38,492 nucleotides of DNA from a virus. Position numbers and translations under genes: made by a program. Shown piece after piece: positions 1 through 38,492 of this stretch. The DNA is taken from positions 1 to 38,492 of the IMG/VR virus record IMGVR_UViG_3300046097_000119; one strand, written 5' to 3'. How positions within the stretch are numbered: the first letter of the stretch is position 1; each line of letters starts with the position of its first letter. The notes below the pieces were generated by a model. The model was not told the DNA's origin. It saw only the letters and a list, made by a program, of their open reading frames with translations, and did no database searches.

Positions 1-233
1 CGGCCACGGACCGTTACGTGAGTGTCATTTGGTCCTGGGTGGTCAGCGTGCAAATCAATGTATTCAGTACCATTTTCATAGTGAATAATTGCGTGCATTC
101 TGACTGGTGAATTCGCATCCTTTCTACCAGTCCGTTCCATGATCCAGCCGCGATTGGCTGAAACGCCGTCAAAGCCTAGTGTAGTTAGGATTTCTTTAGC
201 TGTTTTGTTTTTACATCGGTAGCCGCGCATCAT
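1..233 (-). CDS. Hypothetical phage protein, 3' truncated by window edge (second copy of the 38019-38384 gene)
   Basis: This is the N-terminal 77 codons of the same 121-aa protein encoded complete at 38019-38384. The ATG is at 233-231 and overlaps the TGA of the upstream zinc-ribbon gene (ATGA), so translation is probably coupled. It is cut only because the contig starts here, and its continuation is on the other end of the window. The four differences from the full copy change no amino acid. Function not recognised. Confidence 0.85.
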   Translation of the reverse strand, partial: MMRGYRCKNKTAKEILTTLGFDGVSANRGWIMERTGRKDANSPVRMHAIIHYENGTEYIDLHADHPGPNDTHVTVRG

Positions 234-341
234 AGTTTATTTTTAATGACCGGCCTTTCTTCATCACACAGACCGCACTTACACTTATAAATTTCTTTTG
301 TTCCAGTTGGTCGTTCTTCAACACCCCAAAATTTAATTGGC
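1..341. repeat. Left copy of terminal redundancy
   Basis: Bases 1-341 match 38152-38492 in the same orientation with four substitutions, at 114, 120, 141 and 165. The contig therefore overlaps itself, as expected for an assembled circular or terminally redundant phage genome with a unit length of about 38,151 bp. All four differences are third-codon-position, synonymous changes in the leftward gene crossing the repeat. That favours two co-existing haplotypes over random sequencing error. Confidence 0.9.
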
Positions 342-388
342 GTTTTACATGACGGACATACTGGAATTCCATTCAAGAAAGTAGCCAT
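230..388 (-). CDS. 52-aa zinc-ribbon protein
   Basis: A small leftward gene starting MATFLNGIPVCPSCKTP. Cysteines are arranged as CPSC (residues 11-14) and CKCGLC (36-41), a typical four-cysteine zinc ribbon. It lies 1 nt after the stop of the 390-710 gene and shares an ATGA overlap with the next gene, so it is an operon member in both directions. There is no Shine-Dalgarno, which is usual in this genome. Small zinc ribbons of this sort in phage early operons are generally of unknown role. The same gene restarts at the right end of the window, where it is cut. Confidence 0.75.
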   Translation of the reverse strand: MATFLNGIPVCPSCKTPIKFWGVEERPTGTKEIYKCKCGLCDEERPVIKNKL

Positions 389-389
389 A

Positions 390-710
390 CTATAATTTTA
401 CCGGCGGTAACGGCATGTTAGAAATTAATAATTCTTTACCTTTTTTACTTTGTTTGTGAACTGAATATTTCATATCAAATTCACGGATAAATATTCTTTT
501 TAACAACAACTTTTTATACTTGCCATTAGCATCTTTTATCATTCCTAAATAATATCCATGCTTTTTATTGATTAGTTGTTTTTCAACATAAAGCAAATCT
601 TCAGGTGACAAAAATTCACTAGACATTTTTAGAAATTGCTGCTGCGTTACCCATTTAGTAGGTTGTTTGGCAATAAATTCAGGCTCGAAAGAGACATTTG
701 ATTTCTTCAT
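390..710 (-). CDS. Hypothetical phage early protein, 106 aa
   Basis: A leftward gene of 106 codons, one base downstream of the PIF1 helicase stop (TAATATG). It is basic and lysine-rich, with a core containing YYLGMIKDANGKYKK followed by more basic residues, and no transmembrane segment. No family recognised. Its tight position between the helicase and the zinc-ribbon gene supports a real operon gene, possibly involved in DNA transactions, though that is inferred from context only. Confidence 0.7.
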   Translation of the reverse strand: MKKSNVSFEPEFIAKQPTKWVTQQQFLKMSSEFLSPEDLLYVEKQLINKKHGYYLGMIKDANGKYKKLLLKRIFIREFDMKYSVHKQSKKGKELLISNMPLPPVKL

Positions 711-711
711 A

Positions 712-1944
712 TTACATTCCAGCCTTTAAAAACTCCTTATCCATTTCAATCACTTCTTCACTTACCGCCAAGAACTTCTTAGTTAGATGGCCTTGCAAGT
801 ACACACCTTCAAGTGAGCGAACACGTGAAATCGCTACATATGCCTGACCACATTCAAATACGTGGCTGACATCGATAACCGCTTCATCAAGTGTCATTCC
901 TTGGCTTTTGTGAATCGTGATGGCATATGCTAGTTTCAGCGGTATCTGCATCAAGCTGGCAATGACTTTAGCGTTTTTGCCGTAGCCTTCAGTTTGGTCC
1001 CACGTTTCAATTCCCACATCATAAGTAGCACCGTTGCGTAACACCACCTTCACTGAAGCATGGTCCAACTGAACTACTTCACCTTGTGTGCCGTTCACCC
1101 ATCGCTTATCAACGTCATTTTTAGTGAACATTACCTTGGTGCCAACCTTCAATGTTAGCCGTTCCGGTGACAGACAGCTTGATTTCAAAGCTTTGATAAC
1201 ACTTTCATTTCCGTACTCGCTCATCACATAAGTCTTAGGTGGCGAATCGATCATGTCCAACTTGATATCGTTAATCTTATCTACCTTATGGTTGTGGGTA
1301 TCAAGCCGGATAGCGCCATCAACCTGACTAATATCAGTGGTGACACGACTGCGAATCACTTGCTTTTGTTCTTCAGATAGCTTACCAGCACGAATGCCAG
1401 TCAAGATATCATTGAACACTTTGTCATTCTGGCGGTACTGTTCGTGTAGGTAGCATATCTGAAAATCAGCTTGCTTCCAGGCTTCAGCGGTAAAAGCAAA
1501 TTCACCCTTCACTGGTGGTAGCTGAAAAAAGTCACCAACCGCAATCACCTTTAGGCCACCAAATGAATTATCATTGTTGCGACAGACACGACACAGCTTA
1601 TCTACCACGTTTAGTAGCTTGGCGCTGACCATGGATATCTCGTCAATAATCAGCACTTCAGCTTTGGTGATGCGGTCACGTGTCCAAGGACTTTCCAAAA
1701 TATCTTCAATATCTTGTGCGGTCAGTGCGTTATCGTTACGCACACCAGCCCATGAATGAATCGTCTTACCACGGACATGAATAGCAGCAATGCCAGTACT
1801 GGCGGTTACTGATGGAATGATTCCGTTGCTAACACACCAGCTGATGTACTGGTTAATGGTGTATGTTTTTCCAGTACCAGGCTGGCCGGTAAGAAATACA
1901 TTTTTGCTACCTTTTAAGTGTTCTAGTGCTTTATCTTGTGTCAT
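712..1944 (-). CDS. PIF1/Dda-like SF1B DNA helicase
   Basis: A 410-aa ATP-dependent DNA helicase, predicted to move 5' to 3' like other PIF1/RecD-type SF1B enzymes. Visible motifs are Walker A GQPGTGKT (20-27), the TASTGIAA segment (47-54), DEISMV (101-106), GDFFQLPPV (137-145), a QYRQ segment near 169, and the C-terminal YAITIHKSQGMTLDEAVID and YVAISRVRS motifs (about 340-376). All the motifs needed for ATP hydrolysis are present and the length fits a compact phage helicase. The start overlaps the preceding gene by 14 nt. It probably serves phage replication or recombination alongside the SF3 helicase. Confidence 0.93.
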   Translation of the reverse strand: MTQDKALEHLKGSKNVFLTGQPGTGKTYTINQYISWCVSNGIIPSVTASTGIAAIHVRGKTIHSWAGVRNDNALTAQDIEDILESPWTRDRITKAEVLIIDEISMVSAKLLNVVDKLCRVCRNNDNSFGGLKVIAVGDFFQLPPVKGEFAFTAEAWKQADFQICYLHEQYRQNDKVFNDILTGIRAGKLSEEQKQVIRSRVTTDISQVDGAIRLDTHNHKVDKINDIKLDMIDSPPKTYVMSEYGNESVIKALKSSCLSPERLTLKVGTKVMFTKNDVDKRWVNGTQGEVVQLDHASVKVVLRNGATYDVGIETWDQTEGYGKNAKVIASLMQIPLKLAYAITIHKSQGMTLDEAVIDVSHVFECGQAYVAISRVRSLEGVYLQGHLTKKFLAVSEEVIEMDKEFLKAGM

Positions 1945-2188
1945 GACCTAATTTTTCATTAGCAATTTGCACCGCTTTTTCAAGTCCGTAACCAAAGTCA
2001 CTTCTTAAATCAGTACAAGTTTTTTTTCCAATAATATTTTGTGTCGCATCATAAACAGCTACACAGTAGCCTGACATGCACGATTCAAGGCACACTTCAC
2101 GACCATCTTCAGTCTTATGTGAAAAGTAATGACTTAGCACTTGTGGTGAATCAATGCGGTTGAATGATTTTATTGTTAGTTTGTTCAT
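1931..2188 (-). CDS. Hypothetical protein, 85 aa
   Basis: A leftward gene beginning MNKLTIKSFNRIDSP. The ATG at 2188 overlaps the TGA of the 2185-2391 gene (ATGA), which argues for this start over an in-frame ATG 33 nt upstream inside that gene. The C-terminus overlaps the start of the PIF1 helicase by 14 nt. Three cysteines lie in the middle (CLESCMSGYC), but no complete zinc motif is seen. It probably acts in the early module; function unknown. Confidence 0.7.
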   Translation of the reverse strand: MNKLTIKSFNRIDSPQVLSHYFSHKTEDGREVCLESCMSGYCVAVYDATQNIIGKKTCTDLRSDFGYGLEKAVQIANEKLGHDTR

Positions 2189-2391
2189 ACCAATTCTTTT
2201 CTTAAATGATGTAAAAACCAATCAAGTCCAGCATGAAAAGCTCTTATTTCTTTACGATCTTGATCAGTCAAAGCGTGATGTGGTTGATGACACATTTTGC
2301 GGGCTTCAATAATTGCACGTTCTATATGAACTGGTTCAACTTCTTTACACCAGTCATATATAGTTTCTTGATCTGTTTTTTGCTTATTCAT
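2185..2391 (-). CDS. Hypothetical protein, 68 aa
   Basis: First gene downstream of the strong promoter at 2421-2449. It encodes 68 mostly polar residues rich in His and Glu (KMCHQPHHALTDQDRKEI). No transmembrane segment or recognised domain. The stop overlaps the next ATG, so it is translationally coupled to the following two genes (1931-2188 and the helicase). Function unknown. Confidence 0.7.
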   Translation of the reverse strand: MNKQKTDQETIYDWCKEVEPVHIERAIIEARKMCHQPHHALTDQDRKEIRAFHAGLDWFLHHLRKELV

Positions 2392-2420
2392 AATTTTGTA
2401 TTAATTACTGATACCTATAT

Positions 2421-2449
2421 ATTATATAGCATAGCTAGGCTTTTTACAA
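2421..2449 (-). promoter_or_regulatory. Sigma70-type promoter with shared spacer motif
   Basis: Read leftward, -35 TTGTAA (2449-2444), a 17-bp spacer and a perfect -10 TATAAT (2426-2421) lie about 30 nt before the ATG at 2391. The spacer contains AAAGCCTAGCTATG, identical to the first 14 bases of the spacer in the promoter at 34648-34676. It gives the helicase segment of the leftward arm its own promoter. Confidence 0.8.
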
Positions 2450-2465
2450 TGAGTTATGCACATCG

Positions 2466-2990
2466 CTACCATTTTTTAACTACTTGCTTTGACCACCATT
2501 CTTCATACTCTTTTCTGCTGACATGAGTATGCAAATCATCAGGCTCAAAACGCTGGTACTTAATACAGTGTCCAAGCTCATGATCGAATGTGTATTCAAG
2601 CTGCTTATAACTATCCTTGCTGCGCCGGCGGCTTGATTCCAAGAACCATGTACCATCTTTATTTTGCTTCCAGCTACGATACACCCCACGTTTAGCTTCT
2701 ACTTGCATGATGCTAAATCGGCCACGTGCGCCAATCTTTTTGATGTGTACACCATTGCGACCATTAAGCTTGTCACCATTCATTACAAGCGCCACACCAT
2801 CAAATATTTGTGTGTTCACTTGCGGCATAATCCAAGTATCAGAAACCTTAGTGCCTTCTTTTGTTTCTTGCATTGGTGCATCCTTAAATGACACTTGGCG
2901 AAATGTAAGCTTGCTGTATTTGACTGAACGCAGTGTAGGTAGTTCGCTTTTTATCCAGTTCTGGTCGTATAAAACTAAGATGTTTTTCAT
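2466..2990 (-). CDS. Putative zinc metallopeptidase (HELGH motif)
   Basis: A 174-aa protein with an HExxH zinc-protease signature, FDHELGHCIKYQRFE, centred on H137-E138-H141. A DDLHTH segment (H154 and H156) follows 13-15 residues after the second His and could provide the third ligand. The N-terminal two thirds match no family I recognise, and there is no signal peptide or membrane segment, so it should act in the cytoplasm. It lies between an HTH gene and the strong leftward promoter, in the early module and not with the virion genes. That suggests an action on host proteins or phage-protein processing. The catalytic motif is convincing; the substrate is unknown. Confidence 0.65.
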   Translation of the reverse strand: MKNILVLYDQNWIKSELPTLRSVKYSKLTFRQVSFKDAPMQETKEGTKVSDTWIMPQVNTQIFDGVALVMNGDKLNGRNGVHIKKIGARGRFSIMQVEAKRGVYRSWKQNKDGTWFLESSRRRSKDSYKQLEYTFDHELGHCIKYQRFEPDDLHTHVSRKEYEEWWSKQVVKKW

Positions 2991-2992
2991 AA

Positions 2993-3211
2993 CTAATAAA
3001 ATGATTCATTATTATTAACCCAATACCTTGCTAAATGTTGTGAAAAAGCACTGGTGTTGCCGCAATATCTTTTGCCAGCATCTTCAAGTTTTGTGTACGT
3101 TGATACGCTGATACCAATAATTTTAGCCACTTCAGTCTTGCTACGAGTGCCACGTTTTTCACGTAACGCTTCAGCTAATTTAAAAGGACTATCAGAAAGA
3201 ATGACTGCCAT
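2993..3211 (-). CDS. Small HTH (Xre-like) DNA-binding protein
   Basis: A 72-aa protein with a helix-turn-helix around residues 25-45 (KTEVAKIIGISVSTYTKLE), of the Xre/Cro type. It is small enough to be a stand-alone regulator and is encoded two nucleotides after the 144-aa gene. Palindromic sites exist at 5258-5276, 7167-7183 and 23211-23225; this protein is one of several candidate binders, with nothing in the sequence linking it to a particular site. Confidence 0.7.
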   Translation of the reverse strand: MAVILSDSPFKLAEALREKRGTRSKTEVAKIIGISVSTYTKLEDAGKRYCGNTSAFSQHLARYWVNNNESFY

Positions 3212-3212
3212 A

Positions 3213-3647
3213 TTATTCCAACATTAAGTACCCTTCAGGGTTGTTAGCCACTTGTTCAAACAAAGTTAGGCCATTCTTACCTTTGATAAACGGTAAGAAT
3301 ATCTGTGGCATTGATACCATTTGAGTTTCGTATAGTGCCATCTGTGCTTCAATCCAATCTTTTAGATTGGCCCAAGCTACACGGTAGCAGTATTCGTCTT
3401 CTCGCCAGCGCGACACTTTTTGTTCTTTTAACACAGCTTGAAATCGCCGCCATTCGCATGGTAGTGAGAATGACATATTCTGTACCGTGTTAGTTGGATT
3501 TGGTAGCGCAAACATAATGCCTGAAATCCGACGGTCGGTATCAAACATCATTTGAATGCCAACAGCACCATGCTTGATCAGCGCATCTTGAACTTTTGCA
3601 ATGTAATGGCTGGCGGCTTTGGTTGCGCCGGCATTCTTGATTGGCAT
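3213..3647 (-). CDS. Conserved phage protein of unknown function, 144 aa
   Basis: A 144-aa protein with the segment YCYRVAWANLKDWIEAQMAL followed by MPQIFLPFIKGKNGLTLFE near the C-terminus. This pattern (RVAW..KDW.EAQ.AL..T.M....FLP) recalls a common phage-encoded hypothetical protein found beside replication genes. It sits between the CHC2 zinc-finger gene and a HTH gene with 1-2 nt gaps. No catalytic motif is visible. Confidence 0.7.
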   Translation of the reverse strand: MPIKNAGATKAASHYIAKVQDALIKHGAVGIQMMFDTDRRISGIMFALPNPTNTVQNMSFSLPCEWRRFQAVLKEQKVSRWREDEYCYRVAWANLKDWIEAQMALYETQMVSMPQIFLPFIKGKNGLTLFEQVANNPEGYLMLE

Positions 3648-3649
3648 AT

Positions 3650-4348
3650 TTATCTAATTAAACTTTTAACTGCTCTAATAAAATCCACACCATCACGCTG
3701 CATCACAAAGTCAATTGCATCACCCTTGCCATGACAGCCAAAACACTTATAGCGGTTGTGCTTGTCGACATAGAAAGATGGTGTCTTTTCGCCTTCATGA
3801 CCAGTCAGTGGACAGTGTGCGTTGGCGGTCCACTTGCCAGTAGCCTTGAACACGCGAGTGTGAATCATGTCTTCAATCGGTACTTCACGTGCCTGTTCAA
3901 TCTGTGCTTCAGTCACACCACCTTGCTTCTTGGCTGGTGTCAGCATGTGTTGCTGGCGCTGTACGATACGCTTCAGTGATCGCCGCGGCTGTTCCGTTGC
4001 TTCTTCAATCATCATCTTTTGAAGGTCCAGCTGTATTTCCATAAACACTTCAAAAACTGGTTCTGGTAGTCGCTTGCGACCAATACCGAATTCTTCACGG
4101 AACCAATCATCAAACTCATCTTGGTTCATACCAGCTGGATGTTGGCGCTTGATTTCACTGATAGTGAATTGCATATTTTCCACCAAGTCATTCTTCAAAC
4201 CTTCAAGATCTTCATATGTAGGTGCGAACAATTCCAATGCAGCAGATAAGCTCAACCGTTCCGGCTGATAGTTAGGATCAAAGTAGATCCCTTTCTTACC
4301 TTTGATTGGCAAAAATTCTAATTTTACGATAGTGCTAGATCTTGTCAT
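3650..4348 (-). CDS. CHC2 zinc-finger primase-like protein
   Basis: A 232-aa protein whose C-terminal half holds a DnaG-type CHC2 zinc-binding domain: CPLTGHEGEKTPSFYVD, then YKCFGCHGKGDAIDFVMQRDG. The ligands C..H..C..C are all present and the context is typical of zf-CHC2 domains. No Toprim (RNA polymerase) domain follows, so it cannot be a complete DnaG. It may recognise single-stranded template and act with the SF3 helicase at 5334 or with the host primase. The N-terminal 120 residues are unrecognised. The start overlaps the 45-aa zinc-ribbon gene by 14 nt. Confidence 0.85.
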   Translation of the reverse strand: MTRSSTIVKLEFLPIKGKKGIYFDPNYQPERLSLSAALELFAPTYEDLEGLKNDLVENMQFTISEIKRQHPAGMNQDEFDDWFREEFGIGRKRLPEPVFEVFMEIQLDLQKMMIEEATEQPRRSLKRIVQRQQHMLTPAKKQGGVTEAQIEQAREVPIEDMIHTRVFKATGKWTANAHCPLTGHEGEKTPSFYVDKHNRYKCFGCHGKGDAIDFVMQRDGVDFIRAVKSLIR

Positions 4349-4472
4349 AAATGATGAGTGTTCCGCTGGTGTGTTTAACTGGTGGTTTGTCTTTGCACTT
4401 CTTACAATACAAAGCCGTCTTGCTAGTAATCGGTGCGCGACAGTTGAAGCATTTACGCTGCTGCTTGGCCAT
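4335..4472 (-). CDS. 45-aa zinc-ribbon protein
   Basis: The ATG at 4472 gives MAKQQRKCFNCRAPITSK followed by YCKKC, a two-CxxC zinc ribbon. An upstream in-frame ATG at 4544 lies inside the 114-aa gene and adds no conserved-looking sequence, so the internal start is preferred. It overlaps both neighbours (20 nt and 14 nt), typical of this compressed operon. Function unknown, possibly nucleic-acid or protein binding. Confidence 0.65.
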   Translation of the reverse strand: MAKQQRKCFNCRAPITSKTALYCKKCKDKPPVKHTSGTLIIYDKI

Positions 4473-4797
4473 GGTGTTTATCGCTACAAGCCTGACAGAA
4501 TTTTGAACCGTTGCGCTTATCGTTCTGACAGAAATCTTTGTCATACTGGATATCGCCTGGATGCACAGACCGTTCTTTACTCATGATCTTGGCTGGTGTC
4601 ACTATAATGCGAGCATTCACACATGCTGCCTTTTTAATCTTGCCAGCGGTGAAATCCAAGCGCCGTTGCAGCATTTCGCATGCTTGTTCCGGTGACATGA
4701 ATGACGGTAATTCAAGTGAGCCATCCTTTAATGTCATACGCTTTTCAGCGGCTGATTTTGTTACTGCGCTCTTATTCTTTTTTCCTAATCCAAGCAT
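4453..4797 (-). CDS. Cysteine-containing hypothetical protein, 114 aa
   Basis: A 114-aa basic protein. Its N-terminus is lysine-rich, the middle (FMSPEQACEMLQRRLDF) looks helical, and the C-terminus carries FCQNDKRNGSKFCQACSDKHH, whose Cys and His could form a zinc site. The start is 3 nt after the stop of the 57-aa HTH gene. No family recognised. It belongs to the first operon of the leftward arm. Confidence 0.7.
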   Translation of the reverse strand: MLGLGKKNKSAVTKSAAEKRMTLKDGSLELPSFMSPEQACEMLQRRLDFTAGKIKKAACVNARIIVTPAKIMSKERSVHPGDIQYDKDFCQNDKRNGSKFCQACSDKHHGQAAA

Positions 4798-4799
4798 AC

Positions 4800-4973
4800 T
4801 TATTTAGTTTTGCGCCAAGATGTTTCCCATCCTTCCGGCATTTTCTTGATAATTTCGTGTGCGGTACTGCGGTGAAGATTAAAAATCTTAGCGATTTGTG
4901 TACCATTACAGTTTTTGTATTTGTAATGAAACCAAATGGCTTCATTGCGCATATCCTTTAAGTAACCTTCCAT
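4800..4973 (-). CDS. 57-aa helix-turn-helix protein
   Basis: A short leftward gene starting MEGYLKDMRNEAIWFHYKY and carrying NGTQIAKIFNLHRSTAHEII, a clear helix-turn-helix of the Hin/HTH_23 type, with a basic C-terminus. It is the second gene of the leftward arm, 3 nt after the membrane-protein gene, and so is among the first made. A role as an early transcription regulator is plausible, for example binding one of the palindromic operators; this is inference. Both flanking genes leave exactly this space. Confidence 0.72.
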   Translation of the reverse strand: MEGYLKDMRNEAIWFHYKYKNCNGTQIAKIFNLHRSTAHEIIKKMPEGWETSWRKTK

Positions 4974-4976
4974 AAC

Positions 4977-5222
4977 TTAATCTTCATCAATAGTAGCCAT
5001 CAATCCGTGCCAGTCCGAATACATAGCGTAGGTGCCACCAAGCAATCCGAACATTACTGATACCCAAAAGATAGATACCACTGTTTCAAATTGAAGCAAG
5101 GCATTGTTCCAAGCTAGAATTGAGGTAAGTGCGGTCATCAACAGTGATGATGCGAACACTAAGACAAAACATATAAAGTATACCAATGCGACAGTTAGTA
5201 TGGTGTGAAATGTGTGTTTCAT
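4977..5222 (-). CDS. Small membrane protein, first gene of leftward arm
   Basis: An 81-aa protein with two hydrophobic helices, roughly residues 8-33 (ILTVALVYFICFVLVFASSL) and 45-68 (ETVVSIFWVSVMFGLLGGTY), and a short acidic tail. It is the promoter-proximal gene of the leftward operon, reading from the control region at 5223-5333. Early phage membrane proteins of this size often act on the host envelope, for example in superinfection exclusion; no specific family is recognised here. Confidence 0.7.
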   Translation of the reverse strand: MKHTFHTILTVALVYFICFVLVFASSLLMTALTSILAWNNALLQFETVVSIFWVSVMFGLLGGTYAMYSDWHGLMATIDED

Positions 5223-5333
5223 TTTAATTTCTTATTTAATAAGCTTAGCTTCATTGTACCAGACAATTTGTCTGGTGTTATCCACACAATACCAAACATG
5301 TGAATAACCTTTGGTATGCTATGCTACTAAGAC
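5223..5333. promoter_or_regulatory. Divergent control region and candidate replication origin
   Basis: This 111-bp gap separates the two transcription arms. It contains a perfect 19-bp palindrome ACCAGACAATTTGTCTGGT (5258-5276). Next to it are a consensus DnaA box TTATCCACA (5278-5286) and an opposite-strand match TGTGAATAA (5299-5307, TTATTCACA). Leftward, an extended -10 TGGTACAAT overlaps the palindrome. Rightward, extended -10 TGCTATGCT (5317-5325) ends 8 nt before the helicase ATG. The DnaA boxes, operator and adjacent helicase gene suggest a host-initiated origin with coupled transcription control. Confidence 0.6.
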
Positions 5334-6848
5334 ATGAAAAAAGACAATCTTAATAAGCTAAATGAAGCCCTTGCAGAAATGGGTATTGAAACCATAAAAG
5401 ATGTTAATCCAATACCAGAAAGAACAGCTTATTTTGACCATCTTGAAAACGGTGACCGGACTGACAAGGACTGGTTGAAGTACTTAAAAAACTATAAATT
5501 ACAACATAAATTAGCGTTTCATAAGTACGTAGCACACACCTTTTTACACCTACGCTATGAAGTTGGTGAAGATAAAATTTACTGGATTTACAATGAAACC
5601 ACTGGTGTTTATGACGAAGTAAACTTTGTGACAGTGCGCGGTCTGGTGATTCGATTGTTGATTGAAGATGGTCTTGAAGATACTGCTACTGAAGGCACTG
5701 TAAAGAACGTATTGTCTAAGTTTCGTGCCATGTTCTTGGACCGTGCTACTGCATATGATGATTTTGATAATGAGCCTGACTGGTTCCATGTAGAAAATGG
5801 CTGGATAAATGTAAAGACTTTGAAATTCCAGCCACACACACCTGATAGATTAAGCCGCCGTGTTAGTGCTGTGGCTTATGACAAGAAAGCCAAGTGTCCA
5901 GTATATGACCAGTTTTTGGACACACAGCTGCAACTAAAAGATGATCAAGTAAAGGTGCTGGACCAATTCAGTGGTCTTTTGCTTACACCTGATATTAGTC
6001 GACAAAAGATGTTGGTGTTGATTGGTAAGCCTGGTAGTGGAAAATCTACCTTGCTTGACTGTTGGTCAGATATTCTTGGTGACTGTGCAACACAAAAAGG
6101 ATTGACTGAAATTGCTGGTGAATCATTCCGCTTTGGTGGTTCTTCATTAGTGGGTAAGCGATTGTGTTGGTTTGATGAGGTTGAAGTGACACGTGCCAAC
6201 ATGGGTAACTCGCTTATCAATCTCATCACTGGCCAACACATCCATGTTGAGCGTAAAGGAATCAACGGCATCCTTGATGCTGATAATCAGTTGAAGTGTG
6301 TACTGACAGCTAACACTTTGCCACGTTCAGCTGAAATGGGTATCTACCGGCGCATGATCTTAATCTATTTGGAATACTCTTTTTACGACAGTATGACAGC
6401 CAATCATAAAATCCGTGCGGTACTACAAAGTGAAGCTTCAGGTATTTTGAATCGTATGTTGCGTGGCTTGGCTGATTTGAACAAGTTTGATGGCTTCACC
6501 AGTATTGAAGGTCATGATGACCTAATTGAAGAATACAAAACCAGTAGTAATACTGTGGCTGAATTCTTGGATGAATATTTTGTGCCTGACATTGAAGCAA
6601 AACCAATTCCAACTAAGGTGCTACTTGAAGCGTATAAAGAGTTTTCCAATGATAGGTATTCAGAATCACTGACACCACAGCGGTTTGGAATGGTAATGAA
6701 GCATCACGGTTTGTCTAAGTTCGATAAAATTTATAATCGCAAGGACCGTGATGGATTAAAAATGTGGTGCGGATTGAAGTTGCGTGAAGACTATTATGAA
6801 TTCAATACTGTTGGATTTATTCGTGCAAAAGATGTGAAAGATTTTTAG
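5334..6848 (+). CDS. SF3 / D5-like replicative helicase
   Basis: A 504-aa protein with a D5_N-like region (about 60-220) followed by a superfamily 3 helicase core. It has Walker A GKPGSGKS (231-238), Walker B RLCWFDEVE (276-284), motif C KCVLTANTLPR (321-331) and the arginine-finger region YRRMI (338-342). Phage and plasmid D5/P4-type helicases unwind the origin and often carry a primase; no archaeo-eukaryotic primase domain is visible here, so priming may come from the CHC2 protein or the host. The start is the first ATG after the promoter at 5317-5325 and the mRNA is probably leaderless. A terminator follows immediately. Confidence 0.9.
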   Translation: MKKDNLNKLNEALAEMGIETIKDVNPIPERTAYFDHLENGDRTDKDWLKYLKNYKLQHKLAFHKYVAHTFLHLRYEVGEDKIYWIYNETTGVYDEVNFVTVRGLVIRLLIEDGLEDTATEGTVKNVLSKFRAMFLDRATAYDDFDNEPDWFHVENGWINVKTLKFQPHTPDRLSRRVSAVAYDKKAKCPVYDQFLDTQLQLKDDQVKVLDQFSGLLLTPDISRQKMLVLIGKPGSGKSTLLDCWSDILGDCATQKGLTEIAGESFRFGGSSLVGKRLCWFDEVEVTRANMGNSLINLITGQHIHVERKGINGILDADNQLKCVLTANTLPRSAEMGIYRRMILIYLEYSFYDSMTANHKIRAVLQSEASGILNRMLRGLADLNKFDGFTSIEGHDDLIEEYKTSSNTVAEFLDEYFVPDIEAKPIPTKVLLEAYKEFSNDRYSESLTPQRFGMVMKHHGLSKFDKIYNRKDRDGLKMWCGLKLREDYYEFNTVGFIRAKDVKDF

Positions 6849-6871
6849 AGTTTTCCACACCACACCACAAG

Positions 6872-6903
6872 GCGGATACTTTTGTCAAAGTGTCCGTTTT
6901 TTT
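6872..6903 (+). terminator. Rho-independent terminator of the helicase gene
   Basis: A 10-bp stem CGGATACTTT / AAAGTGTCCG with one T.G pair and a 4-nt loop is followed by a run of seven T. It begins 25 nt after the helicase stop codon and separates the replication helicase from the late arm. Confidence 0.85.
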
Positions 6904-7141
6904 AATTAAAACACACTCGAATTTCGTGTCAATATATTTACAGAATCTTAATATGTTGTGAAATTAAGCCAAAACGGATACTTTTACGGACACTGACGGA
7001 TAGTTGTGTCCGTCACTTTTAGCTTTGTTTACAGGCTTAGAATTGCAATGACGGACACCTAGACACTTATTAAGGTAGTTTAGTAATAAAAGTAATAGTT
7101 AGTAAAAGCTGGTGCGAGTTGAAATTAAGTGTCAGTGTCCG
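6873..7141. repeat. Iteron-like cluster upstream of terS (GTGTCCG and CGGATACTTTT repeats)
   Basis: Within the 368-bp gene-free stretch 6849-7216, the heptamer GTGTCCG occurs five times on both strands (6890-6896, 6987-6993, 7006-7012, 7052-7058, 7135-7141). CGGATACTTTT occurs twice (6873-6883, 6975-6985). Pairs of sites form inverted repeats, such as ACGGACAC with GTGTCCGT and TGACGGA with TCCGTCA (6986-7015). No open frame of note is present. The location just before the small terminase fits a packaging-recognition (pac/cos) region; iterons for replication are the alternative. Confidence 0.6.
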
Positions 7142-7166
7142 GTGCTTTCTTTTCTTGGCTGTTTTT

Positions 7167-7183
7167 TAACCTAGGCTAGGTTA
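7167..7183. promoter_or_regulatory. 17-bp palindromic operator candidate before terS
   Basis: TAACCTAGGCTAGGTTA is a perfect palindrome around one central base, 16 bp upstream of the extended -10 box of the small terminase gene. The position covers the expected -35 area, so a bound protein would control the late arm. The AACCTAG arm resembles the CCTAGCTATG motif within other promoters of this phage. Confidence 0.6.
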
Positions 7184-7198
7184 GTGAAAATAGCGATG

Positions 7199-7207
7199 TG
7201 ATAGACT
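7199..7207 (+). promoter_or_regulatory. Extended -10 of the late (terS) promoter
   Basis: TG-A-TAGACT ends 9 nt before the terS ATG. No -35 consensus is seen at the right distance, so the promoter probably depends on the extended -10 or on an activator at the palindrome 7167-7183. Transcription would start within about 2 nt of the ATG. Confidence 0.55.
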
Positions 7208-7216
7208 TTCGATAAT

Positions 7217-7711
7217 ATGGCAAGACCAACAATTTTTACTAAACCACTTGGTGTCAAAATTTGTAAGCGCATTGCTGATGGTGAATCGCTACGTTCTGTG
7301 TGTCGTGATGAGAAAATGCCATCACGCTCAATTGTTCATGAGTGGATTATTCTTGGTTTAGCGGATGATGCTAAACCAGCCTTAAAAGCATTTTCGGACC
7401 AATACGAGAAAGCTGTACAGGTTCGTGCTGAAAATATGTTTGATGAAATGGAAGAGATTGCTGATGATGGCTCCAATGACTACATGACACGTACTGGTCG
7501 TGATGGTGAAGAATACGAGGTGGTCAACAGTGAACATATTCAGCGTTCGCGTTTACGTGTTGATACTCGCAAATGGAAGCTATCTAAAATGTTTCCTAAA
7601 AGATTTGGTGACAAAACTACACTTAATACTGAAGATAAAGATGGAAATATCATACCGATTAGTGGAAATGTAATTCAATTTGCATCACAAAGCGATGACA
7701 CTCGTAGTTAA
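7217..7711 (+). CDS. terS: Terminase small subunit
   Basis: A 164-aa protein starting MARPTIFTKPLGVKICKRIA. The N-terminal helix-turn-helix segment (GESLRSVCRDEKMPSRSIVHEWI, written here only to locate residues 23-45) and a helical oligomerisation region with RAENMFDEMEEIADDG resemble Sf6 gp1-type small terminases. The C-terminal KWKLSKMFPKRFGDKTT is also typical of the family. It recognises the packaging site, probably in the repeat-rich region just upstream, and hands DNA to TerL. It overlaps the terL start by 17 nt. The mRNA appears leaderless. Confidence 0.85.
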   Translation: MARPTIFTKPLGVKICKRIADGESLRSVCRDEKMPSRSIVHEWIILGLADDAKPALKAFSDQYEKAVQVRAENMFDEMEEIADDGSNDYMTRTGRDGEEYEVVNSEHIQRSRLRVDTRKWKLSKMFPKRFGDKTTLNTEDKDGNIIPISGNVIQFASQSDDTRS

Positions 7712-9077
7712 ACAAAAAGTAAATGAATGCTGGAAGCCGCTATTTATAAAGCGCAAGGGTGTTCGTTATGTCATCATCATGGGTGGTCGTGGTGCTGGTC
7801 GTTCTTATGTTGCCAGTCAATATGCTCTAGCTAAGTTAATCGATCCAGGTTATTTCCGTTGTGCCATCATGCGTTTGGTCCACAGTGACATCCGCAAGTC
7901 TATCTATCAGGAAATTGTGGACCGTATTGATGACCAAGGTGTGACTAACAATATCCGAATCAATGATTCTGATATGCGTTTTAGGTATAAATTTAAGAAG
8001 AAAAAAGAAAATCCTGAAGATGGTGATATCTATCAAGAGAATAGTATCAATGCTATTGGTTTTCGTACTTCAGATAAACAGCAGTCAGCCAAATTGAAAT
8101 CACTTGCTGGTTACACTGATGTGATTATTGAAGAAGCTGAAGAAATTGGTGAAGCTGAATTCATGCAGCTAGACGATTCATTACGTACTGTTAAAAGTGA
8201 TATTACAGTTGTGTTGTGTATGAACACACCGGCTAAGAATCACTGGATTATCAAGCGATTCTTTGACCTTGAACCAGTGGCTGAAGCGCCTGGATTCAAT
8301 AAGCCAGTGCTTAAAAAAGAATGTTATGAAGATACAGAATTCTTGTACTTTAACTACCGTTCTAACTTGAACAACTTGGATGCACACACTATCAAGCGAT
8401 ATCAAGCGTACAAAAATACCAAGCCTAATCACTATTGGCACAAGATTGAAGGATTATGTCCTGATGTTGTAAGTGGCAAAATCTATTCTGGTTGGACATT
8501 GCGTGATGATGTACCGCATGAAGCTAAGCTTGTTGGTCGTGGTCTTGACTTTGGTTGGTGGCCTGATCCGTTGCACTTGTGTAACGTGTACTACTATGAC
8601 GGTGGCTATATCTTGGACCAGCTAAAACATGGTAACTACATCAACAATGCTGATGTAGCATTAGCCATTAAGAATGATGACAAAAATAACCAGCGTGCTT
8701 TGACGGTAGCTGATTCCGCTGAACCAAAATCCATTCAAGCCATTGAAGATTTAGGTGTGAATATCATTGGCTGTACCAAAGGCCAAGGTTCAGTCGAACA
8801 CCGTATCAAGGTAGTTAGTGGATTACGTATTTCAGTTACCAGACGGTCCAAAGATTTGTGGGATGGTTATGAGAATTACGCGTACAAAGAAGACAAAGAT
8901 GGTGTTTCGCTTGGTGTGCCGGCTCATTTAGGTTCTGATCCAATGGATGCTGCTGGTTATTGTTTGGTTGAAATAGTTGATGAACTAGATCCACAACAAG
9001 AAGAAAAGGAACGTGTTCGACACCATGTCGATCACGTTAACTTTGTTAACATGGCACAACAGAAGCATGGTCTTTAG
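7695..9077 (+). CDS. terL: Terminase large subunit
   Basis: A 460-aa packaging motor with an ATPase and a nuclease domain. It has the Walker A-like GGRGAGRS (30-37), a Walker B segment TDVIIEEAEEI (141-151), and the nuclease acidic residues in GLDFGWWPDP (D285), TVADSAEPKSI (D340) and DPMDAAGY near the C-terminus. This layout matches the PBSX-type Terminase_3 family. The ATG at 7695 is preferred over a TTG 15 nt upstream, because the preceding five codons add nothing conserved. It acts at the portal to cut and pump DNA. Confidence 0.93.
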   Translation: MTLVVKQKVNECWKPLFIKRKGVRYVIIMGGRGAGRSYVASQYALAKLIDPGYFRCAIMRLVHSDIRKSIYQEIVDRIDDQGVTNNIRINDSDMRFRYKFKKKKENPEDGDIYQENSINAIGFRTSDKQQSAKLKSLAGYTDVIIEEAEEIGEAEFMQLDDSLRTVKSDITVVLCMNTPAKNHWIIKRFFDLEPVAEAPGFNKPVLKKECYEDTEFLYFNYRSNLNNLDAHTIKRYQAYKNTKPNHYWHKIEGLCPDVVSGKIYSGWTLRDDVPHEAKLVGRGLDFGWWPDPLHLCNVYYYDGGYILDQLKHGNYINNADVALAIKNDDKNNQRALTVADSAEPKSIQAIEDLGVNIIGCTKGQGSVEHRIKVVSGLRISVTRRSKDLWDGYENYAYKEDKDGVSLGVPAHLGSDPMDAAGYCLVEIVDELDPQQEEKERVRHHVDHVNFVNMAQQKHGL

Positions 9078-9079
9078 TG

Positions 9080-9085
9080 TATAAT
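9080..9085 (+). promoter_or_regulatory. -10 box of portal gene promoter (leaderless)
   Basis: A perfect TATAAT follows the terL stop codon by two bases and ends 8 nt before the portal ATG at 9094. It fits the leaderless pattern seen at ten other genes here. No matching -35 was found. Confidence 0.55.
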
Positions 9086-9093
9086 ATTTGCAT

Positions 9094-10851
9094 ATGAAAG
9101 TACTTGATAACATGACAGGTGAAATCCATGAATACATTTTTGGTGTCACCCATCTTGACGAATCAATTCCATATTCTGAATACAAGCTAAAGCGGCGTAT
9201 TCAAATGTTCAAGAACAAGTACTATCCTACTGGCAAAATTACACCTGATGGTGACTATGAATTCTGGTTCGACATTATTCATCCAGCCGTCAATTCTGAA
9301 GTGAAGAATATCGACTTTGACACGAAACACTTTTTAATATTTTCCAAAGCACCAATCGAAGATTTTGCTGCTGTGTACGTGATCAATCTTAGTATTGATG
9401 AATTCATGTGGCAGAACGGTACTGCTGAAGAATTGAATGAATCAGTTGAAGACTATTCAGCTGATGGTAACCTCCTTTTTGAAAAGACAGCTGATGGTTA
9501 TGAGCGCTGTGACATGCAAAATACGTTTATTGTAAACCAGACAGCACGGACCGTTGATGATACTGACATTATCAAGCGTTTCTACATGACACAGGCTGAA
9601 CTACGTGGCATGAGTGGTGTGTACAAGAATGTTAATGATGTGATTGATAAGTGTGGCAACACATTTTTTTCACGTACTGAAAAAGGTATTGGCGAAATCC
9701 GCACTAAGAAGCTGTATGAGATTTACCGCCGTGATGGTGAAATTAGTGAACGTGAACTATTTGAAGCGCAAGGTAAAAAGGGTGGTGATGCCAACAAATA
9801 CATTTTGTGCCGTATCATTGCTGCTGGACTTAAAAAGGGTAAGTCATCAAATTGCTTCATTCTTTTTGCTGAAAAGATGGATGGCAAGATGTCTGACTAC
9901 TACATTGAATCGCACCGTGGTCCGTATAAAGGCAAGTGGTGGCGTGAAGGTTTGTATGAACTTGGTTTTGACTACCAGATTCGATACAACGATATTTCAA
10001 ACCAAATTGCACGTGGTCTTGAATGGGCTTCAAAGATTATCTTTAGACACAAGGATAAACAAACACTTCAAAACCTACGCACACAACTGAAGAATGGTTC
10101 AATGATTAAGTCTGAAGATATTCAGCAGATTGCTGTGTCTATCCAAGGATTTGCTGAACTTGTAAATGACCGCAATGCTATTCTTCAGCAATGGAATGAC
10201 CTTTCAAACTCACTTGAAGTAGTCCAAGGTAAGAATCTACCATCACAAACAGCATTCCGTACTGCTGCACAGATGGATGTAAACGCTACTAAGCTGTATG
10301 TATTCCTACGTCAAAAGCTTGCGCTTTCATATCGCAAAGTATTTGCTGAATTTGTCATGCCAGATATGGTTATGACCATGACATCAAAGGACATCATCCG
10401 TGTGACTGGTGATCCAATGTTCTTGGACCGATTCCGCAAGATGGCTGTTGATGCTTGGTATATTGAAAACTTAGTTGACCTTGGACCGCACACCAATGAA
10501 ATGGCACAGTTCATTAAGGACACTAAGTTTGATGAATTCAAACAGTCTGATCCGGTCATTGAGAATGTGAAAGAGATTTGGAAAAATGTTTTGCCACGAC
10601 TACAGGTCACTATTGTTGGTGAAAACTATCTGATTGAACAGATTCAGGATATTTCAGAACTCATTTCATACGAACAAGATCCAATTCGCCGCGCTTACCT
10701 ACTTGACCTTATCTATGCAGCTAAAGGTATTCCAGTGCCACCAGCTGTTTCAATGGAAGCGCTACAAAATTCTAGTGGTCAACCACTTCAAACTGAAAAG
10801 AAAGGTAGCTTTGCTGTTCCTAAAAAAGAAGAAGAACCAGTTAAAGCATAA
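9094..10851 (+). CDS. Portal protein
   Basis: A 585-aa protein directly downstream of terL, the standard place for the portal. It forms the dodecameric ring at the packaging vertex. It is rich in mixed alpha/beta sequence with a long helical C-terminal half (LRQKLALSYRKVFAEFVM, about 410-430) and a low-complexity charged tail (KKEEEPVKA). No strong motif is diagnostic; the call rests on size, order and the helical stem-like region. The ATG at 9094 is chosen over a TTG two codons earlier, because that TTG lies only a few bases after the -10 box. Confidence 0.8.
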   Translation: MKVLDNMTGEIHEYIFGVTHLDESIPYSEYKLKRRIQMFKNKYYPTGKITPDGDYEFWFDIIHPAVNSEVKNIDFDTKHFLIFSKAPIEDFAAVYVINLSIDEFMWQNGTAEELNESVEDYSADGNLLFEKTADGYERCDMQNTFIVNQTARTVDDTDIIKRFYMTQAELRGMSGVYKNVNDVIDKCGNTFFSRTEKGIGEIRTKKLYEIYRRDGEISERELFEAQGKKGGDANKYILCRIIAAGLKKGKSSNCFILFAEKMDGKMSDYYIESHRGPYKGKWWREGLYELGFDYQIRYNDISNQIARGLEWASKIIFRHKDKQTLQNLRTQLKNGSMIKSEDIQQIAVSIQGFAELVNDRNAILQQWNDLSNSLEVVQGKNLPSQTAFRTAAQMDVNATKLYVFLRQKLALSYRKVFAEFVMPDMVMTMTSKDIIRVTGDPMFLDRFRKMAVDAWYIENLVDLGPHTNEMAQFIKDTKFDEFKQSDPVIENVKEIWKNVLPRLQVTIVGENYLIEQIQDISELISYEQDPIRRAYLLDLIYAAKGIPVPPAVSMEALQNSSGQPLQTEKKGSFAVPKKEEEPVKA

Positions 10852-10853
10852 TT

Positions 10854-11012
10854 ATGGCTGATAAATATGAAAGTACCCAGGACCAGATGAACCAAGAAAT
10901 GGCAGCCATGCATGAAAAGATGACTGATCCTGAATTACAGGAAAAGAAAATGTTAGAAGATAATCATAAGCAAAATGTCGAATCACGAACTAAGCGATAC
11001 GGACTTGGCTAA
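10854..11012 (+). CDS. 52-aa hydrophilic protein
   Basis: A short gene beginning MADKYESTQDQMNQEMAAMH and ending TKRYGLG, 2 nt after the portal stop. It is almost entirely charged and polar, and predicted helical. It overlaps the next gene by 38 nt. Small helical proteins next to portal or scaffold can assist head assembly, but nothing specific is recognised. Confidence 0.65.
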   Translation: MADKYESTQDQMNQEMAAMHEKMTDPELQEKKMLEDNHKQNVESRTKRYGLG

Positions 11013-11238
11013 GGAATTGGTGAAAGAGTTTGGTAAGAATCAAGAAACACTTAAAGTCTTGATTGCTAAAGTCACTCACGAATCCACTACTAACCTTGAT
11101 TTTGTCGCTCAAAAGAAATTACGCGAACTGCGCCGGACCATCTTGATTGAGGACTTGAAAAGTCAAGAACAGAAGATTGAAATTATCACTAAAGTTTTGG
11201 ATGAAATATGCTCACCAGTAAAATTGCCAACAGGCTAG
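10975..11238 (+). CDS. Hypothetical head-region protein, 87 aa
   Basis: An 87-aa charged, helix-rich protein (LAKELVKEFGKNQETLKVLI) starting MSNHELSDTD. It overlaps the 52-aa gene by 38 nt at its start and the next gene by 31 nt at its end. There is no signal or membrane segment. It lies in the packaging and head operon; role unknown. Confidence 0.7.
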   Translation: MSNHELSDTDLAKELVKEFGKNQETLKVLIAKVTHESTTNLDFVAQKKLRELRRTILIEDLKSQEQKIEIITKVLDEICSPVKLPTG

Positions 11239-11474
11239 ATTCAAATGATGCTGATTGGAAGCATCTAAAGAAACATATTGAAAGCAATATCGAATCATTA
11301 AATCGTTTTGATGATGTTGATTTCACTGACAAAGAAGCCGCGGCTATCTTGTGTCAAGGTAGGCAAGAAGCGGTCCGTATCTTGCAGGTCATTCTTGAAC
11401 CATTTGGTCAGCCTGAAGAATCAACAAGTGATGCCGGTAAGCACGTTGGTGAAAAAACTGGTGTGTTATTATAA
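11208..11474 (+). CDS. Hypothetical head-region protein, 88 aa
   Basis: An 88-aa protein (MLTSKIANRLDSNDADW) with a helical core ending EAVRILQVILEPFG and a polar tail. It is overlapped by 31 nt with the gene before it and lies 30 nt before the acidic 162-aa protein. No recognised domain. Confidence 0.7.
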   Translation: MLTSKIANRLDSNDADWKHLKKHIESNIESLNRFDDVDFTDKEAAAILCQGRQEAVRILQVILEPFGQPEESTSDAGKHVGEKTGVLL

Positions 11475-11504
11475 GTTGTACGATTTATTAATAAATGAAT
11501 TTTT

Positions 11505-11993
11505 ATGGCCAATAAAAAACAAAACAAAACCACTAAGCCAAAAGGTGAAGTGAAAGAAGAAGAAACTAAGGTTGATGAAACCGTAGTTGATGAAACTGTT
11601 GAAGAAGAAACGAAAGAAGAAGAAGCTGAAGAAGAAACCAAGGATAAAGAAGAAGCTGAATCTGAAGTCGAAACTGAAGATGCTAGCGGTAAAGTTACTC
11701 GCTATGGTGTGTACTTAGGTGAAAATGTTGTAGCTATCTACAATTCAGTAAATCATGGTAAGGATTTTGTTAAGCTCGCCAAAGCACGTGCTGAACGTGT
11801 TGGTGGTGAAGCGCGACCTTACGCAGATCCATCTGAACCAGTACTTGAAAAGACAGTGGTAAACATTGTTAATGCAAGTAACAGCCTGATTCGTCAATTC
11901 TCTTTGTCTGCACATGGTAAGAATTACGAAAAGTTAGCTGCTGACTATATTGAAAAGTATGGTTTGAAGCGTGGATATCGAGTACAAGAGTAA
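11505..11993 (+). CDS. Acidic-tailed virion-module protein, 162 aa
   Basis: The first 60 residues after a lysine-rich start are an almost pure Glu/Lys/Thr/Val low-complexity stretch with many EEE and EET runs. They are followed by a folded-looking segment RYGVYLGENVVAIYNSVNH and NASNSLIRQFSLSAHG. Such a repetitive acidic stretch may be disordered. The position between portal-linked genes and scaffold suggests a head assembly or minor structural role; not recognised as a known family. Confidence 0.65.
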   Translation: MANKKQNKTTKPKGEVKEEETKVDETVVDETVEEETKEEEAEEETKDKEEAESEVETEDASGKVTRYGVYLGENVVAIYNSVNHGKDFVKLAKARAERVGGEARPYADPSEPVLEKTVVNIVNASNSLIRQFSLSAHGKNYEKLAADYIEKYGLKRGYRVQE

Positions 11994-12005
11994 GATCTAG
12001 TGGCC

Positions 12006-12060
12006 TTATGACACTGGACTTGGATTAACTCAGCTGATTAATTCAAGTCCAGTGTCATAA
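12006..12060 (+). other. Long RNA hairpin upstream of the scaffold/capsid genes
   Basis: Arms 12006-12022 and 12044-12060 are perfectly complementary over 17 bp. A G.U pair (12023/12043) and a further 5-bp ATTAA/TTAAT extend the stem to 23 bp around a 9-nt loop containing CAGCTG. The one imperfect pair is G.U on the transcribed strand and would be C.A on the other, so RNA structure is the likely function. There is no T-run, so it is probably a processing or stability element (RNase III type), not a terminator. Confidence 0.7.
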
Positions 12061-12087
12061 GCACTGAATTCTTTTATAAAGGAAAAA

Positions 12088-12738
12088 ATGCTCAATGAGC
12101 AAATAAAAAAATATAATCCTATGGATATTGAAGACATTAAAGTTTCTGAAGCGGAAATAGCTGAAGAAGCTGAAGCCCAGGCACAACTTGAAGAAGATGA
12201 GATTCGTGAAGCCGTCATTGCCGATTTAGGCATCGAGGATAATGATGCTAACAAAGATCTCATTGATAAGCTGGTAGAACGTGAAACTGGTCATCGTACT
12301 AAACTGTCTAAGGCAGTTGGTCAAAAGATTAAGTACCGTACATTAGCCGGTGGTAAAACACAGGCACCAGGTGGTTCTAAAAAAACAGAAACAGTTGATC
12401 CTGCAAAACTTGTTGAAGAAAAATTCATGCAGCGTGACCTTGATGAAATGGACCATTCCGATAAGGTAAAGGACCAAATCAAAAAGATTGCGACTATGCA
12501 AGATATTTCAATTCGCAAGGCCGAACAAGATCCGTACATTCAGCATATGATTGCGGAAGAAGTTAGGCAAAAGAGTGTACACGATGCCGCAAAGGGTGGT
12601 AAGGGACATTCGAAATCTGGCACAATCATTGACGTTTCTAAGCCGCTTGATGTATCACAATTTGACCTTTCTACTGAAGAAGGTCGTAAAGAGTGGGCTG
12701 AAGCTAAGCAAGCGAAACGTGATGCAGCCAAACAATAA
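12088..12738 (+). CDS. Capsid scaffold protein
   Basis: A 216-aa highly charged protein, strongly helical with Glu/Ala/Lys-rich segments (VSEAEIAEEAEAQAQLEED) and a basic C-terminus (EWAEAKQAKRDAAKQ). Immediately before the major capsid gene, this composition is typical of phage scaffolds that shape the procapsid and leave before DNA packaging. It is one of few genes here with a recognisable Shine-Dalgarno (AAAGGA, 5 nt before ATG), which fits a need for high expression. Confidence 0.75.
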   Translation: MLNEQIKKYNPMDIEDIKVSEAEIAEEAEAQAQLEEDEIREAVIADLGIEDNDANKDLIDKLVERETGHRTKLSKAVGQKIKYRTLAGGKTQAPGGSKKTETVDPAKLVEEKFMQRDLDEMDHSDKVKDQIKKIATMQDISIRKAEQDPYIQHMIAEEVRQKSVHDAAKGGKGHSKSGTIIDVSKPLDVSQFDLSTEEGRKEWAEAKQAKRDAAKQ

Positions 12739-12774
12739 GATGTAACTTATCATCCACCTCTAATCCCTTTTAAC

Positions 12775-13968
12775 ATGGATGATGTAAAAGCAGAATTTTG
12801 GGGGGATCTTCAAGCTGATTACTACACACAGACTTCAGCACTGTATCTTGCGAATCAAACGCTTGAATCAGTTCTAAGTACTGACGGTAAGAAGGCTCAC
12901 AAGCCAATCCTTTCAAACCCTTCAATGGGTGACTATGTTCCACATGTGGACATTGCGTTCGATCAAAAGAAGGCTGAAAAGCAAACCCTTGAAGTTGATA
13001 ATTTCCCATATGCAGCGGAAGTTATTGACATCACTGAAAAGAATCAAACAATGTATGACCTCCTTGGACACAGTTCAAAGGCGATTCGACAAGGTTTGAT
13101 TAACCGTACTGAACAAATCTTCACTTCAAAGATTGCTGGCGCTGCTCACGTGTTCAATGGTGGTACATACCTTGCACTTGACACAACCAATATCTATGAC
13201 GTTATTGAAGAAGCGGATGGTACGCTTGGTGCGTTCGATATTCCAACTGACACAGATCAACGAGTAGCGGTCCTTGGACCACGAACTGTGTCATTGCTTC
13301 GAAAGGCTCGTTCACAACGAGAAACACCACTTGGTGATCAAGTTGCAAGTAACGGAATCATTGGACCATGGAAAGGTTGGACTATTGTTCAAAACAATAA
13401 CCTCCCTTGGACAGCAACACTTGCTATGGCTACACAGCCAACGGCTGGTGATGACTGGACTATCCTTGGTCGAAAGATTGAATTCGTAGCTTCACTTTCT
13501 GGTTTGACTACTTCAGCTGAAAGTACAACTAAGGCTTATGTCTTACGTGGTGCTGATGCTGCTGCTGCACAAGCTAACTTCATTGCGTTAATCAATGGTG
13601 CTGCTGGTGCTGGTACAACCTACGTGAACTTCGATTCAGTATCTGCGTTCATGATCCGTAACAAGCGCCGAATCACAGCGGTTGCACAGTCAACTAATGT
13701 TGTTCTTTCAGGGTTTGGTGATATCACCGTTCGTGAAAACATGACTGCTGCTGGAAACATTGTTTCACAGCAACGTCAAGATTCGGTGTTCATGGTTCGT
13801 GGTGCGATTGACCTCGTAATGCAATTCATGGATCTTGAAGTTGGTTCTAAGGAAAAAGGATTCGCTGATCTACCAAAGGGTATCATCGGTGTAGGTGCTA
13901 AGATGTTCCAAGATGGGGCATTGGGTGCATTCCGTGTTCCGCAAGACGTTTCTGGTTGGAATTCTTAA
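12775..13968 (+). CDS. Major capsid protein (HK97 fold, P22-like)
   Basis: A 397-aa protein located directly after the scaffold. Features consistent with an HK97-fold coat are the VAVLGPRTVSLLRKAR segment (about 164-179), QRQDSVFMVRGAIDLVMQF (about 333-351) and the C-terminal GIIGVGAKMFQDGALGAFR. Residues about 213-322 look like an inserted domain (TQPTAGDDWTILGRKIEFV then AAAAQANFIALING), of a type seen as a modular insert in several phage structural proteins. There is no Shine-Dalgarno, and the 36-nt leader before the ATG is pyrimidine-rich. Structured RNA elements flank it on both sides. Confidence 0.88.
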   Translation: MDDVKAEFWGDLQADYYTQTSALYLANQTLESVLSTDGKKAHKPILSNPSMGDYVPHVDIAFDQKKAEKQTLEVDNFPYAAEVIDITEKNQTMYDLLGHSSKAIRQGLINRTEQIFTSKIAGAAHVFNGGTYLALDTTNIYDVIEEADGTLGAFDIPTDTDQRVAVLGPRTVSLLRKARSQRETPLGDQVASNGIIGPWKGWTIVQNNNLPWTATLAMATQPTAGDDWTILGRKIEFVASLSGLTTSAESTTKAYVLRGADAAAAQANFIALINGAAGAGTTYVNFDSVSAFMIRNKRRITAVAQSTNVVLSGFGDITVRENMTAAGNIVSQQRQDSVFMVRGAIDLVMQFMDLEVGSKEKGFADLPKGIIGVGAKMFQDGALGAFRVPQDVSGWNS

Positions 13969-13976
13969 TTTCAATC

Positions 13977-14072
13977 ACTCCACTTTCTAAGTGGGGTATA
14001 GCATGTGAATGGTCGATAACGTGGCGCTCGTCACATCACATGCTGCACTCCGCTTGGAAAAAGTTTAAGCGG
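13977..14072 (+). other. Three-hairpin structured RNA after the capsid gene
   Basis: The 142-nt gap after the capsid gene contains three successive inverted repeats. ACTCCACTT/AAGTGGGGT is at 13977-13997 (one T.G pair), AGCATGTGA/TCACATGCT at 14000-14008 and 14036-14044, and CCGCTT/AAGCGG at 14050-14055 and 14067-14072. No T-run follows, so it is not a standard terminator. It may stabilise the capsid mRNA 3' end, partly terminate, or be a separate RNA. Confidence 0.6.
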
Positions 14073-14110
14073 TAAGTGGTTTATCAGCCCTCTTAATTTA
14101 TTTAAGACAA

Positions 14111-14398
14111 ATGAACAATTCACTCAAAACAAAACCAAAAGGATATGAGCAACTTACAGTTCCGGTTGGTGCTGTTGGTCTTGCATCTATTCCAGCTGGT
14201 GCATCACGTGCAATTGTAATGGTTGAAGGTCAACCGTTGCGTTACCGTGAAGATGGGGTTAATCCAACATCACTCATTGGTGTGTTGTGTGTCGCAACTA
14301 CACGATTTGAATTGGAATCACGAAAAGCGATTGAAGGATTTCGTGCAATTCGTTCTGGTGGTACAGATTCAGTAGTTTCAGTTCTTTATTACAACTAA
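14111..14398 (+). CDS. Small virion protein, 95 aa (possible head decoration)
   Basis: A 95-aa beta-rich protein (YEQLTVPVGAVGLASIPAGA, RAIVMVEGQPLRYREDG) ending LYYN. The pattern of a sandwich-like domain with GA(S/A)RA.V.VE...RYR.DG is common among small phage proteins lying after the capsid gene, which are thought to be virion or decoration proteins. It follows the three-hairpin element. Function inferred from position and composition only. Confidence 0.6.
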   Translation: MNNSLKTKPKGYEQLTVPVGAVGLASIPAGASRAIVMVEGQPLRYREDGVNPTSLIGVLCVATTRFELESRKAIEGFRAIRSGGTDSVVSVLYYN

Positions 14399-14417
14399 AT
14401 GTAAATCATCTTAATCT

Positions 14418-14780
14418 ATGAAAATTTTTAATCGAAATGTTGCAATTCTTGGTGGTTTATTCCAAAAGGTAAAGACAGCTGCTGCAACAGCCGGCGCTGC
14501 TACCCTTCACGCTTTTGCTGGTAATGTGACATCTGAAGCTTTGACCACAGCTCAAAACGCCATCTACACACTCACCCTCACTAATGAGAACATTAAGGCT
14601 GATTCAATCGTCTTAGTGACTGTAGGTAATGGAACCAACACACAAGGTACTCCAATGGTGGGTATCGTAACGCCGGCAAATGGTTCCGTAGTAATTCGTG
14701 TGATCAACAAGCACGCTACAGCTGAAGCCTTTAACGGTACAGTGGTTGTGGCATTCCAAGTTATTAACGTGGCATCATAA
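14418..14780 (+). CDS. Putative head decoration/structural protein, 120 aa
   Basis: A 120-aa protein with a short basic start (MKIFNRNVAILGGL) and a predicted beta-sandwich of Thr/Val/Ala-rich strands (AIYTLTLTNENIKADSIVLV, GSVVIRVINKHATAEAFNG). This resembles the small immunoglobulin-like proteins that coat phage heads. It is the last gene before the terminator at 14800, so it closes the head transcription unit. Confidence 0.6.
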   Translation: MKIFNRNVAILGGLFQKVKTAAATAGAATLHAFAGNVTSEALTTAQNAIYTLTLTNENIKADSIVLVTVGNGTNTQGTPMVGIVTPANGSVVIRVINKHATAEAFNGTVVVAFQVINVAS

Positions 14781-14799
14781 AGCTAGTTTTAAACAGATT

Positions 14800-14833
14800 A
14801 AACGCACATGGTAGTGACTGTGTGCGTTTTTTT
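14800..14833 (+). terminator. Rho-independent terminator of head operon
   Basis: An AAACGCACA / TGTGTGCGTTT inverted repeat with a short loop is followed by a run of seven or more T. It lies 20 nt after the 120-aa gene and directly before the adaptor promoter, splitting head from tail transcription. Confidence 0.88.
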
Positions 14834-14836
14834 GTA

Positions 14837-14845
14837 TGCTACAAT
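14837..14845 (+). promoter_or_regulatory. Extended -10 of tail operon promoter (leaderless)
   Basis: TG-C-TACAAT begins just after the terminator T-run and ends 8 nt before ATG 14854. An in-frame ATG at 14836 overlaps this box and could not be in the transcript, which supports 14854 as the start. Confidence 0.6.
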
Positions 14846-14853
14846 ATGACCAT

Positions 14854-15558
14854 ATGGTATTTAATGGTAATGCTGACAAGCAAGATTTAATATCAGACAT
14901 CGATTTCTGGTGTTCTACTAATAACAACACCTATTCGATTGAAGCCAAAGTGCGAAACTTTGTCTTTGGTCTTGCTAAAACATCAGCTTTGATTATGAAG
15001 TCTGACCGGCGCTGGAAGCACGTATCAGGCAACGTCACATCTATTCCAATTGCAGTAAAAACTTTTACAGCTGGTCAAGATAATATTTCACTTGAAACAA
15101 AACACTTAAAGATTTTGCGTGTTCGCATGACTGACCGTAACGGTGTCTTGCGTACCATCAAACCAGTGGACCGTAACAGCGTTACTGATGAAATGCTCAA
15201 TGGAAGTGGTGATATTGAAGGGTATGACAAAATTGGCTTTTCTATCATGCCGCTACCAGTACCTGATTATGGTGGTTCAGTTGAAATTGAATATCAACCA
15301 GGCGCTGCAATTGACTTGCCTACTATCGCCAGTACTGATTGGGAAGTTGGATTCAATCAAGATTTTGAGCGCTTGCCAGGCTTGTATGCATCGCACATGT
15401 ATTGTTCGCTTCATGCGCGTGACCGCTTGCCGGCAATCAATGATCAGATTCTTTCACTAGAAACTGACATCATGGATTATTATGAAAACCGTGATATTGA
15501 TGATGAGCCAAGCTTTGATGTTGAGCGTACTTCACGTGGTCCTAGTCTTTTACTATAA
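14854..15558 (+). CDS. Head-tail adaptor (T7 gp11-like position)
   Basis: A 234-aa protein starting MVFNGNADKQDLISDIDFWC. It contains alternating helices and beta strands, the segment RLPGLYASHMYCSLHARDRL, and an acidic C-terminal region. Adaptors that connect portal to nozzle in short-tailed phages have this size and lie immediately before the nozzle gene, as here. The start is fixed by the promoter: the TACAAT box rules out the ATG 18 nt upstream. It is 2 nt from the nozzle gene. Confidence 0.65.
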   Translation: MVFNGNADKQDLISDIDFWCSTNNNTYSIEAKVRNFVFGLAKTSALIMKSDRRWKHVSGNVTSIPIAVKTFTAGQDNISLETKHLKILRVRMTDRNGVLRTIKPVDRNSVTDEMLNGSGDIEGYDKIGFSIMPLPVPDYGGSVEIEYQPGAAIDLPTIASTDWEVGFNQDFERLPGLYASHMYCSLHARDRLPAINDQILSLETDIMDYYENRDIDDEPSFDVERTSRGPSLLL

Positions 15559-15560
15559 CT

Positions 15561-17798
15561 ATGATTCTTTTTCCAAATGGAATTCAAGGTTTGTCTGACA
15601 CTAAGTGGTCAGGTGTTCGCGGTTCAGCTCATAAGCTGGTTGGTATTGACTACCGATCTGAACCAGGCGCAATAAAGGCACACCAAAAAATGACTAAATT
15701 TTCGCCATCAAGTGGTGGAAATCAAGTTACTGAATTATGCAAGGTTGGCTTGCCACTTTCTGATGGTTCAACATTGTGGTTTTCTAGTGAATCAGGAAAA
15801 ATTTGGCGTGAAGCATCTGGCACTTTTACGCTTGTAGCGACATTAACTATTCCAGGTTATTTAGTAAATCTGGCCACAGCTGAAGACACAGGAAAACTAA
15901 AACTTGTAAGCGCTGAACTCGCTTCAGTTAGTGATGTTAAATTTAAGCCAGATGGATTAAGTATGTATGTACTAGGTGCTGGTACGGTGTCTGGTAACTT
16001 GGGTGAAGTATTTCAATACACACTTAGCACGGCTTTTGATGTGTCGACAGCAGTTTACGCATCTAAGATGAAGGCGCTTGATTTACAAGCTCATGGATTA
16101 GCTTTTAGTACTGATGGAACAAAGCTTTTTGTTAGTGAAGATGGTGGTGGTACTTCAGTTATTACGTACACTCTTGGTACTTCATGGGATGTGTCGACAG
16201 CTGGTGCCGCTGGAACAAGCTACAACTTTAGTACGCAAGGTACACGTGGGTATTATCTTGAATTCAAATCTGATGGAACAAAAATGGTGATTTTTGACAT
16301 CACTTCAGGCTATGAAGTAAACCAATACAATCTTAGTGTGGCATGGGATGTGTCGACAGCTACTTTTATAGGAACTTTTTCACTACCAACATTTAACGGT
16401 GCGGCAATATCACCTGATGGTACAAGAATTTTTTTAATAAGAACTAGCACGGTCACTGAATTTATACTTTCAACACCATGGAATGTGACTACAGCAGCAA
16501 TAACTACTACTGATTTTGCCGTAAGTGGTAATTTTACAATAACTATTGCACCGGATAGTTCTGGTTTCTATACACAAAATGACGAAACTGTTTATCAGTA
16601 CAAATTAACACCAGCTGTTGAAGATTTAAACGTAAAGATTCTTAGCGCGGCTGAATTTGGTGTACCAGATGGTTTAGATACTGGTGATGAAGATACTGAT
16701 AATGATGAAATGACACAATACGTGTATTTCGCTACCAAAAATTGGCTTTTCCGTATTTCATTAGCCAATATCACTGACTGGACCAAGTATGAATACCTAA
16801 CACTATTCAAATACGGTGACGATACATACCATCCAGTAAGAATTGCTAACAACCGTCTATTTTTTGGTGATAGATACACTATTCTTCAAGTGGATGAAGC
16901 TGGTGTTATTACACTTGAATCAGATTTGAACGTGCGCGAACCAGAACGAATCACGATTCTTCACAACTTTGATGTGGATCTCCTCGTTGGCACAAAAAGA
17001 CTTGATGAAAAGTCACGAATCTTGCGTTGGGACACTGAATCTGAAACTTGGTATGGTGAAGACATTATTTATGAAGGTGAAATTCATGCTTTTTTGGATG
17101 AAGATAACTATACCTATGCTATTGTGGGTGATTTTGGAAATCTTCACTACTATGACGGTGAAAAACTCCTTAAACACATTCGAATCCCTGGATCTTACAA
17201 CAACGCTGCTAAATGCAAGGTAAATGCTAATGCTGTTGGTTACTTCATGGGTATTCCAATTTTTGGTGTATCAAATATCACTGGCAATCCAACACTTCAA
17301 GGAATTTATAGTTATGGTCAGTATTCGAAAGACTACAACATCACACTAGATCTTTCTTTTCCAATTTCTAGTGGTGAATTTGCCGGATTAGAGATTGGTG
17401 CAATTATTGTACGCGGTACAGATGTGTATGCGGCTTGGAAGTCAGGCACCGCTGTTGGTATTGATAAGTTAGACTGGACCGCTAAGTATAATGGTGCCTA
17501 CATTGAAACAATGGTACTTAATAATGCTGAAGATAGATCTAAATTCAAATCATTTGACAGGGCTGCTGCTGACTATATTGAAATGCCAACTGATACAGAA
17601 GTTCTCATGCAATACAGCTTAAATTACGGCACCTACGTTGATTTTGAACAGGTAAATGATGACAAACTATTTCAACTTAGATCTAAAGCAACAGTGCCTG
17701 AAATTGGCGCTATGCAACTAAAGTTTACGTTCACTTGTGACGGTAATAATTCACCAAAAATAGAAAACTTCCATGGTGATTTCCAAGGTGAAGAATAA
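15561..17798 (+). CDS. Tail nozzle-like protein with inserted beta-propeller repeats
   Basis: A 745-aa protein. The N-terminus (MILFPNGIQGLSDTKWSGV) and the C-terminal 380 residues (TWYGEDIIYEGEIHAFL, NYGTYVDFEQVNDDKLFQLR) resemble nozzle/tail-tubular-B type proteins of short-tailed phages. Between about 115 and 350 it carries four repeats of about 50 residues with the signatures Y.L[SG]T.WDVSTA (153-164, 203-214, 256-267 and a weaker copy at 302-313) and SDGTK, a beta-propeller-like array. The codons for DVSTA are nearly identical in three repeats (gatgtgtcgacagc), which suggests recent duplication. It should sit at the distal end of the tail. Confidence 0.7.
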   Translation: MILFPNGIQGLSDTKWSGVRGSAHKLVGIDYRSEPGAIKAHQKMTKFSPSSGGNQVTELCKVGLPLSDGSTLWFSSESGKIWREASGTFTLVATLTIPGYLVNLATAEDTGKLKLVSAELASVSDVKFKPDGLSMYVLGAGTVSGNLGEVFQYTLSTAFDVSTAVYASKMKALDLQAHGLAFSTDGTKLFVSEDGGGTSVITYTLGTSWDVSTAGAAGTSYNFSTQGTRGYYLEFKSDGTKMVIFDITSGYEVNQYNLSVAWDVSTATFIGTFSLPTFNGAAISPDGTRIFLIRTSTVTEFILSTPWNVTTAAITTTDFAVSGNFTITIAPDSSGFYTQNDETVYQYKLTPAVEDLNVKILSAAEFGVPDGLDTGDEDTDNDEMTQYVYFATKNWLFRISLANITDWTKYEYLTLFKYGDDTYHPVRIANNRLFFGDRYTILQVDEAGVITLESDLNVREPERITILHNFDVDLLVGTKRLDEKSRILRWDTESETWYGEDIIYEGEIHAFLDEDNYTYAIVGDFGNLHYYDGEKLLKHIRIPGSYNNAAKCKVNANAVGYFMGIPIFGVSNITGNPTLQGIYSYGQYSKDYNITLDLSFPISSGEFAGLEIGAIIVRGTDVYAAWKSGTAVGIDKLDWTAKYNGAYIETMVLNNAEDRSKFKSFDRAAADYIEMPTDTEVLMQYSLNYGTYVDFEQVNDDKLFQLRSKATVPEIGAMQLKFTFTCDGNNSPKIENFHGDFQGEE

Positions 17799-17799
17799 T

Positions 17800-18336
17800 A
17801 TGTCTATTGAAAAAGAAAACAAAAAAATAGAAGTAGGTGTTCGCAAGATCAGGCGTGGTGCGACCACTACTAATAAGGTAAAGCGTATTAAAAATACGCC
17901 TTTATACCGTACTAGCGGCAACGTAAGAATGGCAACAAGTGGTGTTAAATATCGTTTTCCTAATCCATTTGGCGCTAAACAAGTGACATTTTTTGGTATT
18001 GCTTCAAGAAATGACGGTGTGGTTCGTGTTGATGTGTTTGGTATGGCACAGCTGGCACCTAGTTACTATTTCACACCACAAGATGGTGTTTCTGTAGGTT
18101 TGGCTGGTCCAAAACAAAAGGTCATTCAAGCTGGTAAGTGGTTTTTAGTAACTACAGGCGCGGCACCACAGTACCGTGCGAGATCAATTGAAACTACATT
18201 AGTAAATATCGACTGGCCAACAGCTAATGATATTGTGGCACGTGCTGAAATTGTCGACTACGGACCAGACTACTTTGAAGTTGAAGTTATCCTAGCATCA
18301 GGATGGGAAATAAATGGTAATTTTATGTGTGTCTAG
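17800..18336 (+). CDS. Putative tail protein, 178 aa
   Basis: The ATG at 17800 follows the nozzle stop by one base. An in-frame ATG at 17773 lies inside the nozzle gene and is less likely. The N-terminus is lysine/arginine-rich (KIRRGATTTNKVKRIKN); the rest is beta-rich (KYRFPNPFGAKQVTFFGIA, YFEVEVILASGWEINGN). It is transcribed with adaptor and nozzle, so probably a minor tail or knob component. No family recognised. Confidence 0.6.
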   Translation: MSIEKENKKIEVGVRKIRRGATTTNKVKRIKNTPLYRTSGNVRMATSGVKYRFPNPFGAKQVTFFGIASRNDGVVRVDVFGMAQLAPSYYFTPQDGVSVGLAGPKQKVIQAGKWFLVTTGAAPQYRARSIETTLVNIDWPTANDIVARAEIVDYGPDYFEVEVILASGWEINGNFMCV

Positions 18337-18345
18337 TGTTATAAT
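18337..18345 (+). promoter_or_regulatory. Extended -10 of ejection-protein promoter (leaderless)
   Basis: TG-T-TATAAT starts at the base after the preceding TAG stop codon and ends 9 nt before ATG 18355. It matches the extended -10 consensus fully, and a -35 element is not needed in such promoters. Confidence 0.65.
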
Positions 18346-18354
18346 AATTTGTAT

Positions 18355-20472
18355 ATGCCACCAGCTTCATCAACATTTAAGGCCAACATGCTTAGTTCTA
18401 AGCAAAAGCGCCAATTAAATAAGACTGGTTCTTTTAAGTCATCAAAAGGTGATATTCGTAATGCTTCAGGTCAAACAGTTGCACCAGCGCCAGCTAAACC
18501 AGGTAAGCTTCAAATGTCACCAGACCAAGTTACTGCTGATCAGGTAAGAGCAAATACTAGAGCTTCAATAGAAGCTGATAGAGCCGCAAAAACATCAACA
18601 ACATTAGCATCACCAATTCAGTCACCAGTACCGGCTACACAAATTCAGCCAGCGCCAACAATTAACTTACCTGAACCAACGGCAATGGAAGCCGCTACTG
18701 TAAATAACAGTAGTATTCAAGGTGCCGTTGATTCTGCTAAAAATAATCTTACATCAGTACTTGGAACACAGCGAACTGAAATCGATAAAGAAATTGACAG
18801 ATTAACTAAAGAGCAACAAACAGCACTTGCAGCTGGTAAGGAATTAACCACACCGTTTCGTGAAGAATTAGAAAAAAAACAGCGTGAAAAGTTAAAGATT
18901 AACGAAAACTTTGCCGCGAATCAAAAACTAACTGAAGAACTTGATGGTTTGCTCACTCAAAGTAATGAGCTTATTAATATTGCCACTGGCCGTCAAGTTT
19001 CTGGCAAAATCTTAAACAAGTCACTTACTAAAACACTTGCTGATGTTCAAGCTCGCGCTGGTGTTATTCAAGCTGTAATGGCTGCTAGAAATGATCAAAT
19101 TTCTGTTGCTGAAAACTTTATTGACCGTACTGTAGATGCGATTGTTGCTGACCGTAATGATGAATTGAGTTACTACAACACTATCATTAGCATGGCTGAT
19201 AGTAAACTCATTAAGCTTAGTGATGAAAAGTACAAGCTTGCTGAAGTGGCACGTAATGAAGCTGTTAAAGATGTTGATGAAGCTAAAGCAACAGCAACAT
19301 ATATTAAGAGCTTGATGATCAATCCTGAAACAGCGCAATTTATGGCTGATGCCGGTGTTTCTCTTACTGATTCTATTGATGGTGTTAAAGCGAAAATGTC
19401 TAAGCAAGCCAAGGTTCAAGAAGCTATTGATACACGAAATTCATTAGTAGAAGCTGGATATAACATTTCACCAGTACCAGTTGCTGGTGGTATTGCTGTT
19501 GAAGCTGGTGGTCAAACTTTGTACGCTAGTGTGCGACCTGGTTCTGAACTTGATTTACGAATTAAGGCGCAAGAAGCCAATATTACACAAAGTTATGCTG
19601 CTGCTAGAGCAAGTAATGCATCTGCTGTTGCTTCAGAAACTGGCCGGTTACTTGACCTTGCTGCTGCTGGTGATCCTGGTGCAATTTCAGCCCTTGGACT
19701 TACCATGCCTGATGGCAATGTTCCATCACCAGATTTGTCAGCATTTGCAGCTGATTATGCAGCCACCGGAAAACTACCAACAGCATCTTCACTACCAAAA
19801 GGTATTAGTGTTGGTTCGATTGCGACACTTGCTAAGCAACTACCAAAGCCAAAAGGTGCTATTGTGTCGACACCAACTGGTGTACCTTCAAGCACATTGA
19901 CGGCTGATCAATCTAAAGGAATTACCGCCATGAATGAAATTGTAAATGATACCTTACCTTTCATGATGCAAAAATGGGAAGAAGCACAGCGTACCAATCT
20001 TGGTGGCACAGGTGTTGTTGGTTGGATTTCTTCAAAGGTTATTCCTTCAAAAGCGATGACAGAATACGAACAAGCGCGTGATGAATATCTTTCAAAACTT
20101 TTGGTTGCACGTTCTGGTGCTGCTGTTACCGAAACTGAATATGCTCGATATTCAGCTCTTGTTCCAGGTGCTGGTAACACACCATTTGGATTAGGTGCTA
20201 GTGGCGATACTAAATTGAGAAGTCTTGATAATCTTATGAAGACTAACTTTGATAACTATTTGAATTCAAATCAGCTATCAGTATTTGGTTATTCAACCAT
20301 TGACGTTCCATCAAGAGATCTTACTGTTTCTTTTAATACACCTTATGGAACACAAAATATGCAGACTAGAAGTAAACCATCAAAATTGACAGTTGGTGAA
20401 ATTGTAGAAAATGAATACGGACAGCAAGGTTTGGTTTTACCAGATGGTACAATAAGTCTAATCAATCCGTAA
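18355..20472 (+). CDS. Large helical virion protein, probable DNA-ejection protein 1
   Basis: A 705-aa protein, Ala/Gln/Thr-rich. Its first 110 residues are Pro-rich and probably disordered. A long coiled-coil-prone region follows (about 130-330, with EIDKEIDRLTKEQQTALAAG and ELEKKQREKLKINENF), then a Gly-rich helical region containing YAATGKLPTASSLPKG. Position after the nozzle and before another large protein matches the internal core or ejection proteins of T7- and P22-like phages, which pass into the cell with the DNA. The ATG at 18355 is preferred over a TTG at 18349 because the promoter leaves only the former in the transcript. It is not homologous enough by eye to name. Confidence 0.6.
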   Translation: MPPASSTFKANMLSSKQKRQLNKTGSFKSSKGDIRNASGQTVAPAPAKPGKLQMSPDQVTADQVRANTRASIEADRAAKTSTTLASPIQSPVPATQIQPAPTINLPEPTAMEAATVNNSSIQGAVDSAKNNLTSVLGTQRTEIDKEIDRLTKEQQTALAAGKELTTPFREELEKKQREKLKINENFAANQKLTEELDGLLTQSNELINIATGRQVSGKILNKSLTKTLADVQARAGVIQAVMAARNDQISVAENFIDRTVDAIVADRNDELSYYNTIISMADSKLIKLSDEKYKLAEVARNEAVKDVDEAKATATYIKSLMINPETAQFMADAGVSLTDSIDGVKAKMSKQAKVQEAIDTRNSLVEAGYNISPVPVAGGIAVEAGGQTLYASVRPGSELDLRIKAQEANITQSYAAARASNASAVASETGRLLDLAAAGDPGAISALGLTMPDGNVPSPDLSAFAADYAATGKLPTASSLPKGISVGSIATLAKQLPKPKGAIVSTPTGVPSSTLTADQSKGITAMNEIVNDTLPFMMQKWEEAQRTNLGGTGVVGWISSKVIPSKAMTEYEQARDEYLSKLLVARSGAAVTETEYARYSALVPGAGNTPFGLGASGDTKLRSLDNLMKTNFDNYLNSNQLSVFGYSTIDVPSRDLTVSFNTPYGTQNMQTRSKPSKLTVGEIVENEYGQQGLVLPDGTISLINP

Positions 20473-20473
20473 T

Positions 20474-22957
20474 ATGCCAATTGTTTCATTTAAAGAGTTT
20501 GGTGCTGGATTACCAGTTAAGCAAGTAAATCCACCAGCGCCACGTATACCAGAACCAGAAAAGCCACAAGGTAACATGCTTGGTCGTATCTTAAAAGATG
20601 CGCCAGGTGATATTGTTGAAACTTTCAAAGGTGTCATTGGCGCTGGTCGTGGTGGTGCAGAAAACTTTGCACAAGCGTTTCAACAGCCTGGATTATCTAT
20701 TCCGCAACGTGTCGTTGGTGCAGCCGTAGCGCCGCTTTCAGCGGTTGTTAATGCTGGTGGTGAAGCACTTAAAGGTGGTGCCAAGCTACTTACTACTGAT
20801 GAGTTTGAAGAACAAACTAATAAAGCATTGGTTGAAGTTGGTAAGTCAGCTATGAATAGTCAGGCTGGTATGGCTTTGCGTGCTTTTTATGAAAGTTTGC
20901 CTGATGACCAAAAATTTACAGTGACAAATATTATTGCGCCAGTTGGAAATGTCATGACTGCTGGTTTTGGTGGTGGTGCTGTTAATGCTACTAAATCAGC
21001 GCTTAGAAGCACGGTAAAAGAAACAGTGAAGCGAACGTCACAAGAAGCTGCTGAAGCCATTATACGGTCAGCCAATCCGGTCACAGAAGCGGTTGAAACA
21101 ACGGCTGAAACAGCTATTAAAACGGCTGACATGTCAGCTAATCCGGTTTTAGATACTTTGAAAGGTGCTAGTACTCAAATTAAAGATTATGCTAAGCGTA
21201 CCGCTAATGAAGCACAAGACACAGCTGTTGAATCACGTAGGTTGGCACAAATGCCAAAGCCAAAAGCACAGCTAATTCGAAACGGTGCTGATGAAAGAAT
21301 TGTGAATGTGGTTGAAAGAATGACACCTGAAGAAGTAAGGGTGGTTCGAGAATCGATAGCTCAATCAAGAGTATACGAAAAATTGCCTGAAGATCCTAAA
21401 AACCACCCTAAAGTAATTGCTGGTCGTGAATTTATGAAGCCAGTTGGATTTGTAATTGATCAACGTAAACAAGTTGGTACGAAGCTTGGTGAAGCGCGTA
21501 AAAATTTAAGCCAGACACGTAACATTGACACTAATGAAGCTTTTCGTAATTTTCATGAATACTTAAAGACTACGTATCAAATACAACTTGATAAAGATGG
21601 AAAAATTATTCCTGAAACTGGTACTTTGGCAACAGGTGATGTGCCGCAAATTCAAAAACTATACGACCAATTAAAGGGTAGTAAACTTAATTCACAAACT
21701 GAACTGGATCAGTGGTTGCAACGTAGCTTAAAGGATTACGATTTGGTACAGAAACGTGAACAAACTTTTAGTGAAGAAGTTCCTAAAATTGCTGAAGTGG
21801 CACGTGGCGAAGTTAGTAAACTAATGCCTGATAATTATAATCAATTGCGCACACAGTATGCACAAATGTCTAAACCATTAAATGAAGTTGTTAAACTACT
21901 TCAATACAAAGGTAGTCTTGACCAACTTACTGCTAAAGAATTAAAGGCTGCTGAAGTAGCATTACGCGTTCTTGGTAACGCTGCTGACCGGCCACAATCA
22001 GTAATTGATGACATTCTTGAAATAGCTACAGAAAATGGCTACAAATCAAATGTAGACATTAATCGCTTACTTTATGTCACTGACCAGCTTGAAGATTTGT
22101 ATGATGTAACACCACCGCGTGGCTTTAGTGGAAGTGCTACACGTGGTATCAACCAATCAAGCGCCGGAACAGCTATAGATGCTGCTACATTCAACGTAGG
22201 CGGCCTATTTGACCGTGCTATGAGTTCACGTGCATCACAAAAAGAGATTCAAGAATCATTTGAAGCCTACGTTCAATACCTTGATGGCGGTGGTGAAAAA
22301 GGTGCTTTCGTGCCAGCCCAGCAAAAAAAAACTGAAAAAATCGGAATAGAACAAGAAGTTGATGAACTAATTTCTAAAGCACCAGAATCGAAACAGTATA
22401 TTGATGAAATCGCTGATTCTGTAGCGGCTGATATTCCAAATGTTCGTGTAGCTAAAGCGCCAATCAAATCAAAGGACCGCGCTATTGAAAAGATAATGTT
22501 TGAAGAAGCTGGTGATGTCACTAAATTACGTGACCTTGCGCGTAATTCAATTGTCCCAATGGATAGTAAGGCGCTTGCTGATTCTCTTGCACGAATGGAT
22601 GAAGTACTTTTACAAACTAAAGGTGATGGTTTGTTCGCTAGAAAGAAAATCCAAGAACCAGAAAAGTTTAGTGGTTACGGTGGTGTAATTTATAACATTG
22701 AAACACCAAATGGAATGATTGCTGAAATTCAGGTAGTTAAACCAGGAATGATATTTGGCAAAATGCTACCTAAAGATGCTAAAGAAATTCTTGGTGAAGA
22801 TCTATTTAACAAGATTGCAGCTGACACCGGCATTGAACCAGGGTATGGCCACAAGCTATATGAAGATCTTAGAAATCTTTCAATTGCTGATCTTGAAGGT
22901 GTAAAAGGTCAAGCGCTGATTAAAGAATCAGTTGACTATTACAATAAGCTAAGGTAA
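20474..22957 (+). CDS. Ejection-type virion protein with C-terminal RelA/SpoT-like domain
   Basis: An 827-aa protein, one base after the preceding gene. Residues 1-30 are Pro-rich; about 45-200 is Ala/Gly-rich and may contact membrane (VVGAAVAPLSAVVNAGGEAL); about 270-600 is helical. Residues about 650-827 resemble RelA/SpoT nucleotidyltransferase folds: APIKSKDRAIEKI (662-674), LRDLARNSIV with D687, FSGYGGVIYNIETPNG (732-747), AEIQV with E751 and Q753, and GYGHKLYEDLR (790-800). D687 and E751 sit where the family's metal-binding Asp and Glu lie, so it may be active. The protein is predicted to be packaged and injected. The structural part is supported by context, the domain by motif only. 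Confidence 0.6.
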   Translation: MPIVSFKEFGAGLPVKQVNPPAPRIPEPEKPQGNMLGRILKDAPGDIVETFKGVIGAGRGGAENFAQAFQQPGLSIPQRVVGAAVAPLSAVVNAGGEALKGGAKLLTTDEFEEQTNKALVEVGKSAMNSQAGMALRAFYESLPDDQKFTVTNIIAPVGNVMTAGFGGGAVNATKSALRSTVKETVKRTSQEAAEAIIRSANPVTEAVETTAETAIKTADMSANPVLDTLKGASTQIKDYAKRTANEAQDTAVESRRLAQMPKPKAQLIRNGADERIVNVVERMTPEEVRVVRESIAQSRVYEKLPEDPKNHPKVIAGREFMKPVGFVIDQRKQVGTKLGEARKNLSQTRNIDTNEAFRNFHEYLKTTYQIQLDKDGKIIPETGTLATGDVPQIQKLYDQLKGSKLNSQTELDQWLQRSLKDYDLVQKREQTFSEEVPKIAEVARGEVSKLMPDNYNQLRTQYAQMSKPLNEVVKLLQYKGSLDQLTAKELKAAEVALRVLGNAADRPQSVIDDILEIATENGYKSNVDINRLLYVTDQLEDLYDVTPPRGFSGSATRGINQSSAGTAIDAATFNVGGLFDRAMSSRASQKEIQESFEAYVQYLDGGGEKGAFVPAQQKKTEKIGIEQEVDELISKAPESKQYIDEIADSVAADIPNVRVAKAPIKSKDRAIEKIMFEEAGDVTKLRDLARNSIVPMDSKALADSLARMDEVLLQTKGDGLFARKKIQEPEKFSGYGGVIYNIETPNGMIAEIQVVKPGMIFGKMLPKDAKEILGEDLFNKIAADTGIEPGYGHKLYEDLRNLSIADLEGVKGQALIKESVDYYNKLR

Positions 22958-22967
22958 GCTTTAATAT

Positions 22968-23207
22968 ATGAATTACTACAAATCAGAACTTCACGAAAAA
23001 TTAGTACGTACTGATGCGGAACGTGATTTGGCATACGCTAAGCCAATGGATGGTTCTGGTCCTGAATTTGCACTTGCTAAAGGTAGTCCGATTTTGGTTG
23101 ATGCTATCATGACACCAATTTCTAAAGGACAGTACGATAATCCTACACCTGAAGAAGATGAAGGTATTCCAACACGACCAATTACACCGGCACAAAGCAC
23201 TATTTAG
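22968..23207 (+). CDS. Hypothetical protein, 79 aa
   Basis: A 79-aa protein between the RelA-like ejection protein and the HD hydrolase. The N-terminal half is polar and helical (MNYYKSELHEKLVRTDAERD) and the C-terminal half is acidic, Pro-rich and probably disordered (PTPEEDEGIPTRPITPAQST). It lies 10 nt from the gene before it, so it should be made with the virion proteins. It could be a minor virion protein or a partner of its neighbours; no family recognised. Confidence 0.6.
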   Translation: MNYYKSELHEKLVRTDAERDLAYAKPMDGSGPEFALAKGSPILVDAIMTPISKGQYDNPTPEEDEGIPTRPITPAQSTI

Positions 23208-23236
23208 TTGACGGTTGGCAACCGTTGTGATACACT
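23208..23236 (+). promoter_or_regulatory. Sigma70 promoter with palindromic operator in its spacer
   Basis: -35 TTGACG (23208-23213), a 17-bp spacer and -10 TACACT (23231-23236, preceded by TG-A) end 6 nt before ATG 23243. A perfect 15-bp palindrome ACGGTTGGCAACCGT (23211-23225) covers the end of the -35 and most of the spacer, an ideal place for a repressor. It is the best-formed promoter in the late arm and serves only the HD hydrolase unit. Confidence 0.8.
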
Positions 23237-23242
23237 ATAGGT

Positions 23243-23776
23243 ATGAGTTATCACGACAAGATCAGAAAGGCATTAAAATTTGCTGCCAAGAAACACGCTG
23301 GACAGTTCCGTAAAGATACGAATATTCCTTATTTAGTTCATCCAGTTGAGGTTGGACTTTATTTGCAGAATCTAGGCATGGCACATGACACTATTATTGC
23401 CGGTTATCTTCACGACACCATAGAAGATACTGACACTACTTACGATGAATTGAAATACAACTTTGGTGAAGGTGTCGCTGATGTGGTCCTTGAACTGTCT
23501 GAAATAAGTAAGAAAAGAGCCTTGGTAAAAGCTCAAGGTTATTCACCTGAAGCTGTCAAAGTAAAGACGGCTGATTTGATGTGCAATGTTACTGACATTT
23601 TGGATGAGTACAATGAGATCGGTAACGCTGTTTTTAACAAGTTTGCACATGGCAAAAAGACACTTGATCACTATCGAAATATGGCTCAAATACTATATGA
23701 AAAGGCTGTTTACTTGCCACAGATTAGAAAAGAACTTTCTATAATTTTGACAAAGTTAGATTATATGAGTAATTAA
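23243..23776 (+). CDS. HD-domain alarmone hydrolase (small alarmone hydrolase, MESH1/SpoT-like)
   Basis: A 177-aa single-domain protein with the RSH hydrolase motifs: HAGQFRKD and YLVHPVEV (H33), AGYLHDTIEDT (H57-D58 and E61-D62), an FGEGVADVV segment, and KTADLMCN (D111, N115). These provide the metal and catalytic residues of Mn-dependent (p)ppGpp 3'-pyrophosphohydrolases, and the size fits the stand-alone small alarmone hydrolases. It would cleave (p)ppGpp or (p)ppApp in the cytoplasm. It is set among virion genes but has its own regulated leaderless promoter, and lies 285 bp after the RelA-like domain. Alternative role: damping the host stringent response. Confidence 0.85.
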   Translation: MSYHDKIRKALKFAAKKHAGQFRKDTNIPYLVHPVEVGLYLQNLGMAHDTIIAGYLHDTIEDTDTTYDELKYNFGEGVADVVLELSEISKKRALVKAQGYSPEAVKVKTADLMCNVTDILDEYNEIGNAVFNKFAHGKKTLDHYRNMAQILYEKAVYLPQIRKELSIILTKLDYMSN

Positions 23777-23782
23777 ATAATT

Positions 23783-23977
23783 ATGAAAGAATACACAATT
23801 GGTCAAGTTTTCCGCAACAAACTACTACTAAACGCTTCAGGCAAACCGTACAAAGACAAAGCCAGTGTTTCTAATGTGCTGTCAAAATATCCGCACACTG
23901 TGCGCAATACACCAAACGGACCAGCGAAAATTTACACAGAAAAAACTATTAAAGAGGTTAATAAGCGGTGGAACTAA
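23783..23977 (+). CDS. Small basic protein, 64 aa, possible DNA-binding partner of the HD gene
   Basis: A 64-aa basic protein (MKEYTIGQVFRNKLLLNASG, then KPYKDKASVSNVLSKYPHTV) 6 nt after the hydrolase gene, so co-transcribed with it. The order of short helices and a VSNVLSK segment could form a winged-helix fold, which would make it a candidate binder of the palindrome at 23211-23225. That is a guess from composition and position; no family is recognised with confidence. Confidence 0.6.
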   Translation: MKEYTIGQVFRNKLLLNASGKPYKDKASVSNVLSKYPHTVRNTPNGPAKIYTEKTIKEVNKRWN

Positions 23978-23986
23978 TGGTATCAT
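23978..23986 (+). promoter_or_regulatory. Extended -10 before the 323-aa fibre protein (leaderless)
   Basis: TG-G-TATCAT begins right after the stop codon of the 64-aa gene and ends 6 nt before ATG 23993. It separates the hydrolase unit from the fibre unit. Confidence 0.55.
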
Positions 23987-23992
23987 TAGGCC

Positions 23993-24964
23993 ATGAATTT
24001 AACTGCTTTTCTAAGTCAAATAAGCCAGCTTGAATCGCTGGTTTTGTTGGTTGAAAAGTTTGTTCCGTACACCGGAAAAAACCTTAATAAAGACCAGTGG
24101 ATTAATCTTTTTCAGCTCGATCAAGAAAAGGCACTTGAACTATTAAGTGAATCAACCGCCAGTGTCCTTATTGCGCTAGTGAATGCAATACCTACACGTG
24201 AAGAATTAAAGGGTGATAAAGGTGACCAAGGCGATTCTGTCAAGGGTGATGACGGTCCTTCAGTGAATGATGTAGTTTTGGCTTTGAAGGGTGAATTAAC
24301 TAAGTTGGCTGGTCAGATTCAAGTACCTGAAGCGCGTTTACAGCAAATCAAGTCTGATCTTCAGGCTGAAATACAGTCACAGGTATCAAAGATAAAGCCA
24401 ACAATGTCTGAAAAAACCATTGTTGAAAAGCCTACAATTATTGAAAAGACTGAAGTGATATACCAGAAAGTGGAATTTGATTTCGTGGCGCAGCTACTTG
24501 AAAACAAGCTTTCTATTAAAAATGCCTTAGATCTTATTGAAGATGAAGAAGACAAGCTTTCAATAACCGCAGTTGCTGGCTTGCCAAAAGAATTGGCTGA
24601 TTTACGCAAGCTGATTCAAAATATTAAGCTTGATAAAGTTGACTATTGGGGCGGTGGTCTTGATGAAGGTGAAGTACTGGCCATTGTAAATAGAGTAGTG
24701 GACACCTTGCCTACTGGTGATGTTTCGTTTGAAACAGTTTCTAAGAACCTAAAAGCTTACCCGGCTACACTAAATTATACTGGTGAAAACCTCACTTCAA
24801 TAGAATACGATTTAGGCGGTGGCCTTAGTATTATAAAAACACTTAATTACACTGATGGTAGTTTAACTAGCGTGGTTCTTTCTGGTGATACACCAGCTGG
24901 AATAAGCTTGACAAAAACACTTGATTACACTGGTGATAATCTAAGTGGGGTTAGTTATTCGTGA
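23993..24964 (+). CDS. Tail-fibre-type protein with short collagen-like segment, 323 aa
   Basis: The N-terminal 65 residues are helical. A short collagen-like run GDKGDQGDSVKGDDGPS (about 75-91) follows. Then comes a helical coiled region (ELTKLAGQIQVPEARLQQIK) and three C-terminal repeats of about 22 residues around LNYTGENLTSIEYD, LNYTDGSLTSVVLS and LDYTGDNLSGVSYS, beta-rich and typical of trimeric fibre tips. It is probably a minor fibre or fibre base. The TGA stop overlaps the next promoter (TGATATAAT). Confidence 0.65.
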   Translation: MNLTAFLSQISQLESLVLLVEKFVPYTGKNLNKDQWINLFQLDQEKALELLSESTASVLIALVNAIPTREELKGDKGDQGDSVKGDDGPSVNDVVLALKGELTKLAGQIQVPEARLQQIKSDLQAEIQSQVSKIKPTMSEKTIVEKPTIIEKTEVIYQKVEFDFVAQLLENKLSIKNALDLIEDEEDKLSITAVAGLPKELADLRKLIQNIKLDKVDYWGGGLDEGEVLAIVNRVVDTLPTGDVSFETVSKNLKAYPATLNYTGENLTSIEYDLGGGLSIIKTLNYTDGSLTSVVLSGDTPAGISLTKTLDYTGDNLSGVSYS

Positions 24965-24980
24965 TATAATTTATTATATC
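24962..24980 (+). promoter_or_regulatory. Extended -10 with overlapping palindrome
   Basis: TG-A-TATAAT (24962-24970) overlaps the stop codon of the preceding gene. A palindrome with 8-bp arms, GATATAAT / ATTATATC (24963-24980), includes the -10 itself. The start site would be about 22 nt before the ATG at 24999, so this transcript probably has a short leader. Confidence 0.55.
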
Positions 24981-24998
24981 TAAATATAAATTGTCAAT

Positions 24999-25172
24999 AT
25001 GGAAAAAGATACACAAAAAGAAGCCAAGCCAATAGTGCTTGAAAATACCGCAAAATTAACGAGTGCCGTTAATTTGCTTAGAGAAAAAGCTTGCACAGCA
25101 ACCGCTATGTCACTTGAAGAAATTAAAGGAAAAACCATTATTATAAAAGACGATATCGTTACCATTAAATAA
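24999..25172 (+). CDS. Hypothetical protein, 57 aa
   Basis: A short gene beginning MEKDTQKEAKPIVLENTAKL and ending IIIKDDIVTIK, 3 nt before the gp80-like protein gene. It is mixed charged with one Cys, predicted helix then beta hairpin. It has its own promoter at 24962-24980. A small virion or chaperone-like role beside the fibre genes is possible but not shown. Confidence 0.62.
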   Translation: MEKDTQKEAKPIVLENTAKLTSAVNLLREKACTATAMSLEEIKGKTIIIKDDIVTIK

Positions 25173-25175
25173 TTT

Positions 25176-25619
25176 ATGTCAAAATCAAATACTTTTGAAA
25201 ACGATCTACTTCAACTTTTGTTTAACAATGTTGACATTGCTGATATCGGTGATGCTGGTGGTATTCAAAATAGTGCCGCGGCTGGTTCATTGTATATTGC
25301 ACTTCATACGGCTGATCCGGGTGAAGCTGGAAATGCTACAACTAACGAAACAGCATATACAAACTACGCGCGTGTAGCTGTTGCAAGAACTGTTGGTGGT
25401 TGGACCGTTGCTGGTGCCGCTGTTACCAACGCGGCACAGGTGACTTTTCCGCAATGTGGCGTAACTGGTGCTACAATCACCCACGCTTCAATCACTACTG
25501 CTATTTCTGGTGCGAGTAAGATCTTGTATTCTGGCGCTCTTAGTTCAGCCCTTGCGGTAGCAAACCAAATTACCCCATTTTTCGCCGCCGGTACTGGTAT
25601 TACTGTAACTGAAGACTAA
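25176..25619 (+). CDS. Virion/tail fibre protein, gp80-like family, 147 aa
   Basis: A 147-aa beta-rich protein with the widely shared phage signature SLYIALHTADPGEAGNATTNE, ending at residue 58 or so, then YTNYARVAVARTVGGWTV, ITHASITTA and SGASKILYSGALSS. This family is found next to tail fibre genes in many tailed phages and is annotated as a structural or tail-fibre protein. Its residues are well conserved, so family assignment is reliable; its exact place in the virion is not known. Confidence 0.85.
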   Translation: MSKSNTFENDLLQLLFNNVDIADIGDAGGIQNSAAAGSLYIALHTADPGEAGNATTNETAYTNYARVAVARTVGGWTVAGAAVTNAAQVTFPQCGVTGATITHASITTAISGASKILYSGALSSALAVANQITPFFAAGTGITVTED

Positions 25620-25620
25620 T

Positions 25621-25782
25621 ATGGAACCAGTCGTAATATCACAAGCAGATTATCAAGCTGGAAATTATCCAAAAGATGTACCTATAATGGTAGGTATGGA
25701 TGTGGGTATGGAAGGAAAAGGTGGCATGGACATGGGTAAAAAAATTCCTACAAAAATAACCGTAACTATTAAACCCGCATAA
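25621..25782 (+). CDS. Met/Gly-rich 53-aa protein
   Basis: A tiny gene starting MEPVVISQADYQAGNYPKDV with a Met/Gly-rich middle, MVGMDVGMEGKGGMDMGKK, and a beta-like end ITVTIKPA. It begins one base after the gp80-like gene, and its TAA shares a base with the next ATG (TAATG), so it is coupled to the 285-aa structural gene. The Met-rich stretch is unusual and could bind metal or be flexible. Function unknown. Confidence 0.6.
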   Translation: MEPVVISQADYQAGNYPKDVPIMVGMDVGMEGKGGMDMGKKIPTKITVTIKPA

Positions 25783-26639
25783 TGATTCAAAACTTAGAAC
25801 AGTTAGTACAAGCTGAATTAGACGGCAAGGAACGCCGTTATACTTGGCGTAAAACACCTTCACAAGCAAGTACAGCTGGTCTTTGGTTTGATTTGTCCAT
25901 GAGTCCGGGGCGGCCTGTTCCAAAATACTGGTTTGATGCCCCACCAGCAATAGCTAAGGCAGTTTTCTATTCTACTGATGGTGGTCTTGAACATGGTGGT
26001 GGTGTATCGCCTAGTGAAAAATACCTAAGACTAACAACAAGTATTGCAACAGTGGCCACAGCTTTACCACTTACAATGGTTTTATGTGACTATCTTTTGT
26101 ACTACCCATCTATTGACGATTCTGTTCTTGATGAACAGGTAATGGATAACACGGTGACACTACCGCGTTATACTGATGGTAAGGGTGTCCAAGTAGTAGC
26201 CGTTTCAGTTGCTGGTCGTACTGGTGGTGCAAGATTTTATTTCACTTACACTAATTCTGATGGTGTTTCAGGCCGCGTTTCACAAATCGCATTCCAAAAC
26301 AATTCAGCGGCATTAGGTACGTTGCAAAATAATGGCCAGAATACAAACGTTTCAGCTAATCCTTTTCTTGGATTACAAAATGGTGATTCAGGTGTTCGAT
26401 CAATTGATTCTGTTGTAATGCTTGGTGCTGATGTGGGTCTTATGACATTCATCTTGGTCAAGCCGCTTGGAACTTCAGTCATTAGAGGTATTGATGCGCC
26501 AGTTGAAAAAGATTACTTTTTAGAATCTGGCCTGATCCCGCAAGTAAAGGATGATGCTTATCTTAGCTTTTTTTGCTTGCCACAAGGAACATTAGCCGCT
26601 ACAGTTTTAATGGGTGACATTAAGACGGTATTCACTTAA
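25782..26639 (+). CDS. Conserved virion structural protein, 285 aa (paralogue of the next gene)
   Basis: Contains the segments YTWRKTPSQASTAGLWFDLS, LPRYTDGKGVQVVAV, and a C-terminal EKDYFLESGLIPQVKDDAYL. The same frame of landmarks (W.....G.W.DL/W.GL; LPRYT.G.G; E.D....LP.V.D.A.L.F) occurs in the following gene, so the two are paralogues from a family common after gp80-like proteins in phage tail regions. It probably contributes to a tail or fibre-attachment ring. The start is fixed by TAATG coupling. Confidence 0.72.
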   Translation: MIQNLEQLVQAELDGKERRYTWRKTPSQASTAGLWFDLSMSPGRPVPKYWFDAPPAIAKAVFYSTDGGLEHGGGVSPSEKYLRLTTSIATVATALPLTMVLCDYLLYYPSIDDSVLDEQVMDNTVTLPRYTDGKGVQVVAVSVAGRTGGARFYFTYTNSDGVSGRVSQIAFQNNSAALGTLQNNGQNTNVSANPFLGLQNGDSGVRSIDSVVMLGADVGLMTFILVKPLGTSVIRGIDAPVEKDYFLESGLIPQVKDDAYLSFFCLPQGTLAATVLMGDIKTVFT

Positions 26640-26652
26640 TAACAAAATTTAT

Positions 26653-27825
26653 ATGTCAGGATTTACTTCACAAAACCAAATTATTCAAGCCATGACTAAC
26701 GGCCAAACTTTTCGTGCTGATTGGTCAAAAAACATGAACCCAACAGCGGCGGCGGTAGCTAACGAATGGCATGGATTGATGCGTGGTAACGGTAATCCCG
26801 GCCCTGATGCGATCTTTGATGCTGGTGCCAACCTTACGTTTCAACCAGTAAAAGATACAACCACTAACGCGGCAAGTATTCAACATGGTGGTAATGTTGG
26901 TGCTAATGTCGCTAAGTTTCTTCTTTCTGGTAGTGCTGTTTCAGCGGCGGCCACAGCACAACCTTCAGTTGTTACTCTTATTGACATCATTGGTTTCTAT
27001 CGTGTAACAACCGTAACCACACTTACAGCGCAAGCTACTGTTAATACATTGGCACAAGTTGATAACTTTACTGCTGATGCTGGAAGCGACACGTGTACAT
27101 GGATATCTTCTGTAAACTTGCCACAAAATGTACTTAGAGGTACGCGAGTACGACTTACAACTTCAGGAACACTACCCGCTGGACTAGCACTGGCCACTGA
27201 CTACTACGTTATTAAATTAACTGACGGTACTTTTAGACTTGCTACTTCATATGCCAATGCCGTTGCTGAAACACAAATAAATATTACAGATGCCGGTTCA
27301 GGAACCCATACCGTAAACTGGTTACTACCACGCTACACAAATGGTGCTGGTCTTAATGCGATCTTCTTTAATCCAGCCGCTACAGCACTTGGTGCTGGTA
27401 CACCAAACCTTTCACTTGGTTACACTAATTCGGCGCAAGTAGCCGCACGTGCTACACCAACAGTCTTGCCAGTAGGAAAAACAGCGGCATCTAACAGTCA
27501 TATTCTTTACACTGGTGCTACTGGTGCTGGTAAGTACAACTATGCGGTGCCACGGCAATCTGGTGATGCTGGTATTGCATCAGTTGAAACTATTCAAAAT
27601 TCAACTTCATACGTTTCAGGATCATATACTGTTGCGCTATATAAAGAACTTGCGCGTTTTCCAGTAACAACACTTGGCGTTGCGGCTGAACGTGATTTTC
27701 TCAATCAACTACCGTCATTACCAAGAGTGTATGATGGTGCCGCGCTTTACTTCTTAGTTGGTAGTGGTGTCGCCACCCCGGCTAACTCTGCATTTTCTGG
27801 CAACTTAGACTTTATTTGGAACTAA
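26653..27825 (+). CDS. Virion structural paralogue with inserted domain, 390 aa
   Basis: The ATG at 26653 gives MSGFTSQNQIIQAMTNGQTF. A GTG 39 nt upstream lies inside the previous gene and is rejected. It shares the order of landmarks with the 285-aa neighbour (NEWHGLMRG; LPRYTNGAGLNAIFF; ERDFLNQLPSLPRVYDGAAL). Residues about 131-224 are extra and have the form of a modular phage insert: RVRLTTSGTLPAGLALATDY then FRLATSYANAVAETQINITD. An inserted domain in one of two tandem paralogues suggests diversification of a surface part. Confidence 0.72.
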   Translation: MSGFTSQNQIIQAMTNGQTFRADWSKNMNPTAAAVANEWHGLMRGNGNPGPDAIFDAGANLTFQPVKDTTTNAASIQHGGNVGANVAKFLLSGSAVSAAATAQPSVVTLIDIIGFYRVTTVTTLTAQATVNTLAQVDNFTADAGSDTCTWISSVNLPQNVLRGTRVRLTTSGTLPAGLALATDYYVIKLTDGTFRLATSYANAVAETQINITDAGSGTHTVNWLLPRYTNGAGLNAIFFNPAATALGAGTPNLSLGYTNSAQVAARATPTVLPVGKTAASNSHILYTGATGAGKYNYAVPRQSGDAGIASVETIQNSTSYVSGSYTVALYKELARFPVTTLGVAAERDFLNQLPSLPRVYDGAALYFLVGSGVATPANSAFSGNLDFIWN

Positions 27826-27828
27826 TTT

Positions 27829-28593
27829 ATGTCATTACTTGGAAACTATAGCGTGATTTTAAAAAATCCAGCTACCTTTATTGGTGGTACTCAAGTTTCT
27901 AATTGCCGTAGTGCTTTTAACGAAAATGGTCAACTACGTCAACGTTATTATCCTGAAACGATTGAAGGGCTACCCTCTACCACAGCGTTACCTGAAGGGT
28001 ATCTACATCCAAACGCTTGGATGATGCCTTACGAGATTGGTTCAATGGTGACAAGTAACTTAAACGGTCTTGGCGCACTATCAATAATTGGTGTGTCTGG
28101 CCTTCGTGGTGAAGTAACTATGGAAGGTGCTGGCGTACTTGAAGCATCAGGCGGCCTTTTGGCTGGATTGGTGGTCAATCTATCTGGTAGCGGAAATCTT
28201 ACCCTTCTTGGCGGTGGTCTTCTTGAAGCGATTGTAGCAATGGCTGGTCAAGGTCTTTTGTCAGGTGCTTTAGGCGCTACTGCTGGATTAACAGTCAATA
28301 TAACTGGTATTGGTACGCTTACAGCATCACCAAAAGGTACTGGTGAAATGGTGCTAGAAATTTTTGTGAATGAATCACAAGCTAGTGTTGATCAAATTGT
28401 AGCCGCGATCTGGTCGGCACTAGCGGCTGATTACAATGAAAGTGGCACAATGGGCCAGAAGTTAAATGGTGCCGGATCAGCTGGTGATCCATGGACCACA
28501 GATCTTACCCCTTACAATACAGCAAACACAGCTGGTAAGGTTCTTAAAGAAGCCAAAAAGGCGGCTAAAGATGCCGCTTCACTTAGTGCATAA
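27829..28593 (+). CDS. Virion structural protein with Gly/Leu repeats, 254 aa
   Basis: N-terminal folded part (about 1-75) with MPYEIGSMVTSNLNGLG. Then about 100 residues of short GxLxxxGGLLAGLxVNLSGSGxL repeats (one unit is about 20 residues) follow, as seen in a common class of phage structural proteins. The C-terminal VDQIVAAIWSALAADYNESG and QKLNGAGSAGDPW are also characteristic of this class. It probably lies in the tail-fibre complex. It is 3 nt after the paralogue gene. Confidence 0.7.
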   Translation: MSLLGNYSVILKNPATFIGGTQVSNCRSAFNENGQLRQRYYPETIEGLPSTTALPEGYLHPNAWMMPYEIGSMVTSNLNGLGALSIIGVSGLRGEVTMEGAGVLEASGGLLAGLVVNLSGSGNLTLLGGGLLEAIVAMAGQGLLSGALGATAGLTVNITGIGTLTASPKGTGEMVLEIFVNESQASVDQIVAAIWSALAADYNESGTMGQKLNGAGSAGDPWTTDLTPYNTANTAGKVLKEAKKAAKDAASLSA

Positions 28594-28619
28594 TACATAA
28601 ATATTAAGCCTTGTGCTTG

Positions 28620-28628
28620 TGTTATAAT
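28620..28628 (+). promoter_or_regulatory. Extended -10 before the fibre operon (leaderless)
   Basis: TG-T-TATAAT ends 7 nt before ATG 28636, after a 26-nt gap from the previous stop. It is identical in core to the box at 18337-18345. Confidence 0.6.
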
Positions 28629-28635
28629 TTTCTTA

Positions 28636-28836
28636 ATGAGCTTTATTGATAAAGTCAAAGATATAGTTTCAGGCTTTTTGGCCACTGAAAATAGTAAGTA
28701 CATCACTACACAAGACGGCTTGAAATTGTTCATTTTTGATAAGACATTTGTAGATAAGCAAGCCAATACTGGCGGCTCATGGGGTGAAAAACCAGTGATT
28801 TCAGCTGGCTGGGATGATAAGATTAAGACACCATGA
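28636..28836 (+). CDS. Small protein preceding the tail fibre, 66 aa
   Basis: A 66-aa protein starting MSFIDKVKDIVSGFLATENS, with an amphipathic N-terminal helix and a C-terminal GGSWGEKPVISAGWDDKIK. Its TGA overlaps the fibre ATG (ATGA), so the two are translationally coupled. It could be a fibre assembly or attachment factor; no family recognised. Confidence 0.65.
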   Translation: MSFIDKVKDIVSGFLATENSKYITTQDGLKLFIFDKTFVDKQANTGGSWGEKPVISAGWDDKIKTP

Positions 28837-31334
28837 GTGACAAAATTAAGATAATGGATTTGGCAGAACTACCATCTATCGCTGATGGCGACTGGATAGT
28901 TGTTGTTGATGTTAGTGATACTACACAAAGTCCTGAAGGTACTACTAAGCGGGTACGTAAAGATCTTCTCAAAGGTGTCAACTGGCAAGGCGCATGGGTA
29001 GCTGGCACGTATGTAAGTGATGATGGGGTTTCACACAATGGTTCAAGCTGGATCGCAACCACCACCACAACTGAAGAACCTTCTATACTGGCCACTGATT
29101 GGGATGTTTTGGCGATTAAGGGTGATACTGGTCCGACTGGACCACAAGGAATACAAGGAATACAAGGAATTCAAGGTGATAAAGGAAATCAGTGGCAAGG
29201 CGCATGGGCGGCTGGTACATATCAAATTGATGATGTAGTTGAACACAATGGATCTTCTTGGATTGCAATTGCTGTTACGACACAAGAACCATCTGATATT
29301 GCTACTCATTGGGATCTTTTTGCGCGTAAGGGTACTGATGGTCTTGGTGCTGGTGACATGCTTAAAGCTACTTACGATCCCGCCAACAAACAGTTAGATG
29401 CTTTTGAAATGGATAACATGGATGAAGGTGCCAATACCAAAATCCTAACTTCAGCTGAACGGGCTAAGATTGCTTTTCTTACAGTTACACAAGGTGTAAA
29501 CCTTGATCAGATGGAAACTGACATTGCCGCACTAGCTAACGGAATGGTGTACAAAGGCAATTGGGATGCTTCAGCTGGCACTTTTCCGGGCGCTGGCGTT
29601 GCTGAAATTGGATGGTTCTATACTGTATCTGTTGGCGGCACTGTTAATGGTGTTGTGTTTGCCGCAAGTGATCGTTTAATTGCCATTGTTGATAATGCTT
29701 CAACAACTACTTTCGCAAGCAACTGGACCAAGCTTGATGCGACTGATGATGTTCAATCAGTCGCTGGCTTGATAGGAACCATTACCGCCGCCGCATTACG
29801 TACAGCAATGAACGTGGGTGAAATTATTGATGAAGATAACATGGCATCTAATGATGCTACTAAAGTTCCTAGTCAACAATCAGTGAAGGCGTATGTTGAT
29901 TCAAATCCGGCCAACCTTGTTGCATTAACGGCAAATGAAGCGCTTACCGCTGGTCAACCAGTGGGTATTTCAAATATTATAGGTGGTATAGCGCGGGCGC
30001 TACGATCAGCTATTGCAAATGCGCATGGCGGCACGGCTGTTCAAGTTCAAACTGGTGGTAATAATGCCATCTGTCCAATTGGTGGTGATAAACAAGTTAT
30101 TCTTTTAGATAGTACTAATGCTTCAGGTACGCTTTACGCACAAGTAGTTACAACCAATCCGGCAACAGGCGCTATCACTTTAGGTGCAATTGCAACTGTA
30201 GGAACAGCACTTACTGGTGATGCATCTAATGCTAGGGCTACAGTTTGTAAACTTGATACAGATAAATTTATTGTTATTTACCTTGCTGATGCATCAACTA
30301 CAGCAATTCAATACCGTGTTGGAACAGTTTCAGGCACAACCATTTCATGGGGTACTGCGGCTACACTTAGAAATGCCGCAACTACTGTTGTGACTTCAGC
30401 TTCTTTCTGGGCTGACCAGATTGGTACAGACAAAGGTATCTTTGTTTACGGTTCAGCTGGTGAAGGTTGTACAGCTTTAGCCTTTACTGTTTCTAGTACT
30501 ACAGCAACATCTGGAACAGCATTAGCGGTCAATGGAAATATTATAGCAAACGGCACTGTTGCCGTTAAGAAAATTGCTACAGATAAGTTTGTTGTAGTTG
30601 GACACGGACAAAGTCCCACTACTGAATTTTGGGCGCAAGTAGGTACTCTTTCAGGAACCACTATTACGCTTGGTACAGCTGATCTGCTTGGAACAGGAAA
30701 AAACGCTGGACAAGCCAGAACTGTTTTAAGTGTTGTGAATCACATTACTGATGGTTTTGTTGTTCAATATCAAGGAAGTGGTGGTTTGATGGAATTAATG
30801 GCGGCTACTGTTTCAGGCACAACTATTTCAAACGGTGCTGGTGTCGTTATTTCAGGCGCAATCGCCGCCACCAGTGGTGGTTTGTGGGCTGAAAATTCTA
30901 CTACATTTTATTCATTCTCAGGTGCAAATGTATGGAAAGCGACTCTTAGTGGAACTACCATTACCGCTGTTTCTGGTTCGCAAGCAAACAGAATTTCTTT
31001 CACTTCATCTGGTACAGCACTTGGCTGTACCATGTTTGGCGTTACCGATAATGGTACGCCTACTATGCATCAGGTAGATGCCACCAACGTAACAAGTTGG
31101 ATGCTTGGTTTGTCTAACAATTACATAGGCTTTGTTCAAAATAGTCCAGCCGCCGCGGCTTCAGCTAACGTACTGATTGGTGGAAGTGATTCAAATCAAT
31201 CAAACCTGATGACTGGTTATTCATACTTGGTATCAAATGGCACACTATCACTTCTTGCTGATAACACCACAATTAACACCTTAGATGACTTACATATTGT
31301 AAAGGCAATCAGCGCTACTAGAATAGTATTTTAA
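28833..31334 (+). CDS. Major tail fibre / receptor-binding protein
   Basis: An 833-aa fibre. Two copies of a CBM5/12-like carbohydrate-binding module (WQGAWVAGTYVSDDGVSHNG at 51-70 and WQGAWAAGTYQIDDVVEHNG at 121-140) flank a collagen-like GPTGPQGIQGIQGIQGDKGN run (about 100-119). There follows a region with SQQSVKAYVDS typical of fibre shafts. The C-terminal half (about 420-830) has repeated SGTTI..GTA and TDKF.V... units, a probable beta-propeller that would form the receptor-binding head. It probably recognises a cell-surface polysaccharide. The start is set by the ATGA overlap. Confidence 0.8.
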   Translation: MSDKIKIMDLAELPSIADGDWIVVVDVSDTTQSPEGTTKRVRKDLLKGVNWQGAWVAGTYVSDDGVSHNGSSWIATTTTTEEPSILATDWDVLAIKGDTGPTGPQGIQGIQGIQGDKGNQWQGAWAAGTYQIDDVVEHNGSSWIAIAVTTQEPSDIATHWDLFARKGTDGLGAGDMLKATYDPANKQLDAFEMDNMDEGANTKILTSAERAKIAFLTVTQGVNLDQMETDIAALANGMVYKGNWDASAGTFPGAGVAEIGWFYTVSVGGTVNGVVFAASDRLIAIVDNASTTTFASNWTKLDATDDVQSVAGLIGTITAAALRTAMNVGEIIDEDNMASNDATKVPSQQSVKAYVDSNPANLVALTANEALTAGQPVGISNIIGGIARALRSAIANAHGGTAVQVQTGGNNAICPIGGDKQVILLDSTNASGTLYAQVVTTNPATGAITLGAIATVGTALTGDASNARATVCKLDTDKFIVIYLADASTTAIQYRVGTVSGTTISWGTAATLRNAATTVVTSASFWADQIGTDKGIFVYGSAGEGCTALAFTVSSTTATSGTALAVNGNIIANGTVAVKKIATDKFVVVGHGQSPTTEFWAQVGTLSGTTITLGTADLLGTGKNAGQARTVLSVVNHITDGFVVQYQGSGGLMELMAATVSGTTISNGAGVVISGAIAATSGGLWAENSTTFYSFSGANVWKATLSGTTITAVSGSQANRISFTSSGTALGCTMFGVTDNGTPTMHQVDATNVTSWMLGLSNNYIGFVQNSPAAAASANVLIGGSDSNQSNLMTGYSYLVSNGTLSLLADNTTINTLDDLHIVKAISATRIVF

Positions 31335-31364
31335 GTTGTGGTTATCTTTATAAAACACTTATTT

Positions 31365-31388
31365 TATACTGCTATAATAAACAGTATA
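31365..31388 (+). promoter_or_regulatory. Lysis promoter with palindrome around the -10
   Basis: TG-C-TATAAT (31370-31378) sits between inverted arms TATACTG (31365-31371) and CAGTATA (31382-31388). Transcription would start near 31385, about 20 nt before the holin ATG. The symmetric arms around the -10 suggest an operator that could time lysis, or a hairpin of the DNA template. Confidence 0.6.
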
Positions 31389-31405
31389 GCCATTAATATT
31401 TAAGT

Positions 31406-31702
31406 ATGGATTTTCTAAAGCAACTACCAGTCGAAGTCTTATTTGTTTTTATAGCATGCTTTGGAGGTGTCGCACGATACTTAAATGGGTATACTAATGG
31501 GGTACCTTTCAAATTTGGAATATTTTTAGCTAGTGGTGTTTCAGCTGGTTTTTCTGGTTGGGTTTTTGCATCATTTGGATCTACTATGAACTTGCCACTA
31601 GAAATGCTGTTCGTGATGGCTGGTACAGGTGGTTTCTTTGGTGAACAAACAATGAAGTACGTTTTAGAATCTGTGATTAAAAATAAAAATCCAAAACAAT
31701 AG
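31406..31702 (+). CDS. Holin, LydA-like (phage_holin_3_3 type)
   Basis: A 98-aa protein with three hydrophobic stretches, about 9-25, 35-58 and 66-85 (ARYLNGYTNGVPFKFGIFLA and SGWVFASFGS landmarks). The GG.ARYLN....G.PF.....LA...SAGF.G pattern matches the LydA-type holin family. It opens the membrane to let endolysin or proton loss trigger lysis. It is the first gene of the lysis cassette, directly upstream of the amidase. Confidence 0.75.
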   Translation: MDFLKQLPVEVLFVFIACFGGVARYLNGYTNGVPFKFGIFLASGVSAGFSGWVFASFGSTMNLPLEMLFVMAGTGGFFGEQTMKYVLESVIKNKNPKQ

Positions 31703-31707
31703 TACGT

Positions 31708-31713
31708 TATACT
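31708..31713 (+). promoter_or_regulatory. -10 box of the amidase gene (leaderless)
   Basis: TATACT lies 6 nt before ATG 31720, just after the holin stop codon. No -35 or TG extension is present, so this is a weaker member of the leaderless set. Confidence 0.4.
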
Positions 31714-31719
31714 ATAGCT

Positions 31720-32259
31720 ATGCTTAATCCTGAACACTTCATCACCCATCATGGCGCTGATGCGCGACTTTTAACATTAGCTGAAATGAAGCGAATCTAC
31801 CAAGATACGCATTTTATAAACTTATATAAACGCTACGACCAGCCACGATCTACCAGCAAGTCTTTTCCTGATATTGCATACCATATTCTTGTTGGTACTG
31901 ATGGCTGGTGCTACATGCGTGATTTGGATATTGAAGGCTACCATGCTTCAAACTATCCAGTAAATATCAGTTCAATTGCTATTTGTCTGACTGGCAATTA
32001 CGACACAATGAAGCTGTCACCAGCTATGAAAGGCTACTACCTTGAAGCGGTTCGTGACATTCGATCCAAGCTACCAAGCTTGAAATTCTATGCCGGACAC
32101 CGCAAGTATGCGGCCAAATCGTGTCCTGGTAAAAATATTACTGATGCTTTTATTAAAGAAGTGTTTGAAACCGCTGGTAAGCCACAAGATACCAGCGCAG
32201 CTAAACAGCATATTGCTGATGCAATTTTCAGCCTTCAGCAAGCGCTTAATAATCTATAA
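31720..32259 (+). CDS. Endolysin: N-acetylmuramoyl-L-alanine amidase (Amidase_2, T7-lysozyme type)
   Basis: A 179-aa enzyme that cleaves the amide between muramic acid and peptide in peptidoglycan. Motifs are ITHHGAD (H10/H11), DIAYHILVGTDG (Y54-H55), a GYHASNYPVNISSIAICLTG block (73-92) and FYAGHRKYAAKSCPGKN (H127, C135). The first His, H127 and C135 correspond to the zinc ligands of T7 lysozyme. There is no signal peptide, so export depends on the holin(s). It lies between two holin candidates. Confidence 0.9.
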   Translation: MLNPEHFITHHGADARLLTLAEMKRIYQDTHFINLYKRYDQPRSTSKSFPDIAYHILVGTDGWCYMRDLDIEGYHASNYPVNISSIAICLTGNYDTMKLSPAMKGYYLEAVRDIRSKLPSLKFYAGHRKYAAKSCPGKNITDAFIKEVFETAGKPQDTSAAKQHIADAIFSLQQALNNL

Positions 32260-32264
32260 AATAT

Positions 32265-32567
32265 ATGGAATTCATCACACAACCATTGCTTGAACTACTC
32301 AATTTCGATCCAGTGCTTATCGGTATTTTTGCAGCTCTTTCAATGCTGTACGTACAAGCGCTAAAACCAGTCTGGTCCGTAGCTAGAGATTATCCGCAGC
32401 TACTTAATATTGCTTTTACTTTTCTTTTTGCAATGCTAATCGTATTTAACTTCACAGCAGTTCTTCAGGTGTTTGTCTTGACATACATGATGATGATTGG
32501 TGCAAGTGGTATTTACGCTAGTGCTAAGAACGCTAAAGAACCTGATGATCTTAGTGGATTATCGTAA
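32265..32567 (+). CDS. Second holin-like membrane protein
   Basis: A 100-aa protein with hydrophobic helices near 18-34 (LIGIFAALSMLYVQALK), 48-66 (IAFTFLFAMLIVFNFTAVL) and 68-85 (VFVLTYMMMIGASGIYA) and a short acidic, Ser/Leu tail. Size, topology and position in the lysis cassette fit a holin or antiholin. It is 5 nt after the amidase. No named family was recognised. Confidence 0.65.
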   Translation: MEFITQPLLELLNFDPVLIGIFAALSMLYVQALKPVWSVARDYPQLLNIAFTFLFAMLIVFNFTAVLQVFVLTYMMMIGASGIYASAKNAKEPDDLSGLS

Positions 32568-32591
32568 TAACCTTTATTTAAGCCACATAAT

Positions 32592-32627
32592 AATCGACTA
32601 AAACTAATCGATTTTAGTCGATTTTTT
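32592..32627 (+). terminator. Rho-independent terminator of fibre/lysis unit
   Basis: A perfect 12-bp stem AATCGACTAAAA / TTTTAGTCGATT with an 8-nt loop is followed by TTTT. The stem arms are AT-rich at the loop end. It lies 25 nt after the second holin gene. Confidence 0.8.
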
Positions 32628-32644
32628 GTGTGTATAACTTTAAT

Positions 32645-32708
32645 AACCTTAGCTATGCTTTTATGATACAATATAAGGAGTGGCAGGGATAGATCCCACT
32701 ATGCCACT
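32645..32708 (+). promoter_or_regulatory. Promoter and structured leader of the SLT muramidase
   Basis: ACCTTAGCTATGCT (32646-32659), the same 14-mer as in the SSB promoter, precedes an extended -10 TG-A-TACAAT (32664-32672). The transcript would start near 32679, at a hairpin AGTGGCA/TGCCACT (32679-32685, 32702-32708) with an inner GGGAT/ATCCC stem. The remaining leader to the ATG at 32839 is about 130 nt with no clear ORF. Such a structured leader is exceptional in this mostly leaderless genome and suggests post-transcriptional control of lysis. Confidence 0.6.
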
Positions 32709-32838
32709 TTAACAATTAAGACCAATACATATAAAACGCAACAAACAAGGCAAATTTAGATCCACAAGAATTGCGGAAATAAAGCGCCAAATAACTTACC
32801 AAATTAAGCGAACTTGCTTTATCTTGGGAGGTGCGGCT

Positions 32839-33288
32839 ATGTTAGGAATTATTGGAGGTATACTCATTTACGGTACACAACATTGGTTACACACACCTGA
32901 AGCCATTCACACAGCTGAAGCGGCTATCCAGGCTACCAGTACCGCACCAGTGCCAGTATCTGAACCAAGAGTGGTTCGGATTGAGGTAGTGACTAACTGG
33001 ACTGAAGAACGCATTGCACAGGAAATCGATACTGTATTTCCTGATGCGCCAATCATGCATGACGTAATGCGTTGTGAAAGTGGTGGCAATAATGATGCTT
33101 ACAATCCTACAAACAACAGTCACGATAACGGATTGTTTCAAATCAGCGCAAAGTATCACGGTACGCGTATGCGTGCGCTAGGGCTGGATGTAGGTAATCC
33201 AGCCGATAATATCGCTTTTGCTCGTATGCTATATGACGAAAGTGGTCTTAGTCCGTGGTCTGCATCAAAGCATTGTTGGTCCAAATAA
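32839..33288 (+). CDS. Membrane-anchored SLT-type muramidase (lysozyme-like fold)
   Basis: A 149-aa protein with an N-terminal membrane or signal-anchor helix (MLGIIGGILIYGTQHWL), a Ser/Pro/Ala linker and a C-terminal lysozyme-like domain. VMRCESGGNNDAYNP (E80 catalytic), DNGLFQIS, NIAFARMLYDESG and PWSASKHCW are hallmarks of lytic transglycosylase or Rpf-like folds. C79 and C146 may form a disulphide, which fits action outside the membrane. The start is ATG 32839, with a strong Shine-Dalgarno GGGAGGT ending 6 nt upstream; a TTG within that motif is not a start. Role: lysis, or peptidoglycan opening during ejection. Confidence 0.82.
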   Translation: MLGIIGGILIYGTQHWLHTPEAIHTAEAAIQATSTAPVPVSEPRVVRIEVVTNWTEERIAQEIDTVFPDAPIMHDVMRCESGGNNDAYNPTNNSHDNGLFQISAKYHGTRMRALGLDVGNPADNIAFARMLYDESGLSPWSASKHCWSK

Positions 33289-33313
33289 AAAACACCCTAT
33301 TGGGTGTTTTTTA
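33287..33313. terminator. Bidirectional terminator at the convergence of the two arms
   Basis: The stem ACACCC / GGGTGT with a 4-nt loop is flanked by A6 on the left and T6 on the right, so it works for both strands. It overlaps the SLT stop codon on the plus strand and abuts the stop of the 45-aa gene on the minus strand. It marks the end of both transcription arms. Confidence 0.88.
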
Positions 33314-33451
33314 TTATTTCACTTCAGAATATATGTAGCCATCTTTTATAAAACCTTGATGGTATACAACTTCTTGTTCAGACTTTACGGTAAAAGTAGC
33401 TTTGTCACCATTAGGTGCGGTGCGCACATATTTCTTACCAATTTGAATCAT
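33314..33451 (-). CDS. 45-aa hypothetical protein with leaderless promoter
   Basis: A short leftward gene MIQIGKKYVRTAPNGDKATF ending DGYIYSEVK. Its -10 (TG-C-TATAAT, read leftward, 33466-33458) ends 6 nt before the ATG, so the mRNA is probably leaderless. It is basic and beta-rich (TFTVKSEQEVVYH). It is the last gene of the leftward arm and ends at the bidirectional terminator. Function unknown. Confidence 0.68.
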   Translation of the reverse strand: MIQIGKKYVRTAPNGDKATFTVKSEQEVVYHQGFIKDGYIYSEVK

Positions 33452-33457
33452 AAAAAT

Positions 33458-33466
33458 ATTATAGCA
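33458..33466 (-). promoter_or_regulatory. Extended -10 of the 45-aa gene
   Basis: TG-C-TATAAT on the minus strand starts within the T-run of the hairpin terminator of the upstream RNA and ends 6 nt before ATG 33451. Terminator and promoter are fused, separating the small RNA candidate from this gene. Confidence 0.65.
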
Positions 33467-33554
33467 AAAGGGGATGCACTTGGCATCCCCTTGCTAGTCT
33501 GTTCCTAGCAGTCAAGAACTGGATCACCTCGCTTTCATTGCCGGATCGCTCTCT
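33466..33554 (-). ncRNA. Candidate small RNA of about 89 nt
   Basis: On the minus strand a perfect TATAAT (33566-33561) follows the stop codon of the 67-aa gene. A weak -35 (TTGAAT, 15-bp spacing) lies upstream. The expected transcript from about 33554 has no start codon with a useful frame. It contains GCTAG/CTAGC and CAGT/ACTG hairpins and ends in a 10-bp stem AAGGGGATGC/GCATCCCCTT (33468-33492) followed by TTTT. Promoter, structure and terminator define a possible independent RNA; it could also be only a terminator plus spacer. No known RNA family is recognised. Confidence 0.45.
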
Positions 33555-33570
33555 AAGTTAATTATACACC

Positions 33571-33774
33571 TTATTTGAAGTATTCAAGATGATGTTCATC
33601 AAGAATGTTCATAAGGTAGTAACGGTGACCGTCACAAGCCTTAATCACTTCATGTGAATAGCGCTGCTCTTTTTCAATATTGCGCATCACTGTTTCAATT
33701 GTTACAAACATTGTAACCATGAAATAAGCCATGACTGCTATGATTGATAATAGTACTGCAATTGTTGTTTTCAT
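33571..33774 (-). CDS. Small membrane protein, 67 aa
   Basis: The ATG at 33774 gives MKTTIAVLLSIIAVMAYFMV, one long hydrophobic helix (about 4-28), followed by a charged tail (RNIEKEQRYSHEVIKACDGH, then HHLEYFK) that should lie in the cytoplasm. An upstream in-frame ATG at 33825 falls inside the neighbouring gene. It follows the 61-aa gene by 4 nt. It could be a signal-anchored regulator or lysis-related spanin-like protein, but no family is recognised. Confidence 0.65.
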   Translation of the reverse strand: MKTTIAVLLSIIAVMAYFMVTMFVTIETVMRNIEKEQRYSHEVIKACDGHRYYLMNILDEHHLEYFK

Positions 33775-33778
33775 AATG

Positions 33779-33964
33779 TTATTCTTTGGTTTTACGTGGC
33801 CGGCCACCCATCTTACCGTATTCACTCATTTTCTTAGGATCGTATGCGGTCTTGCGGAATTGCATCAAGAAACGACCAGCTTCAGCTTTTGAAGGTGTTA
33901 CTTCAGCGCCGCAGCCATCGCATTTGCACATCGGTTTTATCTTGACGGTTTTATTGTTACTCAT
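33779..33964 (-). CDS. 61-aa Cys-rich protein with AT-hook-like tail (leaderless)
   Basis: The ATG at 33964 (MSNNKTVKIKPMCKCDGCGA) is preferred because the -10 TATACT ends 6 nt before it, and a start 30 nt upstream would precede the transcript. CKCDGCG gives three of four possible zinc ligands. The C-terminus GGRPRKTKE resembles an AT-hook (GRP core), suggesting binding to AT-rich DNA minor groove. Function unknown; possibly a small regulator. Confidence 0.65.
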   Translation of the reverse strand: MSNNKTVKIKPMCKCDGCGAEVTPSKAEAGRFLMQFRKTAYDPKKMSEYGKMGGRPRKTKE

Positions 33965-33970
33965 GTGAAT

Positions 33971-33976
33971 AGTATA
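33971..33976 (-). promoter_or_regulatory. -10 box of the 61-aa gene (leaderless)
   Basis: On the minus strand TATACT ends 6 nt before ATG 33964, within AACCTAAGCTATACT, a variant of the motif shared with other promoters. TTGAAA upstream is too close (8 bp) to act as -35. Confidence 0.5.
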
Positions 33977-34005
33977 GCTTAGGTTTTCAACCAATTCTAA
34001 TAATT

Positions 34006-34620
34006 TTAGGCGGTTCTGTTGATAGGAACCTTGATCTTCTTGGCTACAACACCATCAACGGTGCCACCAGCCTTGAACACTTTTCTGATTGACACTTCAT
34101 CAACTGACAGAAATTGTTCAGGAATCTTGCGCAGATCCACAATGGTTATTTCATAATCCTCTTTGAATGAAATAGAACCTGAATCAGTCACCACTTTACG
34201 GTCCGGCGCTTCAACTTCAGCCATTTGCTTAGCGGCTGTTTCAATTTTCAGCTTACCTTTACCAATGCCAACACGACCAGCAATACGGATGCGTTCAGCT
34301 TCAGCTTCATCATCCTTGCGTGTCTGGTACGCACCAATTTCTTTTCGTAAATGCTTGTCAGCTTTTTCCAGTTCAGTTTCAACTGGCTTGTACTTCTTGC
34401 GAATTTCTAACAATACTGCATTAAGTGGCTTGGTTAGCTTTTCTTTGTCAGCCTTAATTTCCTTGCTGTGACTGGTAATTTTTGACAGTAATTCACTAGC
34501 AGTAGCCATGTCACGATCATCTTTGATAGTCATTTTCATAATTACATCAGATGTAGTACTGACTTTTTCTTGCATTACTGCAATTTGTTTTTCATCGATC
34601 TCGATTGGTGCTTTGGCCAT
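34006..34620 (-). CDS. Coiled-coil phage protein, recombination-module type, 204 aa
   Basis: The ATG at 34620 gives MAKAPIEIDEKQIAVMQEKV. A region with long heptad-rich helices (ELLSKITSHSKEIKADKEKL, KPLNAVLLEIRKKYKPVETE) is followed by a beta-rich C-terminus (SISFKEDYEITIVDLRKIPE). Proteins with the ADKEKLTKPLN..L.EI...Y pattern are common in phage replication and recombination modules. An in-frame ATG at 34659 is not used, because the transcript starts near 34641. Predicted to act in the cytoplasm; biochemical role unknown. Confidence 0.72.
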   Translation of the reverse strand: MAKAPIEIDEKQIAVMQEKVSTTSDVIMKMTIKDDRDMATASELLSKITSHSKEIKADKEKLTKPLNAVLLEIRKKYKPVETELEKADKHLRKEIGAYQTRKDDEAEAERIRIAGRVGIGKGKLKIETAAKQMAEVEAPDRKVVTDSGSISFKEDYEITIVDLRKIPEQFLSVDEVSIRKVFKAGGTVDGVVAKKIKVPINRTA

Positions 34621-34647
34621 AATTTTTAATTTTAACTGATACAACCT

Positions 34648-34676
34648 ATTATAAACCATAGCTAGGCTTTTTGCAA
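34648..34676 (-). promoter_or_regulatory. Sigma70-type promoter with shared spacer motif
   Basis: Read leftward, -35 TTGCAA (34676-34671), a 17-bp spacer and perfect -10 TATAAT (34653-34648) lie 27 nt before ATG 34620. The spacer starts AAAGCCTAGCTATG, exactly as in the promoter at 2421-2449. Confidence 0.82.
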
Positions 34677-34677
34677 G

Positions 34678-35001
34678 CTATTTAAGTAAGATATCCACAT
34701 CTTCAGGCTTCTTCACAACCAAGTATTTTCCACCATTTCGAATGCACCTTTTCTTAAAAAGTATCTGGTGTTCAGACATGCGGTCATTGCCGGCTTTTAT
34801 CTCAATACCTACAAACTGACCACGGATGATACAAATGATGTCTGGCACCCCCTTCATGCCGCTGTGTGAGCGATATGCACCATAACCACTGTTTAGCTTA
34901 GGATCAAATATCGGTAGATTGTTTTGCCGCCAGAAAAAGACACCGGCTTCAGTCAGTTTTTTTACTACTTTGGCGGTCAGCTTGTTGGCTGGTGTACTCA
35001 T
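34678..35001 (-). CDS. VRR-NUC / Holliday-junction-resolvase-type nuclease
   Basis: A 107-aa PD-(D/E)XK nuclease domain, with GVPDIICIIRGQFVGIEIKA (51-70) supplying D54, E67 and K69, and SEHQILFKK (Q79) the helix that follows. Size and motif order match the small VRR-NUC family of phages, which cut branched DNA. It could resolve replication or recombination intermediates before packaging. Its start overlaps the stop of the 189-aa gene (ATGA), so the pair is coupled. Confidence 0.85.
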   Translation of the reverse strand: MSTPANKLTAKVVKKLTEAGVFFWRQNNLPIFDPKLNSGYGAYRSHSGMKGVPDIICIIRGQFVGIEIKAGNDRMSEHQILFKKRCIRNGGKYLVVKKPEDVDILLK

Positions 35002-35564
35002 CGGTGTATTCGTTTCATCATGTGTAATGGAATGCCTTTAGCCGCGGCTTTATAGGCAAGCATTTCAGCTGGTCGTAAGAAAATCATAGACATATCTATT
35101 TCAGGAAATGGAATAGCTGATTCACTAACAGCTTCAAAGTCGATATTTGGTAGTCCAATATCAGCCGGACATATCCAAGTGCGATTGGTGTCAGATTTCG
35201 GTGTCAGGACCGCACATTCTCTATACCAAACATCGTTTTCTTTTTTTAAGCCGCTTAGAGGGCAAACTATGGCGTTGAAAAAAGGGCTTGTTTTAAGGGT
35301 TATTTTGACAAGGCACTGTTTTGCCGGCTTTTTCGGTACTGTTACTTTTGGAACAGCTTTATAGTAAATTTCTTCTTTTTTTGTACGTTGCGTTACCTTT
35401 TTATGCCGGTGAAGCTGTGCCATAGCTGCTTCAAAAATATCAAGGCTGATATCTTTTTCAACCGCAACTGCTTCAAGATCAGAATAGGAAATTTCATCCT
35501 TACTGTTTTTAATTCGTGTAAGAATCTTTTTTGCCAGCAAGTTTGAATCTGTTTTCCAATCCAT
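34998..35564 (-). CDS. Hypothetical protein, 188 aa, start codon in RNA hairpin
   Basis: The ATG at 35564 gives MDWKTDSNLLAKKILTRIKN. The N-terminal 70 residues look like a winged-helix fold (ISYSDLEAVAVEKDISLDIF, MAQLHRHKKVTQRT). The rest contains ITLKTSPFFNAIVCPLSGLK and ICPADIGLPNIDFE. An ATG 12 nt upstream is less likely. The start codon itself is part of the base of a long RNA hairpin (35562-35636), so translation may be structure-controlled. It is coupled to the VRR-NUC gene. No family recognised. Confidence 0.7.
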   Translation of the reverse strand: MDWKTDSNLLAKKILTRIKNSKDEISYSDLEAVAVEKDISLDIFEAAMAQLHRHKKVTQRTKKEEIYYKAVPKVTVPKKPAKQCLVKITLKTSPFFNAIVCPLSGLKKENDVWYRECAVLTPKSDTNRTWICPADIGLPNIDFEAVSESAIPFPEIDMSMIFLRPAEMLAYKAAAKGIPLHMMKRIHR

Positions 35565-35721
35565 AGTACGTAACAACCAATATCAGGCAAATGAGTTTTG
35601 TGACGAAACGAACTCCTTTGGTTGCTACGTACTATGTCCAATCCGTTGCACTGTCTATTTTGCGTTGATTCGCGTGGAGAACTCCCACCAATAGACAGTG
35701 CAACAGATTAGACTGTTGCAC
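35562..35721 (-). promoter_or_regulatory. Structured RNA leader with competing hairpins
   Basis: The whole gap between the SSB-like gene and the 188-aa gene is structured on the minus strand. Hairpin 1 has 18-nt arms at 35562-35579 and 35619-35636, with one G.U. Hairpin 2 has 23-nt arms at 35637-35659 and 35690-35712, with two G.U; its loop holds two smaller stems (GCG/CGC and GTGG/CCAC), giving a three-way junction. All three imperfect pairs are G.U on the transcribed strand and A.C on the other. A third pairing, GTGCAACAG with CTGTTGCAC (35698-35706, 35713-35721), excludes hairpin 2. Hairpin 1 includes the start codon. It resembles an attenuator or riboswitch-like switch. Confidence 0.75.
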
Positions 35722-35728
35722 GACTTAA

Positions 35729-36448
35729 TTAAAAGTCATCATCATCGCTACTCTTTTTTTCTTTTTTAGCTACTGCCTTTTTCTTTGGTGCCTCTTCTTC
35801 AGCTTCTTCTTCTTCAGCATCATCAGATGCATCAGCTGCTTTAATCAGACCAGCTTCAGTTAGGTAATCCATCAACCATTCACGGCGTTGTGCAAAAAAT
35901 GTTTTCCACTTTTCACTGTTGTACTTTTTCTTAGGATCTGGCATTGGAAATCCCTTGATTAGAACCTCCCATTCATCACCATCCTTGGTGGCAAATGCGT
36001 TTTCAACCTTTTCACCATCTTGCATGATTGTAAGACCACGAACCTTTTCACTCTTACCTTTTGGTGTAAATGAATATGGTGTGAAGTCCACTTCTTCATT
36101 AAGGTCAAGATTTGGTAACACTTCCATAAAGCGTTCACCGTAGTTACTTGAACAAGCGAGTGAAAGAATGAATTGGTTATCATCCTCATCTTCAAGTTCA
36201 ATATTGACATTAGTTCCGTAGTCACTTTCATTGAACTTTACATCCTTAATGGTAGCTACGATTCCAGGGTATGTCAGCTCATAGATGGTGTTACCATCCT
36301 TGTCTTCAACATCAACTACAGTTCCATCTTGTTCTTTTTTGGTGCGAACTTTAGCGCCTTCAGTATCTTCATCGACACGTTCGTGAAGCTTACCGTCTGC
36401 AAGAATTGTTAGATAACGCTTCTTGTCTGTATCTTTTTTTAATCCCAT
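35729..36448 (-). CDS. ssb: Single-stranded DNA-binding protein (OB-fold type)
   Basis: A 239-aa protein. Residues 55-165 form a beta-rich region compatible with an OB fold (GIVATIKDVKFNESDYGTNV, NQFILSLACSSNYGERF, KVRGLTIMQDGEKV). The last 40 residues are alternating acidic and lysine-rich, ending KKSSDDDDF. An acidic tail ending in Phe is the classic interaction peptide of SSB proteins. It coats ssDNA during phage replication and recruits partners. It has its own promoter (36508-36538), and the structured RNA starts just after its stop. Confidence 0.75.
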   Translation of the reverse strand: MGLKKDTDKKRYLTILADGKLHERVDEDTEGAKVRTKKEQDGTVVDVEDKDGNTIYELTYPGIVATIKDVKFNESDYGTNVNIELEDEDDNQFILSLACSSNYGERFMEVLPNLDLNEEVDFTPYSFTPKGKSEKVRGLTIMQDGEKVENAFATKDGDEWEVLIKGFPMPDPKKKYNSEKWKTFFAQRREWLMDYLTEAGLIKAADASDDAEEEEAEEEAPKKKAVAKKEKKSSDDDDF

Positions 36449-36507
36449 ATTGTTATGCCTAATGGCCTAATTAGTTTGATTTATATCAGTCTAAGCGCCG
36501 ATATAAG

Positions 36508-36538
36508 ATAATAATAGCATAGCTAAGGTAACGTGCAA
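36508..36538 (-). promoter_or_regulatory. Promoter of the SSB gene with shared motif
   Basis: Read leftward, -35 TTGCAC (36538-36533), then ACCTTAGCTATGCT in the spacer and -10 TATTAT (36513-36508) at 19-bp spacing. The 14-mer is identical to that at 32646-32659. About 60 nt lie between the -10 and the ATG. A DnaA-box match TGTGGATAA (36551-36559) lies just upstream. Confidence 0.62.
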
Positions 36539-36575
36539 GGGGATAAACCATGTGGATAAAAAAGCTTTCTGGGGA

Positions 36576-37352
36576 CTACACGTATTTACTAGCAATCAAA
36601 ACCATGGTGCGCATAAGCTTTTCTCCTTCAAGTGTATGCTTGTGCCATTCACCATCCCAATTGAAGATATCAATACCTTGCACGGTCCAGCCTGATAACT
36701 GCATTAGGTAACCATAAAAACAAAGCTGTAGATAATACTTGGCCAGCTTATCACTACCAAGATAGCCAAATGGTGCTTTCAATTCTTTTTTCTGCACTAA
36801 AATATCGTAAGTAAATTTGTAGTCACGAATCCGGCAAATCTTCTTTTTTCGGTCCACAATAAAGAGATCATCTACCAGTCCACAAATACCACTTTTAACA
36901 GATGACACTAGCGCTTCTTGGTAGCATTCACCGTCTTGACGGATTTCTTCAATACCATTAATCAGCTGCTGAAGGAATGGATGATTTGGCAATGCTGCAT
37001 TATTCTCTTTATCAGCCACTAACTGGATTTCACCACCAAGTTCTTTGTAGGTGAAATAGTGTTCCATCACAGCGTGCATAGCTGTACCAAACATAGATGC
37101 TGCCTTACCGTTACTTTCCCACAACACTTGAATTTTTTCTTGTTCAATACCCCACTTTTTTGAACACGTTGCACTGATGCGTTCATTATCGAACTGATCT
37201 TCATAGTCTTTTACAAATGCTGTGGCTGATTTTAGCCGCTTACCTTTGTAAATATATGTGTGTTCAATTTCATCAAAGCGAATTTCAGCGCCTTCATTAA
37301 AGGATATGAGTAACTTGCCTGGCAAAACTGGTTCTTCTTTTTTAAGTCCCAT
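36576..37352 (-). CDS. PD-(D/E)XK nuclease (RecB/Cas4-like exonuclease)
   Basis: The ATG at 37352 gives MGLKKEEPVLPGKLLISFNE, 258 aa. A RecB-type nuclease core is visible: GTAMHAVMEHYF (near 86, helix and His), YQEALVSS, GICGLVDDLFIVDRKKKI (metal-binding D), RIRDYKF (D..K) and the C-terminal YYLQLCFYGYLMQLSG (QxxxY). These are the usual elements of phage PD-(D/E)XK exonucleases used in recombination or replication. An ATG 54 nt upstream overlaps the DnaQ-like gene and is not preferred. The start resembles that of ssb (both MGLKK). Confidence 0.8.
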   Translation of the reverse strand: MGLKKEEPVLPGKLLISFNEGAEIRFDEIEHTYIYKGKRLKSATAFVKDYEDQFDNERISATCSKKWGIEQEKIQVLWESNGKAASMFGTAMHAVMEHYFTYKELGGEIQLVADKENNAALPNHPFLQQLINGIEEIRQDGECYQEALVSSVKSGICGLVDDLFIVDRKKKICRIRDYKFTYDILVQKKELKAPFGYLGSDKLAKYYLQLCFYGYLMQLSGWTVQGIDIFNWDGEWHKHTLEGEKLMRTMVLIASKYV

Positions 37353-37353
37353 A

Positions 37354-37884
37354 TTAATGTTTACCGTAAACAATTCGATTAAAGATAGCAGCATTACACT
37401 TAGCACCAGTTAGTGCATTGTGCGGATTTGGTTCCGCACCAAGATGGAAATACTTCAAACAAGCATTTAAGCTAAGTACTGTTGGCACTTGCCAGTTTAC
37501 TTTGAGCATTTCAACTTGAACAATAGCGTGAATGTCGATAGTGCGAAAACTAAGCGGATTTTTAGCACCAGCTCGATCAGCTGCTGCTGCAATAAAGTCA
37601 CGGTCAAAAGATGCGTTTTGAGCAATCATCATTGGATGTTGGCGCAACCAGTCAAAAAACTTGATAACCATTAGTGCTTCAGTCAGCTTGCTTTCATCGT
37701 AAATGTTTTCTTTAGTAAATCCGTTTATTTTCAGTGCAGTTTCGCTAATATAAGCACCTTCCCAAGCTTGGCATTCTTCATAGAAAGTATCGCCGGTTTC
37801 AATATCAACAGCACCAATGGATAACAGTGATGATTCTTTTGGGTCTAGACCACTGGTTTCAACGTCAATTGCGTAGTAGTTCAT
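37354..37884 (-). CDS. DnaQ-like DEDDh 3'-5' exonuclease, last Asp replaced
   Basis: A 176-aa protein with an RNase H-type exonuclease fold. ExoI is AIDVETSG (D7, E9), ExoII is IAQNASFDRDFI (D94), and ExoIII is NPHNALTGAKC (H155). The family normally has H-x4-D in ExoIII; here the residue five after H155 is Gly (G160), so one metal-binding Asp is missing. The enzyme may be weak, use another acidic residue, or be non-catalytic. It would otherwise proofread or degrade DNA or RNA. It is 1-2 nt from the next gene in the operon. Confidence 0.82.
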   Translation of the reverse strand: MNYYAIDVETSGLDPKESSLLSIGAVDIETGDTFYEECQAWEGAYISETALKINGFTKENIYDESKLTEALMVIKFFDWLRQHPMMIAQNASFDRDFIAAAADRAGAKNPLSFRTIDIHAIVQVEMLKVNWQVPTVLSLNACLKYFHLGAEPNPHNALTGAKCNAAIFNRIVYGKH

Positions 37885-37885
37885 T

Positions 37886-38038
37886 TTATTTTACAGATTT
37901 AATTTTGATGGATAAGTTTTTCACAATCGCTGGACAGTTGTAACACTTGTTATACCAAGGATCAGCAGTTGGTCCAAAATGATGTGCGCCTTTTTTGCAT
38001 TTAGCGTATGATTCTTTTTCAGTCTTTTCTTTTTTCAT
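37886..38038 (-). CDS. 50-aa zinc-binding-type protein
   Basis: A short gene MKKEKTEKESYAKCKKGAHH with C14, H19-H20 and a later CYNC (32-35), a possible CxxxxHH...CxxC zinc site. It is lysine-rich at both ends. It overlaps the end of the 121-aa gene by 20 nt and its stop lies one base before the DnaQ-like start. Another of the small zinc-type proteins of the leftward arm; function unknown. Confidence 0.65.
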   Translation of the reverse strand: MKKEKTEKESYAKCKKGAHHFGPTADPWYNKCYNCPAIVKNLSIKIKSVK

Positions 38039-38384
38039 ACAATTCAAGCGCCTTATTTAATCCACCGTAGTGAGCTAATAATTTCTGGCCAGCATCACAT
38101 GGTTCATCATGGTCAACTTGCCTAAACAGTTCATTCCAGCGTTCAACGCGCCGGCCACGGACCGTTACGTGAGTGTCATTTGGTCCTGGGTGGTCAGCGT
38201 GCAAATCAATGTATTCAGTACCATTTTCATAGTGAATAATTGCGTGCATTCTGACTGGTGAATTAGCATCTTTTCTACCAGTCCGTTCCATAATCCAGCC
38301 GCGATTGGCTGAAACACCGTCAAAGCCTAGTGTAGTTAGGATTTCTTTAGCTGTTTTGTTTTTACATCGGTAGCCGCGCATCAT
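38019..38384 (-). CDS. Hypothetical phage protein, 121 aa (complete copy)
   Basis: A 121-aa charged protein (MMRGYRCKNKTAKEILTTLG) with a predicted beta-rich middle (IHYENGTEYIDLHADHPGPN, HVTVRGRRVERWNELF) and a helical end. The ATG lies in an ATGA overlap with the zinc-ribbon gene that continues past the right edge. The window start carries the 5' part of a second copy with four silent changes, because of the terminal redundancy. No family recognised. Confidence 0.75.
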   Translation of the reverse strand: MMRGYRCKNKTAKEILTTLGFDGVSANRGWIMERTGRKDANSPVRMHAIIHYENGTEYIDLHADHPGPNDTHVTVRGRRVERWNELFRQVDHDEPCDAGQKLLAHYGGLNKALELYEKRKD

Positions 38385-38492
38385 AGTTTATTTTTAATGA
38401 CCGGCCTTTCTTCATCACACAGACCGCACTTACACTTATAAATTTCTTTTGTTCCAGTTGGTCGTTCTTCAACACCCCAAAATTTAATTGGC
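38152..38492. repeat. Right copy of terminal redundancy
   Basis: Repeats bases 1-341 in direct orientation. It differs at 38265, 38271, 38292 and 38316, each being A or T here against C or G on the left. All four are silent third positions of the gene at 38019-38384. Merging the two ends gives a circular map in which the leftward arm is continuous. Confidence 0.9.
38381..38492 (-). CDS. Zinc-ribbon protein, 5' truncated by window edge (second copy of 230-388)
   Basis: The last 36 codons plus stop of the same 52-aa zinc-ribbon gene as at 230-388, including CKCGLC but lacking the N-terminal CPSC. It is identical over the shared part. It is incomplete only because the contig ends here. Confidence 0.8.
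   Translation of the reverse strand, partial: PIKFWGVEERPTGTKEIYKCKCGLCDEERPVIKNKL

What the first reader, a model, noticed from the sequence alone, without database searches (positions are those of the whole stretch)
20474..23977. Virion ejection protein with a RelA/SpoT-like domain next to an HD alarmone hydrolase: candidate injected toxin-antidote pair
Seen: the 827-aa protein in the ejection-protein position ends in a segment with KSKDRAIEK, LRDLARNSIV (D687), SGYGGVIYNIETPNG, AEIQV (E751) and GYGHKLYEDLR. Two genes on is a stand-alone HD hydrolase with RSH motifs (H33, HD57-58, ED61-62, D111). Known: RelA/SpoT-fold toxins (toxSAS, and the T6SS effector Tas1 making (p)ppApp) are neutralised by small alarmone hydrolases, and some phages encode such hydrolases. 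Inference: this phage may inject an alarmone or nucleotide pyrophosphokinase with its DNA and later make the hydrolase to reverse it, or use the pair against rival phages or host growth control. I know of no described virion-borne synthetase with a co-encoded hydrolase.
Basis: partly seen in the sequence, partly recalled or inferred. Interest (0 to 1): 0.92.

Follow-up and report, generated by a model that had tools for sequence, protein, structure and literature searches.

The report
Phage ejection-like protein carrying alarmone-toxin cassette
A short-tailed-type phage appears to carry, on the end of a protein that probably enters the host with its DNA, an enzyme related to a bacterial toxin that wastes the cell's ATP, together with two nearby genes that look like its antidotes; the same kind of cassette is known from other phages and from bacterial weapons, but on different delivery proteins.

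Summary
Residues 640-827 of the 827-aa ORF (22391-22954) are an Apk/Tas1-type RelA/SpoT-fold pyrophosphokinase: Tas1 (PDB 6ox6) by sequence at E=7.8e-24, and top structural hit of a pLDDT-94 model, with D687 and E751 kept. The HD gene (23243-23776) is a small alarmone hydrolase with all metal and catalytic residues.

Its modest-confidence model, built without Tis1 sequences, has the Tas1 inhibitor Tis1 as best PDB match (probability 0.98, but E=0.36). The locus thus looks like a toxin / direct inhibitor / hydrolase cassette in the order described for phage MuF-Apk2 (apk2-iapK-aph1), so 'not described' is wrong in kind.

What differs is the carrier: a non-MuF protein in ejection-protein position of an apparently virulent, podovirus-like phage. 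In three relatives the same N-terminus carries another C-terminus (Zeta toxin in two, unassigned in one), and no HD gene is present.

Virion packaging, delivery, product and benefit are inferred. The HD gene lies among late structural genes, so protecting the producing cell fits better than 'inject, then reverse'. Verdict: new variant of a known kind.

The parts
20474..22390 (+). N-terminal carrier region (residues 1-639) of the 827-aa protein, in ejection-protein position
   Evidence: Conserved in L001, MW202577, L134 and, over residues 263-589, MW202647; no MuF, Pfam, PHROG, PDB or P22 ejection-protein match
22391..22954 (+). C-terminal Apk/Tas1-type pyrophosphokinase domain (residues 640-827); D687 at 22532-22534, E751 at 22724-22726
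   Evidence: Tas1 6ox6_A E=7.8e-24; model pLDDT 94.2, top fold 6ox6_A; K665, D687, G734, Y735, E751 invariant in 41 homologues
22968..23207 (+). 79-aa ORF, candidate Tis1/IapK-like direct inhibitor
   Evidence: Conserved in L001 at 57%; fills the slot of Tis1 in T6SS loci; best PDB fold 6ox6_B, probability 0.98, TM 0.58-0.60, E=0.36; no sequence match, weak profile score
23243..23776 (+). 177-aa HD-domain small alarmone hydrolase
   Evidence: Pfam HD_4 4.5e-19; solved alarmone hydrolases; metal and catalytic residues invariant; 58% identical in L001

Best explanation
The locus is a polymorphic-toxin-type cassette mounted on a phage virion protein. The C-terminal domain of the 827-aa protein is an Apk/Tas1-family 3'-pyrophosphokinase that most likely moves pyrophosphate from ATP to an adenine nucleotide, making (p)ppApp and draining ATP/ADP. 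The carrier is probably an ejection protein whose C-terminus reaches the host cytoplasm during DNA entry, where the enzyme damages or reprograms the cell. In the virion-producing cell the neighbouring 79-aa protein (Tis1/IapK-like) blocks the enzyme and the HD protein hydrolyses its product, so that the cell stays energised until lysis. The C-terminal domain with its immunity genes is a swappable unit; relatives carry a Zeta-type domain instead. Shown here: enzyme family, active-site conservation, HD family, conserved gene order, the swap. Inferred: packaging, delivery, product, inhibitor function, expression timing, benefit.
For: Tas1 match by sequence and fold; catalytic residues invariant; HD family and active site; 79-aa ORF with Tis1 as best fold match; all three parts conserved in L001; carrier with other C-termini and no HD gene in MW202577, L134 and MW202647; the same Apk/Zeta exchange in a second phage family, L006/L007; HD gene next to the Apk gene in 16 of 18 bacterial loci and in four further phage groups; purifying selection on the domain, dN/dS about 0.12 with high dS; precedent of MuF-Apk2/IapK/Aph1 (PMC12226406) and of T7 gp16, whose C-terminus enters the cytoplasm (PMC8954989).
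Against: No homology of the carrier to any known ejection protein. Syn3 reads GVI, not the GxN reported for Apk enzymes. The 79-aa model has one good replicate of five and its match is not significant by E-value. In L006 the HD gene stays although the toxin is Zeta. Only five members of the carrier family were found. No expression or virion data.
Confidence: 0.6

Rival explanations
1. The injected domain is a host-takeover enzyme rather than a weapon: a brief, tolerated burst of alarmone slows host metabolism or blunts a defence, as T4 Alt modifies host proteins, and the HD protein later resets the pool.
For: The phage looks virulent (no integrase or resolvase in it or in two complete relatives), so killing rivals of a lysogen is not an obvious benefit; injected host-modifying enzymes are known (PMC5512222).
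Against: Exchange with Zeta toxin domains and the toxin-inhibitor-hydrolase order are those of polymorphic toxins; the HD gene lies among late genes; hydrolases are far slower than Apk1 (PMC12691689).
Confidence: 0.2
2. The HD gene is an independent anti-defence hydrolase (for example against host toxSAS enzymes) and lies next to the Apk domain by chance.
For: Related HD genes stand alone in other phages; in L006 the HD gene is kept with a Zeta toxin; in the tree the HD gene groups with phage HD genes while the Apk domain groups with T6SS loci.
Against: HD gene absent from the three relatives without the Apk domain; the adjacency recurs with different carriers and different HD lineages.
Confidence: 0.14
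3. The C-terminal domain is a degenerate or purely structural relic without catalysis.
For: The syn3 acceptor motif departs from GxN.
Against: Catalytic residues invariant; constraint as strong as in the carrier (dN/dS about 0.12 against 0.13); hydrolase and small gene retained.
Confidence: 0.05

Closest known systems
MuF-Apk2 / IapK / Aph1 of temperate phages (PMC12226406)
   Same: Phage-encoded Apk domain at the C-terminus of a virion-type protein, followed by a small inhibitor gene and a hydrolase gene in that order
   Different: Carrier here is not MuF (no Pfam MuF match) and lies after the tail-hub-like gene, not beside the portal; no integrase found; the small protein is not recognisable by sequence; syn3 is GVI, not GxN
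Tas1/Apk1 - Tis1 - hydrolase of T6SS (PDB 6ox6)
   Same: Closest solved relative of the domain; same order with a 77-aa Tis1 gene and an HD gene in fetched loci
   Different: No PAAR/Rhs carrier; phage setting; HD gene from a different HD lineage
RelA/SpoT domains of phage polyvalent proteins (PMC5512222)
   Same: Alarmone-synthetase domain on a phage protein predicted to be injected
   Different: Giant proteins with the domain internal and no HD gene detected (L119-L131)
Podoviral ejection proteins (T7 gp16, P22 gp16)
   Same: Gene position among structural genes; C-terminus of T7 gp16 enters the cytoplasm (PMC8954989)
   Different: No detectable sequence homology; carries an enzymatic toxin-like domain

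Membership tests
Apk/Tas1 branch of RelA/SpoT-fold pyrophosphokinases | Sequence and fold of the synthetase domain | tested here: met
   6ox6_A by sequence E=7.8e-24 and by fold E=1e-14
Apk/Tas1 branch of RelA/SpoT-fold pyrophosphokinases | Catalytic Asp (syn2) and Glu (syn4) | tested here: met
   D687 and E751 invariant in 41 homologues
Apk/Tas1 branch of RelA/SpoT-fold pyrophosphokinases | GxN adenosine-type syn3 signature | tested here: not met
   GVI in window and L001; other phage groups also depart (signature from PMC12226406)
Apk/Tas1 branch of RelA/SpoT-fold pyrophosphokinases | (p)ppApp as product | not testable with these tools
   Needs an enzyme assay
MuF-Apk2 phage toxins | N-terminal MuF domain | tested here: not met
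   No MuF family at E<=1 in Pfam or PHROGs
MuF-Apk2 phage toxins | Downstream inhibitor gene then hydrolase gene | tested here: inconclusive
   HD hydrolase clear; inhibitor identity rests on a fold match, probability 0.98 but E=0.36
Small alarmone hydrolases | HD domain with metal and catalytic residues | tested here: met
   HD_4 4.5e-19; H33, H57, D58, E61, D62, D111 invariant
Tis1/IapK immunity proteins | Sequence similarity to Tis1 | tested here: not met
   No Pfam or PDB sequence match; weak profile score only
Tis1/IapK immunity proteins | Tis1 fold | tested here: inconclusive
   6ox6_B is rank 1 in PDB with TM 0.58-0.60, from a model with one good replicate of five
Polymorphic toxins | One N-terminus with exchangeable C-terminal toxin domains and matching downstream genes | tested here: met
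   Apk in window and L001; Zeta in MW202577 and L134; unassigned in MW202647; HD only with Apk; small sample
Podoviral ejection proteins | Homology to known ejection proteins | tested here: not met
   None to P22 gp7, gp20, gp16 or to PDB chains; such proteins diverge strongly
Podoviral ejection proteins | Present in virion and ejected into the host | not testable with these tools
   Needs virion proteomics or delivery assay

The most novel reading that the evidence does not exclude
Ejection proteins of virulent podovirus-like phages form a new class of polymorphic-toxin carrier: the C-terminal domain that enters the host cytoplasm is exchanged between toxin types (Apk, Zeta, others) together with its immunity genes, so that virulent phages deliver enzymatic toxins with their DNA.
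Probability: 0.42. Interest if true: 0.76.

Novelty: new variant of a known kind. Interest (0 to 1): 0.62.

Why it matters
Phage-borne toxins of this type have been tied to MuF proteins of temperate phages; [quoted passage not shown] A swappable toxin cassette on a probable ejection protein of an apparently virulent phage would add a carrier class and pose a sharp, testable question: why would a lytic phage deliver an ATP-wasting enzyme into the cell it is about to use? It also links host-takeover enzymes such as T4 Alt with bacterial polymorphic toxins. The order toxin, inhibitor, hydrolase recurs with different carriers and different hydrolase lineages, which argues that the hydrolase belongs functionally to the toxin.

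Tried and rejected
Pfam RelA_SpoT on the window: no hit, explained by divergence of the Apk branch. Pattern scans with narrow queries found only the L001 contig or nothing; one N-terminal scan added L134. Homology of the N-terminus, the 707-aa and the 745-aa neighbours to P22 proteins or PDB chains: none. Tis1 by sequence for the 79-aa ORF: no. Promoter/terminator scan: promoter-like matches fewer than in shuffles, terminator-like sites 12 against 6.1 expected; not used. Integrase or resolvase in the window: none. The idea that domain and HD gene came together from one T6SS cassette was dropped: the Apk tree puts the window next to Sphingomonas T6SS loci, the HD tree with phage HD genes; both are quick trees with long branches. 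The main paper on (p)ppApp hydrolases (PMC10083569) is not held, so hydrolase specificity residues were not checked. A host search across a bacterial class failed on a handle error and was not repeated.

Full report
Observation. The window is a whole IMG/VR virus record of 38,492 bases without terminal repeats, so possibly slightly incomplete. ORF 20474-22957 encodes 827 aa and is followed on the same strand by a 79-aa ORF (22968-23207) and a 177-aa HD ORF (23243-23776), after short gaps.

The C-terminal domain. Residues 640-827 match the T6SS toxin Tas1 (6ox6_A) at E=7.8e-24 over 187 residues. A 41-member family profile matches Tas1 at 4.2e-75 and (p)ppGpp synthetases only weakly. The AlphaFold2 model has mean pLDDT 94.2 and Tas1 as top PDB fold (E=1e-14, TM 0.74), then SAS and Rel enzymes. 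K665, D687, G734, Y735 and E751 are invariant in the family. One departure: the syn3 acceptor motif reads GVI where Tas1 has GVN; GxN is the reported adenosine-type signature (PMC12226406), and XkdF-fused members also lack the Asn. The product is therefore probably, not certainly, (p)ppApp.

The HD gene. It has the HD_4 domain, matches solved alarmone hydrolases, and keeps H33, H57, D58, E61, D62 and D111, invariant in 25 homologues.

The gene in between. The 79-aa ORF has no sequence match and only a weak profile score to Tis1. Its model was built from the window and L001 sequences alone; residues 1-60 are at pLDDT 81-89, but only one of five models is good. The best PDB match out of 350,542 chains is 6ox6_B, Tis1 itself (probability 0.98, TM 0.58-0.60, rmsd 1.9; E=0.36, not significant alone). 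In the T6SS loci fetched here the gene in this slot is Tis1, and the match was looked for because of that position. I treat the ORF as a likely, unproven, inhibitor.

Conservation and swapping. L001, another IMG/VR contig, has domain, small ORF and HD gene at 75, 57 and 58% identity. MW202577 (complete, circular) has the same N-terminus to about residue 607 at 61% identity, but its C-terminus is a Zeta-toxin domain, annotated in GenBank as thymidylate kinase; L134 is of the same type. MW202647 has a distant N-terminus (27%) and an unassigned C-terminus. None of these three records contains an HD_4 gene or a relative of the window's HD protein, though the L134 record may be a fragment. The next gene, 23783-23977, is kept in L001 and MW202577, which brackets the exchanged block. 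A second, unrelated phage pair, L006 and L007, shows the same Apk/Zeta exchange on one N-terminus; there the HD gene (188 of 193 residues identical) is kept in both, so coupling is strong but not absolute.

Wider distribution. Apk domains with an HD neighbour occur in Bordetella phage PHB04, L007, faecal phage L087, the XkdF-protease fusions L110-L118 (HD on the opposite strand) and 16 of the 18 bacterial loci fetched. Giant polyvalent proteins carry the domain internally with no HD gene detected. The trees place the window's Apk domain near Sphingomonas T6SS loci but its HD gene with phage HD genes, which suggests repeated assembly of the pair; support is limited by long branches.

Carrier and lifestyle. 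The genome has terminase and major capsid genes, a podophage GP4-type fibre protein (Pfam Gp80, 5.5e-18), a tail-fibre match, and no tape-measure, tail-tube or sheath match among the ORFs scanned. This and gene order make a podovirus likely and put the 827-aa protein in ejection position, but no homology to known ejection proteins was found. No tyrosine integrase or serine recombinase is found in the window, the L001 record or the two complete relatives, so the phage appears virulent.

Mechanism. T7 gp16 is thought to send its C-terminal domain into the host cytoplasm (PMC8954989), and P22 ejects about 12, 12 and 30 copies of its ejection proteins (PMC8402733). A few copies of an Apk1-like enzyme (180,000 per minute, PMC12691689) could plausibly strain an ATP pool; this is inference. 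The same enzyme would threaten the producing cell late in infection, where the neighbouring inhibitor and hydrolase would act. Hydrolases are more than 100 times slower than Apk1, which makes reversal by the HD protein alone unlikely and gives a direct inhibitor its reason.

Comparison. MuF-Apk2 phage toxins have the same downstream order, iapK then aph1 (PMC12226406). RelA/SpoT domains on MuF and polyvalent phage proteins were noted earlier (PMC5512222; PMC5576092). Not found in the literature searched here are the carrier, its exchange between Apk and Zeta, and the apparently virulent setting; that search covers only an open-licence library.

Limits. The window's carrier family has five known members; all function is inferred from sequence and models; there are no virion or biochemical data.

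Noticed in passing
L110-L118 (e.g. L110:7260-8555 +, 8576-8803 +, 8806-9318 -): Apk domain fused to an XkdF-type prohead protease (Pfam Peptidase_S78_2), with a small Tis1-slot gene and an HD gene on the opposite strand.
   Followed up: partly
L086:4077-6339 (Bordetella phage PHB04, MF663786): Protein encoded right after the portal gene carries an unannotated Apk-type domain, followed by a 70-aa ORF and an HD gene.
   Followed up: partly
L006:6146-7726 and L007:6271-7758: Same N-terminus with Zeta toxin in one phage and Apk domain in the other; the small downstream ORF changes with the toxin while the HD gene stays.
   Followed up: yes
L119-L131: Very large phage proteins (about 2,000-4,300 aa) with an internal Apk-type domain and no HD gene detected.
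   Followed up: partly
L002:8001-10637 (MW202577, UOF78922): GenBank product 'thymidylate kinase' is a misleading name; the C-terminus is a Zeta-toxin domain on the ejection-like carrier.
   Followed up: yes
L087:5692-7097 (MT835636, human faecal phage): Stand-alone 204-aa Apk-type protein with a Tis1-like 88-aa ORF (Pfam Tis1_ImmP 4e-4, below cut-off) and an HD gene.
   Followed up: partly
L001:7736-10564: The carrier in L001 contains a long near-exact internal duplication (ATVKETVKRTPQEAAEAVV... repeated), which may be real or an assembly artefact.
   Followed up: no
L001:11438-11938: Gene just after the HD gene in L001 matches Pfam LPD29 (large polyvalent protein associated domain 29, 1.2e-10).
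   Followed up: no
window 34678-35001 (-): Small gene with a VRR-NUC nuclease domain (2.8e-5) in the early region.
   Followed up: no

Follow-up and report, generated by a model that had tools for sequence, protein, structure and literature searches.

The ssb junction and its hairpins

What is the role of two long hairpins that occupy the gap between an ssb-like gene and the gene behind it in an uncultured phage? The DNA analysed is IMG/VR record IMGVR_UViG_3300046097_000119 (38,492 bases, the whole of which is referred to here as the window), the ends of which carry a direct repeat of approximately 300 bases. The gene order on the minus strand is an ssb-like gene (35729–36448), a gene for a 188-amino acid (aa) protein (34998–35564) and a VRR-NUC nuclease gene (34678–35001; Pfam VRR_NUC, 2.8e-05), which overlaps the 188-aa gene. 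The ssb-like ORF encodes 239 aa with an acidic tail ending in DDDDF, which we take to resemble the tails of phage SSB proteins; a PHROG search with this protein gave a sole match lacking annotation, and its weak matches other than that in phage MW202577 were all from Cellulophaga phages. The 188-aa protein has homologs at 53–54% identity in MW202577 and in IMG/VR 3300023301_000035, and gave no match in Pfam and PHROG searches. A motif resembling a Shine–Dalgarno (SD) sequence was found upstream of just one of the 44 genes of the window.

The gap between the ssb-like and 188-aa genes is 164 nt long and is taken up nearly entirely by two abutting hairpins. The minus-strand fold of positions 35550–35740 was predicted at −80.2 kcal/mol against a shuffle mean of −43.1 (z −9.1). 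The window has 20 gaps that are 40 nt or longer; this one scored a z of −9.8, and z < −5 was reached by only three, namely this gap and those of the protease/scaffold and capsid/95-aa genes. Hairpin 2 (35713–35636) was found to contain 24 pairs, two of them G.U, and hairpin 1 (35636–35562) 18–19 pairs, one of them G.U; the initial annotation had counted 18 for hairpin 1, which stands, and 23 for hairpin 2, which does not. All three imperfect pairs are thus G.U on the transcript, as had been stated. The stem scores of hairpins 2 and 1 were 54 and 43.5, while a score of 40 was reached in none of 16 shuffled windows, confirming that the hairpins are real and far above chance.

Within hairpin 2, folding places the 5′ arm at 35690–35713 and the 3′ arm, designated segment C and including GTGCAACGG, at 35636–35659 (all minus strand), with two small stems in the apical part between them (35660–35689). 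The remaining structural claims of the initial annotation, namely gap-filling hairpins and two apical stems in hairpin 2, also agree with this folding. The 5′ arm includes the core of segment B (CTGTTGCAC, 35698–35706), which can pair with C in hairpin 2 or, in a competing stem that is a perfect 9 bp, with segment A (GTGCAACAG, 35713–35721), so that the two exclusive states described previously were recovered. Segment A starts 7 nt past the ssb stop codon, a position and role repeated in related phages. Hairpin 1 (5′ arm CATAGTACGTAGCAACCAA, 35618–35636; 3′ arm 35562–35580) has no competing stem, and the ATG of the 188-aa gene (35564–35562), at the end of its 3′ arm, supplies its final three pairs, in accordance with the earlier observation of a start codon within the fold.

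The same design at other junctions

The ssb–188-aa–VRR-NUC order was found in two other phages, MW202577 (Manatee Spring; L005/L026) and IMG/VR 3300023301_000035 (L018/G001), with the junction genes of both showing 53–75% protein identity to those of the window. The comparison of the ssb junction therefore covers three phages and four elements, as the relatives collected by capsid similarity (G002–G007) have no ssb or VRR-NUC gene in the sequence examined. Profile searches of GTDB genomes with ssb and capsid gave no relatives, an exact 16-mer from hairpin 2 occurred in 12 contigs across IMG/VR with the palindrome in none, and a pattern of the ssb end plus AATTAAGTC gave five matches, all unrelated. 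The gap sequences cannot be aligned across the three phages except for the first bases past the ssb stop in MW202577. Unrelated and unstructured gaps in phages carrying the same genes had been named as grounds for refuting the initial reading; the element withstood this comparison, the gaps of both relatives being of other sequence, yet structured to the same design.

This common design consists of a 6–9 bp stem A:B, the B half of which doubles as an arm of a 16–25 bp stem B:C. In each of the four ssb-locus elements, A begins 6–7 nt past the stop codon of the gene before it. In MW202577, A (ATGCCCTAC) and B (GTAGGGCAT) are separated by a TAT loop, and the long stem has 24 positions with one mismatch, its C arm (ATGCCTTAC) terminating on the ATG. 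The gap of G001 holds two elements with an 84-aa gene between them, the first lying past the ssb stop (A GTAGCGGT, B ACCGCTAC) and the second directly before the 188-aa gene (A CCCTAA, B TTAGGG). Hairpin 1 of the window may be all that is left of another complete element of this kind. The start codon is within a stem in two of the three phages and lies 1 nt outside the stem foot in the third. It should also be noted that the 84-aa gene (L018 3403–3657) is itself bordered on both sides by tripartite hairpin elements.

As the ssb elements were unalignable for a MAFFT covariation test, they were judged by their architecture and by random-segment controls. Random outer segments were as good as the observed A:B in 3, 0, 12 and 94 of 4000 cases for the four elements (3 for the window). 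Comparison of segments A, B and C between the window and MW202577 shows simultaneous differences on all three strands at five of nine positions, with both A:B and B:C pairing kept; since the elements may lack base-by-base common ancestry, this was taken to show that the architecture is maintained, and not as proof of covariation. Mutually exclusive A:B and B:C stems are kept in all four elements.

The other two structured gaps of the window lie on the plus strand, at late genes. One sister element separates the head-protease-like gene from a 216-aa gene in the scaffold position (11994–12087; z −9.9) and is present in six genomes (the window, L026, G001, G002, G004 and G007), while the other separates the major capsid gene from a 95-aa gene (13969–14110; z −5.3) and is present in four (the window, L026, G002 and G003). 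Besides A:B and B:C, these late elements have a further stem C:D and can adopt either a single long hairpin or a pair of short ones, whereas the ssb-type elements have no C:D. They can be aligned, and compensatory change on both sides was seen at six pairs of the protease/scaffold element and seven of the capsid element, which supports the long stem, although counts from only 4–6 related sequences do not amount to a formal R-scape test. In the capsid element, A varies (CTCCACTT, CCCTACTT, CCCCGCTT) with B constant (AAGTGGGG), and all of the A variants still pair with B through G.U or A-U/G-C exchanges. At the capsid junction of G001 and G004, the place of the element is taken by an intrinsic terminator with a TATAAT-like sequence behind it, which fits a role in separating the expression of neighbouring genes. 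The late-gene stems leave the downstream start uncovered. A similar tripartite hairpin was also observed in the more distant relative G006 (L042 6095–6160), with an A:B stem of 7 bp and a long arm of 25.

A number of other repeats were detected in these phages. A promoter-like box, TTGCA..TAGCTATGGTATAAT, is repeated upstream of ssb, of a 217-aa gene and of others in all three phages (window 36536–36501 and 34676–34647 on the minus strand, and 2420–2449; L005 at about 2930 and 4655; L018 at about 2410), and is probably an early promoter common to them, supplemented by a TAGCTATG motif. Clusters of direct and inverted TATCCGTCAT / GTGTCCGTCATTTT repeats (window 6849–7216; L026 13454–13616) are possibly an origin or operator. 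L026 (30162–30278) and G001 (3682–3606) also have in common long inverted repeats with GTTGCCAA-type arms and GGGTATATACTGTA, possibly an operator or bidirectional promoter.

Folding order, start-codon access and candidate roles

Folding of successive prefixes formed A:B before B:C in all four ssb elements, with B:C established by about 90 nt; the A:B of the window appeared at about 40 nt (−15 kcal/mol). The competing stems consistently draw on the long stem's outer half, and because A and D pair with outer halves, any cut in the inner half would leave pieces that refold to A:B or C:D. The upstream pieces of the ssb elements were predicted to refold to A:B at −7.6 to −14.7 kcal/mol, and the downstream pieces of the late elements to folds containing C:D. 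In the full fold, the predicted probability of the 188-aa AUG being unpaired was 0.06–0.08 in the window and 0–0.02 in MW202577, rising in the latter to approximately 0.9–1.0 upon loss of the 5′ arm (5′ ends 14–30 nt upstream). When hairpin 1 of the window was cut in the model, the first base of the AUG alone opened, and in G001 the AUG was mostly unpaired before any cut (0.80–0.96), with the preceding 20 nt about 8% unpaired. With SD motifs so scarce in the window, a buried start is expected to be strongly blocked. SD-less translation is known to be readily blocked by structure, with a −5.2 kcal/mol structure giving five-fold lower expression in Prevotella (PMC3155529).

It is suspected that these are RNA elements of operon junctions which act by being cut and refolded. 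The structure and its conservation were observed directly, while the mechanism is inferred from them, and we hold it as a leading but tentative reading. An RNase III-type endonuclease specific for double strands would cut the long stem B:C, upon which the upstream piece would refold to A:B, a 3′-terminal hairpin that would keep 3′ exonucleases off the ssb mRNA. With its partner strand lost, the downstream piece would expose the 188-aa start codon on an mRNA with a short leader; at the late elements, C:D would further cap the 5′ end of the downstream piece, and hairpin 1 could be a second point of cutting or opening, at the start codon. The duplexes are long and nearly uninterrupted (16–25 bp at the ssb junctions, 21–27 bp at the late ones), and judged on sequence these junctions do offer the near-continuous duplex of about 20 bp or more within a transcribed region that is expected of an RNase III site. 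Within transcription units, the elements come after genes for which high expression is expected (ssb, protease/scaffold and capsid), and high expression upstream with low expression downstream enters the model as an assumption. Counted against this reading are the single AUG base that the modelled cut exposes in the window and the G001 AUG predicted to be open while uncut, as well as the ssb elements having no C:D and hairpin 1 having no competing stem.

The proposals of an RNase III site and of a translation switch made in the initial annotation were both retained as candidate roles with support from the sequences, and on the basis of the folding, the buried AUG and the scarcity of SD motifs, cutting and refolding was placed ahead of a co-transcriptional or ribosome-gated switch, its main rival, and the switch ahead of a passive barrier. 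For the switch, the nascent A:B would be displaced by B:C, closing the downstream start, and termination of ssb translation would leave a ribosome covering A and shift the balance in the manner of an attenuator (1:2, 2:3, 3:4). The predicted order of folding, the placement of A just past all four stop codons and the buried AUG in two phages agree with this, and metastable hairpins formed during transcription have a precedent in aapA3 of Helicobacter pylori (PMC6733600). It was nevertheless judged unlikely, as the ATG of the window lies in hairpin 1, where A:B does not affect it, the late-gene stems leave the downstream start free and the G001 AUG is mostly open. More doubtful is a passive mRNA barrier, with a stem that guards the upstream 3′ end or insulates neighbours and neither switches nor is cut, and with A:B as a mere folding aid: the site directly past the stop codons of presumably abundant proteins would suit it, as would the terminator that takes its place in G001 and G004, but it leaves unexplained both the recurrent perfect A:B and C:D stems and the packing of the start codon into a stem in two phages.

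A palindrome acting at the DNA level (an origin, a nick or recombination site, or a product of template switching), with the RNA folding incidental, was considered because near-perfect inverted repeats adjoin replication genes and because A and C are direct repeats, a possible outcome of template switching. A palindrome is expected to lack strand preference, and the long stems of the ssb locus contain ten G.U and no A.C pairs on the transcribed strand (nine plus one in hairpin 1), along with two mismatches of other kinds, which upholds the initial suggestion of selection on RNA. Over all listed elements the ratio is 30:10, a count that includes untrimmed stem ends, chiefly of one capsid element. 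With the design also present at structural genes and compensatory changes in the late elements, this reading is disfavoured and quite improbable. The ligand-responsive riboswitch of the initial annotation, for which two exclusive states ahead of a start codon would speak, is not supported and is very improbable: the hairpin sequences are unrelated in the three phages, no aptamer-like single-stranded core is conserved and the design recurs at several functionally unrelated genes. The Rfam search proposed with it gave no match for the element at the gathering cut-off, and at a lax cut-off returned only models of microRNA precursors and a single HIV stem-loop model, each falling far short of the gathering cut-off and none credible. 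Autoregulation by SSB was rejected as a general explanation, the same design being found at capsid and protease genes. A:B of the window was flagged as a terminator candidate with only TGTCTATT after it, and was rejected as an intrinsic terminator or transcription attenuator since no U-run follows the corresponding stems of L026 and G001; true terminators with T-runs lie elsewhere in the window (14800 and 33284). The elements are thus probably RNA devices of gene borders, of a cut-and-protect or on/off type, and not small-molecule sensors.

Relation to known systems

RNase III processing sites are present in phage T7 and in bacterial operons, and those of Escherichia coli have reportedly been surveyed. 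The phage elements resemble such sites in being long intergenic hairpins of polycistronic phage mRNA with a sequence-independent duplex of about 20 bp; they differ in that one arm of the long stem also belongs to a short neighbouring stem, that at the ssb locus the start codon can join the stem and that cleavage is only inferred. Attenuators of the trp/ermC type use overlapping segments 1:2, 2:3 and 3:4, the complete set of which has its equivalent at the late elements, but here a whole upstream gene takes the place of a leader peptide or stalling signal and the ssb stems of the relatives have no U-run after them. In E. coli, operon stoichiometry is known to be set by an endonuclease cut and a protective 3′ hairpin (PMC10667835), and the phage elements likewise combine an intergenic cut, as proposed, with a 3′ stem-loop that would set gene ratios; in that system, however, the RNase E cut and the stem-loop are at separate sites, whereas here a single sequence would serve for both by folding in two ways. 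As in the type I toxin mRNAs aapA3 and hok (PMC6733600), a short hairpin formed during transcription is predicted to give way to longer-range pairing, although the phage element lies between operon genes and is not known to involve a toxin or antisense RNA. Processing can also activate an mRNA that its own folding keeps closed (PMC11228461). The component parts, namely RNase III-type sites, protected operon processing, metastable hairpins and activating processing, are therefore of known kinds, while a limited search of the open-access literature returned no account of a series of phage junction elements that use one sequence for both folds, the duplex to be cut and the hairpins guarding the ends.

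It is possible, though doubtful, that this is a lineage-wide system in which key operon junctions each carry one RNA with a dual job, first as a cutting duplex and then as two protective end-hairpins with a freed start. Searches for RNA families by sequence would miss such a design, as the letters at the ssb locus are not conserved. Cutting and refolding would be a compact and testable arrangement: if true, a single cut sets stability on both sides and activates translation in a phage independent of SD sequences, and it would show how an SD-less phage makes the proteins of one operon in very different amounts through RNA folding alone.
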